Below, in pieces: positions 1-64,000 of a stretch of DNA of 64,000 nt. The notes under the pieces were generated by a model. It was given only the letters and a program-made list of their open reading frames with translations, made no database searches and had not been told where the DNA came from. Both the position numbers and the translations under genes were made by a program. Origin of the DNA: Lysinibacillus pakistanensis (GTDB taxonomy: Bacteria > Bacillota > Bacilli > Bacillales_A > Planococcaceae); NCBI RefSeq assembly GCF_030123245.1, contig NZ_CP126101.1:4276501-4340500 (forward strand). The letters are read 5' to 3'. Position 1 is the stretch's first letter. Each line of letters starts with the position of its first letter.

Positions 1-275
1 TAAAAATAAACAGTGAAAATTAGCCCATTTATTATTAATGTCGTCAAAGGAATTATTGTAACGAGTGCTGAAATAACTAATTCACTTTTGATTCTTTTTG
101 AATTAGCTTTAACAATGCTAAATAACGATGATAGAATTAAAATGAATACAGTTATAGTACTAACTAACAATATGCTTCGATTCATTTCACCCGTTATTCT
201 ACCGACATCTTCCACGAAAAATACTGCTATTAACCCTATTACCCCCAAAATAAATGAAACTAAAAACCATTTCAT
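1..275 (-). CDS. Partial small membrane protein (C-terminus outside window)
   Basis: The minus strand is open from an ATG at 275 to the window edge without a stop, giving at least 91 residues. I see three hydrophobic helices (about residues 4-20, 36-53 and 67-86) separated by short charged loops, so it is an integral membrane protein. No family was recognised. A strong AGGAGGT (295-301) lies about 20 nt upstream of this ATG, which is too far. An in-frame ATA at 285-287 sits at ideal spacing, so translation may begin there with a rare start codon. A plus-strand reading frame over the same bases looks like a shadow. Confidence 0.55.
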   Translation of the reverse strand, partial: MKWFLVSFILGVIGLIAVFFVEDVGRITGEMNRSILLVSTITVFILILSSLFSIVKANSKRIKSELVISALVTIIPLTTLIINGLIFTVYF

Positions 276-424
276 GAATTTATCTATTTTGAACACCTCC
301 TAATCCCTTTTAAATTCATTTCAACTTATTGAAGAAATCTTCATTTTGTTTAAGTAAATTATTTCATAACCCTCTTTATATTTTAACACAAATATCCAAT
401 TTGCTTATTGAGCTTTATTCCATT

Positions 425-500
425 AAATGGCCCATAACGGAAAAAAGCGATCTTCTTATTGAAGAATCGCGCCTGATTATTGAAGAAAGAAATACTCTAC
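425..500. repeat. Dispersed hairpin element, copy A
   Basis: An AATGGCCC-type head is followed by an imperfect hairpin (arms 447-455 and 461-470, GCGAT-CTTC against GAAGAATCGC) and a CGCCTGATTATTGAAGAA tail. Similar head, hairpin and tail arrangements recur near 1160, 2200, 5780 and 6650, all in this accessory segment. Short palindromic intergenic elements of this kind occur in Bacillaceae; function is unknown. Confidence 0.5.
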
Positions 501-527
501 AAAATAGGTTTTTTTATCTTCAATGCC

Positions 528-1097
528 CTATTTTAAAACTGTCTCGGCTGGGGTAAATGCTTCCCATGGATTATATTTCGTTGTTATTGATGAAATAAAC
601 CAATACTCTTTAAATGGTTCTAAATTCTTCTCCACGAGTATAATCTTCTCCCCACCCCCAAAGTCTCCATATGATGCCCATAAATCGTATTTAACGGTGT
701 ACTGCATTTTTGATTCGCTGAGCTTTTCTACTTTAGTAAAACGAAAGTTACTAACCGAAGGACTTGACTGACCTGTTATCCAGTGAGTTTGCTCGAATTT
801 ACTCTTTGATTGCTTTCGAAGCGCAGGGGATAACATCGCATATTGAACAGCACCACTTCGATTATTTACTCCTGATATCCACAATTCAACAGCTTGTTTT
901 GGTTCGGTTACCATCAAACCAGTCATAAAAGACATTAACTGGCTTTCTAAAGGAGTGAGTGGTTTGCCTTCAGTAATCTTTTCCTCAAAGGAAGGAGGAG
1001 TATCGTTCGATTTTGCATTTACTGTTCCATAATACAAATCACAAATTAGTATACTAAATAAAACCAAAAGAAAAGGTTTACTTTTATTCAATTCCAT
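528..1097 (-). CDS. Secreted protein of unknown function
   Basis: This encodes about 189 residues with a positively charged N-terminus, a hydrophobic core (about residues 9-22) and a likely signal-peptidase I site after VNA, and no lipobox. The mature part is soluble, mixed alpha/beta and rich in aromatic residues. Residues 60-180 could be an NTF2-like or DUF-type domain, but I do not recognise the family. GGTGA precedes a possible TTG start at 1091 with good spacing; the ATG at 1097 overlaps that ribosome site, so the true start may be six bases further in. It stands alone between an integrase and a membrane-protein gene. Confidence 0.6.
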   Translation of the reverse strand: MELNKSKPFLLVLFSILICDLYYGTVNAKSNDTPPSFEEKITEGKPLTPLESQLMSFMTGLMVTEPKQAVELWISGVNNRSGAVQYAMLSPALRKQSKSKFEQTHWITGQSSPSVSNFRFTKVEKLSESKMQYTVKYDLWASYGDFGGGEKIILVEKNLEPFKEYWFISSITTKYNPWEAFTPAETVLK

Positions 1098-1157
1098 CAC
1101 CTTAAATTATATTTGGGTTTAGTATATCCAGTTCAATTACAACAATCCCAATCAAGT

Positions 1158-1205
1158 AAATGGCCCTATAATAAAAAAAACACCCATTTCTACATGAGTG
1201 TCTTA
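1158..1205. repeat. Dispersed hairpin element, copy E, downstream of the integrase
   Basis: An AATGGCCCTATAATAAAA head is followed by a small hairpin (ACACCCAT ... ATGAGTGT) just beyond the integrase stop. The stem could also serve as a weak terminator for the integrase. It resembles copies A-D in layout. Confidence 0.4.
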
Positions 1206-1221
1206 ATTGAATGAAAGTTTT

Positions 1222-2064
1222 TTAAAAGTATTTACTGTATAAATCCTGTCTTAGCTTTCCGCTTAGCTGAGCGTATATCTTTGTAGTCTCACTCTTTTCA
1301 TGACCTAGTAAACTTTGTATGACATCAATTGGCGCACCGTTATTAATCATATGCGTTGCATAGCTGTGTCGTAATTGATGCGGATGTATACTCTTTTTTA
1401 TACTTGCACGATTTGATATGCGCTTGATAATATATCTTAAATTATCAATGCTCATTCGTCTTTTCGGCCTTCTGTCCGTAATAAACAAACAAGGTTCCTT
1501 ATCCTCTCGTTCATCTAAATACCTTTTTAACCAAATAGAACAGCGGGTATTAAAGTACACTTCCCTTTCTTTATTACCTTTCCCTTGTACAATTACTGAA
1601 TTCGATTGAAAATCGATATCTTCTCGATTTAATTTTACAATTTCACCAATACGGCAGCCGGTTGAATACATAAACTCAAATAGTGCTTTCTCCATCGTTG
1701 TTTGACAAGCTTCCCTTAGATGTTCTATCTCTAATTCTGAGAGAAATTTAGGAATCCTTTTACCTAATTTCGGCTCTTTTAATTTAGCTGCAGGATTTTT
1801 TAGAGTATAACCTTCTTCATGTGACCATCTAAATAATGATTTAACACAACGAATCCTATGTCCTAAACTAGAAGGCTTTAAGTGGTCTCCTGATCGTATT
1901 AAATATTCTTTTAATCTATCTGTATTAAATTCGTTCATATCAATATCACCAAAAAATCGTAATAATAGATTGTATTGAAAACAATATGTTTTTAATGTAA
2001 GCGATGAATATCCCTCGATTTTTTTATCCTGTTGATACCTTTTCCATGCTTCGGATAATAACAT
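1222..2064 (-). CDS. Tyrosine recombinase/integrase (XerC/D-like)
   Basis: This 280-residue protein has the usual two-domain plan: an N-terminal SAM-like core-binding domain (about 1-90) and a C-terminal catalytic domain (about 105-280). All active-site residues are visible: R138 in GCRIGE, K162 in GKGNKE, H229 and R232 in HPHQLRHSYATH, H255 in LLGHEKS and nucleophile Y264 in KIYAQL. GGGGGAG lies 10 nt upstream of the ATG. It is the size of XerC/D-type recombinases rather than of long phage integrases. Lying in a segment that ends at ssrA, it may have mobilised this region, but no attachment-site duplicate was found in the window. Confidence 0.9.
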   Translation of the reverse strand: MLLSEAWKRYQQDKKIEGYSSLTLKTYCFQYNLLLRFFGDIDMNEFNTDRLKEYLIRSGDHLKPSSLGHRIRCVKSLFRWSHEEGYTLKNPAAKLKEPKLGKRIPKFLSELEIEHLREACQTTMEKALFEFMYSTGCRIGEIVKLNREDIDFQSNSVIVQGKGNKEREVYFNTRCSIWLKRYLDEREDKEPCLFITDRRPKRRMSIDNLRYIIKRISNRASIKKSIHPHQLRHSYATHMINNGAPIDVIQSLLGHEKSETTKIYAQLSGKLRQDLYSKYF

Positions 2065-2189
2065 GTGTCTTTCACTCCCCCACCTATAAATCTATTAATT
2101 CTAAATTCTATTATGTTCAATGAAAGATTTTTTCATACAAAGATATTCAACAACCTAAAAAATAGTGATAGTTTTGAACTCTAATTAAT

Positions 2190-2238
2190 CTAAAAGGCAC
2201 TTTCCATGTTTCCAGGAAAGCGCCCGATTGTTGAGTAA
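2190..2238. repeat. Dispersed hairpin element, copy B
   Basis: The stem GCACTTTCC/GGAAAGCGC (2197-2223, one mismatch) is followed by a CGCCCGATTGTTGAGTAA tail. It belongs to the same family as copies A, C, D and E and sits just beyond the relic gene ending at 2249. Confidence 0.5.
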
Positions 2239-2248
2239 CAATGAATCA

Positions 2249-2467
2249 TTAATTAAACAATGACTTTTTCTTATATTTCGAGGCAAAAGGTAATCCAGTG
2301 TCTTCTTTGACTGGTAGTGCATCAATGTCCGTTCTTGACCCAATTATTGGATGGTCTTTATTGTCTTATAACATTGCGATTAATCTAGTTCCAAGGTACT
2401 GGTGAAAATGATGTCTTAATCCGATCGTATAATCTTTGTTTTCCTTAGTTAGGTTCTTTACATTCAT
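2249..2467 (-). pseudogene. Relic of an M20-family amidohydrolase (N-terminal fragment)
   Basis: Translated on the minus strand, an ATG at 2467 gives MNVKNLTKENKDY...LRHHFHQY. After a frameshift near a TAA this continues as GSRTDIDALPVKEDTGLPFAS and stops at 2249. The signatures LRRxFHxxPEL and LRADxDALPxxEETGLPFAS belong to the N-termini of M20 amidohydrolases (hippurate, amino-acid or indole-3-acetyl amino-acid hydrolases). Only about 70 of roughly 390 residues remain and the reading frame is broken, so it is dead. The rest of 2065-2710 shows only hairpin copy B and a short inverted repeat (GTTAGAAT at 2561, ATTCTAAC at 2607). Confidence 0.6.
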
Positions 2468-2710
2468 CTGTTATTCTTCTTTGTTTGTTTTATTCAATAG
2501 AATTGTCAAATTAAGTACAATACAGATATGCCTCAAAGGAAACTAAAAGACATGCTTTCTGTTAGAATTTAGGGTTCATGCCTTTTAAGGATTTTATTCA
2601 GTGTCTATTCTAACGGGCTTGACATTTAACGGCGTTTCTTTTTTTGATTGATTAGCGAAATGCATAACCCCTTACATACTCTCTTTGCGACAATGAAGCA
2701 AAATGAAAAT

Positions 2711-3268
2711 CTAGGGTCTTAACATTTCTCCCTTGTCCCATGAAACAATTAATCGATTCAATCTTCTTAGCCGAGTTTCTTCTTTTTTAGCACTCATTAC
2801 CCACCAAATAGAATCTCTTCTGTACGAAGGTGGAAGCTGATTAAAGAATTCCCAAGAACTTGGATGTTTTCTAATTTCATCCTCATATTCTTTCGTTAAA
2901 GTAACGTTCCTATGAACGAAAGAATAACCTGTTTGATCATTTCTTTGATTGAAAACAGTCAATCCCTCAGGCCTCATTTGATTGTGTTCTATCAGTTTAT
3001 GCACCTTTTGCACATTAACTTTACTCCAGAGGCTATTAGGCTTACGTGGAGTAAAGCGAATTTTATAGCAATCTTCATCAACTGTTTTTCGTATCCCATC
3101 AATCCAACCAAATGACAGTGCACAATCTACTGATTCGGACCAAGTGAGACTTGCTTTATTGGTCTTTTTCTTTAAAAAAACTATCCAAATTTCACTAGCT
3201 GTTTGGTGATGAATATCCAACCAATCAATAAATTCTGTTTGATTACTAAAAAATAGCACTTCACTCAT
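2711..3268 (-). CDS. YdeI/OmpD-associated family protein
   Basis: This 185-residue soluble protein has the hallmark ALSFGWIDG motif of the YdeI/OmdA family (about residues 50-58), the downstream RFTPRKPNSLWSKVN segment, and a C-terminal helical region ending in a basic stretch. Family members are often annotated as bacteriocin-protection proteins, but the biochemical role is unknown. I place the start at 3268 because it gives an ATGA overlap with the stop of the upstream hydrolase gene; an in-frame ATG four codons earlier has a weaker ribosome site. The overlap implies translational coupling with the hydrolase. Confidence 0.75.
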   Translation of the reverse strand: MSEVLFFSNQTEFIDWLDIHHQTASEIWIVFLKKKTNKASLTWSESVDCALSFGWIDGIRKTVDEDCYKIRFTPRKPNSLWSKVNVQKVHKLIEHNQMRPEGLTVFNQRNDQTGYSFVHRNVTLTKEYEDEIRKHPSSWEFFNQLPPSYRRDSIWWVMSAKKEETRLRRLNRLIVSWDKGEMLRP

Positions 3269-4197
3269 TTTTCCAGCCATTCTAAAATCATTTGATTAAG
3301 CTCTTCAGGTCTTTCTTCTTGAATCCAATGACCAGTGTTTAAACTCTTAATGTCTATATTAGGTACAAAATCTTTTATATTTGGAAGCGGCGGAATAATA
3401 TCTTTCTCACCATAAATCATCAATGTTGGCTGATGAAGAATAGGAGATACTTCACCTAATAAATGCCAATTACGATTTAAATTTCTGTACCAATTGATAC
3501 TTGGAGTGAAACCCGTCTTATTGAAGGCTGTGATATAAACAGAAAGATCATCATCGCTCATAACAGGTTCACCTAACGGCTGGGTTGCTTTAGCTAGATT
3601 AATCATTTCCATTCCTTCAACAGAGCCTTGTGATGGAACATTCTTTCGATATAAGTTACGAAGAAATTGGGCTGCGTTTTCGTCTAATACAGCATCTGCA
3701 ACACCTGGTTGTTTGTTAAAGTGAACAAAATAGTAATCATCGCCAAAAGCTTCTTCCATAAAATCAATCCAAGGTCTCTCTCCTCGAACTTGGTAGGGCA
3801 AGCATAAGTTAATCATTTTATTAACACGTTCTGGATGCAGCAAAGCCATACTCCAAACAACACTTGCGCCCCAATCATGGCCCATAAAAATGGCATCTTT
3901 GTATTGGTAGTGATCCAAAAGAGCAACAAGATCACCCGTTAAATGTTCAATATCATATTTTGTGACTTCTTTTGGACAAGAAGACTCTCCATACCCTCGT
4001 TGATTAGGAATAATAACGTGATAACCTGCTTCTACAAGAGGAGTCACTTGATGTCTCCAAGAAAAGGCATGCTCTGGCCATCCGTGGCAGAGAACGATAG
4101 GTTGCCCCCCATTTTTTTGTCCAGCTTCAAAAACCTCTAGCTCCACACCGTTACCTGAGATAAGTGTTGGTGTTGGAAATTCATAATTGTTTGTCAT
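3265..4197 (-). CDS. Alpha/beta hydrolase, epoxide-hydrolase-like
   Basis: This 310-residue protein has an alpha/beta-hydrolase fold. Visible motifs are HGWPE (38-42, oxyanion region), the nucleophile elbow GHDWG with Asp108 rather than Ser, the acid D266 in YGEKD, and H290 in GHWIQEERP. An Asp nucleophile with a cap domain (about 135-245) containing candidate tyrosines points to soluble epoxide hydrolases or related haloalkane dehalogenases. HGWPE and GHDWG favour epoxide hydrolase. The substrate is unknown. AGGAGG precedes the ATG. It overlaps the YdeI-like gene and lies 90 bp from a WYL regulator on the same strand. Confidence 0.85.
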   Translation of the reverse strand: MTNNYEFPTPTLISGNGVELEVFEAGQKNGGQPIVLCHGWPEHAFSWRHQVTPLVEAGYHVIIPNQRGYGESSCPKEVTKYDIEHLTGDLVALLDHYQYKDAIFMGHDWGASVVWSMALLHPERVNKMINLCLPYQVRGERPWIDFMEEAFGDDYYFVHFNKQPGVADAVLDENAAQFLRNLYRKNVPSQGSVEGMEMINLAKATQPLGEPVMSDDDLSVYITAFNKTGFTPSINWYRNLNRNWHLLGEVSPILHQPTLMIYGEKDIIPPLPNIKDFVPNIDIKSLNTGHWIQEERPEELNQMILEWLEK

Positions 4198-4234
4198 TTA
4201 ACATCCTCCTAATTAAAATAAAAGTATCTTACAA

Positions 4235-4272
4235 TGACAATATTATCATGGACGTTTGACAACGGTCTGTCA
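4235..4272. promoter_or_regulatory. Candidate operator pair upstream of the hydrolase gene
   Basis: Two dyads lie in the 90-bp gap between the WYL regulator and the hydrolase: TGACAATATTATCA (4235-4248) and TGACA-N6-TGTCA (4257-4272). They share the TGACA half-site. The neighbouring WYL regulator is the obvious candidate to bind them; this is inference. Confidence 0.4.
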
Positions 4273-4288
4273 GCTTTGAGAAACTCAC

Positions 4289-5218
4289 TTAATGATATTT
4301 GTCAGCCATCAATCTGAGTTTGGAAGCAATTTTTTTGCGCATTTCTTTTGGAGCTAAGACCTCTATATGCTCTCCAAAACTAAATATGAGAGAGAACAAC
4401 CATTCTTTTTCGGGGAATGTAGCTGTAACAAGAAGTTCACCTGTTTCTAACACCGCAATATCTTCTTTATTAAAAACATCCTTCACACGAGACTTCATTT
4501 GAGGGGAAACTTTTAAGACAATTGTTGTCATTGTTGTTTGTTCATTTAATAATGCCATAATCTCGTGATAGGATTTTTCTCGACGTTCAAATGAGTGATT
4601 TTCAATGTGAAAATCACTCATACGGGAAACTCTAAATATTCTGAAGTCTTCTTTTAAAAGACAATAAGCAAATAAATACCAAGTATAATTTTTAAATATG
4701 AGCGACATAGGCTCAACTTGTCTTTTGCTGACGATATTATCATAATTTCTGTAGTCAATAGTCAGTAAATTAGTCTGTGTAATAGCTTTCCTTAGCGTCT
4801 TAACTAATGCTTTTTGATTTGGAGAGTCTCCATAAGGATGTAAATCAATGATGATTTGTTCCATATGCAGCTTTAGATAATCTACCTTGTTTTCAGGAAT
4901 GATATTTTGTAGTTTTTCTATGGATGATTCTAACTCAATGTCGTCAACTGTGAAATTAATATCCTTGAGAACAGAAAGAAGGGAGGACAGGTTATTAAGA
5001 GTTAGTACTTGATGATTTAATTTATAACTCTCATAAATGCTGAATCCACCATTGTTTCCGGAATGGGAAATGATGGGAATACCAGCTAGATTGATTGTTT
5101 CAATATCTCGGTAAATAGTCCGGACCGACACTTCAAATTTCTCAGCCAATTCATTTGCTGTTACACGATTTCTATTAAGTAACATCACAATAATGGTTAA
5201 CATACGTTCTATTTTCAT
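4289..5218 (-). CDS. WYL-domain transcriptional regulator (YafY-like)
   Basis: This 309-residue protein starts with an HTH_11 winged helix (about residues 6-56, with recognition helix SVRTIYRDIETI). It carries a central WYL domain with the diagnostic YTWYLFAYC (178-186) and the ligand/DNA-contacting RIFRVSRM segment, and a C-terminal extension (WCX, about 225-309). Such proteins sense nucleotides or nucleic-acid-derived ligands and regulate nearby genes. AAGGAG precedes the ATG. It lies directly upstream of the hydrolase/YdeI pair on the same strand and could regulate that pair. Confidence 0.85.
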   Translation of the reverse strand: MKIERMLTIIVMLLNRNRVTANELAEKFEVSVRTIYRDIETINLAGIPIISHSGNNGGFSIYESYKLNHQVLTLNNLSSLLSVLKDINFTVDDIELESSIEKLQNIIPENKVDYLKLHMEQIIIDLHPYGDSPNQKALVKTLRKAITQTNLLTIDYRNYDNIVSKRQVEPMSLIFKNYTWYLFAYCLLKEDFRIFRVSRMSDFHIENHSFERREKSYHEIMALLNEQTTMTTIVLKVSPQMKSRVKDVFNKEDIAVLETGELLVTATFPEKEWLFSLIFSFGEHIEVLAPKEMRKKIASKLRLMADKYH

Positions 5219-5342
5219 CTTGTTCTCCTTAAAAATATAATTTTATATTATGTAGTAGAATCAATTTCATAATACGCACTTTTAAAAAATCATAAAGAAA
5301 CAGAATTTCGATGATTTCTTAAAAAAACGTATAAATAGCTAA

Positions 5343-5513
5343 TTATGCTACAGAAAGTTGTAGTTGGGAAAGCCGATCAACCGACCTTTTCATCACAACA
5401 TCTAGGATTGGATGAATGTCAATACCGGATAAAACCGAATTAAAACGTTGAGTAGGTTCCAAATCGAATAAAACTTGCATGTCAAACAGGCTTTCTTGTC
5501 GTATAATGGACAT
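5343..5513 (-). pseudogene. Truncated transposase N-terminus
   Basis: GGAGAG precedes an ATG at 5513 encoding 56 residues, MSIIRQESLFDMQVLFDLEP followed by a TQRFNSVLSGIDIHPI-type segment. The LFD ... RF..IFS.IDL pattern resembles the first residues of IS4/IS1182-type transposases, which are normally 400 or more residues. The frame ends after 56 residues and no downstream transposase sequence is visible, so this is an insertion-sequence stub. A TATAAT-containing promoter survives upstream near 5555. The rest of 5514-5909 has a perfect GAGCCC/GGGCTC hairpin (5607-5621) and hairpin copy C but no gene. Confidence 0.55.
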
Positions 5514-5756
5514 AGGGGTATCTCTCCAGTCTGTTAATGTGTGTGTCGTAACTCTCATTATACAGGATTTGGGGAGGTACCCTATTTTTTTGTCGTTTTA
5601 AACTTAGAGCCCAAAGGGCTCAGAGATATGAAATTGATTCATCTACATTTAAATTTTAAACTAACCTGTTTCGTTAGTTTAAGTACATTAATTCACAATA
5701 TAACCTAAATTTTAACATAATTACCCTGAATTTCCTTAACGATGTTATTCAACAAA

Positions 5757-5820
5757 CGGGCCCTTAAATGAAGAAAGACGCATTCCTCCTTACTAAAGAA
5801 ATGCGCCCTTTAATGGAATA
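5757..5820. repeat. Dispersed hairpin element, copy C
   Basis: A GGGCCCTTAAATGAAG head is followed by a stem (ACGCATTCCT ... AAGAAATGCGC, 5779-5806) and a CCTTTAATGGAATAA tail. It is the clearest member of the family seen also near 447, 1160, 2200 and 6650. Confidence 0.55.
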
Positions 5821-5909
5821 ACTAAACTTCATTTTATGACTTTTAAGTGTATTTCCTTACTTTCATTTGGTAACGTTTTACTCATATAAATTTTAGACCG
5901 TATACTAAG

Positions 5910-6509
5910 TTAATAATCTTTCCCACAATCTACACAACGATTATCTGTATCATTCTTTCCATACATACGAAGTTCTTTTTCAACATTACAAACCCGACAT
6001 TTCTCAAATCGAGTTTGCGGAAGCGTACCTGCTTCTGCTAATGGCACCCATTGCTCTTCATACAATTTTTTCGTCATTCCGTAGTCAATTAAAATAAGTT
6101 TTTCATCTTTGTCTAAACCGTAGTTACCAGAATCTTTAAAGTCGAAACCATCTAGTTCTTTATCAATTACATTGAGTGCAGTTTTTAAATCTTCTGTCAT
6201 TCTTGAATCCATTTCTAAATCGATATCATAAGAACAGTTATTGTTTAAAGGTAATTGCTCAAAAAAAGGCTGAATTACATATTTTTCGCTTATATAAAGA
6301 ATAGGTGCAATATGCTTCTCCAATCCTAATGCTTCCAATGATTTATACATATCATATTCGTTTTTACTTTGAGCATACCCGATAGGGTGCAAGAATGTTT
6401 TAATCACGAAACCCTCATAACGAAAAACTTTTCTTGTTGAACCTATCCCAATCATTTCAGCATTATTAATTAGTTCGTCTACATTTTCTAATACTGTTGA
6501 AATATTCAT
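5910..6509 (-). CDS. Small protein-kinase-like protein with C-terminal zinc ribbon
   Basis: This encodes 199 residues from the ATG at 6509, which has GAGGT seven bases upstream. A minimal kinase fold is suggested by a glycine-rich loop (GIGSTRKVF, about 21-29), a lysine in FVIKTF, a helix-C-like glutamate in SKNEYDMY, a DSGNYG catalytic-loop-like segment and ILIDYG in place of DFG. The last 27 residues form a four-cysteine ribbon, CRVC ... CVDC. Kinase fold plus zinc ribbon in about 200 residues is unusually compact. Substrate and function are unknown. It stands alone in the accessory segment and may be phage- or island-derived. Confidence 0.65.
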   Translation of the reverse strand: MNISTVLENVDELINNAEMIGIGSTRKVFRYEGFVIKTFLHPIGYAQSKNEYDMYKSLEALGLEKHIAPILYISEKYVIQPFFEQLPLNNNCSYDIDLEMDSRMTEDLKTALNVIDKELDGFDFKDSGNYGLDKDEKLILIDYGMTKKLYEEQWVPLAEAGTLPQTRFEKCRVCNVEKELRMYGKNDTDNRCVDCGKDY

Positions 6510-6639
6510 ACTCAATACCTCGTATCACTTGATGTATTTTCAGATAATTTAATTATACAGAAAATTTCAACTGGTAGGTATGTTTAATTTCCAAATATCC
6601 CTAAATCGTCGTTTTGGAAACTTTTTGTTAAAGAATGAT

Positions 6640-6690
6640 ATTCAATAATATGGCCCGATTATGGAATAACTCGATTATTAACAATAACCA
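6640..6690. repeat. Dispersed hairpin element, partial copy D
   Basis: An ATATGGCCCGATTATGGAAT head is followed by AACTCGATTATTAACAATAA, resembling the head and tail of copies A-C without a clear stem. Apart from this and two terminators, 6510-6885 holds nothing recognisable. Confidence 0.35.
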
Positions 6691-6728
6691 ATACTTTTAT
6701 TGTTCAGAGGTTCTACCCACTATAAAAA

Positions 6729-6760
6729 TACCCCTTTAGATCACCAGATCCAAAGGGGAA
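6729..6760 (-). terminator. Second terminator downstream of ssrA
   Basis: A strong stem CCCCTTTAGATC/GATCCAAAGGGG is followed on the minus strand by TATTTTTATAG. It backs up the terminator at 6800-6846. Confidence 0.6.
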
Positions 6761-6799
6761 AAGTATTTTCTCTTTTTAAAATCAAGCATAAAGTTTCCT

Positions 6800-6846
6800 A
6801 AAATAAAATAAAGCATAAAGCTTCCAAACGGAAATTTTATGCTTTA
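6800..6846 (-). terminator. ssrA terminator
   Basis: The stem AAAGCATAAA...TTTATGCTTT (6810-6845) is followed on the minus strand by ATTTTATTTT, about 40 bp after the tmRNA 3' end. A direct repeat of AAGCATAAAG occurs at 6784. Confidence 0.75.
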
Positions 6847-6885
6847 CGTCACAACCACTCTAGATAACTCTAGAAAATCACTGTA

Positions 6886-7238
6886 TGGAGACGGCGGGAG
6901 TCGAACCCGCGTCCAGAAACTCCAATACTTCAGCTTCTACGCGTGTAGTTTGCCTATTTACGATTCGCGTAACATTATGCCGACAAACAGGCGTCCTGTA
7001 CGCTAACCTGGAAATCTCTTGCCGATGACTCAGGTGGCACCATCGACCGTATCCCACTAAAGTTGGGCCCCACGTTCTCTACATGGGCGATAGAGAGGCA
7101 GAGCGCTTAAGAGCTTACGCTGCGAAAGCTAAGTTTTGTTGTTTGCCAGTTATTATATAACTGTCGTTGATGACGGAGCCGAGCCCTCCGACGCGCGACC
7201 AAAGCTTGAACCATCCCTGTCGAATCCGTAACGTCCCC
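6886..7238 (-). ncRNA. ssrA: tmRNA (SsrA)
   Basis: The 5' end reads GGGGACGTTACGGATTCGAC and the 3' end has the tRNA-Ala-like T-arm GGGTTCGACTCCCGCC followed by GTCTCCA with an encoded CCA, giving 353 nt. Together with SmpB it rescues stalled ribosomes by alanyl-tRNA mimicry and adds a degradation tag. Counting GGC as the resume codon, as in B. subtilis, the tag is (A)GKQQNLAFAA followed by TAA. Its hydrophobic LAFAA end suits ClpXP/ClpAP-type proteases, and clpP is also in this window. The 3' end is a common integration site for mobile elements, and the DNA beyond it is accessory. Confidence 0.95.
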
Positions 7239-7243
7239 TTGAA

Positions 7244-7273
7244 TATGAAGCGAAGCGGCTTGGCCTCGTTCAA
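7244..7273 (-). promoter_or_regulatory. Predicted ssrA promoter
   Basis: TTGAAC (7268-7273), an 18-bp spacer and TTCATA (7244-7249) end six bases before the tmRNA 5' end. The -10 box is weak but the position is right. The rest of the 360-bp space up to smpB holds the 21-bp array and the smpB terminator. Confidence 0.5.
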
Positions 7274-7419
7274 GGAAAGGAGCTAGAATTTCTTCTAGTA
7301 CGGTGGGAGCTAAAAGTACGCTTCCATGAAATCTGGCAATCAGTAATACATATTATAAAACAAAACTAACGATAGTTCAAGTATCCTGCTAACTTAGAAG
7401 AAATTGGCTCGAACAGTAG

Positions 7420-7520
7420 AACCTATCCATCGGTTTTGCTATTCTATCCATCACTCTCGCAGTTCTATCCGTCACATTTCATCTTCTATCCTTCCCTTCC
7501 GCCATTCTATCCGCCTCACC
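7420..7520. repeat. 21-bp-period intergenic array, locus 1 (five units)
   Basis: The motif CTATCC(A/G/T)TC begins at 7423, 7444, 7465, 7486 and 7507, exactly 21 bp apart (minus-strand core GTGACGGATAG). The 15 bases between cores vary. Arrays with the same core and period lie at 11.54 and 45.53 kb. It sits between the ssrA promoter and the smpB terminator. A plus-strand open frame through it appears to be a by-product of the 21-bp period. Confidence 0.75.
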
Positions 7521-7553
7521 TCACCACGCACCGCACTTCACTCGCTCCAAATC

Positions 7554-7588
7554 CAAAGCAAAAAGCTCACAAACACTAGTGAGCTTTC
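7554..7588 (-). terminator. smpB terminator
   Basis: The stem AAAGCTCAC/GTGAGCTTT is followed on the minus strand by TTTGCTTT, just after the smpB stop codon. Confidence 0.7.
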
Positions 7589-7598
7589 TCCCAATCTA

Positions 7599-8066
7599 TT
7601 AAAATTGATTTTTTGCTTTAAAGGCACGTTCCATCTCGCGTTTGGCTTCTTTTTTGCGCATGTCGTCGCGTTTGTCGTAGTCTTTTTTCCCTTTACCTAC
7701 ACCGATTAGGAGCTTGGCGTAGCCGTCCTTGATGTACATTTTTAATGGGACGATTGTGTAGCCGTCACGTTTAACGGCACCGACTAGCTCGCCGATTTGC
7801 TTTTTATGGAGCAACAGCTTGCGGGCGCGTAGTGGGTCGTGGTTGAAGCGGTTGCCTTGATCGAATGGGCTGACATGCATATTGCTGATCCATGCTTCGC
7901 CATTGCGGATGCGGACAAAGGAGTCTTTGAGCTGGACTTTGCCTGCACGGATGGATTTTATTTCTGTGCCTGTTAGCACCATGCCTGCTTCAATTGTATC
8001 TTCTATGAAGTAGTCATGTCCTGCTTTTTTGTTTTGTGCTAATACTTTCCCAGTACCTTTTGCCAT
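7599..8066 (-). CDS. smpB: SsrA-binding protein SmpB
   Basis: This 155-residue protein is the partner of tmRNA in trans-translation. It has the family's N-terminal [10 protein letters not shown] segment, the [20 protein letters not shown] OB-fold core, NRFNHDP, and a basic C-terminal tail ([20 protein letters not shown]) that reaches into the decoding centre. The ATG at 8066 follows GAGGGTGA at good spacing; the GTG three codons earlier overlaps that ribosome site. It lies between rnr and ssrA, the conserved Bacillus order. Confidence 0.97.
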
Positions 8067-8092
8067 ATTCTTCACCCTCTAATTTAAAGGTT

Positions 8093-8112
8093 GAGCAGGG
8101 GTTAACCTGCTC
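8093..8112 (-). terminator. Intercistronic hairpin between rnr and smpB
   Basis: The perfect stem GAGCAGG/CCTGCTC lies in the short rnr-smpB gap and is followed on the minus strand by AACCTTTAAATT. With few uridines it is more likely a processing site or weak attenuator than a full terminator. Confidence 0.4.
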
Positions 8113-8132
8113 GCATTGGATTGTTAATGAAT

Positions 8133-10679
8133 TTATTTACGTTTTGATTTTTTCTTTTTGTTCTTCTTAGCAATGCCCTCATAGAACTTTTGCTTTTGCT
8201 TTACGCGTTTTTTAGGACCTGGGCTTGAGCCATCTTTGCGGCCTCCTCGTGGATCACGATCGCTTTCACGGCGCTCTCCGCGTTTGCCTCTTTCCTCTTC
8301 GTTGCGACCGCCTCTGCTATTGCCACGACTGTTTCTTTCTTCTTCGTTGCGACCACCTCTGCGACTGCCACGACTGCTTCGTTCTTCCTCGCTGCGACCG
8401 CCTCTACGACCTCCACGGCCACCTCGATCGTCCTCATTACGACCACCTCTACGGCTGCTGCTTCCGCCTTTGTTGTCGCTGTAATTTTTACGAGCGTGAA
8501 TAACAGTAGGGGCTGCTTTGCGTGTTCGTCCATATGAAGTTACCATTCCAACGATTTCAAAGTCAATGGATGACTCCTCAATAATAACATTTGCTACACG
8601 AACCATGACCTCATCACCAATACGGAATTGACGATTTGTTCGTTCACCAATCATAATCATTTGACGATCGTCAAAATGGTAGTAGTCATCTGTCATATTG
8701 CTAATATGGACAAGTCCTTCAATCGTATTTGGTAGCTCCACGAAAATTCCAAAGTTTGTGATGGATGAGACGATTCCTTCGAACTCCTCGCCAATTTTAT
8801 CGGACATATATTGGGCCTTTTTCAGTGAATCGGTATCACGCTCTGCATCGACAGCTCGGCGTTCACGCTCTGATGTATGGTCAGCAATTTCATCCATTGC
8901 CATACTCCATTGTGCAATCGTTTCTCTCGATGTATCTTTATTAATTAAATACGTTCGAATTAAACGATGCACGATTAAGTCTGGATAACGACGAATTGGT
9001 GATGTAAAGTGTGTATAGAAATCTGTTGATAAGCCAAAGTGACCAAGGCTTTCTGGATAATATTTTGCCTGCTGCATCGAGCGTAGAAGCATCGTTGAAA
9101 TTACAGGCTCCTCTGGCATTCCTTCAATCGCCTTTAAAACATCCTGTAAAGCTTTTGGATGAACGGTGTTGCCAGTACCTTTAATTAAAATACCGAAATT
9201 CGTGACAAATTCAAAGAAGCGTTGGAGCTTTTCTGGCTTTGGATCTTCGTGAATACGGTATAGGAACGGTACATTCATCCAGTGGAAGTGCTCTGCTACG
9301 GTTTCATTGGCAGCTAGCATAAAATCTTCAATTAATTTTTCTGCTACTGTACGTTCGCGTAGTTCAATATCTACTGGCCAGCCATCCTCGTTGACAATAA
9401 CTTTGGATTCTTTAAAGTCAAAGTCAATTGCTCCGCGCATTTCACGTTTATGACGTAAAATCGATGATAGCTCTGCCATGTTTTTAAACATTGGTACAAG
9501 AGGCTCGTAACGGGTAATTAGCTCCTCGTCCTGCTCTACTAATATTTTGTAAACGTCCTTATACGTCATGCGCTCTGTTGTTTTAATGACACTTTGGAAA
9601 ATTTCATGTGAAATGACATTCCCATTAGCATCGATAATCATTTCACAGGACAATGTTAATCGATCAACCTGAGGATTTAAGGAACAGATACCATTCGATA
9701 AACGATGTGGAATCATTGGGATTACACGGTCAGTTAAATATACACTTGTCGCACGATCATAGGCTTCAATGTCAATGACTGAGCCTTGCGTTACATAATA
9801 ACTAACGTCTGCAATATGTACGCCAAGCTTATAAGTACCGTCACCATTTTTTGTTACAGTAACTGCGTCATCCAAATCCTTTGCGTCTGCTCCATCGATT
9901 GTGACAATCGTTTCATGGCGTAAATCACGGCGGCCCTCTATATCAGCCTCAGTAATTTCATCTGGCACTCGTTGTGCAGCAGCAATCACTTCATCAGGGA
10001 ACTCTGGTGGAATATCGTGCTTATATAATATAGAAAGAATATCCACACCTGGATCATTTTTATGACCTAAAATCTTTGTAATATAGCCTGTAGCTGATTT
10101 TAAATCCTCTGGCCAAGTAGCGACCTCAACGACAACCTTGTGTCCGTCAACGGCACCTAATGTATCACCTTTTGCGATAAAAATATCCATTGGTAGCTTT
10201 TTATCGTCTAAGACAACAAAGCCAAAGCCACGATTTGCTTGGAAAGTGCCGACAAAGCTTGTTTGTCCACGTTCAACTACCTTTGTTACCGTTCCTTCTC
10301 GACGATCACCGAATGATTCCTTTAACACGCGGATCAGGACGATATCACCGTTAATAGCACCATTTACTTCATGCGGTGGAATGAAGACATCATCCATTCC
10401 CTCGATATCAGGCGTCACAAAGCCGAAGCCCTTTGCATGACCGATAAATTTACCTCTTAGTAAATTCATGCGCTCTGGCAAGCCATAACGATTAGAGCGT
10501 GAACGGACAACTAAGCCCTCTCCCTCCATGCGCACTAAAGTTTTTACAAGCTCTTTAAACTCGTCAGCATCCTCAAAGCCAAATACGTCCTCAATTTCGC
10601 CAACGGTTAAAGGTTTATAATCTTCTTCACCGAAAAATTCGAGTAAACGATTTTGTAGTGAATCCTTTTGGTCTTTCAT
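8133..10679 (-). CDS. rnr: Ribonuclease R
   Basis: This 848-residue 3'-5' exoribonuclease degrades structured RNA and helps clear non-stop mRNA during trans-translation. Domains in order are an N-terminal winged helix (about 5-70), two cold-shock domains (about 70-200), an RNB catalytic domain from about 250 with metal-binding aspartates in [12 protein letters not shown] (262-273), and an S1 domain (about 640-725, [16 protein letters not shown]). The last 110 residues are a low-complexity Arg/Gly tail repeating RGGRNEEER and ending in lysines, longer and more repetitive than usual. GAAGGAGGG precedes the ATG. Frames in this tail on the other strand are shadows. Confidence 0.96.
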
Positions 10680-10712
10680 AATTTCCCTCCTTCATGAGAA
10701 AATCCTATTTGT

Positions 10713-11459
10713 TTATTGTGCCCAATTTAGGCCTTCTAAAAAGCGATAAATATCTTCATGTAATTGATCTTTTTCTTGATCTAATGTAATAACATGTTTT
10801 GAGTTTTCATACCACTTGATGTGCTTTTCAAGTGACTCAGTTTGATTATATATAATGTTGGCAGATTCTGTCTCAATTACCTCGTCATTTGTTGCTTGAA
10901 CGACAAAAATTGGGGCATAAATCATGTCAATTTCTTGACGGGTACGGGCAATAAATTCTCGTAGCTTCTGTAAAGATGGCATACCTTTTTCAGCAATGCT
11001 TGTAACCTCTGCTTCGATTTGCTCATCCTGTTTGCCCTGGAATTTCTTATAGTCTCTTGCATATTTCAAGACTCCCTCAAACATGACATCGGTTGTACGC
11101 ATTGTCATTGGGGCGCACATTGTTACGATTCCTTTTACTGGGTTATTTAATGCCACATTAAGTGCCATCACACCGCCTAATGAAAGACCTGCAACTGCAA
11201 TCTCCTGATAACCAGCATCCTGTAACTGCTTATAGGCAGCTACGACATCCTGCCACCAATCAGCAGGTCCTGTTGTGATAAGTTCTTCTGGTTCCACACC
11301 GTGACCTTTATAGTGAGGTGCTAATGTAGTATACCCTTTTTTCTCTAAAAATCTACCAAGCATTCGAACATCTGCTGAGCTTCCTGTAAAACCATGCAAT
11401 AATAATACTGCTCGTGCTCCTGCCTGAAAGAAAAATGGTTGAGATAAAGTTTTGTTCAT
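10713..11459 (-). CDS. est: Carboxylesterase (Est30/YvaK type)
   Basis: This 248-residue alpha/beta hydrolase has the catalytic triad S93 (GLSLGG), D192 (ATNDEV) and H222 (SKHVI). These are within one residue of the triad known for Geobacillus Est30, and the oxyanion motif LLHGFTGS is present. It hydrolyses short-chain carboxyl esters; the physiological substrate is unknown. AAGGAGAG precedes the ATG at 11459; nine extra in-frame codons upstream lack a better ribosome site. It sits in the conserved secG-est-rnr-smpB row, 33 bp upstream of rnr. Confidence 0.93.
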
Positions 11460-11534
11460 TGCAAGCTCTCCTTCATACCAATACATACTATCACCATTAT
11501 AGCCATTTACTAGAGATTCTACATCAGTGATGAT

Positions 11535-11600
11535 GCACTATCCGTCTATTTAATGGTCCTATCCATCACTTTCGGTTTTCTATCCGTCTTTTTCTCATTT
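11535..11600. repeat. 21-bp-period intergenic array, locus 2 (three units)
   Basis: CTATCC motifs begin at 11538, 11559 and 11580, exactly 21 bp apart, with the same core as loci 1 and 3. The array lies between est and the secG terminator. Confidence 0.7.
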
Positions 11601-11607
11601 ACATCTT

Positions 11608-11643
11608 GGATAAAAGAAAACGCCCAACCAATTCGGTTAGGCG
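11608..11643 (-). terminator. secG terminator
   Basis: The stem CGCCTAACC/GGTTGGGCG is followed on the minus strand by TTTTCTTTT. Confidence 0.8.
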
Positions 11644-11658
11644 ATATATCTTCAACTA

Positions 11659-11886
11659 TTAGATTTTTGTAATAGCGATTGCTAAAATAAAGAATAAAAT
11701 TGCTAACACAATTGTTGCACGGTGAAGGATAAGATCCATACCACGTGCTTTTTGTTTTCCAAATAGTTGTTCAGCTCCACCCGAGATGGCACCTGACAAG
11801 CCTGCACTTTTACTAGATTGAAGTAATACGACAACAATCAATGCTAATGATACGATAATTAATGAAACTAATACTACTGTATGCAT
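11659..11886 (-). CDS. secG: Preprotein translocase subunit SecG
   Basis: This 75-residue inner-membrane protein stabilises and stimulates the SecYEG channel. Two transmembrane helices (about 4-24 and 53-73) flank the conserved loop [20 protein letters not shown] followed by LFG, which is diagnostic. GGGAGGTG lies six bases upstream of the ATG at 11886. It heads the est-rnr-smpB neighbourhood. Confidence 0.95.
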
Positions 11887-12065
11887 CCACTGCACCTCCC
11901 GAACTTCGAAACATCACAACACACCACATTATAACAAAAAAAGGTTGCCATGACAAACTTAGATTAAAAATATCTGTAAATTGCCCAATTTCTCTACCTG
12001 TCCTTCCCCATCCTCCTCGCTTACATTATTGAAATAGGGATGTATTCGAGATTCCGCTAAATGAC

Positions 12066-12485
12066 ATGAATAGCTTGTTTGCTGGTTATTTCTTTAATTT
12101 TGAATGGACCTTATTAAAAAAAATTGATACCTTTGTCAATAAATGATGTTAATCCAAATGAATCTTATGCAATTTCCTACGAATATTTTTTATGAATAAT
12201 GAAAAACTAAGTCAAGATCATTTATTGGTCAAAGGCAACTATTTAGTAGCTACAAGTAAGGACTAGTTTATGTATGATATGTGGTATGTCGATACGAATG
12301 AAGATATTAATTACTTCAATAGCATTCGTGACAACATGGTATGCGCCTATGATTTAGCAACACGGCAAAATAAGCAAACAGCTTGCTACTACTTGGCTAT
12401 TTATGAGGATGGGCTTTATTGCAGTGATTATGACAACGGTCGGAGGAAGTGTTATAGAAGAGGTATGGAATCTCTTCACTGCTAA
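12066..12485 (+). pseudogene. Probable decayed gene of unknown family
   Basis: Consecutive short frames read as one plausible protein if two frameshifts and one in-frame TAG (12264) are repaired: MNSLFAGYFFNFEW..., then DVNPNESYAISYEYF, then MNNEKLSQDHLLVKG. The last segment, 12270-12485, is open for 71 residues with five cysteines (YYLAIYEDGLYCSDYDNG), has TAAGGA upstream of its ATG and could still be translated. I do not recognise the family. Nothing else is visible in 11887-12584 except the Pho-box-like repeats. Confidence 0.35.
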
Positions 12486-12539
12486 TAGCATTTTAAATTA
12501 TGAAACAATAGACGGTGGGAGTATATACGATTTATGAAT

Positions 12540-12567
12540 TTGCACTATAATTTAACTTAAAATTAAC
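12540..12567 (+). promoter_or_regulatory. Pho-box-like direct repeats before the phosphatase gene
   Basis: TTGCAC (12540), TTTAAC (12551) and ATTAAC (12562) are spaced exactly 11 bp apart, like the TT(A/C/T)A(C/A)A repeats bound by PhoP in Bacillus. A TATAAT (12546-12551) overlaps them. The repeats lie very close to the AAGGAG ribosome site, so the promoter geometry is unusual. Confidence 0.45.
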
Positions 12568-12584
12568 CTAAAGGAGATTACATC

Positions 12585-14231
12585 ATGAAATACTTACTAA
12601 AATGGCGTTCATGGGTTATAGCTAGTGCAATGATTTTTTCGGCGACAAATATCGCTCTACCACAAGTACAAGCTGCGAAAGTTACTCAGCCGGCAAATGT
12701 TATTATGATGGTGATGGATGGGAGTAGTAATAACGCTGTCACACTCTCCCGATGGTATAAGGGTAGCAATCTGGCATTAGATGCGATTTTAACTGGCGCA
12801 GTTCGTACGTACTCTGCAGAATCTGCCCTTACCGATTCTGCACCCGCCGCTACTGCATTAGCCACTGGACATAAATCAAATCGTAAATTTGTTGGTGTGC
12901 TGCCAGCCATTGTCAATTCTCCAGGGTTAGCGCAATTAGCCAAAGATGATGCTACTCGTCCTGTAGCCAATGTTTTAGAAGGAGCGAAACAGCAGGGCAT
13001 GGCAACAGGGCTGATCTCTACTTCTGAAATTCAACATGCAACACCAGCAGGCTTTTCGGCACATGTTAAAAATAGAAGTCAATACGATGACATAGCTGAG
13101 CAGCAGGTCTATCAAGATATTGATGTTGTGTTAGGTGGCGGCTTCGCATCTCTCATTCCAGGTGCCACTAAAAATGCTCGTAAAGATGGCGAGAACTTAG
13201 TGAATGTCCTAAAAGAAAAAAATTATGACATTGTCAAAACTCGTGATGAGCTTTTAAAAAGTACCTCATCGAAAATTTGGGGAAGCTTTGCCCCAAATGC
13301 ACTTGCCTATAATATAGATCGCCCTATCACCAGCGCATCCGAGCCGACGCTTGCTGAAATGACAAGTAAAGCCATTCAAACGCTTAAGCAGCATGACAAA
13401 GGCTTCTTCTTATTTGTAGAGGGCAGTAAGGTAGATTGGGCAGCACACGCCAACGATACAATCGGCATTATCAGTGAAATTTTAGCGTTTGATGAGGCTG
13501 TCCAAAAAGCACTTGATTTTGCCAAAGTGGATGGGCATACAATGGTCATTGCCGTAACAGATCATGGTAATAGCGGTATTACTATGGGTAATACGAATAC
13601 AACAAAGACTTATGCCAGCATGCCTGTTTCTGCCTTTATTGATCCGTTAAAGAAAGCTAAAATGACTCTTGAGGGGGCTTTAAGCCGATTGAAGCAAGAC
13701 CAATCTAATATGATAGAGGTAGCAGCACTATATGGTTTAACAAACTTATCTAAAGACGAGCGGACAACCTTAACAGCTTCTAGGAATGTGAGCAAAGAGA
13801 TGGGACAGATGCTGGCCAAACGAGCGAATATTGGTTTTACAACAGGCGGACATACTGGTGAGGATGTATTTCTTTATTCATTTGGACCTTCCACAATAAC
13901 TGGTCTTGTTGAAAACACAGAAATAGCATATGCAATGGCGCAATTTATGAGCTTTGATTTAAATAAGCTGACGAAGGATTTATATATCCCTGCCACAAAA
14001 GCTTTTACTGAAAAGGGCTATACGACAAAGATAGATCTAACAGATAAGGAAAACCCGAAATTTATTGCGCAAAAAAAGGATATTACATTAACAATCCCTG
14101 TAAATAAAAACATTATGATTTATGAGCAAGCCTCAAGCAATATGACCAAAACATATACATTTGATACCATTAATGTCTACAATGGAACGGATTTTTATGT
14201 TTCCAAAAAAGTGTTAGATGCTGTTAATTAA
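12585..14231 (+). CDS. Secreted alkaline phosphatase
   Basis: This 548-residue metal-dependent phosphomonoesterase has a signal peptide (residues 1-30, cleavage after VQA). Residues seen include D45 (VMDG, metal), the phosphorylated Ser85 in TDSAPAATALATGHK, the VDWAAHAND metal ligands, VTDHGN and the GGHTGEDV histidine. This matches the PhoA/PhoB family. It would release phosphate from organic phosphomonoesters outside the cell. Length exceeds the usual 450-480 by a C-terminal domain of about 80 residues (from about 465) that may bind the envelope. Pho-box-like repeats precede it, suggesting phosphate-starvation control. It has its own terminator before dlt. Confidence 0.92.
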   Translation: MKYLLKWRSWVIASAMIFSATNIALPQVQAAKVTQPANVIMMVMDGSSNNAVTLSRWYKGSNLALDAILTGAVRTYSAESALTDSAPAATALATGHKSNRKFVGVLPAIVNSPGLAQLAKDDATRPVANVLEGAKQQGMATGLISTSEIQHATPAGFSAHVKNRSQYDDIAEQQVYQDIDVVLGGGFASLIPGATKNARKDGENLVNVLKEKNYDIVKTRDELLKSTSSKIWGSFAPNALAYNIDRPITSASEPTLAEMTSKAIQTLKQHDKGFFLFVEGSKVDWAAHANDTIGIISEILAFDEAVQKALDFAKVDGHTMVIAVTDHGNSGITMGNTNTTKTYASMPVSAFIDPLKKAKMTLEGALSRLKQDQSNMIEVAALYGLTNLSKDERTTLTASRNVSKEMGQMLAKRANIGFTTGGHTGEDVFLYSFGPSTITGLVENTEIAYAMAQFMSFDLNKLTKDLYIPATKAFTEKGYTTKIDLTDKENPKFIAQKKDITLTIPVNKNIMIYEQASSNMTKTYTFDTINVYNGTDFYVSKKVLDAVN

Positions 14232-14267
14232 ATAATGTTCCGTACATTTTAGCGGGATAAAAATATA

Positions 14268-14315
14268 GGTGCCATCATAAGTTGATTTGATTAACTGATG
14301 ATGGTCCTTTTTTTG
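14268..14315 (+). terminator. Alkaline phosphatase gene terminator
   Basis: The stem CCATCAT-AAGTT ... AACT-GATGATGG is followed by TCCTTTTTTTG. Confidence 0.75.
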
Positions 14316-14357
14316 ATTTAAGGGCATTATGATATATCAAATTTTCCCAAACCTTAA

Positions 14358-14375
14358 TTTAATCTTAAATTAATC
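14358..14375 (+). promoter_or_regulatory. 11-bp-spaced direct repeat upstream of dlt
   Basis: TTTAATC (14358) and ATTAATC (14369) repeat at 11-bp spacing, about 100 bp upstream of the predicted dlt promoter. This resembles a two-unit Pho box; it could also be chance in AT-rich DNA. Confidence 0.3.
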
Positions 14376-14473
14376 TTATGATTTAATGAATATTACAAAA
14401 TACAGCAACATTTTTCTCCACATTCCGTCAAAACAGTGTTAAAAATTTTAATATAAAGATTATAAAAAATAAC

Positions 14474-14503
14474 TTGAAAAAATATCTATTTATTTAGTAT
14501 ATT
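14474..14503 (+). promoter_or_regulatory. Predicted dlt operon promoter
   Basis: TTGAAA (14474-14479), an 18-bp spacer and TATATT (14498-14503) lie 45 bp upstream of dltX. Confidence 0.55.
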
Positions 14504-14547
14504 TACAAGGTTATAATCCTTTTTCATTATTAATTGGAGGTGAACTG

Positions 14548-14685
14548 ATGCAATCCATTAAAAATAATGAGCTATTACGTTTTATAGGCTTTACGTTATT
14601 TTATTTTATCATATTGGTGCTTTTGTTTATTATTCATGGGTTCCATGATATGAACGCTGGACCATTTATATATACGGAATTTTAA
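14548..14685 (+). CDS. dltX: DltX, small D-alanylation membrane protein
   Basis: This 45-residue protein has one transmembrane helix (about 11-29) and ends in FIYTEF, matching the FxYxxF C-terminal motif of DltX. In the family that motif is needed for D-alanyl transfer, and the tyrosine has been proposed as a relay residue. GGAGGTG precedes the ATG. It begins the dltXABCD operon, 17 bp before dltA, the usual position. Its size makes it easy to miss in automatic annotation. Confidence 0.9.
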   Translation: MQSIKNNELLRFIGFTLFYFIILVLLFIIHGFHDMNAGPFIYTEF

Positions 14686-14702
14686 AAAAAGGAGAATTAT
14701 TG

Positions 14703-16175
14703 ATGTTAAGTATATTAGCAGCTATTCAAAATGTGGCACTACAGCAGCCACAAAAAACTGCGTATCAAACCAATCGTGAGTCCTTAACGTATAGTGAACT
14801 TTGGTATCTCTCTGATTGTGTAGCACATTACTTACTAGCTCTTGACTTAAAAAGAAAACAGCCCATTGTCGTCTATGGTCATATGTCACCATTGCAAATT
14901 GTTGCCTTTTTAGGTGCTGTAAAGGCTGGGCACCCATATGTTCCAGTTGACTCGTCTACACCTTCTGAAAGACTACAGCTTATAATTGAAGCCTCTGAAG
15001 CCTGCATGCTACTAAAAACAGACTCATTAAGTGCTCCATTGTCTATTCCTGAAGTGGAGGTAAGTGATATAATCACACAGCCTTCTACTATTTCGGTAGA
15101 GCCTTCCTCATGGGTTCAGGAGCAAGACGTTTATTATATTATTTACACATCTGGTTCAACTGGTAAACCTAAAGGTGTCCAAATTACAGCCAATAACCTA
15201 GCTCATTTTGTTGATTGGATGAATAAGCACTTCCCATTACAGGAATCTGGTGTGTTTTTAAATCAGGCTCCCTATTCCTTTGATTTATCAGTAATGGACT
15301 TATATCCTGCATTGATAAATGGGCAAACGCTTTACGCTATTTCACAAGAGCAAATTGCTTATCCAAAATCGTTATTTGATGCACTAGCTACAGCTGAAAT
15401 CCGTGTTTGGACCTCCACACCGTCCTTTGCGAAAATGTGCTTAATGAACAAAGAATGGCATCAGGAGTTAATGCCCGCTTTAGATACATTTTTATTCTGT
15501 GGAGAGGTTTTGCCGGTATCCGTTGCACAAGAATTAATGCAACGCTTCCCACAGGCGACTATTTTTAATTTATACGGGCCAACTGAAACAACCGTTGCTG
15601 TATCTTTTGTAGAGGTCTCATCGGAACTGTTGAAGCAATTTGATCAACTGCCAATTGCTCCGCTATCAGAACCAAATCTTTCTCTATTAGAGGATGGCGA
15701 GATTATTATTTCAGGACCAACAGTTAGTGCTGGCTATCTTGGTGCACCTGATTTAACGCAAAAGGCCTTTCCTACTATAAATAGTCAGCGCATTTATAAA
15801 ACTGGGGATATTGGCTATGAAAAAGATGGCTATCTGTTCTTTTCAGGTCGTAAGGATTTTCAAGTAAAACTACATGGCTATCGTTTAGAAATTGAGGAAA
15901 TTGAAAAGCAAATTGGCAATCTACCACCCGTTTCTAGCTGTGTTGTTGTACCTGTATTAAAAGATGGCGAGATTGTTTCGCTGAATGCGTTCGTTGTTCT
16001 ACGTGAGCCATTACTGGAATCTGCCTTTAAAATGACGAAGCAACTAAAATCGTTGTTATCTGAGTATTTACCATCCTATATGATTCCAAAAACCTTCAAA
16101 TACATGGACACTTTACCTCTAAATACAAATGGTAAAGTTGATCGTAAAGGATTGGCGGTTATGGAAACAGTATGA
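14703..16175 (+). CDS. dltA: D-alanine--D-alanyl carrier protein ligase DltA
   Basis: This 490-residue cytoplasmic adenylation enzyme activates D-alanine with ATP and loads it onto the phosphopantetheine arm of DltC. The signatures of the acyl-adenylate superfamily are visible: TSGSTGKPKGV (149-159), LYGPTETT, a KTGD motif (YKTGDIGY) and the C-terminal NGKVDRKGL lysine. GGAGAA lies six bases upstream of the ATG at 14703; the TTG one codon earlier is less likely. It overlaps dltB by four bases. Confidence 0.96.
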   Translation: MLSILAAIQNVALQQPQKTAYQTNRESLTYSELWYLSDCVAHYLLALDLKRKQPIVVYGHMSPLQIVAFLGAVKAGHPYVPVDSSTPSERLQLIIEASEACMLLKTDSLSAPLSIPEVEVSDIITQPSTISVEPSSWVQEQDVYYIIYTSGSTGKPKGVQITANNLAHFVDWMNKHFPLQESGVFLNQAPYSFDLSVMDLYPALINGQTLYAISQEQIAYPKSLFDALATAEIRVWTSTPSFAKMCLMNKEWHQELMPALDTFLFCGEVLPVSVAQELMQRFPQATIFNLYGPTETTVAVSFVEVSSELLKQFDQLPIAPLSEPNLSLLEDGEIIISGPTVSAGYLGAPDLTQKAFPTINSQRIYKTGDIGYEKDGYLFFSGRKDFQVKLHGYRLEIEEIEKQIGNLPPVSSCVVVPVLKDGEIVSLNAFVVLREPLLESAFKMTKQLKSLLSEYLPSYMIPKTFKYMDTLPLNTNGKVDRKGLAVMETV

Positions 16176-17335
16176 CGCCTTACGGAAATATCGTTTTTTT
16201 CATTATTATTGGGATTTTATTGCTGCCCACAATTATATTAGGATTACGTGAAAAATCTGCAAAAGGCTATAATATCTTTGTTTCGATTATTGTTTTAGCT
16301 CTTATTTTTGGTAATTCTTTAAATGGCACAATCTCTCTCATACTTTTTACAGTATTTCAGTTACTATTAATCATTGCTTATCAAAAATACCGACTACAAA
16401 AGAATAGCGGGACAGTATTTATTGTAGCTGTACTGATGTCTATCTTGCCACTTGTGCTTGTTAAGGTTCTTCCGATTCTTGGACTATATCATTTATTTGG
16501 ATTCCTAGGAGTGTCCTACATTACCTTTAAATCTGTCCAAATGATTTTAGAAACACGTGACGGTCTAATAAAGGATAAAATTTCAGCAGTTGAGCTGGCC
16601 TATTTTTTACTGTTCTTCCCAACCGTTTCATCAGGTCCTATCGATCGTTGGCGACGTTTTTATAAAGATATGCATACAGTTCCGTCAAATCAGGAGTATC
16701 AAAAGCTACTTTTAAGTGGGATTAATTATATATTTGTAGGCTTTTTATATAAATTCATTTTGGCTTATTTAATTTATAATTACACACTTATTTATTTACC
16801 AAATCATACCTATAATTATTTGACACCTTTTCAAGGGCAAATAGCGTATATGTATATGTATAGCTTCTATTTATTTTTCGACTTTGCTGGCTATAGTGCC
16901 TTTGCCGTTGGGGTCAGTCGCATTATGGGCATTCAAACGCCAATAAACTTTAATCGTCCATTTTCAAGTCGCAATATAAAAGATTTTTGGAATCGCTGGC
17001 ATATGAGCCTTTCATTCTGGTTTAGGGATTATGTTTATATGCGCTTTGTGCTTTGGATGACTAAGAAAAAATGGATTAAAAATAAATTTACAATCTCATA
17101 TATTGGCTTCTTTTTACTGTTCTTTTTAATGGGGATTTGGCATGGACTAGAATGGCACTTTGTGGTCTATGGACTCTACCATGCCCTGCTAATCATTAGC
17201 TTCGATAAATTTGAACGGTGGAACAAAAAACGTAAGCTTTGGCCGAAAAATAAATGGACACATGCAATTGGTGTGTTTATCACTTTTAATGCTGTTTGTT
17301 TTGGCTTTTATATTTTTTCAGGAAAATTATTTTAA
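16172..17335 (+). CDS. dltB: DltB, MBOAT D-alanyl transfer protein
   Basis: This 387-residue polytopic membrane protein is the membrane-bound O-acyltransferase that accepts D-alanine from DltC and passes it across the membrane to lipoteichoic acid. Two histidines mark the active centre: H277 in FWNRWHMSLSFW and H324 in MGIWHGLEWH, 47 residues apart as in characterised DltB. The start overlaps the dltA stop (ATGA), so translation is coupled. Confidence 0.96.
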   Translation: MTPYGNIVFFIIIGILLLPTIILGLREKSAKGYNIFVSIIVLALIFGNSLNGTISLILFTVFQLLLIIAYQKYRLQKNSGTVFIVAVLMSILPLVLVKVLPILGLYHLFGFLGVSYITFKSVQMILETRDGLIKDKISAVELAYFLLFFPTVSSGPIDRWRRFYKDMHTVPSNQEYQKLLLSGINYIFVGFLYKFILAYLIYNYTLIYLPNHTYNYLTPFQGQIAYMYMYSFYLFFDFAGYSAFAVGVSRIMGIQTPINFNRPFSSRNIKDFWNRWHMSLSFWFRDYVYMRFVLWMTKKKWIKNKFTISYIGFFLLFFLMGIWHGLEWHFVVYGLYHALLIISFDKFERWNKKRKLWPKNKWTHAIGVFITFNAVCFGFYIFSGKLF

Positions 17336-17381
17336 ACAAGGCTTTGTTAAACACTGCCTAAATTAAAGGAGAATTTTAACT

Positions 17382-17615
17382 ATGGAGAAACAACAAGTTT
17401 TAGAAATGCTAGTAGAATTATGCGAAGACGATATCATTGTAGAAAACCCAGATATCGATTTATTTGAAGAGGGACTACTTGATTCATTCGGTACCATTAA
17501 TCTATTAGTTGAAATTGAAAACCGCTTTAATATCTCTGTACCAATTACTGATTTCAATCGTGAGGAATGGAACACGCCAAATCGTATTGTAGCGAAATTA
17601 GCTGAAAGACAATGA
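17382..17615 (+). CDS. dltC: D-alanyl carrier protein DltC
   Basis: This 77-residue acidic acyl carrier protein has the phosphopantetheine attachment Ser35 in the LLDSFGT motif. It carries D-alanine from DltA to DltB. AAAGGAG precedes the ATG. Its end overlaps dltD by four bases. Confidence 0.96.
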   Translation: MEKQQVLEMLVELCEDDIIVENPDIDLFEEGLLDSFGTINLLVEIENRFNISVPITDFNREEWNTPNRIVAKLAERQ

Positions 17616-18787
17616 TTAAGAAAGGCTTTTTATCGCTATTCATTGCCTTTGTTCTATTTACTGTCTTCGTATTTTTCCCAAATTCATGGATTAAAGCATG
17701 GATTTCAGATGAAGATGTAGAACAGGCAAAAACGAACATGTCTCCATTAGTGTTCCAGGGCATGTACTTACAGGAGAGAATGCTACAGGAGCCGAATTCA
17801 ATGCCTTTATACGGCTCATCCGAATTAAATCGTTTTGACCCCTTCCATCCCTATAATTATGCACGTGCAACAAATGCACCGTATTCGACATTTATGATAG
17901 GGCGAGGGGGAATGCAGTCTATTACACACTTTTTAAATTTTGCTGCACAGGAGAAAAATTTAAAGGATAAAAAAATTGTTTTCATCGTTTCTCCTCAATG
18001 GTTTACGAAGAAAGGAATGGGTGAATTACACTTTTCTCCTAACTATTCTATGCTGCATGCCTATGATTTAGCTTACAATAAGGACATTGATGTAAAGCTT
18101 CGAAATCGAGCAATGGAGCGTCTGCTAGAATTTGAAACAGTGAATCGAGATCAATTATTAAGAACAATCTATCAATATCAATTATCGAATGGCAAAGAAC
18201 GACCTATTGTTGGACGACTTGCAATGTTGGCAGGTCATTTCCAAAAGGCATTGCTGGAGAAAAAAGATTTATATTACTCGCTTTTCCCTAGAGAGTCACA
18301 TAAATTAAAGAGTAATGACAAGCTGGTGGCAAACCAAACATTTGAGCAACAATTAAAAAATGCTGAGAAATATGGCAAGAAACGTGTAACCAATGATTTA
18401 ATGATTGAAAATAAATTTTATAAACGTCTTGTCAATGCTGATTTAACAAAGTTTAAAGGCTCTCGTAAGAACGAAGATTATACAGTATCACCCGAATATG
18501 AAGATTTTCAGCTCGTCATAGATATTTTAAAGGATGCCGGTGCAAAGCCATTATTTATTTCAATTCCTGTAAATGGCTATTGGTATGACTACAATGAATA
18601 TCCACAGGAGCGTCGTCAAAAATACTATGAAAAAATGGAGCAAGTATTAACAAATGCAAATGTTCCATATGTTAATTTCTCAGATCATGAATATGACCCT
18701 TATTTTATTATGGATACGATTCATATTGCATGGAAGGGCTGGGTATATGTAGATCAAGAGCTAGATAACTATTGGACACAATCATAA
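17612..18787 (+). CDS. dltD: DltD, teichoic acid D-alanylation esterase-like protein
   Basis: This 391-residue protein is anchored by one N-terminal transmembrane helix (about 5-24), with the rest outside the membrane. An SGNH-hydrolase-like fold is indicated by the YGSSELNRF block with its serine and the C-terminal MDTIHIAWKGW block carrying Asp and His. DltD is required for the final D-alanine transfer to lipoteichoic acid, which lowers the negative charge of the wall and raises resistance to cationic peptides. Confidence 0.95.
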   Translation: MIKKGFLSLFIAFVLFTVFVFFPNSWIKAWISDEDVEQAKTNMSPLVFQGMYLQERMLQEPNSMPLYGSSELNRFDPFHPYNYARATNAPYSTFMIGRGGMQSITHFLNFAAQEKNLKDKKIVFIVSPQWFTKKGMGELHFSPNYSMLHAYDLAYNKDIDVKLRNRAMERLLEFETVNRDQLLRTIYQYQLSNGKERPIVGRLAMLAGHFQKALLEKKDLYYSLFPRESHKLKSNDKLVANQTFEQQLKNAEKYGKKRVTNDLMIENKFYKRLVNADLTKFKGSRKNEDYTVSPEYEDFQLVIDILKDAGAKPLFISIPVNGYWYDYNEYPQERRQKYYEKMEQVLTNANVPYVNFSDHEYDPYFIMDTIHIAWKGWVYVDQELDNYWTQS

Positions 18788-18804
18788 ATTGTCGTTAACA
18801 AATG

Positions 18805-18847
18805 AAAAGACAGTCTAAAGTGTTAATCACTTAAGGCTGTCTTTTTT
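18805..18847 (+). terminator. dlt operon terminator
   Basis: The stem AAGACAGTCTAAAGTG/CACTTAAGGCTGTCTT is followed by TTTT, 20 bp after the dltD stop. Confidence 0.8.
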
Positions 18848-18959
18848 ACTGCTCAATACTAACGACTCTTAGACAGATAAACCCATTAACTTCAAGCAAC
18901 AGGGTTCTATTTAGTTATTGAACCAAAATAGGCGTTGTCTAAAAGGTTGAGCCATGAAA

Positions 18960-19379
18960 TTCGATTTCTTATGAAGGATTTTAAATACGGTTTTTAGTAT
19001 TCATTCAAAAGCCAAATCTCAGCATAGTTTCTGTCTTTACTTAATTGCTTTTATTCGATTCAAATGACATCGACAAATGCCATTATCCTAATGTATGGAA
19101 GAGATAATCCACTAATGCACAAATTGCTTCACGAGCATATCCCTTTCCCTAAAACATAGCCATTTTCTACAATGCTAAAAGTGTATGAAGTCACAATCTC
19201 CAATAAGCTCGTTAGTCTCAGCTAAGGCAATATGATTAAATTATTTATTCACATAAGATTCTGCTTCATGGCGATTGATATTTAGCAATTTTAGAATCAG
19301 CACGATATTCATAAAAGGCTTCTGTATCATCTTTTTTAAATCTTAAAAGAAGACGATCTGTTATAGCGAAGTTTTCCAT
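18960..19379 (-). pseudogene. Relic of a GNAT (RimJ/RimL-type) acetyltransferase
   Basis: From an ATG at 19379 the minus strand reads MENFAITDRLLLRFKKDDTE and continues to YRADSKIAKYQS. In other frames it goes on as AETNELIGDCDFI, then NGYVLGKGYAREAICALVDY. Those are the beta1, central and acetyl-CoA-binding segments of ribosomal-protein-type GNAT enzymes. At least three frameshifts and several stops disrupt it. It begins six bases after the MFS gene stop, so it was probably the second gene of that operon. The remainder of 18848-18960 shows nothing recognisable. Confidence 0.65.
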
Positions 19380-19384
19380 AAGAA

Positions 19385-20782
19385 TCACTCTTCAAACCGT
19401 GTTTTATGATAAGAGATATTTTTTGGTTTTATACGAAAAGAAATAACAAAACTTAGAAGAAGCAAAACAAGCTGAAGTGATAAAGCTAATAGGATGCCAT
19501 TTATTATACCCCATTGTAAAGTCTCACTAATAGCTAAAAAAGCTCCCCCAAGACCAATACTTAAGCCAGGACTAAATGCATCTGTAAACTGTATACTCGC
19601 AGATACTTCGCCTTCTTCCCCAACATTTGCATGCTGTAGTGCAATCGCCGCTGTTGTTGGTTGTGCTAAGCCAATACCAAATCCAGTAAGTATTTGAGAT
19701 AAAATCGCCAATACAATTCCACCTATAGGTAAACTTACAGCCAAAATAACGGCTGTAACACCAATTATCATAAAGCAAACACCAATTGTTATCCTTATCT
19801 TTCTTCCGCTTCCTCGATCCTTAGTATCTAATCGCGATTGGATCCATGCAGCTATCGACCAGCTTAAAGCTCCAGCAGCAACAACTAATCCTGCAAGATC
19901 AGCAGGTAATTTCTTGACTTCCGTCAATGCTAAAACAACATAGCTTTCAGTAGCGAAATAACAAGCAACAAATAATCCTCTAGTGGCAAGAGTCGCAGGT
20001 AATCCTCTTGTTGCCGCAAATGTTCCCCTCGGTAATAGCTTTCGTAATGGCTGAATCATTGCCAAGATACCTATAAATGAAAGTACTATTCCCTTCCACT
20101 CTGTGATAGTGCCTAATCCAGCTAGCAGGATGCCCGTTCCAATAGCAAGCAACACGGCATATAGTTCTTTACTACCGCTAGTTGACCCTTCCTTCTCTAT
20201 TACTGAAAATTTACGAAATACAGGGAGAGTTAGCATTACACCTAATCCAATTAATGGAATTACTAGCCAAAAAACAAATCTCCAAGAAATTAATTCTGAT
20301 ATAAGTCCAGCTATATAAGGTCCAATTAACGCGGGTAAGATATAAGCACTTGAAAACATTGCAAGTATTTTTGTTCGCAGATGATCGGGATATCCTAGAG
20401 TAATACTATAATAGACACAGGTAATAATTGCGCCTGCACCAAACCCCTGAAGCACTCTCCCAATAATCAGCATATACATATTCACCGATGAAGCAGCGAG
20501 AACAATCCCCGCTACAAATAAAAGATTAGAAACTATAAATACTGCAAACACACCATTTTTGCTTATACGCTGCCCAATTACCATTGTTCCAATAATTTGC
20601 GCCAAAAGAAAGGCAGTGAATATCCAGCCATATAAATGGAACCCATTTAATTTCTGCGCCAAATTCGGTGCGATGGTAGTGATAGCAAGCCCTTCAAAGG
20701 CAACTGTAGTAACAGCAAGAATAACTCCAATTGTTAAAGCTCTATACTTGCTGTCAAATATTCCTTCATTTTTTTCAGGCAT
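19385..20782 (-). CDS. MFS drug exporter (DHA-type)
   Basis: This 465-residue protein has about 12-14 transmembrane helices. The helix 4-5 region carries GRVLQGFGAGAIITCVYY, close to the family motif GRxLQGxGaa, and the N-terminal FEGLAITTIAPNL resembles the DHA2 motif LDxTIVNVALP. Proton-driven export of drugs or toxic compounds is likely; the substrate is unknown. GGGGGAG lies six bases before the ATG at 20782. Two operator-like dyads precede it and a MarR regulator lies upstream on the same strand. Confidence 0.88.
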   Translation of the reverse strand: MPEKNEGIFDSKYRALTIGVILAVTTVAFEGLAITTIAPNLAQKLNGFHLYGWIFTAFLLAQIIGTMVIGQRISKNGVFAVFIVSNLLFVAGIVLAASSVNMYMLIIGRVLQGFGAGAIITCVYYSITLGYPDHLRTKILAMFSSAYILPALIGPYIAGLISELISWRFVFWLVIPLIGLGVMLTLPVFRKFSVIEKEGSTSGSKELYAVLLAIGTGILLAGLGTITEWKGIVLSFIGILAMIQPLRKLLPRGTFAATRGLPATLATRGLFVACYFATESYVVLALTEVKKLPADLAGLVVAAGALSWSIAAWIQSRLDTKDRGSGRKIRITIGVCFMIIGVTAVILAVSLPIGGIVLAILSQILTGFGIGLAQPTTAAIALQHANVGEEGEVSASIQFTDAFSPGLSIGLGGAFLAISETLQWGIINGILLALSLQLVLLLLSFVISFRIKPKNISYHKTRFEE

Positions 20783-20814
20783 CATTTACTCCCCCTATAT
20801 TATTGTCATGACAT

Positions 20815-20911
20815 TAGTTGTCTTAGCAACTATTATATTAAAAATTATGTAGCAAGCTTTAAACTTACTACAACATTAATAGACTTGAATATAGTTGCTG
20901 CGACAATTATA
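20815..20911. promoter_or_regulatory. Two candidate MarR operators before the MFS gene
   Basis: TAGTTG-N6-CAACTA (20815-20832) is a perfect dyad and TATAGTTG-N6-CAATTATA (20890-20911) a near-perfect one. Both share the TAGTTG half-site with the dyad in front of marR. Confidence 0.5.
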
Positions 20912-20965
20912 TTCATAAAAAAATTAACTGTCAACTTTAAATTCATGGGGAAAAGTCATTGGGAT

Positions 20966-20993
20966 AAAGAAAAGCCACCAATATTGGCAGCTT
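20966..20993 (-). terminator. marR terminator
   Basis: The stem AAGCTGCCAATATTGGTGGCTT on the minus strand is followed by TTCTTT, placed between marR and the MFS gene. The exporter is therefore likely to have its own promoter. Confidence 0.6.
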
Positions 20994-21026
20994 CATTTTA
21001 TCGCTAATAAAAATTAGTTACTTCAG

Positions 21027-21452
21027 CTATAAATCCTTCACATTATTATACATTACAGTAAGAATTCTTCTAAATGTTTCGACCTCTTCTTCAGATAATC
21101 CCTTGATTGTATTCTTGTATGCTTCCAAGGATGGCTCAAGTATTTCGTCTTTTATTTCACTGCCTTTTGGTGTTAAATACACACGTAACGATCTTCTATC
21201 TGTTTCATGGACAACACGATAAATAAATCCCTTTTTCTCTAATTTAAATAACATGCGTGCAATGTTTGTTTGATCCTTATGAAGTCTTTCAGCAATTTCC
21301 TTTTGGGTAATTCCTTCTTTTTCCCAAAGAATAACAAGTATTTCCCATTGGTCCACTGTAATATCAAACGGATTAACCACTTTTTGATAATAATTATTTA
21401 ATTTTAGTGCTGCTCGTTGCACATTCACACCAATATATTTTTCTAATTCCAA
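21027..21452 (-). CDS. MarR-family transcriptional regulator
   Basis: This 141-residue dimeric winged-helix regulator has the recognition region TQKEIAERLHKDQTNIARML, the wing VHETDRRSLRVYLTPKG with the conserved D-R-R, and flanking dimerisation helices. It probably represses the MFS exporter and itself, being released by a ligand. The start is TTG with AGGAGA six bases upstream. A dyad sharing the TAGTTG half-site overlaps its promoter region. Confidence 0.88.
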   Translation of the reverse strand: MELEKYIGVNVQRAALKLNNYYQKVVNPFDITVDQWEILVILWEKEGITQKEIAERLHKDQTNIARMLFKLEKKGFIYRVVHETDRRSLRVYLTPKGSEIKDEILEPSLEAYKNTIKGLSEEEVETFRRILTVMYNNVKDL

Positions 21453-21478
21453 TATAATTCTCCTATATACTAGTTATG

Positions 21479-21507
21479 ATTATAGTTGTTACGACTATTA
21501 TAGTCAT
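21479..21507. promoter_or_regulatory. Candidate MarR operator upstream of marR
   Basis: ATAGT-N7-ACTAT (21482-21498) overlaps a second dyad GACTATTATAGTC (21493-21505). It carries the GTTGTTACGAC core related to the two dyads before the exporter, so autoregulation is likely. Confidence 0.45.
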
Positions 21508-21699
21508 GTTATTTTCTAGCGTCAACGCCTGTAATACAAAAGGCAGACTATTAAAACCCTCCAAACAAAATTTATTTTCCTCTGCAGGATGTTGAGTGGG
21601 TTATATTATTGGTAAATATATACCTTTTGTAATATTTAATTGTATGAATATTGTATTCTTGACATGCATTTGCAAATCTAAAGTTCGAATCGAGATGTT

Positions 21700-22097
21700 C
21701 TTAACTCTTCCTGAGCGGTTTTCTTCTTACTCCGAGCGATTTCTGACTCTTCCTGAGCGGTTTTCTTCTTACCCTGAGCGATTTCTGACCCTTCCTGAGC
21801 AATCTTCTTCTTACCCTGAGCGATTTCTGACCCTTCCTGAGCAATCTTCTTCTTACCCCGAGCGGTTACTGACCCTTACTGAGCGATTTTCTTCTTACCC
21901 CGAGCGGTTACTGACCCTTCCTGAGCGATTTTCTTCTTACCCCGAGCGGTTACGGATCATTCCTGAGCGATTTTCTTCTTACCCAGAGCGATTTCTGACC
22001 CTTCCTGAGCAATCTCCTTCTTACCCCGAGCGGTTACTGACCCTTCCTGAGCAATCTTCTTCTTACCCCGTGCGGTTACTGACCCTTCGATGTTAAG
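21700..22097. repeat. 42-bp tandem array built of two alternating 21-bp units
   Basis: Nineteen consecutive 21-bp units alternate between type A (consensus TTCTTCTTACCCCGAGCGGT) and type B (consensus ACTGACCCTTCCTGAGCGAT), the last being partial. All units end in a GAGC(G/A)(G/A)TT-like block. Divergence is 1-4 bases per unit. The 21-bp period keeps one plus-strand frame open (166 codons, heptads like ERFSSYP and ERFLTLP), but there is no ribosome site or domain, so I treat it as a non-coding array. It fills the space between marR and the SDR gene; the rest of 21453-22187 shows nothing else. Confidence 0.85.
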
Positions 22098-22187
22098 TGA
22101 AAGTATTTAGTTTTCATATAAAAATAAGCCTTACCAATCCAGCTACATTACGACTAAGATTTTTCCGACAAAATATAGCATTTCCAA

Positions 22188-22940
22188 TTATCGCCCTCCA
22201 CTAATATTTATAATTTCTCCTAGGATATAATTTGAAGCATCGGAGGAAAGGAAGGCGATTACCTCTGCTATTTCCATAGGTGTTGCAGCCCGTTTAATAG
22301 GTACAGATGAAGCCATTCGCTCAAGTCGATTATCGTCAGGAGCAAATTTATCGTGAAAAGGTGTCTCCACCATTCCAGGTGCTACCCCATTCACGATTAT
22401 TCCATAGTCAATTAGCTCTCTGGACATTCCTATTGTCATTGTATTGATCGCCCCTTTAGCAGATGCGTAATGAATACTTTCTCCTGCCCCTCCAATTCGT
22501 GCAGCCGCTGATGAGACATTAATGATTTTTCCACCTTTTTTAGGAATCATATGTCTTAATACAGCTTGAGAGCAGAAGAGAACACTATTAACATTTAATT
22601 TGAACGTTTCTTCCCACAGCTCTTTGCTCATATCCATAAATGTACTTTGACGGACACCACCCCCAGCATTATTAATTAAAACGTGAATTGTGCCAAATGA
22701 AGAAATAGCTTGTTCAACCATTGAATCCACTTCTTCTTTATTCCTCACATCAGCTTGAATTGCAATAGCCTCTCCACCCTTTTCTTGAATACGTTGAACG
22801 GCTTCCATGGCACCTTTCACATTTGAATGATAATTAATAATTACTTTAGCTCCTTTTGATGCCATCAACTCAGCCGTGGCAAGCCCAATACCTGAGCTAG
22901 CGCCTGTGACAAGAATAACTTTTCCTGATAAGTTATGCAT
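22188..22940 (-). CDS. Short-chain dehydrogenase/reductase, classical SDR
   Basis: This 250-residue NAD(P)-dependent oxidoreductase has the Rossmann motif TGASSGIG, NNAGG, the catalytic Ser in NVSSAAA and YASAK, and a C-terminal SDASNYILGEIINISGG typical of 3-oxoacyl-ACP reductase (FabG)-like or glucose-dehydrogenase-like members. The substrate is not predictable. AGGAGGG lies six bases upstream of the ATG at 22940; upstream in-frame codons lack a ribosome site. Confidence 0.9.
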   Translation of the reverse strand: MHNLSGKVILVTGASSGIGLATAELMASKGAKVIINYHSNVKGAMEAVQRIQEKGGEAIAIQADVRNKEEVDSMVEQAISSFGTIHVLINNAGGGVRQSTFMDMSKELWEETFKLNVNSVLFCSQAVLRHMIPKKGGKIINVSSAAARIGGAGESIHYASAKGAINTMTIGMSRELIDYGIIVNGVAPGMVETPFHDKFAPDDNRLERMASSVPIKRAATPMEIAEVIAFLSSDASNYILGEIINISGGR

Positions 22941-23021
22941 AGCTTCCCTCCTAGTTTTAATAGTCAATTCTACATTTTACAACGTTAAACCTTTTAAATA
23001 AGATTTATATATATGAAAAAA

Positions 23022-23090
23022 TCAGGTTTTTGTTAGATGTTCTGTGTTTCTTATTGAGCGAACCTGCCCATTAGCCCAATCAGAATGAAA
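23022..23090 (-). pseudogene. Possible ISL3-type transposase scrap
   Basis: A short minus-strand stretch reads FHSDWANGQVRSIRNTEHLT and stops. The WxNGQVE..I..IK pattern resembles the C-terminal region of ISL3-family transposases. The match covers about 22 residues only and could be chance. Confidence 0.25.
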
Positions 23091-23157
23091 GAGTTAAAAA
23101 ACTTAATTATCACTTAATACGAAAAGTTTTTTCCTCGCATCATTACGACTTTGTAGG

Positions 23158-23200
23158 CAAAAAAAAATCGCCTACAAGGTTATTGGATACCTTGAGGCAA
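23158..23200 (-). terminator. Glycolytic operon terminator after eno
   Basis: The stem GCCTCAAGGT/ACCTTGTAGGC (23170-23198) is followed by an eight-base U run on the minus strand. Confidence 0.85.
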
Positions 23201-23211
23201 TTTTTGTGAGC

Positions 23212-26040
<2,829 letters not shown>

Positions 26041-26048
<8 letters not shown>

Positions 26049-26802
26049 TTGCCGCCGCCTCCAATAATGTTAAATATGATTCTGGTTGTAAGCTAGCACC
26101 ACCAACTAAGGCACCATCAATATGCTCTTTTGATAATAATTCTGCGATATTTTCAGGCTTCACACTGCCACCATACTGAATACGTACAGCGGCCGCTGTT
26201 TCAGCATTATACAAATCTTCCACAACCCCACGAATAGCTTCACATACTTGGTTTGCATCTTCGGCCGTTGCTGTTTTACCTGTACCAATTGCCCAAATTG
26301 GCTCATAGGCAATGACCATATGCTCCACCTGTTGCGCTTCAAACCCAGCAAGTGCCGCTTTAATTTGACTAGCTACCTTTTGCTCAGTCGTTCCTGCTTC
26401 ACGTTCTGTGAGCGTTTCACCACAGCAAATAATTGGTACGATGTTATGTGCTAATGCTGCTGCTACCTTTTTATTAATGGCTTCATCTGTTTCATTGTAG
26501 TACTCACGACGTTCTGAGTGCCCTAAAATGACATAATCCACTTGTACACTTGCAAGCTGATTCGGGCTGATTTCCCCTGTAAATGCACCTTCATTTTCAT
26601 AATGCATTGTTTGTGCACCAATCGCTAACTCCGATTCACTAGCAACCTGCACAAGTGTAGGTAAATAAAGTGCTGGTGCGCAAACAACAGCATCTACTTT
26701 GTCATTTGAAGGAAGTTTGTCCTGAATCGTATCGACAAACTCGATGGCCTCCTCAAATGTTTTATACATTTTCCAGTTACCTGCAATAATTGGTTTACGC
26801 AT
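26041..26802 (-). CDS. tpiA: Triosephosphate isomerase
   Basis: This 253-residue TIM-barrel enzyme interconverts dihydroxyacetone phosphate and glyceraldehyde-3-phosphate. Counting from the second of two adjacent ATGs, N9 and K11 (GNWKMYK), H95 (LGHSERR) and E167 ([11 protein letters not shown]) form the active site at the standard numbers. GGAGG lies seven bases before that ATG. It sits 18 bp after pgk. Confidence 0.97.
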
Positions 26803-26820
26803 CATTTTGCCTCCAATAGT

Positions 26821-28005
26821 TTATTTATCGTTTAATGCCACAATGCCAGGAAGCTCTTTACCTTCCATTAATTCTAAAGAAGCACCGCCACCTGTAGATA
26901 TGTGATCCATCTTATCTGCTACATCAAATTTTTCAACAGCTGCTGCAGAATCGCCTCCACCAATTACTGTATAACCTGCTGTATTGGCCATTGCCTCAGC
27001 TACAGTTTTAGTGCCATTTGCAAACTTATCCATTTCAAAAACGCCCATAGGACCATTCCAAATAATTAATTTAGAATTCTGAATGACCTCTGCATAATTT
27101 GCCGCTGTTTTTGGACCAATATCTAAGCCCATCCAATCTGCTGGAATCGCGTCTACATCTACAATTTTCGTTTCTGCATCTTTTGAAAATTCATTTGCAA
27201 CAACTGCATCAATTGGCATATGTAATTGCACGCCTTTTGCCTTAGCCTTGTCAATAAAAGATTTGGCTAGCTCAATTTTGTCCTCTTCCAATAAAGATTT
27301 ACCGATATCGTACCCCTGTGCTTTAATAAATGTAAATGATAAACCACCACCGATAATTAAATGATCTACCTTTTCTAGTAGGCTTTCAATAACACCGATC
27401 TTATCCTTCACTTTAGCACCACCGATAATGGCCGTAAATGGACGCTCAGGGTTAGATAATGCTTTGCCTAATACATCAAGTTCCTTTTGCATAAGGAAAC
27501 CAGAAACAGCTGGAACATGCTTTGCAATACCTTCTGTTGACGCGTGTGCACGGTGAGCAGCACCAAACGCATCATTAACATAGACATCTGCTAATTTTGA
27601 AAATGCTTCTGCTAGTGCTGGGTCGTTTTTCTCTTCACCAGCGTGGAAACGTACATTCTCTAGTAAAAGAATGTCACCATCTTGCATGTCTGTAACAGCC
27701 TTCTCTACCTCTTTACCAATTGACTCATCCAATTTAGTAACAGGTTTGCCGATTAATTCAGCTAATCGAACTCCTACAGCCGTTAGACGCATCTCTTCTT
27801 TTACTTCACCCTTTGGTCGTCCCAAGTGAGAGGCTAAAATTACTTTAGCTCCTTGCTCCACTAAATATTCAATTGTAGGGATTGCTGCACGAATACGTGT
27901 ATCATCCGTAATCACACCATCTGCCATCGGTACATTAAAATCGACACGTACAAATACGCGCTGCCCTTTTACCTCAATATCTTTCATCGTCTTCTTATTT
28001 AACAT
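26821..28005 (-). CDS. pgk: Phosphoglycerate kinase
   Basis: This 394-residue enzyme transfers phosphate from 1,3-bisphosphoglycerate to [32 protein letters not shown] and the C-terminal [12 protein letters not shown] and [10 protein letters not shown] motifs are present. The ATG at 28005 follows GAAGGGGG and gives the standard length. A second in-frame ATG at 28056 also has a good GAGGAG five bases upstream and would add 17 residues. A terminator and two structured elements separate it from gap, so pgk probably has its own promoter as well. Confidence 0.97.
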
Positions 28006-28130
28006 GAAGAAACCCCCTTCAAAGTTTTTAATTTGCGAATTCCCTGGATCACCCATCTTGGCTCCTCAATTCTTCACAATCACTCTATTCAATCAATTAT
28101 GTCCCAGCGGAATTGTATCCGGATTTTTTA

Positions 28131-28209
28131 GAGCTTACTCTTCAAAACCCTGACATCGGTCTGGGGGCTTATCTTGTTTAGCGGCGTTTTATGTCTGCTA
28201 AATCAAGAT
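28131..28209. repeat. Structured intercistronic element, copy 1 (gap-pgk)
   Basis: A stem ATCTTGTTTAGC/GCTAAATCAAGAT (arms 28171-28182 and 28197-28209) lies next to a smaller CCCTGACATCGGTCTGGGG stem and a GAGCTTACTC block. The same order occurs in copy 2 about 300 bp away. No U run follows either strand, so it is not an ordinary terminator. Confidence 0.55.
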
Positions 28210-28420
28210 AAAAATAGCGTATCCCTAAGAATTCACTAAAGGAACCAGCTTTTGATAAAGTACCCTTTTACTTGCTTTTATAGTAACAAAAGTCACGTTC
28301 TATGTCTTGCGATTGTATATATTTGTTTGAAAGACCCTTTGTTAAACTTTACACCTATTTTCATTCAACGCTATATTCCTGTATCAATGACGCCATCACA
28401 ATTGGTTCTGGCTTTTTTGC

Positions 28421-28513
28421 AGCTCGCTCGAAAAGCTCAATCCAAATCCCCGATATCAGCCCGGAGCATGATCTTGATTTAGCAGGTGTTTAGTATGCTT
28501 GCTGAATCAAGAT
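28421..28513. repeat. Structured intercistronic element, copy 2 (gap-pgk)
   Basis: A stem ATCTTGATTTAGCA/TTGCTGAATCAAGAT (arms 28471-28484 and 28499-28513) lies beside a CCCCGATATCAGCCCGG block and an AGCTCGCTCGAAAAGCTC block. It abuts the gap terminator. Its diverged sequence but same layout as copy 1 suggests selection on structure. The 210 bp between the copies holds no convincing gene. Confidence 0.55.
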
Positions 28514-28546
28514 AAAAAAGAGTAAGGGGTAAACATCCCTTACTCT
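28513..28546 (-). terminator. gap terminator
   Basis: The stem AGAGTAAGGG/CCCCTTACTCT is followed by TTTTTT on the minus strand, about 110 bp beyond the gap stop. It probably ends a cggR-gap transcript, leaving pgk-eno on lower read-through or a separate promoter. Confidence 0.8.
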
Positions 28547-28654
28547 CTTTACCCTTGTATATTATATCTTTTAGATATTATAAAGGCTATACTTTTTATG
28601 CCTAAAAAGCGGTATTATGTCACACTTTTTACTTTTATTTTTGAAATATGACGC

Positions 28655-29671
28655 TTATTTATGATTGAATCCTTTTTCTGCAATATATAGAGCTAAGTCC
28701 ATTAAACGAGTTGAATAGCCAATTTCGTTATCATACCATGCTAAAACCTTCACCATACTATTTTCTAACACCATCGTAGAAAGACCATCCACTGTCGAAG
28801 AATTATGATTGCCATTGTAGTCAATAGAAACTAAAGGTAGTTCATTGTATCCTAAAATACCTTTAAGTTCGTTTTCTGAGGCTTCTTTTAGTGCCGCATT
28901 AATGGATTCTTTCGTTACATCCGCTTTTAGTTCTACTACTAAATCAACACAAGAAACGTTTGGTGTTGGTACACGCATAGAGAAGCCATCTAATTTACCT
29001 TTTAATTGAGGTAAAACTTTAGAAACTGCTACAGCTGCCCCTGTTGTTGTTGGAATCATTGACACAGCACCTGCACGTGCACGACGTGGGTCAGAGTGAG
29101 GGAAGTCAAGAATTCGTTGGTCGTTCGTATAAGAGTGAATTGTTGTCATCATACCGCGGACAATACCGAATTTTTCATCCAATATTTTCGCTACAGGTGC
29201 TAAACAATTCGTTGTACAAGAAGCATTTGAAATAACATCGTCTGTTTCAGGATTGTAATCCTCATGGTTGACACCCATGACAAATGTAGGCATTGCACCC
29301 TTTGCTGGTGCTGAAAGGATCGCTTTTTTAGCACCTGCTTCAATATGCTTACTTACTTCTTCCATAGAGCGGAATTTACCTGTACATTCAAGCACAACAT
29401 CTACACCAAGCTCACCCCATGGTAATTGAGTAGGATCTTTTTCAGCATAAACTTTCACATTTTTTCCGTTCACTACGAAAGAATCGCCTTCTGCATAAAC
29501 CTCAGCATCGTAGATACCGTGTACTGAATCATATTTTAATAAATGTGCAAGCTGACCAGCATCTGTTAAATCATTTACTGCAACTACTTCAAATTCATCG
29601 TGCTCCATTGCTTCACGAAATACTAAACGTCCAATACGCCCAAATCCATTAATCGCTAATTTTAATGCCAT
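28655..29671 (-). CDS. gap: Glyceraldehyde-3-phosphate dehydrogenase (glycolytic, NAD)
   Basis: This 338-residue enzyme oxidises glyceraldehyde-3-phosphate to 1,3-bisphosphoglycerate. The N-terminal INGFGRIGR binds NAD, Asp34 in VND indicates NAD preference, and catalytic Cys152 lies in SNASCTTNCLAP. The ATG at 29671 follows GGAGG by eight bases; five upstream codons are not needed. Being directly downstream of cggR identifies it as the glycolytic GapA-type enzyme rather than the gluconeogenic GapB. Confidence 0.97.
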   Translation of the reverse strand: MALKLAINGFGRIGRLVFREAMEHDEFEVVAVNDLTDAGQLAHLLKYDSVHGIYDAEVYAEGDSFVVNGKNVKVYAEKDPTQLPWGELGVDVVLECTGKFRSMEEVSKHIEAGAKKAILSAPAKGAMPTFVMGVNHEDYNPETDDVISNASCTTNCLAPVAKILDEKFGIVRGMMTTIHSYTNDQRILDFPHSDPRRARAGAVSMIPTTTGAAVAVSKVLPQLKGKLDGFSMRVPTPNVSCVDLVVELKADVTKESINAALKEASENELKGILGYNELPLVSIDYNGNHNSSTVDGLSTMVLENSMVKVLAWYDNEIGYSTRLMDLALYIAEKGFNHK

Positions 29672-29784
29672 TGTCAATTCCTCCAATAATGTTTAAATAT
29701 TATTTTGCCAAAATGGCTTTATTCTCAACCAGAAAGTGTTGACCACTCACTGAAATAGAGTACTTTTTCAAAACTAAAACTATT

Positions 29785-30816
29785 CTATAAGGAAGGTAAA
29801 CCCTCAGCGATTGCTTTTGCTGCCGCCTCATCAGTAATAAATATGGTTTGCTTTGGCGCAACCTTAAAATACGATAGCATTGCCTTCACTTTTTGTTTAC
29901 CTGCAGCAACTGCAATTACTTGCTTACTCTCTTGAACTTGCTCTAGCTGAATACCGATTGTACGTATTCGATGAACTATCTCACCTGCAGCATTAAAATA
30001 ATAGCCAAATGCTTCACTCACAGCGCCCTTTTCTTCAAGAATTCGTAAATCCTCAGGTGATGAGTTCCGCCTTAAAGCCATTTCCTCCGCAGAGCCTATC
30101 CCATGGATAACACAATCTGCACGCTCATAATAATTCATCATTTCCGTTACCATTGGCTCTGTGAGCATAGCTTGATATGCCTGCTCGCTTAAATGCTCAG
30201 GTAAAAACAAGGTGCGATATTGGGCATCCATCTGCATGGCAAATGTTGCAACGAGTGTATTCGCTTGCATTTGCATTTCATGTCCAATTCCACCACGTGC
30301 AGCTACAAATGTAATGTTTTGTGCATGTGCAGGATGTAGAAATGGTGTCAGTGACGCAACAGATTTGCCACCCGTAACAGCCACGACCTGCCCATTGAAA
30401 CTGGAAGACATAAATACTTGCGCTGCCTCCTTACCAAGTAAGGTAAGTACCGTATCGTCCTCATTATAATCACCTGGTACAACAATTACATGCTGTAAAC
30501 CAAAATGCTTTTCCAGTAATTTTGCTAACTGGGTAAGTCCCGACCATTCATAGACGAGCGTTCTTAATTTTTCTATTACTACTTCACCGTCATCTGTACA
30601 TACCATACCCGACTTTTGAGAATCTAATAACCCTTGCTCACGTAAAATATCTGTTTCTTTTCGTATTTCACGTTCAGTCATTTTTAGTGATTCTGCAAGT
30701 GTTCGACGCCCAATAGGCTGCATTAGCTGGATTGTCTGCAAAATACGGTATCTTGTTTGAAGAAGCGGATACATTTCTGGAAGTAGCCTTTGCTGTGCCT
30801 CAGGTACAGATAACAT
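29785..30816 (-). CDS. cggR: Central glycolytic genes regulator CggR
   Basis: This 343-residue SorC/DeoR-type repressor has an N-terminal winged HTH (about 25-75, GRRTLAESLKMTEREIRKET) and a large C-terminal sugar-phosphate-binding domain (about 95-343, VTGGKSVA, AARGGIG, HGIGSAEEM). In Bacillus it represses the gap operon and is released by fructose-1,6-bisphosphate. GGGAG lies nine bases upstream of the ATG. Its own promoter carries the repeated operator described next, so it is autoregulated together with gap. Confidence 0.96.
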   Translation of the reverse strand: MLSVPEAQQRLLPEMYPLLQTRYRILQTIQLMQPIGRRTLAESLKMTEREIRKETDILREQGLLDSQKSGMVCTDDGEVVIEKLRTLVYEWSGLTQLAKLLEKHFGLQHVIVVPGDYNEDDTVLTLLGKEAAQVFMSSSFNGQVVAVTGGKSVASLTPFLHPAHAQNITFVAARGGIGHEMQMQANTLVATFAMQMDAQYRTLFLPEHLSEQAYQAMLTEPMVTEMMNYYERADCVIHGIGSAEEMALRRNSSPEDLRILEEKGAVSEAFGYYFNAAGEIVHRIRTIGIQLEQVQESKQVIAVAAGKQKVKAMLSYFKVAPKQTIFITDEAAAKAIAEGLPSL

Positions 30817-30840
30817 ATTTATCTACTCCCTTTTCAATAG

Positions 30841-30922
30841 TAGTGGGTCTTTTTTTGTCCCACTATATAATTTTATGTCCCACTTATGGTTTTATTATAA
30901 TATGCTTTGAATTAAAGAGCAA
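30841..30922 (-). promoter_or_regulatory. cggR-gap promoter with CggR operator
   Basis: TTGCTC (30917-30922), a 17-bp spacer and TATAAT (30894-30899) form a sigma-A promoter. Just downstream GTGGGACA occurs twice, 20 bp apart (rc of 30876-30883 and 30856-30863), followed by an inverted GACCCAC. This matches the arrangement of B. subtilis CggR operators (CGGGAC-N6-TGTC direct repeats) in position and GGGAC core. Confidence 0.75.
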
Positions 30923-30980
30923 GTGTATGTTGTGGTAATTGGAAAAAAATTAATATTGGTTTGTTTCCAATTATAAATAA

Positions 30981-31020
30981 AGAAAGGCCTCATAACTTTT
31001 AGTAATAGTTATGAGACCTC
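30981..31020 (-). terminator. Terminator of the 40-residue protein gene
   Basis: The stem GAGGTCTCATAAC/GTTATGAGGCC is followed by TTTCTTTATTT on the minus strand. Confidence 0.75.
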
Positions 31021-31027
31021 AGTCGTC

Positions 31028-31150
31028 TTATTTTGTAAAAGATAAAATGGCGTTTTTCTTAAATCCTTCTAAAGCTTTTTTTGCTTCAATTTTATTTGCA
31101 TACTCAAAAATACGAACGTCTTTTTTCTCAAATACTGTGATAACCCACAT
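31028..31150 (-). CDS. 40-residue conserved-looking small protein
   Basis: The ATG at 31150 has AAGGGAGA eight bases upstream and encodes 40 residues, MWVITVFEKKDVRIFEYANK then IEAKKALEGFKKNAILSFTK, ending at a TAA followed by a clear terminator. Ribosome site, terminator and balanced codon use support a real gene. The pattern (beta strands then an amphipathic basic helix) suggests a small soluble alpha/beta protein. The function is unknown. A dense group of operator-like sites lies 135-190 bp upstream. A longer plus-strand frame over it is a shadow. Confidence 0.7.
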   Translation of the reverse strand: MWVITVFEKKDVRIFEYANKIEAKKALEGFKKNAILSFTK

Positions 31151-31284
31151 TGTAAAATCTCCCTTCGAATTTATCTTTTGTAATATAACAACCACTAGAA
31201 ATCGTGATACTTTTTCAAACTGTTTTATAACAATTTCTTTCTTGACTCTTATTCTACTCGGATTTATTTAAAAAGAAAGCGCAA

Positions 31285-31342
31285 TGTGAAGGTCTTCACA
31301 AACTGTTCAAATTCAAAACGCTTTCATTGAACAATTTGTGAA
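31285..31342. promoter_or_regulatory. Stacked regulatory sites: Rex/FNR-like, cre-like and a long inverted repeat
   Basis: TGTGAA-N4-TTCACA (31285-31300) fits both Rex (TTGTGAA-N4-TTCACAA) and FNR/CRP (TGTGA-N6-TCACA) consensus. It shares its right arm with a 16-bp inverted repeat, TTCACAAACTGTTCAA (31295-31310) and TTGAACAATTTGTGAA (31327-31342), one mismatch. The spacer, read on the minus strand, is TGAAAGCGTTTTGAAT, close to a CcpA cre site. The nearest gene it could serve is the 40-residue protein. Nothing else is visible in 31151-31523. Confidence 0.5.
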
Positions 31343-31523
31343 TTGTGAGATTGTTAACGATCAAAACAAGCTACAACATTGAGATTGTTCTTTTATTCTA
31401 CCTAATAAACTAAAAAAATTCCGCTTTTTCTTTGCTACTATTTTATCTAGCAGGAGAAATGCGAAATTTAAATAAAGGGTTTGCTTTAAAAAAAACGTGC
31501 AATTTGCTACTCATTTGTTTATT

Positions 31524-31760
31524 CTATTCGTAAGATAAATGCTCCATCAATGTTGCGTAATCTAAATTACCATATTGTATGACTTGCCCATCCTTTTCTA
31601 CTACTGGAATCATTAGCATATATTTTTCATGCACTGCCTCATTTTCTTCAATGTCAATGATATCGACATGAAAACCTAAGTCCTCTTGTACAAGTTTTAA
31701 TGTATGCAAACCTTCCACGCATAGCCCACAATTAGCACGAGTAAAAAATTTCACATTCAC
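31524..31760 (-). CDS. Glutaredoxin-like thioredoxin-fold protein
   Basis: This 78-residue protein has a redox motif CGLC (C11, C14) after the first beta strand (MNVKFFTRANCGLC) and a cis-proline segment MIPVV, matching the DUF836 glutaredoxin-like family. It is probably a thiol-disulfide oxidoreductase with unknown partner. The start is GTG with AGGAGGTG seven bases upstream. It is encoded after the EamA gene on the same strand, but a terminator separates them. Confidence 0.85.
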   Translation of the reverse strand: MNVKFFTRANCGLCVEGLHTLKLVQEDLGFHVDIIDIEENEAVHEKYMLMIPVVEKDGQVIQYGNLDYATLMEHLSYE

Positions 31761-31789
31761 TTTACAGCACCTCCTCAGGCTATTATGCC

Positions 31790-31832
31790 ATAAAAAAAGC
31801 TTCTATCGTTTTTTTCTTATATAGAAGCTTTT
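31790..31832 (-). terminator. EamA gene terminator overlapping its last codons
   Basis: The stem AAGCTTCTAT/ATAGAAGCTT is followed by TTTTTTT on the minus strand; the 5' arm lies in the final codons of the transporter gene. Confidence 0.75.
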
Positions 31833-32713
31833 TTAGCTATTGAAGCGTTTTTGCCAATCATCACTGACAACACAACAGCAATTGCTATGACAATTGTAAA
31901 TACTGAAATCGATTCATGAAGAAATAAAGCCGCAAAAATAATCATTAAAAATGGCTGTAAGTATTGTATTTGGCTAACCCTAGAGATACCGCCCATCGCC
32001 ATACCGCCATACCATGCTACATAGGCTAGAAATTGACTTACAATCGCTAAATATAAAAAACTAATCCAAGCTTTTAGAGGTGCATGTAACATCTCCCCTG
32101 AAACGTTTAGAGATACTGGAATAACCAGAACAGGCACTGCAATAATAATGGCCCACGCAATTACTTGCCAGCTACCTATTTCCTGTGCAAGCAATCCTCC
32201 CTCCGCATAGCTGAGCCCTAGTATTACGACAGCAGCCAATAATGCGAAATCTGCAATATGTAGCTGACCCAGTCCAAGATAAATAGCATAAATAATTACG
32301 GCTAGAGCACCTGCAATACTAGATAGCCAAAATTTAAGTGACGGCATTTCCCCCGCTCTCATCATTGCAAAGCCTGCTGTAGCTAAAGGTAACAGAGCTA
32401 GCTCTACCGCTCCATGAGATACTGGCAAACTAGTCATTGCCCAAGAAGTTAGGAGGGGAAATCCTAACACGGCACCTAAAGAGACAATTACTAAGCTTTT
32501 AAACTGACGAGCACTAGGTAATTTTTCTTTTCTTCCAATCAAGATAATAGCAACTAAAATTGAAGCAATTACTGCTCTTCCTAAACCAACGAATGTAGTA
32601 CCAAAATATTCAACAGCTACACTAGTTGCAGGTAAGGTTAAACTAAAACAAATAACACCCAATAAACCTAATAATATCCCCATTTTTTCTTTTCTACTTT
32701 CTTGCACAATCAA
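31817..32713 (-). CDS. EamA/DMT-family transporter
   Basis: This 298-residue protein has ten predicted transmembrane helices in two EamA repeats (about 12-140 and 150-285). The drug/metabolite transporter superfamily exports amino acids or metabolites. The start is probably TTG at 32713 after AAGGGGAG, with GTG and ATG alternatives at residues 3 and 11. It is divergent from a MocR-type regulator, a frequent pairing in which the regulator senses an amino acid or PLP-linked metabolite and controls the exporter. Confidence 0.87.
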   Translation of the reverse strand: MIVQESRKEKMGILLGLLGVICFSLTLPATSVAVEYFGTTFVGLGRAVIASILVAIILIGRKEKLPSARQFKSLVIVSLGAVLGFPLLTSWAMTSLPVSHGAVELALLPLATAGFAMMRAGEMPSLKFWLSSIAGALAVIIYAIYLGLGQLHIADFALLAAVVILGLSYAEGGLLAQEIGSWQVIAWAIIIAVPVLVIPVSLNVSGEMLHAPLKAWISFLYLAIVSQFLAYVAWYGGMAMGGISRVSQIQYLQPFLMIIFAALFLHESISVFTIVIAIAVVLSVMIGKNASIAKKASI

Positions 32714-32748
32714 TCAGCTCCCCTTATTGTTAAGTACAAAACTGTCTC

Positions 32749-32825
32749 ATCTGTACTGGTATAATACATAATAAGAGAACCCATCGTTAAAAGAAATAGA
32801 GTTTTCTAGCATCTGTCCTGGTACA
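32749..32825. promoter_or_regulatory. Direct repeats and -10 box between eamA and mocR
   Basis: ATCTGTACTGGTATA (32749-32763) and ATCTGTCCTGGTACA (32811-32825) differ at two of 15 positions and lie 62 bp apart. The first runs into a TATAAT (32760-32765). MocR-type regulators often bind spaced direct repeats, so these are candidate operators for the divergent pair. Confidence 0.5.
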
Positions 32826-32844
32826 GAATAAGGAGAGGATTTTT

Positions 32845-34221
32845 ATGGATACAAAATATGATGGAATAGTTAAAGACATTAAAAATCAGCTTGCGAATGG
32901 TGATCTGCTGGCAGGGAGTAAGCTTCCCTCAGTCCGACAATTGTCTGAGAAATTTTCCTGCAGTAAAAACACTGTTATTAAAGCATACGATGAATTAGAA
33001 AAGGAACATTTAATATTTTCTATTCCCAAAAGTGGCTATTATGTTGTCAATGAATTTCAGCACCTTGATTCTAGAAGGACGACCATCGATTTTTTATCTG
33101 CTGGTCCTGATAAAAACATCATGCCATACATTGATTTTCAGCACTGTATCAATCAAGCAATTGATACATATAAGGAAGAATTATTTACTTATTCCGATCA
33201 ACAAGGCTTCTACTCTTTGCGCATACAATTGGTGAAATATTTACAAAGCTTACAGGTTTTCACCGAACCAGAAAGATTATTTATTGTCTCCGGCTCACAG
33301 CAAGCATTAAATTTATTAGTATCCATGCCATTTCCAAATGGCAAAAAAAATATCTTAATTGAACAGCCTACTTATTTTGGCTTTATCGAATCAGCTAATT
33401 TACATTCGAAAACTACCTTTGGAATTGATTTATCTATGGATGGTATAGATTTTGATCGTCTAGAGTATATTTTTCGGAATAATGATATAAAGTTTTTCTA
33501 TATTGTACCAAGGTTTCAAAACCCGCTTGGTCATAGCTACACAAATAAAGAGAAAAAGAGAATTGTTGAATTGGCTGAAAAGTACGATGTGTATATCGTT
33601 GAGGATGATTTTTTAGGGGAGCTTGATCCAAACACTAAATCTGATCCATTATTTTCATACAACCCTTCTGGAAGAGTCATTTATATAAAAAGTTTTTCTA
33701 AGATTTTTCTACCTGGTTTAAGGATTGCTACCATCGTTCTTCCCCAAAAAATGAGCAGCCATTTTTCACGCTATAAGTTTACTGCTGATTTTAATAGTTC
33801 CGTGCTTTCGCAGGGTGCATTAGAGATTTATTTAAAAAATGGCATGTTTCAAAGCCATATAAAAAAAATAAAGGAGCTTTATTTTGGAAAGATGAAGCAT
33901 CTACAGGAGGCTTGTGAATTATTTCTACCCAATAACACGCTTTACACAAAGCCAGCATCCGGATTTTACCTTACCATCTACTTACCAGAACATGTTGCAG
34001 CAAAGCAAATTGTTCAATTGTTAAAGGAACAACATATTTTTGTTGATGATGCCTCTAGAATGTTTCTGCCAGAATATAAAAAGGAGAACCTAATTCGCCT
34101 AAGCATTTCCCAGGTAGAAGACAACCAAATTCATACTGGTGTAGAAAAGCTGGCTCATTGTATCACGTTGATTAACAGCAAGAGATCTGCTACGTCCCAA
34201 TATAAAATTCAGCTCCTATAA
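32845..34221 (+). CDS. MocR-type regulator (GntR wHTH fused to aminotransferase fold)
   Basis: This 458-residue protein has an N-terminal GntR winged helix (about 1-72, LPSVRQLSEKFSCSKNTVIKAY) followed by a fold-type I aminotransferase-like domain (about 95-440). The PLP-lysine is K286 in IKSFSKIFLPGLR and the PLP-nitrogen aspartate lies in IVEDDF. Such proteins use PLP or an external aldimine as effector rather than catalysing transamination. AAGGAGAGG precedes the ATG. The divergent EamA transporter is the likely target. Confidence 0.9.
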   Translation: MDTKYDGIVKDIKNQLANGDLLAGSKLPSVRQLSEKFSCSKNTVIKAYDELEKEHLIFSIPKSGYYVVNEFQHLDSRRTTIDFLSAGPDKNIMPYIDFQHCINQAIDTYKEELFTYSDQQGFYSLRIQLVKYLQSLQVFTEPERLFIVSGSQQALNLLVSMPFPNGKKNILIEQPTYFGFIESANLHSKTTFGIDLSMDGIDFDRLEYIFRNNDIKFFYIVPRFQNPLGHSYTNKEKKRIVELAEKYDVYIVEDDFLGELDPNTKSDPLFSYNPSGRVIYIKSFSKIFLPGLRIATIVLPQKMSSHFSRYKFTADFNSSVLSQGALEIYLKNGMFQSHIKKIKELYFGKMKHLQEACELFLPNNTLYTKPASGFYLTIYLPEHVAAKQIVQLLKEQHIFVDDASRMFLPEYKKENLIRLSISQVEDNQIHTGVEKLAHCITLINSKRSATSQYKIQLL

Positions 34222-34235
34222 ACTATGCTTCTCAC

Positions 34236-34274
34236 ATAAAAAGACTGCGCAGCTCGGTGCACAGTCTTTTTTTC
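34236..34274. terminator. Bidirectional terminator between mocR and the S9 peptidase
   Basis: The stem AAAAAGACTG/CAGTCTTTTT is followed by U runs in both directions, serving two convergent genes. Confidence 0.8.
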
Positions 34275-34276
34275 TA

Positions 34277-36553
34277 TTATTTTTTTAGATGACTATCTAA
34301 GAATTTTAACATCGCATTATAGAATTCAATTTTATTTTCTTCATTTTGGAAGCCATGGCCTTCATTCTCTTTCAGCATGTACTCCACGTCAACGCCTCTA
34401 GCACGTAATGCTTCTACAATTTGATCGGATTCAGCTTTGTTTACACGTGGATCATTTGCACCTTGAGCCACGAATAATGGTGTTTTAATTTTATCCGCAT
34501 GGAACACTGGAGAAGCAGCTGTTAATAGCTCTTTATCTTTCTCTGGATGCCCTACTCGCTCATAGAACATTTCACGCATTGTTTCCCAATATGGAGGAAT
34601 TGTATTTAATAACGTAAAGATATTCGAAACACCTACATAGTCAACTGCTGCTGCATATAAATCTGGTGTAAACGTAATACCAGCTAAAGTAGCATAACCG
34701 CCAAATGATGCCCCGTAAATACCAATTCGTTTAGGGTCCGCAATACCTTGGCCAATTGCCCATTGTACGCCATCTGTAATATCATCTTGAATTTTTAGAC
34801 CCCACTGTTTATTACCAGCCTGCAGGAATTCCTTACCGTAACCAGTAGAAGAACGGAAATTAACCTGTAAGACTGCATAACCGCGGTTCGCTAATAGCTG
34901 GACCTCTGGATTGAAGCCCCACATATCACGTGCCCATGGACCACCATGTGGATTCACGATAAGTGGTAGATTTTTAGCTTCTTTGTTTTTTGGCAATGTT
35001 AGATAGCCATTAATTGTTAAGCCATCTCTACTCTTATAGGAAATTGGATGCATTTCAGATAGTTCCTCAGATTTTAACCAAGGGCTTAATGTAGCCAATT
35101 CTGTCAATTTATCTGTTAAAGAATCATAGTAATAATATTTTCCGTAAACCGTATCACTAGAAACGCTAACAATAAACTTAGTCATTTCCTTATTGTAATC
35201 GTTAATACCTAATTCACTTTCATGAACACCTAATTTATCTTGTATTTTACGGAATAGCTTTTCAAAGTTCTCATCAAAGAATTGGTAATGTGGTTTATCT
35301 GTTATATACGCACCATATAATAGTTTATCCTGCTCAGCACTATATAGTACACCTGTAACGTCTACATCTTTATTAGACATAACGACTTCTTCTTTGCCTT
35401 CTAAATCATATTTAACAACTTCTACTTTGTCTCTTCCTTTATTAGAGGTTGCGTAAATATGTTTATTGTCCTTGGAGAATGCAAGTGGTGTAACTTCATC
35501 CCCTGCTGCTAATTCAATAAATGGCTTGAATTCATCTTTTTCGGAGTCACGATAAAGAACAGTTCCAACTACCCCATCTGATGCAACCGCAACACGCACT
35601 TCTCCATTACGGTCTGCTAACCAGTTCGAGATATTACCAGGGTTTTTAGCAACATGTGTTGTTTCACCAGTCTTCACATTAAGCTTGTACACATCGAACA
35701 CTGTCGCATCTTCTTTGTTCATCATAATCAGAATCTCATCTTTTACACCCTGCAAACTACTCAATAAACCTACTGTCACATTTGGATACGGCGTTAAATC
35801 CTTTTCCTCTGTCCCGTTAAATGTTGTAGAGTAAATATGGAAATTCTCATCTCCACCTTTATCCTTAACATATAGTAATGTATCATCCTTCCAGAAGGAA
35901 CCAGCTATATCTCGATCCTTTGAATTTGATACACGGACAGGCTCACTATCATCACCCATTTTTTTCACAAAAACATTAGAACGGTTTTCCCATGCTGATG
36001 AGAACGTTATATAATTACCATCTGGCGAAAGCTGATAGCCAAAGTTTCCTGGGCTTTTCATGAAGTCTTCTACAGAAATTTCCTTTACGCCCTCATTATT
36101 AGTACCGTTTTTCACTTGTTTAGCATTATTTAACATTTTGACTGCATCTTGCTTAGAAAGCGTATTATCACCAATTAAAAGCCCAGTAAATAATCCAAGC
36201 TTAGCTGCTTTTTCTTTGTACTCATCAAGCGTTGATTCTTTTTCCTCTTTATTTAAAGCTCTTACTAAAATACGTGCTGCTTCATCACGTTTAATAGCAA
36301 GGGTTAAATCCTTTAATTCCTCACCTTTTACCCACGTTGCAGTGATTTGCTGACGCATAGATTCTGATCCATGCTGGAAGGTTAAAGCTGTTACAGCTAA
36401 ATTAAGAAATTCCTGTGCTGTGACACTTTCCTCTTGGGCTACTACTTGTTGACTAGTTTCATTGGCAGCTCGTACCTCTTGCATTGTGACTGGATAAACA
36501 GCAGAAGTCGTTAAAATGACCGCTAATGATGCCGATAAAAATCGTTTTTTCAA
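34277..36553 (-). CDS. Secreted S9-family prolyl-oligopeptidase-like peptidase
   Basis: This 758-residue protein has a signal peptide (about 1-29, cleavage after VRA), then an SLH-like helical region (about 45-150), a beta-propeller (about 160-480) and a C-terminal alpha/beta-hydrolase peptidase domain. The triad is S616 in GASFGGY, D701 in GANDPR and H733 in EGHGF. This is the layout of acylaminoacyl-peptidase/DPP-type S9 enzymes, here exported, probably for peptide scavenging. The start is TTG with AAGGAGG six bases upstream. A sigma-A promoter and a perfect dyad precede it. Confidence 0.9.
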   Translation of the reverse strand: MKKRFLSASLAVILTTSAVYPVTMQEVRAANETSQQVVAQEESVTAQEFLNLAVTALTFQHGSESMRQQITATWVKGEELKDLTLAIKRDEAARILVRALNKEEKESTLDEYKEKAAKLGLFTGLLIGDNTLSKQDAVKMLNNAKQVKNGTNNEGVKEISVEDFMKSPGNFGYQLSPDGNYITFSSAWENRSNVFVKKMGDDSEPVRVSNSKDRDIAGSFWKDDTLLYVKDKGGDENFHIYSTTFNGTEEKDLTPYPNVTVGLLSSLQGVKDEILIMMNKEDATVFDVYKLNVKTGETTHVAKNPGNISNWLADRNGEVRVAVASDGVVGTVLYRDSEKDEFKPFIELAAGDEVTPLAFSKDNKHIYATSNKGRDKVEVVKYDLEGKEEVVMSNKDVDVTGVLYSAEQDKLLYGAYITDKPHYQFFDENFEKLFRKIQDKLGVHESELGINDYNKEMTKFIVSVSSDTVYGKYYYYDSLTDKLTELATLSPWLKSEELSEMHPISYKSRDGLTINGYLTLPKNKEAKNLPLIVNPHGGPWARDMWGFNPEVQLLANRGYAVLQVNFRSSTGYGKEFLQAGNKQWGLKIQDDITDGVQWAIGQGIADPKRIGIYGASFGGYATLAGITFTPDLYAAAVDYVGVSNIFTLLNTIPPYWETMREMFYERVGHPEKDKELLTAASPVFHADKIKTPLFVAQGANDPRVNKAESDQIVEALRARGVDVEYMLKENEGHGFQNEENKIEFYNAMLKFLDSHLKK

Positions 36554-36581
36554 AATGATTCCTCCTTATATCATTGTGCGT

Positions 36582-36633
36582 TATATCGTTTGTCGATATA
36601 TTAAAATTATAACAACTTTAGCGCTTTTGTCAA
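36582..36633 (-). promoter_or_regulatory. S9 peptidase promoter with dyad at the transcription start
   Basis: TTGACA (36628-36633), a 16-bp spacer and TATAAT (36606-36611) form a near-consensus promoter. TATATCG-N5-CGATATA (36582-36600) is a perfect 7-bp dyad lying across the expected start site, well placed for a repressor. Upstream, 36634-37059 is AT-rich with no gene I can support. Confidence 0.6.
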
Positions 36634-37059
36634 TAAATGATAATAATTAAATATAATTACCTTTTAAACCAATAAAAAAATTGAGCCATAATACATGGGA
36701 TTTTTGATCTGAACTAATCCACACAATTTAGTTCAGCTTTTATTTATGAATAAAATAAAATTTAGGATATTTAATTGTTAGATTTTATTGAGCGAGCAGC
36801 TCGACCAACAGAAAGCTGGGGCTATTATTACTCGCACAGTGTCCATGCAACTGGTTACACATCATTGATAAACTTCGAAAAACTCTCTCCAATTGGTTAA
36901 AAATGGTTTAAGGACACAAAAATGTCAAAGATCACTATTGAAATGTAATTATTTGTAATGATAGGATTAAATTAACTCGAGCGAACGTCAATTGCTGTAG
37001 CAACTTATATTTTTAGATACAATTCTATTATTTTTTTAAATTTGTGAAGGAAGGTTAGT

Positions 37060-37932
37060 GTGAGAGATTTAAAAAAAGGTACTATTTATGCAATAATTTC
37101 AGCTATTTGTTTTGGTATTATGCCCATTTTCGCTATAAAAGCTTATAGCTATGGGATTTCTGTTTATACATTACTGGTTTTAAGATTTTCAATAAGTTCT
37201 TTACTCTTTTTTTTGTTTCTTTTATGGAAAAAAATACCTTTTAAAATTAGTAAAATAGATTTAAAGTTATTTTTTCTATTGGGTGGTGTTTTATTTACAC
37301 TGTTATCTGTCCTACATTTTGAATCATTAAAATATCTATCATCTGCTATGGCAGTTTTATTATTATTTTCATTTCCTATATTTGTTTCAATCTTTTCCTT
37401 TTTAATCTACAAAGAAAAGCTAAAGGTAAAATCAATCATAGCTTTATTTTTCACCTTTATTAGTATGATTTTTTTATTAGGCGTTTCTTTTCAAGGTATA
37501 AATATGAAAGGCGTATTGTTAGCGATATTAGCAGCTATTGTATATGCACTATATATGATTCTTGGAAAAAAAGTCACCGACAATAATTCCCCCGTTGTAA
37601 CAAGTACTTATGTTACCTCATTTGCTGCATTGGGTGTAATTTTCATAGGACTAATAAGCAGTGAGTTACATTTGAATTTTGATTCAAATGCATGGATATA
37701 TATATTCGGCATTGTTGTTATCTCAACGATTGTAGGTGAAATAACTTTATTTAAATCACTACAGATTCTTACTTCAACAAATGTTTCGATGATAAGTATG
37801 GTAGAGCCCATATTCACCTCTATCTTTGGCTTACTGTTTTTGCAGGAAGTAATGGAACCACTTCAACTATTGGGAGGTATTTTCATCTTAATAGGCTTAA
37901 CTTTCTTGATTTATTTTCAAAATAAAAATTAA
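37060..37932 (+). CDS. EamA/DMT-family transporter paired with a HisRS paralogue
   Basis: This 290-residue protein has ten transmembrane helices in two EamA repeats, with the second-repeat signature MVEPIFTSIFGLLFLQE near the end. It starts at GTG with GAAGGAAGG upstream. It differs strongly from the EamA protein at 31.8 kb. It lies 36 bp before a second histidyl-tRNA synthetase gene and both are visibly more A/T-rich than their neighbours, suggesting joint transfer. Export of a histidine-related or HisRS-targeting compound is a hypothesis drawn only from this pairing. Confidence 0.85.
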   Translation: MRDLKKGTIYAIISAICFGIMPIFAIKAYSYGISVYTLLVLRFSISSLLFFLFLLWKKIPFKISKIDLKLFFLLGGVLFTLLSVLHFESLKYLSSAMAVLLLFSFPIFVSIFSFLIYKEKLKVKSIIALFFTFISMIFLLGVSFQGINMKGVLLAILAAIVYALYMILGKKVTDNNSPVVTSTYVTSFAALGVIFIGLISSELHLNFDSNAWIYIFGIVVISTIVGEITLFKSLQILTSTNVSMISMVEPIFTSIFGLLFLQEVMEPLQLLGGIFILIGLTFLIYFQNKN

Positions 37933-37968
37933 TATGATTCAAATACTCATCGAAAGGAAGATTCAAAG

Positions 37969-39297
37969 ATGATTTCTAACCTAAACGAAAAAACTCTATC
38001 AATTCCTGAGGGAACCGAAGATGTATTAGGAATTGACATGAGATATCGAGAACACATCATCAATATAATTAAAGGCGTTTATGAAAACTATGGTTTCAAT
38101 CCACATAAAACACCTATTTTAGAATACTTAGAAACATTTAACGGACATCACGGGGAAGGAGAAAAGTTATTTTTTCATATAAAAGATAAAAATGAAAAAT
38201 TTCTTATTCCTCGCTATGATCTAACTGTACCGCTGGCCAGAGTAGTAAGTATGTATCCAAATATACCGAGACCTTATAAAAGATATCAAATTGGTCCATC
38301 TTTTAGAGATGATCAGCCTGGAAAAAGTCATTTTAGAGAATTTACACAATGCGACGCTGATATTATTGGCTCAGACAGTTTATTAGCTGAAATCGATATT
38401 ACAATAATGGCCCATGAATTGATTAATAAGTTAGGAATAAAAAACTTTGTTTTGAAAATAAATCATAGACTACTTATTCAAGCCTTAGCTCTTAAAGTTG
38501 GTTTGAATACCAAAGAAGAACACCTTGGATTACAAAGAGCCTTAGATTATGCAGATAAAATTTCAAAAGACGGATTACAAGGTATAAAAAATAAACTAAT
38601 CGAAAATAAAATTCCACTGAATATTGCTAATCAAATACTAATTGAAATTGAGTGTTTTTCTAACCTTTTAGCTCAATATGAGGATTTACAAAATCAAATA
38701 AGTCAAATTGAAAAGTTCTTTAATTACTGTCTCTCTTCTACGAAGGCCACAGCCGATTTGAAATTTATCCTCTCTTATTTACCAAAAAATGTTCAATCAA
38801 ACATCAAAATTGATTTAACATTAGCAAGGGGAGCAGATTATTATACAGGCTATATATTAGAGGGTTTGGCTATTGACTCTGAAATCGGAGCAATTTTAGG
38901 TGGTGGGCGATACAATAATTTAGTTTCTGCTGTTGGCAATTTAAATGAACCAGGAGTTGGCTTAGCCTTTGGTTTAGAAAGATTATTATCAGTATTGAAA
39001 AGCCTAGATTATATTGACAAAAATATATTACTGCCTCATAAAATATTATTAGCTGATACCAACGAGGAGTTCCATCCTAAGATTTTTCATATCGCTCGTG
39101 AATTAAGAAAATACTATGATGTTGACATTTATTATAACCACACTCAATTTGAAGATATAATCCATTTTGCTCAGGAAAATAAGCATCAAATTATTATAGA
39201 GCTTATTGGGGACCGTCCATTCATTCACTCTGTTATAGAGAATGAGACATTTAAGTTGGAAGTAACAGATATTTTAAATAGTTTAGATTTTATATAA
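37969..39297 (+). CDS. Second histidyl-tRNA synthetase, eukaryote/archaeal-like type
   Basis: This 442-residue class II synthetase has motif 1 around 37-53, RYDLTVPLAR (82-91), motif 2 RYQIGPSFRDDQPG followed by HFREFTQCDADIIG, the histidine motif LARGADYYTGY with catalytic R287, and motif 3 GVGLAFGLERLL. RYDLTVP(F/L)AR and REFxQCDxDIxG are typical of eukaryotic and archaeal HisRS; standard bacterial HisS has RPEGT. Catalytic residues are intact, so it may charge tRNA-His. The anticodon-binding domain (about 350-442) is diverged. It follows an EamA gene with GAAAGGAAG upstream, and could be a resistant or specialised HisRS. Confidence 0.85.
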   Translation: MISNLNEKTLSIPEGTEDVLGIDMRYREHIINIIKGVYENYGFNPHKTPILEYLETFNGHHGEGEKLFFHIKDKNEKFLIPRYDLTVPLARVVSMYPNIPRPYKRYQIGPSFRDDQPGKSHFREFTQCDADIIGSDSLLAEIDITIMAHELINKLGIKNFVLKINHRLLIQALALKVGLNTKEEHLGLQRALDYADKISKDGLQGIKNKLIENKIPLNIANQILIEIECFSNLLAQYEDLQNQISQIEKFFNYCLSSTKATADLKFILSYLPKNVQSNIKIDLTLARGADYYTGYILEGLAIDSEIGAILGGGRYNNLVSAVGNLNEPGVGLAFGLERLLSVLKSLDYIDKNILLPHKILLADTNEEFHPKIFHIARELRKYYDVDIYYNHTQFEDIIHFAQENKHQIIIELIGDRPFIHSVIENETFKLEVTDILNSLDFI

Positions 39298-39394
39298 TGA
39301 TTCTCTACCTTTCTTAATGGAGATGCTTGACTATCAAAGGATTTATATATGAGTATTGCTTTAAAAATTTTGCGTCAAATAATTTGAATTTTCT

Positions 39395-39444
39395 CCAAAA
39401 TAAAAATGTACATTACTAAAAATTTAATTTAGTAATGTACATTT
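39395..39444 (-). terminator. Long perfect stem, terminator for the LemA-TPM operon
   Basis: Seventeen-base perfect arms (39404-39420 and 39428-39444, AAATGTACATTACTAAA) with a 7-nt loop are followed by TTATTTTGG on the minus strand. It also faces the HisRS gene on the plus strand, where the U run is poor. A third copy of the arm core TAGTAATGTACA lies at 39476-39487. Confidence 0.65.
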
Positions 39445-39518
39445 CTATTATATGTGCACCATTATAATCGGGGGTAGTAATGTACAATTGCTTATTTTTA
39501 ATGTTACAAAGTAGACAG

Positions 39519-40274
39519 TTAGAATTTACGACTTGCTCCGCCTCCAGCAGATGAACCACCTCCAAAGCCGCCTCCACCTGAGCCTCGGCTGCCAAAGCCA
39601 CCGCCGAAGCCTCCTGGATAGCCTCCTCTGCCACCTGAGCGAGGTCCTCTTCCACCACCATTTGAAATAATGGAGTAAAAAACAAGTACAATGACAACAA
39701 GGACAATAATCATCCATGTTGGCATCTCTTCCTCCTCAGCTGAATTTGTAGGAGTCTCCCCCTCCCAATTGTATTCCTCTGCAACAATTTGAAATACTTC
39801 AGCATATGTTGCTTTAAAGGCTTGATCAATATTACCAGCACTCGCATTAGGATAAAACGCTGTATCTAATATCCGTCCAAGCTTACCATCTGGCAATGCT
39901 CCTTCAAGTCCCTGACCAACGGCAATTACGACATCATTATTGCCTTCACCCTGACCAAATGTTGCTAATAATAATACACCGTTATTTTTTTGTGCATTAC
40001 CAATTCCCCATGAACGAATCATTTTAGTCGCATACATTTTTGGGTCCTGTCCATGAATGGATTCCACAGTGACAACCATTATTTCGGCACCTGTCCCTTT
40101 GTCTAGCTGCTCTGAATAATGATTAAGCTCCTCTTTTACTGAAGTGGATAATACATTAGCAAAATCGTGAATATACGTATTTTTCATGGGGGTTGGCATT
40201 GCTGCATCTGCCATTCTAATCAATACAAGAAATGAGAAACAAACAATTGCAAATTGCACAATAAAACGTTTCAT
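39519..40274 (-). CDS. TPM-domain protein (YgcG family)
   Basis: This 251-residue protein has a signal peptide (about 1-24, cleavage near ADA), an extracellular TPM domain (about 30-155, with GIGNAQKNNGVLLL and VGQGLEGALPDG), a transmembrane helix (about 184-202) and a Gly/Arg/Ser-rich C-terminal tail. TPM proteins sit at membranes; the role is unclear and some act with LemA partners in envelope stress. It overlaps lemA by one base. Frames within the glycine tail on other registers are shadows. Confidence 0.88.
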   Translation of the reverse strand: MKRFIVQFAIVCFSFLVLIRMADAAMPTPMKNTYIHDFANVLSTSVKEELNHYSEQLDKGTGAEIMVVTVESIHGQDPKMYATKMIRSWGIGNAQKNNGVLLLATFGQGEGNNDVVIAVGQGLEGALPDGKLGRILDTAFYPNASAGNIDQAFKATYAEVFQIVAEEYNWEGETPTNSAEEEEMPTWMIIVLVVIVLVFYSIISNGGGRGPRSGGRGGYPGGFGGGFGSRGSGGGGFGGGSSAGGGASRKF

Positions 40275-40855
40275 TATTGCTTACCTGAATTACTAAAATC
40301 AATAGATGGTGCCTTTTCAGAACCTGCTGTAGCTTTAAAATATTCCTTCTGCTCAAACCCAAACATTCCTGCAATTAAATTTCCTGGGAAACGTTTTACA
40401 TTTTTATTAAAAGTTTGTACTTCATTATTGTAGTCTTCACGAGCGACTGCTAGCCGGTTTTCTGTTCCAGCTAATTCATCCATTAATTGTCGAAAATTAG
40501 CGTCTGCCTTTAAGTTTGGATAATTTTCTACCACAACAAGCAATCGACTAAGTGCGCCATTCAGTGCATCATTCGCAACCGCCTGTTCCTCTGGACTACG
40601 TGCATTCCCCATTTGTGAGCGTGCCTCCGAAATACTAGCAATAATATCCTGCTCATGTTTAGCGTACCCTTTTACTGATTCCACTAAGTTTGGAATTAAA
40701 TCATAGCGACGCTGAAGCTGATTTTCAACCTGGGCCCATTTTGAATCCACACTCTCTTCCGCTGTAACAAGGCTGTTGTATTTAGGGATAAATAGTAAAG
40801 CTAATAGAACTAAAATAATAATGATAATCCCAATAGGTCCAAGAACTTTTTTCAA
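40274..40855 (-). CDS. lemA: LemA family protein
   Basis: This 193-residue protein has an N-terminal transmembrane helix (about 7-25) and a long helical bundle outside. Conserved family features are VDSKWAQVENQLQRRYDLIPNL, YPNLKADANFRQLMDELAGTENRL and YNNEVQTFNKNVKRFPGN. Start is TTG with GGAGG ten bases upstream. It is co-transcribed with the TPM protein, the usual LemA-TPM pairing. The biochemical role is unknown. Confidence 0.92.
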   Translation of the reverse strand: MKKVLGPIGIIIIILVLLALLFIPKYNSLVTAEESVDSKWAQVENQLQRRYDLIPNLVESVKGYAKHEQDIIASISEARSQMGNARSPEEQAVANDALNGALSRLLVVVENYPNLKADANFRQLMDELAGTENRLAVAREDYNNEVQTFNKNVKRFPGNLIAGMFGFEQKEYFKATAGSEKAPSIDFSNSGKQ

Positions 40856-40950
40856 ATGGTATTCCCTCCTTTACACACTTACTTTTCCTTACCTCTAATG
40901 TGCTGCAAAAAAACATCTCTATTCTACATATATGCAAATGGAGTTATAGC

Positions 40951-40980
40951 GTATGAAATATATCTAATTAGACATACTAA
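40951..40980 (+). promoter_or_regulatory. Possible sporulation promoter before cotF-like gene
   Basis: GTATGAA (40951), a 15-bp spacer and CATACTAA (40973) resemble mother-cell sigma-E (-10 CATACANT) elements. This fits a spore coat gene, but both boxes are imperfect. Confidence 0.35.
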
Positions 40981-41016
40981 ATACTGCAACAAAATAACAT
41001 TTAGGAGGCGTTTTTT

Positions 41017-41631
41017 TTGTCACAATCATTTCACAATGAATCAGCTAACCAACCATCATTCAACCAACAACAAAGCCTAAATCATGGTGGACATGAAGTT
41101 ATGGACATGCATGAAACACTTGGCGAAATCATTGCTGGTATGAATCAATCCATTATTCTACGTCCACATGTTAAGGACCCTGAGTTACTTAGTATTTTGG
41201 ATCGCCAATATAACTTTACTTTAGGGATGTATAACACTATTGTGGAATCATTTAAAACTGGACATGATCCATCTGTTCCAACTGGACGTTACCAAATGGA
41301 GACAGGCAATAACTTTACTTATGGATTAAATCCTGGGCAACCTAAAAAACCAATGCAAAATGCAAATGAAATGAATGATGAAACAATTTCAGGCTTCTTA
41401 TTAGGTGCTCAAAAAGGTACAGCCAAATGTATGACAGCTGCTGCGACTGAGACTACAAACCCTGTTGTTCGCCGTGTTGTTGCAGATAGTATTCCCAACT
41501 GTATTGAAATGGCATACGAATTATCTATTTACCAAAATAAACATGGCTACTACCAAGTACCTCAATATTCTCAGCAGGATATGCGTACAATACTCGATTC
41601 ATTCGGTACAACTACAAATCCGCTTCATTAA
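41017..41631 (+). CDS. CotF-family spore coat protein
   Basis: This 204-residue protein has a hydrophilic, Asn/Gln/His-rich N-terminus and a helical CotF-type domain (about 30-190, ending HGYYQVPQYS) resembling a ferritin-like four-helix bundle. CotF-family proteins are laid into the spore coat by the mother cell. Start is TTG with GGAGG eight bases upstream. It has a strong bidirectional terminator. It supports a spore-forming host. Confidence 0.85.
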   Translation: MSQSFHNESANQPSFNQQQSLNHGGHEVMDMHETLGEIIAGMNQSIILRPHVKDPELLSILDRQYNFTLGMYNTIVESFKTGHDPSVPTGRYQMETGNNFTYGLNPGQPKKPMQNANEMNDETISGFLLGAQKGTAKCMTAAATETTNPVVRRVVADSIPNCIEMAYELSIYQNKHGYYQVPQYSQQDMRTILDSFGTTTNPLH

Positions 41632-41633
41632 CA

Positions 41634-41682
41634 AAAAAGCAGTCTCACATGTGATCTAAATCACCTGAGACTGCTTTGCTTT
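41634..41682. terminator. Bidirectional terminator between cotF-like and ABC genes
   Basis: The stem AAAGCAGTCTCA/TGAGACTGCTTT with an inner GTGAT/ATCAC stem serves convergent genes. Confidence 0.8.
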
Positions 41683-41686
41683 GTGG

Positions 41687-42409
41687 TTATAAAACTTTTC
41701 CTAAAAATGCTTTTGTTCGTTCATTTTGAGGATTTCCGAAAATTTCCGCAGGAGCTCCTTCTTCTACAATATAGCCACCATCCATAAAGACCACACGATC
41801 GCCTACCTCACGTGCAAAGCCCATTTCATGTGTAACGACAATCATTGTCATTCCTTCAGCTGCTAGATTCTTCATTACATCTAACACCTCTTTTACCATT
41901 TCTGGATCAAGTGCAGACGTCGGTTCATCAAAAAGAATGGCTTTTGGTTTCATTGCTAAAGCGCGAGCAATAGCTACCCGTTGCTGCTGACCACCTGAAA
42001 GCTGTTCAGGGTAGTTATATGCCTTACTATCTAAACCAACCTTCTTAAGAAGCTCATGTCCTAATGCTTCTGCATCGGCACGACTCATCTTACGAATTTG
42101 CATTGGAGCCATTGTCACATTATCAATAACCGTCATATGCGGGAATAAATTGAATTGTTGAAACACCATGCCCACTTCTGCACGTATTGCATTTATATTT
42201 GTTTTAGGATCATTAATCTTCACATTTTCAATATAAATGGCACCATCTGTCACTTCTTCGAGCATATTAATGCAGCGTAAAAAGGTACTTTTTCCTGAGC
42301 CAGATGGTCCTATTACACAAACTACCTGTTTTTCTTGTATTTCATAATCAATACCTTTTAATACTTCTAACTTGCCAAAATATTTGTGTAAGTTCTGAAT
42401 TTTAATCAT
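41687..42409 (-). CDS. Polar amino-acid ABC transporter, ATPase
   Basis: This 240-residue ABC ATPase has Walker [11 protein letters not shown]-loop [10 protein letters not shown], signature [16 protein letters not shown], Walker [12 protein letters not shown] and an H-loop histidine in VVTHEMGFA. It closely follows the GlnQ/ArtR/HisP pattern. It energises import with the permease and binding protein upstream; its start overlaps the permease stop by four bases. Confidence 0.95.
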
Positions 42410-43110
42410 CGCGCTTCCCGCCCTTCTGCCTTACGAGGGACATAGCTATTACTGAATCGCTTCTCGATAAATGCCACAATTTTTGTTACACCATACGTTA
42501 AAACTAAATATAATAATGCTGCAACAATGTACGGCTCCCAAAATCGGAAGCTAGCTCCTGCTACTACTTTACTTGCATATAATATATCTGGAGCTGCAAT
42601 AACGGTTACAAGAGAGGAATCCTTTAATAGCGCAATAAATTCATTCCCTAACGGTGGAATCATTCGTCTAAATGCCTGCGGTAAAATGACTTTTCTCATC
42701 GCTTGGTTATGTGTTAAGCCAAGTGATCGTGCTGCCTCCATTTGGCCTTTCGCAATACTTTGAATGCCGGCACGGAAGATTTCTGCATTGTAGGCCGCAC
42801 AGTTTAATATAAGTGCCGTGATCCCTGACACCATGTAGCCTAAAGAGTGTCCAAAAATCGTAGGTATTACGGCTAAATGAATTAATAAAATTTGCACTAG
42901 CATTGGTGTTCCACGGAATAAATCAACATAAAGCTTACATGGCCAATAAATCCATTTTTTTGTTGATAATTTTCCGAGCCCTAAAAATAATCCTAAAAAA
43001 ATACCACCAAAATAACCACTGAGTGTCAAAATTAGTGTTACGCCAATACCACGTATAAACATATCTCGGTAGTTCCAGACTATGTCCCAGCGTAAGTCAA
43101 AGATGTCCAT
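42406..43110 (-). CDS. Polar amino-acid ABC transporter, permease
   Basis: This 234-residue membrane protein has about five helices and the EAA loop [21 protein letters not shown] of polar amino-acid permeases. It forms the channel of the importer. It is the middle gene of the three-gene operon, 86 bp after the binding protein. Confidence 0.94.
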
Positions 43111-43196
43111 CCGAAAACCCCATTTCCCCTAAAAAGTTACGAAAAATATGAAGCCGCTAGCATAAGGCTATGCTAGGGGCACCATTCATTCTTTTC

Positions 43197-43994
43197 TTAC
43201 TTAAAGTCTGAGCCAGTAATCTCTTTTAATTTACCGTTATCTTTAATCTTTTGTAGACCTTCATTTAATAGGTTTAAGAGCTCTTTATTTCCTTTTTGAA
43301 CCATGAAGCCATAATATTCTTTATCAAATGCATCATCTTCTATTACTTTTAGTTTTTGATCTGGGTGTGCTTTGATATACTCGTAAACTACTGCATTATC
43401 ACCAATCGCAGCATCTACATTGCCATTTAGCATTTCTTGGATAGCAACGGGTTGATTTTCAAATGCCATAATGTTTGTACTTGCATCACCCTGAAGCTTT
43501 TTCGCTGCTAAATGACCAGTCGCATTAATTTGAACTGAAACTTTTTTATCTTTGAGCTCTGCTAATGATTTAATCTTTGAATCCTCTTTTACAACGATTA
43601 ATAATTGAGATTCATAGTATGGCTCAGTAAAATCGAACGATTGTTTACGTTCTTCTGTTATAGTAATTCCAGATGCCCCAATATCTGTTTCACCATTTTT
43701 AATTGTTTGGAATACAGGCTCCCAGCCAATATTTTGCCATTCTACCTCAAAGTTCATTTCATCTGCAATAGCCTGCAAAATATCAACATCAATCCCTACT
43801 ATATTCCCTTTATCGTCAATCGATTCAAACGGAGCGAAAGTAGCCTCTGTACCTACCTTATAAACTTTTTTACCGCTTCCACCATCCTCTGCCGGTGCAC
43901 TGCCTGATGATTTATCTTCCTTCGCGCCACATCCTGCTAGAGCTAGCATTAGTGCTGCCACGAGCATAAGTAACATAGATACTCTTTTTTTCAT
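43197..43994 (-). CDS. Polar amino-acid ABC transporter, substrate-binding lipoprotein
   Basis: This 265-residue lipoprotein has signal peptide and lipobox LALAGC with Cys22, then a periplasmic-binding-protein type 2 fold. The SBP_bac_3 signature is GTEATFAPFESIDDKGNIVG with GFDVDL replaced by GIDVDI, followed by the conserved DFTEPYY. It captures a polar, possibly basic, amino acid outside the cell. It is first in the operon, behind a good promoter. The substrate cannot be fixed from sequence. Confidence 0.94.
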   Translation of the reverse strand: MKKRVSMLLMLVAALMLALAGCGAKEDKSSGSAPAEDGGSGKKVYKVGTEATFAPFESIDDKGNIVGIDVDILQAIADEMNFEVEWQNIGWEPVFQTIKNGETDIGASGITITEERKQSFDFTEPYYESQLLIVVKEDSKIKSLAELKDKKVSVQINATGHLAAKKLQGDASTNIMAFENQPVAIQEMLNGNVDAAIGDNAVVYEYIKAHPDQKLKVIEDDAFDKEYYGFMVQKGNKELLNLLNEGLQKIKDNGKLKEITGSDFK

Positions 43995-44072
43995 AGCATT
44001 TCCCCCTAAAATAAGTTTTTCCGAAATATGACTTCATTTTTCACAATTCGGAAATGTTAGACTATTAGGTCA

Positions 44073-44101
44073 ATTATAGTAACATTATTGCTAATAGACA
44101 A
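44073..44101 (-). promoter_or_regulatory. ABC operon promoter
   Basis: TTGTCT (44096-44101), a 17-bp spacer and TATAAT (44073-44078) lie about 80 bp upstream of the binding-protein gene. Confidence 0.65.
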
Positions 44102-44200
44102 TAACTTTTCGTATAAAAGTAATTATTTTTTCATAAAAATTTATTTCCATGTGTATTTTTAGCAAAAAACGGTATGAATAATTAAAAATAGCATTAAAAA

Positions 44201-44214
44201 TGAATATTTATACA
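44201..44214. promoter_or_regulatory. ARG-box-like dyad
   Basis: TGAATATTTATACA matches the ArgR box TGAAT-W4-ATTCA at 9 of 10 fixed positions. It is about 100 bp upstream of the -35 box, so any role in arginine control of the ABC operon is uncertain. Confidence 0.3.
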
Positions 44215-44249
44215 TCAACTAATCATGCCAAAATTAGATAGTTTTAGGC

Positions 44250-44287
44250 AAAAAAAAAGAATCCCCTCAGATAGGATTCTTTTTTTC
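44250..44287. terminator. Bidirectional terminator, probably ending the tRNA-Arg transcript
   Basis: The stem AAAAGAATCC/GGATTCTTTT has U runs on both sides. It lies about 210 bp downstream of the tRNA on the minus strand. I see no gene between them. Confidence 0.7.
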
Positions 44288-44496
44288 GACTAGATGGCTA
44301 GTCCTCACGTACAGTATGTCCACTAAAAAATAATTTGGAGTTGTTGCTTTTTTGAAGGTTTGAATGGAACAAATACGGGAATAATGCCAATTAGGGCAGT
44401 ATTTCCACAATTTTCCCTTCTTTCTCCACTAAGCAGGCTGCTAAACTACTTATTAGGAGAATCGAGCTATAAAAGTTTATCAAATAATCAGTAAAA

Positions 44497-44571
44497 TGGC
44501 GCCCTCGGAGGGAATCGAACCCCCAGTGCAAGAACCGGAATCTTACGTGTTATCCATTACACCACGAGGGC
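44497..44571 (-). tRNA. tRNA-Arg (anticodon CCG)
   Basis: The acceptor GCCCTCG/CGAGGGC, a D-arm with GTAATGGAT, an anticodon loop TTCCGGT within AAGA/TCTT, and T-loop GGTTCGATTC are all present, and CCA is encoded. The anticodon CCG reads the rare arginine codon CGG. It stands alone between the ABC operon and clpP. Confidence 0.95.
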
Positions 44572-44692
44572 AATTAAACACAAAAAAAAAGTACTCACTC
44601 TAGGCTTTATGAAAAGCATGATGTAGATAATCCTCATTTTTTGAAGCATACCCGCAAAATAGTGTACCGTACTTTAATCTATGACCTTAACT

Positions 44693-44721
44693 ATTATACA
44701 AACGTATTGCCAACAATTCAA
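44693..44721 (-). promoter_or_regulatory. tRNA-Arg promoter
   Basis: TTGAAT (44716-44721), a 17-bp spacer and TATAAT (44693-44698) lie about 120 bp upstream of the tRNA. Confidence 0.6.
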
Positions 44722-44776
44722 CTATAGAATGCAAAAAACAATTTATTTTTTTTATTTCACTTTAGCAGGGTTAATA

Positions 44777-44807
44777 TTTGACCTTCCCTGACTATAATGT
44801 GTATGAT
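44777..44807 (+). promoter_or_regulatory. clpP promoter with CtsR operator
   Basis: TTGACC (44778-44783), an 18-bp spacer and TATGAT (44802-44807) form the promoter. On the minus strand AGTCAGG-GAA-GGTCAAA (rc of 44777-44793) fits the CtsR heptad repeat RGTCAAA-N3-RGTCAAA and overlaps the -35 box, which predicts heat-shock derepression. Confidence 0.7.
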
Positions 44808-44881
44808 AGGGATACAGCTGAAATACAACGGAAGTTTTCAGCAAGAGTATTCGAATTTAGTTTTATTAAGGAGGATTTAAC

Positions 44882-45472
44882 ATGAATTTAATTCCTACAG
44901 TTATTGAACAAACAAGTCGTGGTGAACGTGCATATGACATCTATTCACGACTACTAAAAGACCGCATCATCCTTTTAGGAAGTGCGATTGATGACAACGT
45001 GGCTAACTCAATCGTAGCTCAGCTTCTATTCCTACAAGCTGAAGATCCAGATAAAGATATCTCACTTTATATTAACTCACCGGGTGGATCGATCACTGCT
45101 GGTATGGCCATCTATGATACAATGCAAATTATTAAACCACAAGTGCAAACAATCTGTATTGGTATGGCTGCATCTATGGGAGCATTCCTACTTGCGGCAG
45201 GTGAGCCTGGTAAACGATTCGCTTTACCAAATGCAGAAGTAATGATTCACCAACCATTAGGTGGCGCACAAGGTCAAGCAACTGAGATTGAAATCGCAGC
45301 TAAACGTATTTTATTCCTACGTGAAAAATTAAATGGTATCTTATCAGAACGCACTGGGCAACCGCTTGAAGTCATTTCAAGAGATACAGATCGTGATAAC
45401 TTCATGACAGCTGAACGTGCAAAAGAATATGGCTTAATCGACCATATTATGGACCGTAGCGACCGTAAATAA
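44882..45472 (+). CDS. clpP: ATP-dependent Clp protease proteolytic subunit
   Basis: This 196-residue serine peptidase forms the tetradecameric barrel that works with ClpX, ClpC or ClpE. The triad falls at the standard positions: S98 (GMAASMGA), H123 (MIHQPLGG) and D172 (DTDRDNF). AAGGAGG precedes the ATG. A CtsR operator controls it, and a terminator follows. It would degrade tmRNA-tagged proteins, linking it to ssrA/smpB in this window. Confidence 0.98.
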
Positions 45473-45477
45473 CAAAG

Positions 45478-45518
45478 TACAGACATCTCAGATTTAGTTC
45501 TGAGATGTCTTTCTTTTA
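45478..45518 (+). terminator. clpP terminator
   Basis: The stem GACATCTCAGA/TCTGAGATGTC is followed by TTTCTTTTATTTT. Confidence 0.85.
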
Positions 45519-45524
45519 TTTTAA

Positions 45525-45610
45525 ACGTTCTATCCGTCATTTTGTCATTTTCATCCGTCACTTTGACATTGCTATCCGTCACATTAGCTCCGCTATCCAC
45601 CACTTTCGTT
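45525..45610. repeat. 21-bp-period intergenic array, locus 3 (four units)
   Basis: Units with CTATCCGTCA or TCATCCGTCA cores begin at 45530, 45551, 45572 and 45593, exactly 21 bp apart. They have the same GTGACGGATAG minus-strand core as loci 1 and 2. It lies between the clpP and crh terminators. A minus-strand frame with heptads such as VTDSNVK runs through it but lacks gene features. Confidence 0.75.
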
Positions 45611-45619
45611 AAATAGAGC

Positions 45620-45652
45620 ATAAAAAAACTGCCCAATTATTGGACAGTCTTC
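45620..45652 (-). terminator. crh terminator
   Basis: The stem ACTGTCCAA/TTGGGCAGT is followed by TTTTTTTA on the minus strand. Confidence 0.85.
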
Positions 45653-45656
45653 ATAT

Positions 45657-45914
45657 TTAATCTTCTTTTTCAATTAACTCTGCCAATGCTGTAACCGCTT
45701 GCTCAGCATCGTTGCCTTCGCTGCTTAAAACTACTTCTGTTCCTTTGGCAATAGCTAAGCTCATTACACCCATAATGGATTTAGCATTAACTTTTTTCTC
45801 ATCCTTCTCAAGAAAGATATCTGCACTAAAGCGATTTGCTTCTTGAACAAATAATGCTGCTTGTCTAGCCTGTAGTCCTAATTTTAATTTGACTTGGACT
45901 CTTCTCTCGGTCAT
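45657..45914 (-). CDS. crh: Crh, HPr-like catabolite repression protein
   Basis: This 85-residue HPr-fold protein has glutamine in place of the PTS histidine (LGLQARQA instead of GIHARPA), while the regulatory serine remains in NAKSIMGVMSL. Like Crh of Bacillus it cannot take part in PEP transfer but can be phosphorylated on serine by HprK (encoded at 60.8 kb) and act with CcpA. The ATG at 45914 follows GGGGAG. It ends the whiA cluster. Confidence 0.93.
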   Translation of the reverse strand: MTERRVQVKLKLGLQARQAALFVQEANRFSADIFLEKDEKKVNAKSIMGVMSLAIAKGTEVVLSSEGNDAEQAVTALAELIEKED

Positions 45915-46028
45915 TTTCAAAACTCCCCTTTACTACCGTTCATCTTATTAGTTTTATCTTACCTTACTTACTAGCAAAAGAACAATATGTGTTTACGCAT
46001 CACATTCATACCTGAAAAGTATGAAAAC

Positions 46029-46976
46029 TTAACCACCTATCTTTTCTCCACGTCTTAATGCATCCGCTATTTCATCGATTTTCCGTAAACGATGATTGAC
46101 ACCTGATTTACTAACCGTTCCGCTTGATACCATTTCACCCAGTTCTTTAAGGGTGACATCTTGATATTCTACTCGTAAACGTGCAATTTCTCGAAGCTTT
46201 TCAGGTAATTGATCTAGGCCAATGGAATTTTCAATAAATCGAATATTTTCAACCTGACGCAATGCAGCACCTATTGTTTTATTTAAGTTTGCTGTCTCAC
46301 AATTGACAATACGGTTAACGCTATTCCGCATATCTCGCAATATACGGACATCCTCAAATTTCATCATTGCCTGATGTGCTCCTACAATATTAAGAAAATC
46401 AGAAATCTTTTCTGCCTCTTTTAAATAGGTCACAAAGCCCTTTTTCCGTTCTATTGTTTTAGCATTTAGATCAAATTCATTCATAACATCCATTAAAGCC
46501 TCGCCATGCTCTTTATATAACGAATAAATTTCTAAATGGTAGGCTGACGTTTCTGGATTATTAACAGAGCCACCTGCTAAAAATGCACCTCGTAAATATG
46601 CTCTTTTTTGACCACTCTTTTTAATAAGCTTTGGAGAAATCGTATGATTGAATTGAAAGTCGTCTGAGATGATTTCTAAATCAATTAGTAGCTCACGCGC
46701 ACCATCTCTTACACGGCAAATATATACGTTATTTTTTTTCAAACGCATTTTCTTTCGAACAAGTAACTCTACGTTATATGGATACAACTTCTTCATAATC
46801 GTATAGAGTCTTCTTGCAATTGCAGCGTTTTCAGTTTGTACGTCTAAGCTTAACTGTTTATTCGCAAAGGATAATGAACCATTCATACGAATTAGGGCAG
46901 ATACTTCTGCTTTCATACAATGATTGTCCGCTTCTATTTGCGTTAATTCTTTTTTTGTTTCAGAAGCAAAAGACAT
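46029..46976 (-). CDS. whiA: WhiA, sporulation/cell-division regulator
   Basis: This 315-residue DNA-binding protein has an N-terminal LAGLIDADG-homing-endonuclease-like domain ([15 protein letters not shown], about 130-150) and a C-terminal helix-turn-helix (about 225-310, [24 protein letters not shown]). In Firmicutes it influences division and chromosome segregation. AAAGGGGGG precedes the ATG. It lies in the conserved yvcI-rapZ-yvcK-whiA-crh order. Confidence 0.95.
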
Positions 46977-47042
46977 ATCACGTGCCCCCCTTTCAACTTC
47001 AGTTCTATGTATATGCTCATCTTATCATATACAATCAGCGCT

Positions 47043-48038
47043 TTATGTTTGTATTTTTGGATTGTTTACTTTTTGTTTATAAATATTTGCGTATTCTACA
47101 AGCCATTTAGCAACGTTTGTCGCATTATGACGAACCGTCCCATCTGATCGAATTGTAGCAATATCTCGCTTAATAACCTCTAATCCCATACTTTCAAGCT
47201 TTGCCACATCAAATGTTACAGGTTCCGCACATTCTTCCTTATAAAGCTCCTGTACAGGATGTGGTAATTTCTCTTCATTTACTAAAATAGAATCGATAAA
47301 GGAAGCGCCAACATGCTCGTAAATTGCTTTTACATGATCTCCTGCTGTATAGGAAATGGTTTCACCCTTTTGAGTCATTAAATTACAAACATAAATTTTT
47401 CTTCCTTTAGCTCTTACAACAGCTTCACCAATTTCTTTGACAAGCAGGTTAGGTATAATACTTGTATATAAGCTACCAGGACCAATTAAAATATAATCCG
47501 CACGATGAATTGCTCGTATTGCCTCTGGTAACGGTTTCACATTTTCAGGCACTAAAAAAACACGACTAATGCGTTTTGTAGCCGTTGGAATTTTAGATTC
47601 ACCTTCGATTGTAGAACCGTCCTCAAGCTCTGCATGTAAATTAATTTTTTTATTGGCAGCTGGTAGTACACGACCGTGGACCTTTAACACTTTTCCCATT
47701 TCACTAATGGCATGGTTAAAATCACCAGTAATCTCTGTTAAAGCAGTGAGCATTAAATTGCCTAATGAATGCCCTCGTAAATCTTGTGATGCTGAAAAGC
47801 GATATTGAAACATTTGCTCTACAAGTGGCTCAACATCCGATAATGCAGCAATAACATTTCGGACATCGCCGGGTGGTGGTATATCATAATCATCCCGTAA
47901 GCGCCCTGAAGAACCACCATCATCCGCTACTGTTACAATAGCAGTAATATCAAATGGATGATGCTTCAGCCCCCTTAGTAATGTAGAAAGCCCTGTACCA
48001 CCACCTATAACAACTAGCTTAGTATGCCTTTTCCCCAT
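47043..48038 (-). CDS. yvcK: YvcK/GlmR gluconeogenesis and cell-wall factor
   Basis: This 331-residue CofD-like protein has the N-terminal GGGTGLSTLLRGLK nucleotide-sugar-binding motif, ADDGGSSGRLR, GHSLGNL and IGPGSLYTSIIPNLL. In B. subtilis it binds UDP-GlcNAc and directs carbon to peptidoglycan precursors under gluconeogenic growth. It lies five bases after rapZ and upstream of whiA. Confidence 0.95.
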   Translation of the reverse strand: MGKRHTKLVVIGGGTGLSTLLRGLKHHPFDITAIVTVADDGGSSGRLRDDYDIPPPGDVRNVIAALSDVEPLVEQMFQYRFSASQDLRGHSLGNLMLTALTEITGDFNHAISEMGKVLKVHGRVLPAANKKINLHAELEDGSTIEGESKIPTATKRISRVFLVPENVKPLPEAIRAIHRADYILIGPGSLYTSIIPNLLVKEIGEAVVRAKGRKIYVCNLMTQKGETISYTAGDHVKAIYEHVGASFIDSILVNEEKLPHPVQELYKEECAEPVTFDVAKLESMGLEVIKRDIATIRSDGTVRHNATNVAKWLVEYANIYKQKVNNPKIQT

Positions 48039-48042
48039 TCAC

Positions 48043-48936
48043 TCAATCCTTTCTTCGATTGATGTCACGATGCGTTATAACCGTATTCTCTTTTCCACTT
48101 AGATATGCCCCAAAATACTCTGCTAATGTTACCGAGCGATGCTGTCCACCCGTACAACCAAAGGCAATAACAAGCTGTGATTTTCCTTCTTGTCTATATA
48201 GAGGTATCATAAATTCAAATAAATCCTTCAGTTTTTGAATAAGCGTTTGTGTATCCTCAAGCGCTAAAACATAAGAGGATACCTCCGTCTGTAATCCCGT
48301 CTTAGGACGCAGCTCTTCAACATAATAGGGATTTTTTAAAAAACGCACGTCAAACACTAAATCTGCATCTATCGGCATACCATGTTTAAATCCAAAGGAC
48401 ATAATATTAACCGAAAAAACATGATCTGAATCACTCGCAAACTCCTTGGCGATTTTTTCACGTAGTTCCTTAGGCTTCATAGTAGACGTATTATAGACAA
48501 AATTAGCCCGCCCTTTCACTTCAGAGAGCAAAATACGCTCTTGTTGAATACCATCTAATGGTAAGCCATTGACAGCTAATGGGTGCGAACGTCTTGTCTC
48601 TTTATAGCGTCTAACTAATGTTGCATCATCTGCATCCAAGAACAATATGCGTGCAACAATATTCCCTTCTTTTAGTATATGGTCAAGAGCACCAATAAGA
48701 GAATCAAAAAAGTCACCGCCACGCATATCCATGACAGCTGCAATACGTGTAGTATTTTTTCCCGAATCCCTAAGGAGGGTTAAAAAAGTTGTAAGTAACG
48801 CCGGTGGTAAATTATCAATACAGTAATACCCTAAATCCTCAAAGCTTTGAATAGCTACTGTTTTTCCAGCTCCAGACATTCCTGTAATAATAACCAATTC
48901 ATGTGTTCTTTGTTGGCCTTCAACCACCACTGTCAT
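48043..48936 (-). CDS. rapZ: RapZ/YvcJ nucleotide-binding protein
   Basis: This 297-residue protein has a P-loop GMSGAGKT near the N-terminus, the Walker-B-like [10 protein letters not shown] and the C-terminal signature [11 protein letters not shown]. It is an ATP/GTP-binding protein, a regulator of GlmZ-type RNA in enterics and linked to competence in B. subtilis. The ATG at 48936 follows AAAAGGAG; 43 further in-frame codons upstream overlap the Nudix gene and lack a better ribosome site. Confidence 0.94.
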
Positions 48937-48946
48937 GCAGCTCCTT

Positions 48947-49414
48947 TTATTGTTCTTTTGATATTTGTATTTTTTCATGCAATAATTCAAAGTCAGTCGT
49001 ATATTCAAATGTTCCATACTGAATGCCTGCTTGTGAGATAGCAAATTGTAAATTTGTCCGATCACCTTCAGCCATTGGCAAATGGTTTAAATCCTCTACT
49101 GGGTGCCATGCAAGCTTGCCTTCTCTCGTTTCATCAAAAGGTATACCTTCTATATCCTTGGCAACAAACGTATAAAGCATCCATTCATCAACGACTGCAT
49201 TATTTTCTTTAATAACCATTGTATAAACACCCTTTAAATGCGCATTTAATGGTGTGACATTTGTTTCCTCCTGAAACTCGCGTACAGCAGCCTCATAGAT
49301 GGATTCGCCGCACTCCATTTTTCCACCTGGAGCTACGTACCAGCCACGTCTAGGCTTTTGAAGTAATAATACTTGACCGTCTTTAACGGCAATTAAATTT
49401 GCAATTCTTTGCAT
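48947..49414 (-). CDS. yvcI: Nudix hydrolase (YvcI/MutT-like)
   Basis: This 155-residue protein has an intact Nudix box, [22 protein letters not shown], fitting GX5EX7REUXEEXGU with one substitution (T for G). It hydrolyses a nucleoside-diphosphate-linked compound, possibly 8-oxo-dGTP or an NDP sugar. AGAGGTG precedes the ATG at 49414. It is the first gene of the rapZ-yvcK-whiA row. Confidence 0.9.
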
Positions 49415-49589
49415 AGGCACACCTCTAATCACTTTGCATTCTATCCTTCATTATAGCAAGACCCAACAATATTTGTCCTCCATTCAGAACTTTGTGCCTG
49501 GCAATTTTCACTTTAATCGTATTCCTAGCAATCATGAATTTGTCATCATCCACGAATCTAAAATAGCTGGCTCACTATTATTAATATCC

Positions 49590-49640
49590 TACATAACAAA
49601 AATAGGTTGCCCCACCATATTAGGCGGAAACAACCTACTA
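49590..49640 (-). terminator. Probable trxB terminator
   Basis: The stem TAGGTTG/CAACCTA with a long loop is followed by TTTTTGTT on the minus strand, about 130 bp past the trxB stop. No gene is visible in 49415-49770. Confidence 0.55.
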
Positions 49641-49770
49641 AACAAAATAAAATAAAAGGGGGATTGCTAATTACATAATATATATTACACCTTTTATATG
49701 TCATTCAAGTTACAACAATATTAAAACCGTGTTAAAAATTGTATTTTTTTCCTTGGAACTTTTATTTACA

Positions 49771-50727
<957 letters not shown>

Positions 50728-50933
50728 CTACACAAATACTTTTTTATCCCGCCTACATGTAAAGTAAGACTCCCACTCTCCAATTTAAGTGATGCAATAA
50801 GGAAGAAGGAAATCAACTACCCATGAAAGCTCGATTGGTTCAACTCTAATTGTTTGAAGTTTTACCTATTAATAACGATTGTAAGTTCATCGTATGTGAA
50901 AGTAAAAAGTTATTCAACTATGTTGCTCAGAGG

Positions 50934-52457
50934 TTACTTATGACCGTTTGGTAAGAACTTTAAAATTTCATCAATATACTTTGATAAAGTCGCCACAGAT
51001 ACCCCATATTGCTGAGCTATCTCTTTTTTTGTAACCTTGAGCATTCGAGATGAACGAAATAAAAAATCATTCGCTCCTGCAATAGCTGCTGGATTTGTAA
51101 AACGATAATTGCTGTTAAGTGCCTGCTCACAGAGAACAAACCACATTTGAAACATTGGTGCAATGAGGGCCGTAAGCTTACCATACTGTTCTAATAAAAT
51201 TTCTGGCACACTTACTGCTCGTAAAAAACTAGCCTCAACCTTGTTTTTCATATCAAAGTGATGACCAAGTGCATATGCTAAGAATAACTTTTCAAACGAA
51301 CCATATTGCTCAACGTCTATCCATTTGGGATGTGCAATAATTTCTTGCTTATGCGCTGTACAGCTCAATAAAAACAAACCAAAAATACGCTCACTAGTAT
51401 AATTACTCTCTAGTTTTTCTACAATATAATCACGGTCATGCTCTAATGCATCGAGCTCATAAACATTTTCCTGTTCACGCCAAGGTTCAAAGCCCTCTTT
51501 GTCCGGATCTAGCTCTAATAGTTGCTCCCAAGCACTCTTAGAAATTTCCTTATGTCCTGAGAAGTATGCCGCATGGGATAACCAAAAATAAAAGCCAGCA
51601 TCCCCTATATAACCACGTTTTTGCATACTACGTAACCATTTAAAGGCCAAATCATATTGCCCAACTAACGCTAATGTTGCACCTAGCTTGTAGCGATGTT
51701 CCCAAGTGTAAGGCTGGATTTTAACAAGTACATTTAATAGGTCCTTTAATTCTTCTTCATTTTTTTCATAATATGCAATAACGGTTAAATTACACAACGC
51801 ATGTAAATTCCCCTTATTTTCACGCAAGACAGTGTTTAAAAGTGCCTTTGCCTGTTCTGCCTCACCAACATAAAAATAGGCAAGTGCTAAATTATTATAA
51901 GCTGACCAAAAATCTGGTCGATCTTCAATTAACTCTTCTAGAATATTAATAGCTTCGGGGAAGTCCCCTTTTTCCATACAACGCCTCGCCTGTTCCTGTC
52001 GATATAAATCCTCGCCAGTACCATCTAGCTCCTCAAAATCATCCTGCTCAAAAGCAACGAATTCTAATATTTCTGCCGCCTCATCTGCATAGGCACCATC
52101 TGGCTCTTTTTGCAAATATTGCTCCGCAAAGCGTTTAGCATCTTGTATCATACCAACACATCCTGAAACCTCAGCCATATAAAAAATGATTTCTAGATTC
52201 TCTGGATCAATTTGATAGGCATGACGAAGAAGATCATACGCTTCCTCGAAACGTTGACCCTCTAACTCCACGATTGCCAATTGCAATAAGATCATTGGAT
52301 CATCTGGACTTAGATCTACCGCACGCTGTAAATATTTATAAGCTTTATTCATTTGTCCACTATTCATTGCTTGAATTGATTTTTTATAATAATAGTCGCC
52401 TGTTGGAATGAACGACACGACATTCGTTAGATTTTCTTTTTGATGTTTCTTTTCCAA
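50934..52457 (-). CDS. TPR-repeat protein with C-terminal HTH (YvcD-like)
   Basis: This 507-residue soluble protein has tandem tetratricopeptide repeats at about 30-130 and 160-300 (AYKYLQRAVDLSPDDPMIL, AINILEELIEDRPDFWSAYN, AYFYVGEAEQAKALLNTVL). It ends in a helix-turn-helix-like segment (about 478-500, KKEIAQQYGVSVATLSKYID). It resembles B. subtilis YvcD, which occupies the same position between trxB and his. Function is unknown; TPRs suggest protein binding and the HTH possible DNA contact. Confidence 0.83.
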   Translation of the reverse strand: MEKKHQKENLTNVVSFIPTGDYYYKKSIQAMNSGQMNKAYKYLQRAVDLSPDDPMILLQLAIVELEGQRFEEAYDLLRHAYQIDPENLEIIFYMAEVSGCVGMIQDAKRFAEQYLQKEPDGAYADEAAEILEFVAFEQDDFEELDGTGEDLYRQEQARRCMEKGDFPEAINILEELIEDRPDFWSAYNNLALAYFYVGEAEQAKALLNTVLRENKGNLHALCNLTVIAYYEKNEEELKDLLNVLVKIQPYTWEHRYKLGATLALVGQYDLAFKWLRSMQKRGYIGDAGFYFWLSHAAYFSGHKEISKSAWEQLLELDPDKEGFEPWREQENVYELDALEHDRDYIVEKLESNYTSERIFGLFLLSCTAHKQEIIAHPKWIDVEQYGSFEKLFLAYALGHHFDMKNKVEASFLRAVSVPEILLEQYGKLTALIAPMFQMWFVLCEQALNSNYRFTNPAAIAGANDFLFRSSRMLKVTKKEIAQQYGVSVATLSKYIDEILKFLPNGHK

Positions 52458-52547
52458 AATATTTCCTCCGAAACAAGAAATAAGGAACGTTTTTCACGTT
52501 CCTTTACACAGTAAACTTTATTATACCATACAATTAGCAATATGCTG

Positions 52548-53165
52548 TTATTTCTCTTCGTGACGTTTTTCTAACACATGTAAAACATCATAAACGCTTA
52601 CTTTTTGTTCTTGCAGTAGTACTAATAAATGGTAAAGTAAATCGGCTGCTTCCCATTTAACCTCTTCTGCATCTCGATTTTTTGCACCAATAACAACTTC
52701 CGTTGCCTCTTCCCCGACCTTTTTACAAATTTTATCGATTCCTTTATCGAATAAATATGTAGTATATGCGCCTTCTGGCATTTCTTGTTCACGTTTTGCA
52801 ATAACGTTAACAAGCTTAGAAATAATCTCAACAGAGCCAACCTTCGTATTTTGCTGAATAAGCTTTGTAAAGCAGGACGTTGTGCCATTATGACAGGCTG
52901 GACCAGCAGGGAGTACCTCTACAACTAACGCATCTCCATCACAGTCAGCTTTCATGGACACTACTTTTTGTGTATGACCACTAGTTGCCCCCTTGTGCCA
53001 AAGCTCCTGACGTGAACGTGAGTAGAACCATGTTTCACCTGATTCAAGTGTTTTTTTCAGCGATTCTTTATTCATATAGGCTACAGTTAATACTTCTTTT
53101 GTATTGGCATCTTGCACAACTGCAGTGACAAGTCCTTTATCATCAAATTTAATGCTGTCTATCAT
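52548..53165 (-). CDS. hisI: Bifunctional phosphoribosyl-AMP cyclohydrolase/phosphoribosyl-ATP pyrophosphatase
   Basis: This 205-residue fusion performs histidine steps 2 and 3. The N-terminal HisI part (about 1-105) has [20 protein letters not shown], zinc-binding CDGDA and [10 protein letters not shown]. The C-terminal HisE part (about 110-205) has [16 protein letters not shown]. It overlaps hisF by four bases (ATGA) and ends the operon. Confidence 0.95.
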
Positions 53166-53923
53166 CTTACCGCCACTCCTTTTTCACGTAAGTATTCTTT
53201 TACTTGCGCTACGCTCGTTTCTTTGTAATGAAAGATCGATGCGGCAAGAGCTGCATCTGCATCAACATCATCCGCTAATACTTCGTAAAAATGCTCGGCA
53301 TTCCCTGCACCACCACTAGCAATAACAGGAACTGTCACAGCCTCTCTCACTGCCTTAGTTAAGGCTAAATCAAAACCTGATTTTTCACCGTCCTGATTCA
53401 TGCTCGTTAATAAAATTTCTCCAGCGCCCAAGCGAACCGCTTCCCTTGCCCACTCTGTTGCTTGCCAACTAGTTTTGTTGCGACCACCATGCGTATAAAC
53501 CATCCATGTGCCGTCTTCATCACTATAGCGCGCATCAATAGCAACAACAATACATTGGGCACCAAAAAAGTCAGATCCTTCTTTAATAAGCTCAGGTCGC
53601 TCTAAAGCAGAAGTATTGACTGATACCTTATCAGCGCCTGCACGTAAAATGCGTTTCATATCGTCCAATGTGCGAATTCCACCACCTACTGTAAATGGAA
53701 TAGCAAGTGTCGCTGCGGTTTGTCGCACGACATCCACCATTGTTTCACGTCCTTCATGTGAGGCAGAGATATCAAGAAAAACAAGCTCATCTGCCCCCTG
53801 TTCATCATAAAACTTGGCTAGCTCTACTGGGTCGCCCGCATCTCGTAAAGACACAAATTGCACTCCCTTTACAACTCGCCCCTCTTTCACATCCAGACAT
53901 GGAATAATACGCTTTGTTAGCAT
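53162..53923 (-). CDS. hisF: Imidazole glycerol phosphate synthase, cyclase subunit
   Basis: This 253-residue TIM barrel forms imidazole glycerol phosphate and AICAR with ammonia from HisH. D11 (PCLDVKEG) and the second catalytic aspartate in ASGGAG-containing neighbourhood segments are present. The ATG at 53923 follows GGGGGTGG and overlaps hisH by seven bases. In B. subtilis hisA lies between hisH and hisF; here it is missing. Confidence 0.95.
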
Positions 53924-54549
53924 GAAGCCACCCCCTTCAACCATTGCTGTAATAAAAACACACCTAGCTCACCTGATTTTTCTGGATGAAACTGCATTCC
54001 CGTTACTGAGCCAGTAGCAACAATACCCGGAACCCATATCCCATGATAATCTGCATAGGCGACAAGCTCTGTTTCATTTATATCTGTTGCATAAAAGGAG
54101 TGAACAAAATACACATGCTTCGCTGGTGGCAACGCTGTTAGCCAAGTTGGACGATTAGTCATGATTAGCTCGTTCCAGCCCATATGTGGTACTCGATATG
54201 CCTGACCATCATTCACACCAGCAAAACGTTTGATGCTACCTTTGAAAAATCCTAAGCCTTTTGTCGCTGTCACCTCTTCACTTTCCTCAAATAGCAACTG
54301 CATGCCTAAGCAAATACCCAGCAGTGGACGATTGTCTGCTTTTACCCTTTGTAAATAGCCATCTAATTTTGTCTCAGCAAGTCGTTTCATAGCATCTGGA
54401 AATGCTCCAACACCTGGTAATAAAAGGGCATCTGCTTTATCCAATGCTTTTTCATCAGCCGTAACAACCACCTCACAGCCAAGTCGTACTAATGCTTGCT
54501 CTACACTAAATAAATTACCCATACCATAATCGATCACACCTATTTTCAC
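53917..54549 (-). CDS. hisH: Imidazole glycerol phosphate synthase, glutaminase subunit
   Basis: This 210-residue class I glutamine amidotransferase has the nucleophile in [10 protein letters not shown] and the His/Glu pair in QFHPEKS, plus DYGMGN at the N-terminus. It supplies ammonia to HisF. The start is GTG overlapping the hisB stop (GTGA). The last residues reach into hisF with no room for hisA. Confidence 0.95.
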
Positions 54550-55145
54550 GTTAACAGCCCCTTAGTTGATGGCACACCTTTAACACGTGGATCAATTTCC
54601 ACTGCTGCATCAATCGCGCGTGCTAACGCCTTAAAAATTGCCTCTATAATATGATGTGTATTCTGTCCATATGGTACAATGACGTGAACATTCATTCTTG
54701 CTTCTAGAGCAAATTTCCATAAAAACTCATGAACTAATTCTGTATCAAAGCTACCCACTTTTTCTTTTAATTGCGGTACGCGGTATTCTAAATGTGGACG
54801 ATTAGAGCAATCTACAACAACCTGTGCTAACGCATCATCCATTGGTACAAATGCTGTGCCATAGCGTTTAATGCCTTTTTTATCACCAAGTGCTTCACGA
54901 ATCGCTTGTCCTAGTACGATTCCAAGGTCCTCTGTAGTATGATGATCGTCAATGTAAGTATCACCATTCGCTTGAATTGTTCCATCAAAAAGTCCATGCT
55001 TGATAAATAAATCCAGCATATGATCCATAAAGCCAACGCCAGTTTTAATATCAGCCTTCCCTTCCCCATCTAAATCAATAGCTACTGAGATTTGCGTTTC
55101 ATTGGTTGTTCGTTCTACTTTCGCAAAGCGTTTTATTTCTGTCAT
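54546..55145 (-). CDS. hisB: Imidazoleglycerol-phosphate dehydratase
   Basis: This 199-residue Mn enzyme performs the sixth histidine step. Family signatures are FMDHMLDLF, DDHHTTEDLGIVLG and the C-terminal HHIIEAIFKALARA. The ATG at 55145 follows AAAGGAG by seven bases. It is monofunctional, without the phosphatase domain found in enterics. Confidence 0.96.
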   Translation of the reverse strand: MTEIKRFAKVERTTNETQISVAIDLDGEGKADIKTGVGFMDHMLDLFIKHGLFDGTIQANGDTYIDDHHTTEDLGIVLGQAIREALGDKKGIKRYGTAFVPMDDALAQVVVDCSNRPHLEYRVPQLKEKVGSFDTELVHEFLWKFALEARMNVHVIVPYGQNTHHIIEAIFKALARAIDAAVEIDPRVKGVPSTKGLLT

Positions 55146-55149
55146 TGTC

Positions 55150-56424
55150 CTACTCCTTTTCCCATCCACGTGATTCTACTGCACGTGCATGCCCCTCTAA
55201 GCCTTCCATGCGTGCAAGCCGTGCAATTTTTGGTGCATTTTCTGCCCAAGTTTTTTCGCTATAAAAAACAATACTTGATTTTTTCACAAAATCATCGACG
55301 TTTAAGCCACTTGCAAAGCGAGCAGTACTATTTGTCGGCAGTATATGGTTTGTCCCAGCAAAGTAATCACCAACTGGTTCAGAGCTATAACGACCGATGA
55401 AAATACCACCCGCATGACGAATCTGTTCAGCCACAGCCTCAGCATTTTTCGTTACAATTTCTAAATGCTCAGGTGCTAGTGAATTAACGGCTTCAATTGC
55501 ATCTGCCATTTTCTCAGCAACATAAATCGCTCCAAAGTTTTCAATAGATGCACGCGCTATCTCCTGACGTGGTAAAGTGGTTAATTGCTTCTCCACTTCA
55601 TCAGCTACTTTTTTTGCCAACTGCTCAGAAGTCGTCACTAAAATGGCACATGCCAACTGATCATGCTCCGCCTGCGATAAAAGATCCGCTGCAACCTCAT
55701 CCGCAAATGCAGTATCGTCTGCTAGCACCGCAATTTCACTTGGTCCCGCAATCATATCAATTGATACTTCACCAAATACTTCACGTTTTGCTAGTGCTAC
55801 AAAAATATTTCCGGGGCCAGTAATTTTATCCACTGGCGAAATGGTTTCTGTACCATATGCAAGTCCTGCAATGGCTTGAGCTCCACCAACTTTATATATT
55901 TCCTCTACACCTAAAATTCTCGCAGCAGCAAGTACACCTGGAGGTAATTTTCCATCTCGACCTGCTGGTGAAGATATAACAATGCGTTTCACACCAGCAA
56001 CTTGTGCAGGAATAACATTCATCAAAACTGACGATGGGTAAGCCGCTATACCCCCTGGAACATACAGGCCCACTGCATCGAGCGCTGTAATTCGTTGCCC
56101 TAGCCATGACCCATTTGCTAGCTCTAAGCGATAACCTGATCGCTTTTGCTGCTCATGATAAAGTCGAATATTTTGAGCAGCTTCTGTTAAATCAGCATAA
56201 AGCTGTTGATCTATCGCATTTGCGCCTTCTTCTATTTCTTCCTGTGTGACACGTAAATTTTCAGGTGCAAAGCCATCCCATTTCTCTGTATAAAAACGTA
56301 TAGCCGTGTCGCCCTGTGCTCGCACATCTGCCAATACTTGTCGTACTACCTTTAATTGTTCTTCATTACCACTTTCAAGCTGGCGCTTTAAAGAAATACC
56401 CTTTGTTAGCTTTGTTATTTTCAT
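55150..56424 (-). CDS. hisD: Histidinol dehydrogenase
   Basis: This 424-residue zinc enzyme carries out the last two oxidations to histidine using NAD. LYVPGG, AGPSEIAVLAD, SQAEHDQLACAILVT, SLAPEHLEI and SVNDFVKKSS-like NVDDFVKKSS are visible. AAAAGGGGAG precedes the ATG. It lies between hisG and hisB. Confidence 0.97.
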   Translation of the reverse strand: MKITKLTKGISLKRQLESGNEEQLKVVRQVLADVRAQGDTAIRFYTEKWDGFAPENLRVTQEEIEEGANAIDQQLYADLTEAAQNIRLYHEQQKRSGYRLELANGSWLGQRITALDAVGLYVPGGIAAYPSSVLMNVIPAQVAGVKRIVISSPAGRDGKLPPGVLAAARILGVEEIYKVGGAQAIAGLAYGTETISPVDKITGPGNIFVALAKREVFGEVSIDMIAGPSEIAVLADDTAFADEVAADLLSQAEHDQLACAILVTTSEQLAKKVADEVEKQLTTLPRQEIARASIENFGAIYVAEKMADAIEAVNSLAPEHLEIVTKNAEAVAEQIRHAGGIFIGRYSSEPVGDYFAGTNHILPTNSTARFASGLNVDDFVKKSSIVFYSEKTWAENAPKIARLARMEGLEGHARAVESRGWEKE

Positions 56425-56460
56425 AGGATTACTCCCCTTTTATCTTCATGTTTCTATTTT

Positions 56461-57084
56461 TTAGTTAACACATTTCTTTAAGCGTCTCACTAGATCGATA
56501 ATACGATCTCCCTTCATACGATAGCTTACTGGATTAGCAATTAACCGTGATGATACGTCTGTAATAAATTCATATTCCACAAGACCATTTTCTTTAAGCG
56601 TTCGGCCAGTTGAAACAATATCGACAATACGATCTGCTAAGCCAATCATAGGTGCCAATTCAATCGATCCATTAAGCTCAATAATTTCTACCTGCTCCCC
56701 AATGCCCTTATAATATTTCATAGCAATATTTGGGTATTTCGTGGCTATTCTTGGTGCTATTTCATTCATCACTGTATTAGGCAATCCTGCTGAAGCGATG
56801 TAGCATGTACTAATTTTGAGATCCAGCAATTCATGCACTTCTCGTTGCTGTTCTAATAAAACATCCTTCCCTGCTATCCCAATATCTGCAACGCCGTGTT
56901 CTACATAAACAGGCACATCCATTGGTTTAGCTAAAATAAAACGAATTTTCTCCTCAGGAATTTCTATCATTAATTTACGGGACATTTCTACTTCTTCAGG
57001 TAAATTAAAGCCAGCCTCTAAAAGCATTTGATATGCCTCTTCAAAAATGCGCCCTTTTGGCATAGCAATCGTTAATTCATTCAC
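56461..57084 (-). CDS. hisG: ATP phosphoribosyltransferase, short form
   Basis: This enzyme of about 207 residues starts histidine synthesis from ATP and PRPP. It is the short form, lacking the C-terminal regulatory domain, and so needs His[11 protein letters not shown] and [18 protein letters not shown] (PRPP loop) are present. I place the start at the GTG at 57084, nine bases after GGAGG and overlapping the hisZ stop by eight bases; an earlier start at 57111 lacks a ribosome site. Confidence 0.95.
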
Positions 57085-58249
57085 CGCCAACTTCCTCCTG
57101 TCCAACAACAACTACCTCTGAAAAATAAGCTAAAAATGCTTTTTCATCGACTAAGCTACTTCTTAATTGCAAGGTAGCCTGTTTACCTGCCGCTCGTAAA
57201 ACCTGTACCTTTGCTAGTGCCTCCTCGAATTGCTCTTCCTCAAAAAGCACAACCACTGCCTCTTCACGCTCTTTTGCGAGTCCATTAAGTGTTTCTAAGA
57301 GGCGATCAACGCGAATACTAAACCCAGTAGCACCTACTTTTGAGCCAAACACCTCAAGTAATCCGTCATAACGACCACCGTTACCTAATGGGAATCCACT
57401 TCCTAATGCAAACACTTCAAATAGCATGCCTGTGTAGTAGCTCATATGACTAGAGAGTGTGAAATCAAAGGCTACATAATCCTCTAAATTTGCAATTTCA
57501 AGTAGTTTAGCAAGCTGTTGCATATATTCTAATGCGTCATTTTTTCGCACATATTTTTCAATATCTTTGATTTCTTTTAAATTCATTGCTTCCTCAATAA
57601 ATTGTAGTAATGCATCTGTTTTCGCTTTAGGTAAATTAAAAGATTCTACCGCTTCTTCAAACCCAACATAGTTTCGTTGCACAAGAAGTGTTCGGAGTAT
57701 GTCTTGCTGTTCCACGCTTTCCGTATAATCTTGTAAAATGCAATTTAAGATGCCCGCATGACCGATAGTAACTTTAAATTGAGATAATCCATATTGCTGT
57801 AATAGCTCCATTGCCGTCACAATCACTTCAGCGTCAGCAAACACAGAATTGTCTCCAATTAGCTCGATTCCCATCTGATCAAATTCTGCAGGACGCCCAC
57901 CTTCAGTTTCTTGTGCACGAAAGACACTTGCAAAATAAGCAAGACGTATTGGTATCATCTCTTTTAATAATTTAGATGTGGCAACCCGAGCAATTGGTGT
58001 TGTCATATCTGGTCGTAGTACTAATGTGTTTCCCTGACTATCTACGAGCTTAAATAAATGGGCATCGGCAATCGCAGAGGCTTTTCCAACTGTATCAAAA
58101 TACTCTACGGCAGGTGTCATAATAAATTCATAACCTCTGCTGCATAAAAAGTCTCGTCCAGTATTTCTTACAGCCTCTACCTTTTCGTATATTTGTGGAA
58201 ATGTATCGCGCATTCCAAGTGGTTTCTCAAACATTTTAATTGAAGACAT
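57077..58249 (-). CDS. hisZ: ATP phosphoribosyltransferase regulatory subunit HisZ
   Basis: This 390-residue HisRS paralogue forms a complex with short HisG and confers activity and histidine feedback. It has class II-like segments [34 protein letters not shown] and [10 protein letters not shown], but its HisRS active site and anticodon domain are altered. It is distinct from the HisRS at 38 kb. It is the first gene of the his operon, behind a promoter flanked by repeated sites. Confidence 0.93.
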
Positions 58250-58289
58250 GTAGACACTTCCTTATGTTTCACTTTAATTCACTAGAGTA

Positions 58290-58356
58290 TTAGAGAATTA
58301 GATTATGAAAGAATTCTAACTTATTTCCCCCATTCAGTCAACTTGAATTCTCTAAC
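58290..58356 (-). promoter_or_regulatory. his operon promoter with repeated GTTAGA(GA)ATTC sites
   Basis: TTGACT (58336-58341), a 17-bp spacer and TAGAAT (58313-58318) form the promoter. On the minus strand GTTAGAGAATTC lies just before the -35, GTTAGAATTC overlaps the -10, and an inverted AATTCTCTAA follows (rc of 58290-58299). Three copies bracketing the promoter suggest a repressor site. No T-box sequence was seen. Confidence 0.5.
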
Positions 58357-58701
58357 AATTTCAACACTGATTATTCTGTTAATTATACACATTTACTAAT
58401 GGAAAATAATGAAATTCAAAATATCTCCAAATTTTAATTTATGAATAGAGATTTAGTCGCCACTGAGAATGAAAGTGAGTGTGTTAATATTGTGAGTTTT
58501 TACCACAGCATGTCCATACGTCCAACTGAGTGAGCAAATAATCGTAGGTATTTGTAAAGGAGGGTTTTATTTGGAGACAAAATAGCATTACACACAACGG
58601 ATTTCATTGATGGCACACTGATTAAATCAACTTTTGTAGAGTCCAAATTATTATGAATTTATGCCTGAATATGTAGTAGCAAATTCCCAACATAAAAATA
58701 A
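58357..58701. other. Intergenic stretch without a supported gene
   Basis: An AAAGGAGGG at 58557-58565 precedes a TTG frame that stops after four codons. Another frame reads TTDFIDGTLIKSTFVESKLL then stops, possibly a scrap of an old gene of unknown type. Nothing else stands out. Confidence 0.3.
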
Positions 58702-58748
58702 AACTGTTCCAGAAACAAAGGTACCATTGTTTTTGGAACAGTTTTTTC
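58702..58748. terminator. Terminator after the hprK-yvoF row
   Basis: The stem AACTGTTCC-AAACAA/TTGTTT-GGAACAGTT has U-rich flanks on both strands; the minus-strand side closes the yvoF transcript. Confidence 0.75.
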
Positions 58749-58766
58749 ATTGTTCAACCTTATAGG

Positions 58767-59309
58767 TCATTTTTTCGGCGTACACCACTCTACCACTTCG
58801 TTGCGTTTACGTTCTGCCATTTGCTCAGCAGTATAAATAATTTGCATTGGATTACCACCAGCTAAACAGCCAGCTGGCACATCTTTATGTACAAGTGTGG
58901 CAGCTGAGACAATTGCACCGTCACCTATTGTAACACCAGGTAGTATTGTTGAATTGGCACCAACCATTACCTCATTACCAATCTTCACGTCTCCTAGACG
59001 ATATTCCTCTATTAAATATTCATGTGCTAAAATCGTTGTATTAAAACCAATTACAGTATTATTGCCAATGTGTATGCGTTCTGGAAACATGGTATCAGGC
59101 ATAACCATTAGGGCTAATGAGGTTTGCTCGCCAATTCTCATTTTTAAAAATGTTCGATATAGCCAGTTTTTTACACGTAAAAATGGTGTGAAGCGACCAA
59201 TTTGAATGACAATGAAGCACTTCATCACCTTCCAAAAGGACACCGTATTATAAATATTCCACAGGGAGTTTGCTCCTTCGACACGGTAGCGTTCTGTTTT
59301 ACGTGCCAT
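58767..59309 (-). CDS. yvoF: Hexapeptide-repeat acyltransferase (YvoF-like)
   Basis: This 180-residue left-handed beta-helix protein has hexapeptide repeats (about 65-160: HIGNNTVIGFNT, DVKIGNEVMVGANSTILPGVTIGDGAIVSA) and a hydrophobic N-terminal segment. It resembles O-acetyl/acyl-transferases of the LbH family; B. subtilis YvoF sits in the same place. The acceptor is unknown. It follows ppaX by four bases. Confidence 0.85.
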   Translation of the reverse strand: MARKTERYRVEGANSLWNIYNTVSFWKVMKCFIVIQIGRFTPFLRVKNWLYRTFLKMRIGEQTSLALMVMPDTMFPERIHIGNNTVIGFNTTILAHEYLIEEYRLGDVKIGNEVMVGANSTILPGVTIGDGAIVSAATLVHKDVPAGCLAGGNPMQIIYTAEQMAERKRNEVVEWCTPKK

Positions 59310-59313
59310 TTAC

Positions 59314-59952
59314 TTACCCCGCTTTCACAATATCTAATAAATCTGTCATATGATGTAACATATATTCTGGCTTGAATTGCATTAAATATTCCGGACCTTT
59401 AAATGCCCATGCGACACCAGCTGCTTTAATTCCCGCATTATGTCCAGCTTCAATATCGTGAGAATTGTCGCCAATCATAATAGCCTCTTCCTTGTTTACA
59501 CCAAGGCGTTCAAGGGCAAGCAAAACTGGCTCTGGATCAGGCTTTACATTTTTCACATCGTCCGTGCCTATACAGACATCAAATAGATGGTTTGCACCTA
59601 GTACTGATAGACCACGATCAATCATCCCATTTCGCTTCGTAGACACAATCGCTAATTTGATTCCTATAGCTTTTAATTGTTCTAAAGTTGAGACAACATC
59701 AGGATATTGTGTGACAAGCTCATCGTGATGTAATTCATTATATTCGCGATATTTAGCAATCATTGCATCCTCTTCTCCAGGAGCAATGTCACTCATTGTC
59801 TGTTTTAAGGATGGCCCAAGGAATTTTAGACAATCTTTTGGCGAATATTGCCCAGGAAATCGCTCATTTAATACGTGCATAAATGTTTCGATGATTAAAT
59901 TATTTGTATTTAGTAATGTACCATCAAAATCGAATAATAATGCCTTTATCAT
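59314..59952 (-). CDS. ppaX: Pyrophosphatase PpaX (HAD family)
   Basis: This 212-residue HAD hydrolase has DFDGTLLNT with D8 and D10, the second-motif serine/threonine in IVSTKRNG, and GDNSHDIEAG. In Bacillus PpaX hydrolyses the pyrophosphate released when HprK dephosphorylates Ser-P-HPr, and hprK is two genes upstream. The ATG at 59952 follows AGGGGTG. It lies 15 bp after lgt. Confidence 0.93.
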   Translation of the reverse strand: MIKALLFDFDGTLLNTNNLIIETFMHVLNERFPGQYSPKDCLKFLGPSLKQTMSDIAPGEEDAMIAKYREYNELHHDELVTQYPDVVSTLEQLKAIGIKLAIVSTKRNGMIDRGLSVLGANHLFDVCIGTDDVKNVKPDPEPVLLALERLGVNKEEAIMIGDNSHDIEAGHNAGIKAAGVAWAFKGPEYLMQFKPEYMLHHMTDLLDIVKAG

Positions 59953-59967
59953 AACGTTCTGCACCCC

Positions 59968-60789
59968 TTATTTATTATCCAAATATTTCACTGCTGGTTT
60001 TACTGTTAGGCGTCTGTAAATAATAGCACCAAGACCTACTATTACACCAATGATGGAGACAACCTGCGCTGAGCGTAAGTCACCAACTAAATACAAGCTA
60101 TCCGTACGCAAACCTTCTATATAGAAGCGACCAATTGAATACCAAATTAAATAACTGAAGAAAATTTCTCCTCGATTTAAATTCACTTTACGTAAAAACA
60201 GTAAAATAAGTAATCCGATGAAATTCCATACAGATTCATATAAAAAGGTAGGATGCACATAGGTTCCTAATTCCTCAATATACATTTGGTTAATAATCCA
60301 ATCTGGTAACATCAGATTTTCTAAAAACTCTTTAGATACTGGACCACCATAAGCCTCTTGGTTCATAAAATTTCCCCATCGACCAATGATTTGTCCTATC
60401 AAAATACTTGGTGCCGCTATATCCGCTACACGTAAAAAACTAATATTTTTCTTACGTGTGAATATGTACGCTGTTATAAATGCCCCAATTAGTGCACCAT
60501 GTATAGCAATACCACCATTCCAAATTTCAATAATCTTCCCTGGATTTTCACTATAATAATCCCAACGCATTGAAACATAATAAATACGTGCACATATTAT
60601 CGAAATAGGAACTGCCCATAGCAATAAATCGGCAAGAAAATCCTCTGGTAAGCCTCGTTTAACAGCCTCTCTTTGACCTACAACATAAGCTAAAATAATA
60701 CCAGATACAATTAACAACCCGTACCAACGAACGGGAATTGGTCCCAAATGAAAAGCAATTGGGTTAATTTGCAATAGTAATAAATCCAT
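59968..60789 (-). CDS. lgt: Prolipoprotein diacylglyceryl transferase
   Basis: This 273-residue protein with seven helices transfers diacylglycerol to the lipobox cysteine of prolipoproteins. The Lgt signature [14 protein letters not shown] with its essential arginine, and [11 protein letters not shown], are present. AGGAG lies six bases before the ATG at 60789. Its substrates include the binding protein at 43.2 kb and CccB at 62.0 kb in this window. Confidence 0.96.
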
Positions 60790-60848
60790 CAAATGCTCCT
60801 CTCAATTTCTATTCACTTTATAGGTCATTTTATCCTAATTATGAACAA

Positions 60849-61784
60849 TTAATCATCTAACTCATCAGCGGAAGAGATCACCTCATCCAAACGTCTTGAA
60901 AACTCCTCTGCTGCATTAACACCCATTTTTTTCAAGCGATAATTCATCGCTGCAACTTCAATAATAACAGATACATTACGCCCAGGTCTTACAGGAATTG
61001 TTAATTTAGTTAACTCTGTATCAATAATTTTCATTTTCTCTTCCTCTAGACCCAAACGATCATAAACCTTTTCAGGATCCCAAATCTCCAGTTCTATAAT
61101 TAAGGTAATACGCTTGTAGGGTCTTACAGCACTTGCTCCAAAAAGCGTCATAATATCAATAATACCAATGCCTCGTATTTCAAGTAAATGTTCTAAAAGC
61201 GGAGGCGGGCTACCAATTAAAAAATTCTCTGATTCCTGGCGAATTTCCACACAATCGTCAGCTACTAATCGATGGCCTTTCTTGACAAGCTCAAGAGCAG
61301 TTTCGCTTTTTCCTACGCCACTTTTGCCGATAATTAACACACCAATACCATAAACATCTACTAACACGCCATGTGCTGCTGTCATTGGTGCCAAGCGTCC
61401 CTCTAAATAGTTGGTTAGCCTACTAGAAAATTTCGTTGTTGTCATATGTGTTTTAAAGACAGGCACATGCTTTTCATTAGAAGCCTGTAAAAGCTCCTCT
61501 GGTACCTCTAGGTCACGAGAAATAATAATAGCTGGAGTATCTTGTGAACACAGTAAACGCATACGCTCAAGCTTAACATCTGCAGGTAACATTTCAAAAA
61601 AGGACAGCTCTGTTTTTCCAAGCAATTGTACTCGATTTGCAGGATAATGGGTAAAATATCCTGCCATCTCTAGCCCTGGTCGAGATATATCACTAGTGAC
61701 AATCGTCCTTCCAATTCCTTCCTCACCAGCTAATAGGTCTAACTTAAATTTCTCCATTACGTCTCTTGTTAATACTACGACCAA
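60849..61784 (-). CDS. hprK: HPr(Ser) kinase/phosphorylase
   Basis: This 311-residue hexameric enzyme phosphorylates and dephosphorylates HPr and Crh on the regulatory serine in response to fructose-bisphosphate and phosphate. The P-loop is GKSGVGKSE (about 150-160) and the family signature [21 protein letters not shown] lies near 200-220. The start is TTG with GGAGG nine bases upstream. It leads the hprK-lgt-ppaX-yvoF operon. Confidence 0.96.
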
Positions 61785-61974
61785 TGTTAGAAGCCTCCAT
61801 TCAATGGAATTGAATATTGTTTGTTCCGTTAACGGTCTCTACAACTGACCGTATTTGCTCATATTTCACTAACAATCAGTCTCTCTGATTGCAGTATTAC
61901 TTTATTTTAGCATGACTATGTATAAAAGAAATGTATTTACTCTCGCTTGCTAAAGGAAGAGAATTACTCTCTAC

Positions 61975-62012
61975 AAAGCATAAAAAAACTAGCGGTTCTC
62001 CTGTCCGCTAGT
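61975..62012 (-). terminator. cccB terminator
   Basis: The stem ACTAGCGG/CCGCTAGT is followed by TTTTTTTA on the minus strand. Confidence 0.85.
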
Positions 62013-62022
62013 TTGTACTATC

Positions 62023-62343
62023 TTATTTTTGAGTAGCTAACCATTTAGCCACAGCTTTTGCATCTTCACCTTTAACAATACCTGGAGGCATAGAACCTTT
62101 ACCATTTTCGATAACATCTAAAATTTCAGTTTCAGATAAACGAGCACCTACATCTTTGATAGCTGGTGCATTATTCTGACCCTGCAATTCGCCTCCATGA
62201 CATGTGATACAGGATTTCATAGCGATCGCTTCACCATCTGGTGTGGTACTCGTTTTTGTACCTTCATCAGTCGTCTTACCACCGCCACAAGCGGCTAAAA
62301 AAATTGCTGAACCGAACACTAATGTTAACATTACCTTTTTCAT
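62023..62343 (-). CDS. cccB: Cytochrome c551-type lipoprotein (CccB-like)
   Basis: This 106-residue lipoprotein has signal peptide and lipobox LAAC, a Thr/Lys/Asp-rich linker, and a class I cytochrome c domain with heme motif CITCH and a distal methionine in GSMPPG. It carries electrons on the outer membrane face, like the small c551 of Bacillus. It stands alone, followed by a strong terminator. Confidence 0.92.
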   Translation of the reverse strand: MKKVMLTLVFGSAIFLAACGGGKTTDEGTKTSTTPDGEAIAMKSCITCHGGELQGQNNAPAIKDVGARLSETEILDVIENGKGSMPPGIVKGEDAKAVAKWLATQK

Positions 62344-62390
62344 TAGTACCCCTCCTCAAAATAAATAACTTCCACGGTATTATACCAAAA

Positions 62391-63233
62391 TTATGCACGT
62401 TTGAAACCTTCTCCTAATACCTCATAGGCATCGGAAACGATAACAAACGCTGATGGATCAACGGTTTTAATGAGTTGTTTCAGCTTTGTGAATTCTGTTT
62501 GGTAGACAACAACCATCAGTACTGGTCGCGCTTCACCCGTATAACCACCAATTGCAGGTAATTGTGTCACACCACGATCAATTTCAGCATAAATGGCATC
62601 ACGTACTTCATCTTGTTTCATCGTAATAATATAAACCATTTTGGATTGGCTAAAGCCTAGCTGAATAATATCAATCGTTTTTGTTGTCACAAATAGTCCA
62701 ATTAGGGCATACAAACCTTTTTCTAAGTCGAAAACAATTGCTGCACTAATAGCGATGACCCCATCAATCAGTAGTACACTAGTACCAAGAGATATTCCGG
62801 TAAACTTTGTAATAATTTGCGCTAGCAAATCAGTGCCACCAGTAGAAGCATTCCCTTTAAAAACAAGTCCTATTCCTAAACCGACAACAATTCCTCCGAA
62901 AAGTGCACCAAGTAAAGGATTATCAGTCCAAGGCTCCCAACTATTTGTTAATAATACAATGAACGGTAAAGTCACTGTGCCAACAAACGATTTTACCCCG
63001 AATTTTTTGCCAAGTAATAATACACCCGCAATAAATAGTGGAATATTAAAGCAATATTGAACAATTCCTGGATTCCAGCCGAATAGACCATGCAATATTG
63101 TACTTATTCCACTTACCCCACCTGAAGCGACTTGATTTGGTAATAAAAAGACATTAAAACCAATAGCAATCACTGCCGCTCCGATAATTACATACACATA
63201 CTCCACAATGCTTTCCCTAACATCATGTCTCAT
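62391..63233 (-). CDS. YitT family membrane protein (DUF161/DUF2179)
   Basis: This 280-residue protein has five or six N-terminal helices (about 10-200, YVIIGAAVIAIGFNVFLLPN and GGVSGISTIL, FKGNASTGGTDLLA) and a C-terminal soluble DUF2179 domain (about 205-280, TMKQDEVRDAIYAEIDRGVT). Family members are common in Bacillus in many copies; function is unknown, perhaps transport. Confidence 0.88.
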   Translation of the reverse strand: MRHDVRESIVEYVYVIIGAAVIAIGFNVFLLPNQVASGGVSGISTILHGLFGWNPGIVQYCFNIPLFIAGVLLLGKKFGVKSFVGTVTLPFIVLLTNSWEPWTDNPLLGALFGGIVVGLGIGLVFKGNASTGGTDLLAQIITKFTGISLGTSVLLIDGVIAISAAIVFDLEKGLYALIGLFVTTKTIDIIQLGFSQSKMVYIITMKQDEVRDAIYAEIDRGVTQLPAIGGYTGEARPVLMVVVYQTEFTKLKQLIKTVDPSAFVIVSDAYEVLGEGFKRA

Positions 63234-63384
63234 TTCCCCACGCCCACTTCAACTATCAGAATTTTTTAAGACGTGATGATTATAGCAAATAGTTTTGACG
63301 TTGAGAACTTCATCATGATGAAGGAAATAAGCAAGCATATTATTTACTTTCATCAATCCATATATAACAAATTATCCGATAAAA

Positions 63385-63432
63385 AACAAAAAATAAGTAC
63401 CTGAACGAGCATTTAAAGGATACTTATTTCTG
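63385..63432 (-). terminator. Terminator of the HDOD-domain gene
   Basis: The stem AAATAAGTA/TACTTATTT is followed by a TTTGTTTTTT run on the minus strand. Confidence 0.75.
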
Positions 63433-63438
63433 CTTTGA

Positions 63439-64000
63439 TTATAATGATTTTTCAGCCCATTCGATTGCCTCATGGTATAAAAGATCAATACTTGTCAAAT
63501 CTATATTGATTTTTGGAGCTAGCTCTTCTAAGCTATCCCAGTCCAGTTTCCCTAGTGCAATACTAAATTCTAGATATGGTGTCATCTCTGTTTGATACCC
63601 TAAAATAGTAGCTTTTATATCTTCTGAGAATGGAAGTTGCTGTAAAATAATATGTAATGGTCTTTGCAATAAAGTATCAATCAATGAAAACATGCCCACA
63701 AAAAAATACTCTGAAAAATTTTGTTTATAGGAGAGCTTCGCTAATTTTTCGCATGCTTTTGCTCTAAATAATGATGTTCTCATCACTTCCTTAAAAAGAT
63801 CCGAATCAGTATTCATATCTATTTCCCGCATGGCTAATAAGTAAATCCATTTGCGTAAATCGGCTATTCCAAGGATTAAAATCGCCTGTTTAATAGAGCG
63901 TACCTTCGATTTAGAACGTCTAGAAGAATTATTAACCATTTGCAATAACTTATAGGTTAACGAGATATCACGTTCAATATTTTCAGATAATAACTGGATA
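63439..64000 (-). CDS. HDOD-domain protein, probable EAL-HDOD (YuxH-like), 5' end outside window
   Basis: The frame stays open to the window edge, so the N-terminus is missing. The visible 186 residues form an HDOD domain: DISLTYKLLQMVNNSS, then VRSIKQAILILGIADLRKWI, then LFRAKACEKLA and a FVGMFSLIDTLL segment. This spacing is that of the C-terminal half of EAL-HDOD proteins such as YuxH, in which a degenerate cyclic-di-GMP phosphodiesterase domain precedes it. The apparent internal TTG start at 63945 has no ribosome site and is not the true start. Confidence 0.75.
   Translation of the reverse strand, partial: IQLLSENIERDISLTYKLLQMVNNSSRRSKSKVRSIKQAILILGIADLRKWIYLLAMREIDMNTDSDLFKEVMRTSLFRAKACEKLAKLSYKQNFSEYFFVGMFSLIDTLLQRPLHIILQQLPFSEDIKATILGYQTEMTPYLEFSIALGKLDWDSLEELAPKINIDLTSIDLLYHEAIEWAEKSL

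What the first reader, a model, noticed from the sequence alone, without database searches (positions are those of the whole stretch)
37060..39297. AT-rich EamA transporter plus eukaryote/archaeal-like HisRS cassette
The second HisRS keeps all catalytic motifs but has RYDLTVPLAR and REFTQCDADIIG, as in eukaryotic and archaeal enzymes, instead of the RPEGT of bacterial HisS. It is 36 bp behind an EamA exporter, and both are richer in A/T than their surroundings. An insensitive synthetase plus an exporter is a familiar layout for self-protection against a synthetase inhibitor. The cassette could thus confer resistance to a histidine analogue or HisRS inhibitor.
Basis: partly seen in the sequence, partly recalled or inferred. 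Interest (0 to 1): 0.7.

Follow-up and report, generated by a model that had tools for sequence, protein, structure and literature searches.

The report
Exporter paired with HisRS-derived adenylating enzyme
A small mobile two-gene unit in a Lysinibacillus bacterium joins a membrane exporter to an enzyme that looks like a histidine-loading translation enzyme but has probably stopped serving translation, and it more likely makes and secretes an unknown small molecule than protects against an antibiotic.

Summary
The pair is real: EamA exporter 37060-37932 and HisRS-like gene 37969-39297, 36 bp apart, the most AT-rich stretch of its length in the window. The host, a Lysinibacillus, also has normal hisS, a PRK12420-type HisRS and HisZ. 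The pair recurs in the same order in 5 of 32 Lysinibacillus genomes, Paenibacillus wynnii, Anaeromicropila and Terrilactibacillus, at different sites, so it travels.

Self-protection is not the best reading. The HisRS-like protein belongs to a distinct clade: Arg121 to His (121 of 122 rows), Leu261 to Ala (122 of 122), adenylation residues kept. Its anticodon domain is hardly recognisable (Pfam 1 of 20 members scanned, against 14 of 14 other HisRS). In three Lysinibacillus genomes the same exporter lineage is paired instead with an unrelated amino-acid-adenylating protein, a stand-alone NRPS adenylation domain. The common factor is aminoacyl-AMP formation, not a drug target.

Best explanation (0.5): the HisRS-derived enzyme activates histidine or a similar amino acid for a small product that EamA exports. 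Substrate, acceptor and product are unknown; nothing was tested at the bench. Resistance remains possible (0.15).

The parts
36938..36981 (+). Probable promoter of the unit: -35-like TTGAAA 36938-36943, -10-like TAGGAT 36962-36967, with 36951-36981 (31 bases) identical in 5 of 5 Lysinibacillus copies from two different chromosomal settings
   Evidence: promoter role is inferred. The region as a whole holds no more promoter-like sites than shuffles give (23 against 18.7)
37060..37932 (+). EamA/DMT exporter, 290 aa, GTG start after an AAGGAAGG ribosome site
   Evidence: exporter-lineage tree
37969..39297 (+). HisRS-derived protein ('HisRS-L'), 442 aa; proposed aminoacyl-adenylate-forming enzyme
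38137..38166 (+). Clade signature loop around GHHGEGEK (residues 57-66): H60 120/122, H61 122/122, E65 122/122; low model confidence, so possibly mobile
38302..38367 (+). Motif 2 region (residues 112-133) with Arg113 kept, Arg121 changed to His (codon 38329-38331), Gln127 and Asp131 kept
38821..38850 (+). LARGADYYTG segment (residues 285-294): Arg287 kept, Leu261-equivalent changed to Ala289 (codon 38833-38835)
39022..39294 (+). C-terminal domain (residues about 352-442): alpha/beta fold kept in the model, anticodon-domain sequence signature not detectable
39404..39444 (+). Terminator-like palindrome (17 pairs) after the unit; a near-identical one in G004, not seen after the copies at other sites, so it may belong to the site

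Best explanation
The unit is a horizontally moved two-gene cassette: an EamA-family exporter and a HisRS-derived enzyme specialised for amino acid adenylation. The enzyme probably activates histidine (or a closely similar amino acid) as aminoacyl-AMP and passes the aminoacyl group to a non-tRNA acceptor, either a small amine or a carrier, enzymatically or by release of the reactive adenylate. The exporter then secretes the product. Shown: the pair, its recurrence and mobility, the conserved adenylation residues, the lost anticodon-domain signature, and the replacement of the HisRS-like partner by an NRPS adenylation-domain protein in the same exporter lineage. Inferred: that aminoacyl-AMP is made, that tRNA(His) is not the acceptor, and that EamA moves the product outwards. 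Unknown: amino acid, acceptor, product and benefit.
For: (1) Pairing. The HisRS-like gene follows EamA in 5 of 5 HisRS-L copies among 32 Lysinibacillus genomes, and in P. wynnii, Anaeromicropila and Terrilactibacillus. (2) Partner swap. All 8 EamA-lineage loci found at E<=1e-45 in 261 genomes of the order sit directly before either HisRS-L (5) or a partial-condensation plus adenylation protein (3). The adenylation-paired EamAs are nested within the HisRS-paired ones in a 100/99-supported clade (the exact sister group is weaker, 91/86 and 93/87). All 3 such adenylation genes found in the order at E<=1e-170 are next to this EamA. A fourth case is hinted at by a shared contig length of 7635 (P0125 and P0245). 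(3) Adenylation core kept: Arg113, Gln127, Asp131, Arg259, Tyr264 and Arg311 equivalents in 122 of 122 clade rows. (4) tRNA side eroded: HGTP_anticodon in 1 of 20 clade members against 14 of 14 other HisRS; C-terminal identity 0.16 where catalytic identity is 0.55-0.65, against 0.30 in other HisRS. The Arg116 position in the motif 2 loop (a tRNA-acceptor contact, recalled) is Glu or Asp in 71 of 122 clade rows (Gln in the window protein, Lys in 35), Arg or Lys in 26 of 31 controls. (5) Selection: omega about 0.09-0.15 for both genes between the window copy and the other Lysinibacillus copies. (6) Precedent: aaRSs and NRPS-type adenylating enzymes interchangeably release alanyl-AMP for the pyrazinone signal DPO (PMC12930378).
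Against: No biochemistry. The C-terminal domain keeps its fold and is still under purifying selection inside the genus (omega 0.12-0.19), so it is not simply decaying and could still bind an RNA. No acceptor, carrier or tailoring gene sits in the pair, which is odd for a biosynthetic unit. Outside the Bacillota subclade I saw no link between this HisRS clade and EamA: of the contig lengths listed for the best 120 HisRS hits (119 compared) and the best 120 of 162 EamA hits, only two agree, P. wynnii and Anaeromicropila. Two close HisRS relatives, P0003 and P0004 (55% and 53%), have no EamA of matching contig length in that capped list. Arg121 to His could also weaken adenylation. The adenylation partner has only part of a condensation domain, so it could be an NRPS remnant, although it is conserved under selection (omega 0.2). 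The adenylation genes of other genera (P0244-P0250) were not seen in context. The DPO precedent also shows limits: SerRS and TyrRS, which do not activate alanine, gave no product there.
Confidence: 0.5

Rival explanations
1. Self-protection cassette: an inhibitor-insensitive HisRS keeps tRNA(His) charged while EamA pumps out a HisRS inhibitor or histidine analogue.
For: Duplicate, divergent, insensitive aaRSs next to normal ones are a known resistance layout (IleRS2, SerRS2, TrpRS1; PMC9437257 passages). All pair-bearing genomes checked have a separate hisS. Patchy, mobile distribution fits resistance.
Against: A resistance synthetase must still charge tRNA(His), yet the anticodon-domain signature is missing in 19 of 20 clade members scanned while present in 14 of 14 other HisRS. 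The same EamA lineage pairs with an NRPS adenylation protein. No inhibitor genes were noticed beside it.
Confidence: 0.15
2. Amino acid:carrier-protein ligase variant: the enzyme loads histidine (or another amino acid) on a phosphopantetheine carrier encoded elsewhere, as part of a pathway whose product EamA exports.
For: aa:CP ligases are class II aaRS homologues that lost tRNA binding (PMC9437257 passage). The alternative partner is an adenylation domain without its own carrier, so both partners could load a carrier in trans.
Against: No carrier protein gene was noticed beside the pair in the ORFs listed. Why two enzyme families would share only the exporter is then unexplained.
Confidence: 0.15
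3. Accessory tRNA(His) synthetase used under stress, with EamA as an incidental or metabolically linked neighbour.
Against: Lost anticodon signature, clade-wide Arg121His and Leu261Ala, below the hisS equivalog cut-off. All three tRNA(His) genes found are ordinary G-1:C73. The exporter pairing would be chance, although it recurs.
Confidence: 0.1
4. Amino-acid sensor or regulator: HisRS-L binds histidine like HisZ and controls EamA, a histidine or amino acid overflow exporter.
For: HisZ is a known HisRS paralogue with a regulatory role (PMC9437257 passage); EamA proteins include amino acid exporters (NCBIfam matches to YddG and RhtA far below their cut-offs).
Against: HisZ does not adenylate, whereas this clade keeps the ATP-gripping arginines in 122 of 122 rows. 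The swap to an adenylation domain does not fit a sensor. It scores far below the HisZ cut-off (159.7 against 271.65).
Confidence: 0.08

Closest known systems
Bacterial histidyl-tRNA synthetase HisRS/HisS (TIGR00442; nearest solved relative by sequence 6nhi, Elizabethkingia)
   Same: Whole-length fold, motif arginines, residues aligned with the histidine pocket
   Different: Arg121His, Leu261Ala, GHHGEGEK loop, no detectable HGTP_anticodon in the window protein, below the curated hisS cut-off
HisZ, ATP phosphoribosyltransferase regulatory subunit
   Same: HisRS paralogue outside translation
   Different: HisZ lacks adenylation activity (PMC9437257 passage); here the adenylation residues are kept; a separate HisZ is present in the genome
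aaRS-like natural-product enzymes SbzA (IleRS-like) and AcmF (AlaRS-like)
   Same: aaRS paralogues turned to small-molecule aminoacylation (PMC12945691 passages; SbzA also in PMC9437257)
   Different: Other aaRS families, reviewed there among aminoacyl-tRNA-dependent enzymes; 'histidyl' and 'HisRS' do not occur in that review's main text. That they lie in larger biosynthetic clusters is recalled
Amino acid:[carrier protein] ligases (class II aaRS homologues)
   Same: Class II catalytic core that lost tRNA aminoacylation (PMC9437257 passage)
   Different: The known ones have lost the tRNA-binding domain; here a diverged C-terminal domain is kept; no carrier gene noticed nearby
Adenylate-forming enzymes feeding the DPO pyrazinone autoinducer
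   Same: aaRSs and NRPS-type adenylating ligases are interchangeable sources of released aminoacyl-AMP (PMC12930378 abstract and passages)
   Different: Those are enzymes with other main jobs, with alanine, and the paper proposes no dedicated synthase; here a dedicated gene travels with an exporter
Resistant duplicate synthetases (IleRS2, SerRS2, TrpRS1)
   Same: Divergent second aaRS beside a normal one (PMC9437257 passages)
   Different: Those still charge tRNA; here the tRNA side looks eroded, and the exporter also pairs with an NRPS adenylation protein

Membership tests
Histidine--tRNA ligase (TIGR00442 equivalog) | Score above the curated cut-off of 286.75 bits | tested here: not met
   274.5 bits; the same genome's hisS scores 514.6
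Histidine--tRNA ligase (TIGR00442 equivalog) | C-terminal anticodon-binding domain (HGTP_anticodon) | tested here: not met
   No match at E<=1 in the window protein; 1 of 20 clade members (E 0.00012) against 14 of 14 other HisRS. Fold still present in the model
Histidine--tRNA ligase (TIGR00442 equivalog) | Charges tRNA(His) | not testable with these tools
   Needs purified protein
Class II aaRS-type adenylating enzyme | Two phosphate-gripping arginines (motifs 2 and 3) | tested here: met
   Arg113 and Arg338 (E. coli Arg311), 122 of 122 rows in the clade; definition from PMC5919687 passages
Class II aaRS-type adenylating enzyme | Forms aminoacyl-AMP | not testable with these tools
   Inferred from residues only
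PRK12420-type HisRS (NF009085) | Score above 540 bits | tested here: not met
   200.7 bits; the genome's other paralogue scores 589.9
HisZ (TIGR00443) | Score above 271.65 bits | tested here: not met
   159.7 bits
EamA/DMT transporter (PF00892) | EamA repeats above the gathering score | tested here: met
   141.6 bits, two stretches
Self-resistance duplicate aaRS | Separate housekeeping synthetase in the genome | tested here: met
   Window genome and 8 of 8 handles searched, two of them apparently the same genome
Self-resistance duplicate aaRS | Inhibitor biosynthesis genes adjoining | tested here: inconclusive
   None noticed among ORFs of 80 aa or more within about 4 kb either side in the window or 8 kb either side in L009-L012, judged by eye; most ORFs were not scanned against families
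Self-resistance duplicate aaRS | Retains tRNA charging and is insensitive to an inhibitor | not testable with these tools
   Indirectly disfavoured
Amino acid:carrier-protein ligase | Carrier protein partner | tested here: inconclusive
   No carrier gene noticed in the listed neighbours; a carrier elsewhere not searched

The most novel reading that the evidence does not exclude
HisRS-L is a dedicated HisRS-derived synthase that makes, and releases or hands on, a histidyl-type adenylate to build a small secreted molecule (for example an N-acyl amine that can cyclise to a pyrazinone). The EamA lineage is a product-exporter module that has exchanged its adenylating partner between two unrelated superfamilies, a class II aaRS paralogue and an NRPS adenylation domain. 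It would be a minimal, mobile two-gene biosynthesis-and-export unit, a class that gene-cluster finders would probably not look for.
Probability: 0.3. Interest if true: 0.8.

Novelty: new variant of a known kind. Interest (0 to 1): 0.6.

Why it matters
A review table of duplicated synthetases lists only HisZ as a HisRS paralogue function (PMC9437257 passage). A clade with an intact adenylation centre and an eroded anticodon domain, tied to an exporter that elsewhere takes an NRPS adenylation domain as its partner, suggests that the shared chemistry (aminoacyl-AMP) is what the exporter lineage follows. It gives a directly testable route to a new kind of small-molecule unit, and a warning that 'extra aaRS plus pump' need not mean resistance.

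Tried and rejected
Phage or plasmid cargo: viral contigs gave no clade member. Two single-protein scans found no relative; the alignment scan gave one locus, L284, which has the ordinary RGLDYYTG form. The best phage and plasmid hits are at most 36% identical, and the EamA found no plasmid match at 1e-30. I did not inspect those hits for the signature.

T-box or other known leader RNA on the pair: none at E<=1, whereas canonical hisS has a T-box upstream.

A dedicated tRNA for the enzyme: 99 tRNA matches were found, but only 150 of 361 first-look candidates were scored. In the stretches fetched there are three tRNA(His), all GTG anticodon with encoded G-1:C73, read by eye. A degenerate tRNA-like RNA is not excluded.

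EamA in general as the linked gene: EamAs about 40% alike are common in Bacilli (51 of 398 class genomes at E<=1e-38) beside unrelated genes in the loci read, so only the 18-row clade is meant. Three rows of that clade, P0125, P0128 and P0129, have unseen neighbours.

Wider HisRS clade: at the thresholds used, 1 of 398 genomes of the phylum (own only), 1 of 100 of the P. wynnii genus and 1 of 397 of the Anaeromicropila family carry it. In one search another 20 genomes passed 1e-70; 16 of these show the ordinary RGL form and the other 4 (L172-L175) an RGM form. Contexts of the metagenomic members could not be seen.

Limits of the counts: the 122-row clade is the best 120 of 3911 hits to the window protein, less P0079 (244-residue fragment), plus the window protein and two locus copies, so its outer limits are not sampled. 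The 20 members of A1 were chosen by me for spread. OWN_HisZ was left out of the control set; L172-L175 were missed by my pattern there, which accepted only Leu or Ala at 261, and were checked. They have Arg at 121 and Met at 261, so the control is Arg121 35 of 35, Leu261 31 of 35, Ala261 0 of 35. The control set holds no archaeal or eukaryotic full sequence; human and Elizabethkingia HisRS seen as alignments keep Arg and Leu. Several control proteins were cut short at the C-terminus by the match limits and still matched the anticodon domain.

Trees: one search is a quick tree with long branches flagged, used only for the clade split.

Recalled, not from a call: roles of Arg121 (ATP gamma-phosphate), Arg116 (tRNA acceptor end) and the histidine-pocket residues in E. 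coli HisRS; that HHxxxDG and GGxS mark condensation and carrier domains; the name GroEL for the broken ORF in L012.

Papers: PMC12930378 abstract and found passages; PMC9437257, PMC12945691, PMC7916415 and PMC5919687 found passages (PMC7916415 not used); the others search listings only. Searches whose listings showed no description of this pair: in the open PMC library only.
Full report
What is there. The window holds an EamA transporter gene (37060-37932, +, 290 aa) followed after 36 bp by a HisRS-like gene (37969-39297, +, 442 aa), each with a plausible ribosome site. EamA is recognised over two repeats (141.6 bits), the second protein as tRNA-synt_His (130.9 bits). At 29.8% GC the pair is the most AT-rich stretch of its length in a 37.2% window. 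The genome belongs to Lysinibacillus: the same-genus genome G016 coincides with the named record of L. mangiferihumi.

Not the housekeeping enzyme. The 5.25-Mb one-contig genome has canonical hisS (514.6 bits on its model, T-box upstream), a PRK12420-type HisRS (589.9 bits), HisZ, and the window gene, which misses the hisS equivalog cut-off (274.5 against 286.75). Canonical hisS is also present in the other pair-bearing genomes checked (8 of 8 handles). The three tRNA(His) genes found are ordinary.

The pair is a mobile unit. HisRS-L is present in 5 of 32 Lysinibacillus genomes and 0 of 69 other relatives, each time just after EamA, and likewise in Paenibacillus wynnii (EamA 58%, HisRS 54%), Anaeromicropila populeti (42%, 41%) and Terrilactibacillus. 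The Terrilactibacillus copy is frameshifted, but that assembly also shows a broken GroEL-like ORF next door, so sequencing error is likely. Flanks differ between the hosts. At the window's site, between an S9 peptidase and a TPM-domain gene, 22 of 26 Lysinibacillus loci show the two flanking genes together without the pair, 2 carry the pair (window and G004), and 2 show no peptidase within the stretch held. G016, G019 and G021 carry the pair elsewhere. Whole-gene synonymous divergence between the window copy and those copies is 0.65-0.70 (0.45-1.03 by region), while hisS regions of the same genomes differ by 1.2-3.1, values near saturation. That fits transfer after the lineages split. A 31-base block (36951-36981), inside a promoter-like element at 36938-36967 and beyond, is identical in 5 of 5 copies from both settings, so the unit seems to travel with its promoter. 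Both genes are under purifying selection (omega about 0.09-0.15 against the window copy).

The tRNA side. Pfam's anticodon-binding domain is found in 14 of 14 other HisRS tested but in 1 of 20 clade members, not in the window protein, and I saw it in none of the precomputed domain lists of the 120 hits. Where catalytic parts are 55-65% identical, C-terminal parts are 16% identical in the clade, against 30% in other HisRS. The fold itself is still there, and inside the genus the domain is constrained (omega 0.12-0.19), so it has a role, but probably not anticodon reading. This is the strongest sequence argument against a resistant stand-in for HisS.

The exporter changes partners. Among 261 genomes of the order, the EamA lineage occurs at 8 loci in 6 genomes (E<=1e-45). 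Five sit before HisRS-L, three before a 733-736-aa protein consisting of the C-terminal part of an NRPS condensation domain plus a full adenylation domain, without carrier. G016 and G019 carry both kinds. The adenylation-paired EamAs are nested within the HisRS-paired ones (clade 100/99, inner clade 96/96). Their closest relatives (P0242-P0251) look like a stand-alone family: 10 of 10 lack HHxxxDG and a carrier motif, 10 of 10 have the A3 motif, and 9 of 10 match my A10 pattern. The Lysinibacillus versions are 70% identical with omega 0.2. Both partners should make aminoacyl-AMP, yet they are unrelated. An adenylation domain is not an inhibitor-insensitive copy of a translation target, so the shared chemistry is the simplest reason for the pairing.

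Mechanism proposed. HisRS-L activates histidine or a similar amino acid; the acyl group goes to an unknown acceptor; EamA exports the product. Released aminoacyl-AMP can react without a further enzyme: in DPO biosynthesis AlaRS, ProRS, ValRS, DltA and AlmE all supply alanyl-AMP that condenses spontaneously with aminoacetone, whereas SerRS and TyrRS, which do not activate alanine, do not (PMC12930378 abstract and passages). That precedent would explain why no second enzyme is needed in the unit. aaRS-like small-molecule enzymes are known from other families (SbzA, AcmF; PMC12945691 passages), and class II homologues that load carrier proteins exist (PMC9437257 passages).

Limits. There is no biochemical evidence. 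Contexts of most clade members are metagenomic and could not be read. Matching contig lengths link only P. wynnii and Anaeromicropila between the HisRS and EamA lists (119 of 120 listed HisRS rows compared with the listed EamA rows), and for P0003 and P0004 no EamA was found that way. The resistance reading stays possible at about 0.15. Ten paper searches showed no description of this pair in their listings (named under Tried and rejected), in an open-access library only.

Noticed in passing
L224 6276-9483, L225 6617-9813, L226 8732-11928: EamA paralogue followed by a stand-alone partial-condensation plus adenylation protein; relatives in Priestia, Paenibacillus, Bacillus and Viridibacillus (named rows among P0244-P0250) look like a stand-alone adenylation family.
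   Followed up: partly
L151 8003-9274 (genome about 1985 kb): A further HisRS-type gene, PRK12420 type (589.9 bits), besides hisS; similar second-best hits occur in many of the Lysinibacillus genomes. Its role is unclear to me.
   Followed up: no
window 36992-37003: Short inverted repeat TTGC-TGTA-GCAA in the leader of the pair; the copies at the other sites have a longer version (TTGCTG-TTG-CAGCAA), which might be an attenuator.
   Followed up: no
L012 (Terrilactibacillus sp. S3-3, CP129291.1): Many short broken ORFs, including a truncated GroEL-like one, suggest an indel-rich assembly, so the frameshifts in its pair are probably sequencing errors.
   Followed up: partly
L011 7103-9344: In Anaeromicropila the EamA and HisRS-like ORFs overlap by 17 bases as listed, suggesting translational coupling.
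   Followed up: no
window 57089-58225: HisZ lies about 18 kb downstream of the pair in the same window.
   Followed up: no
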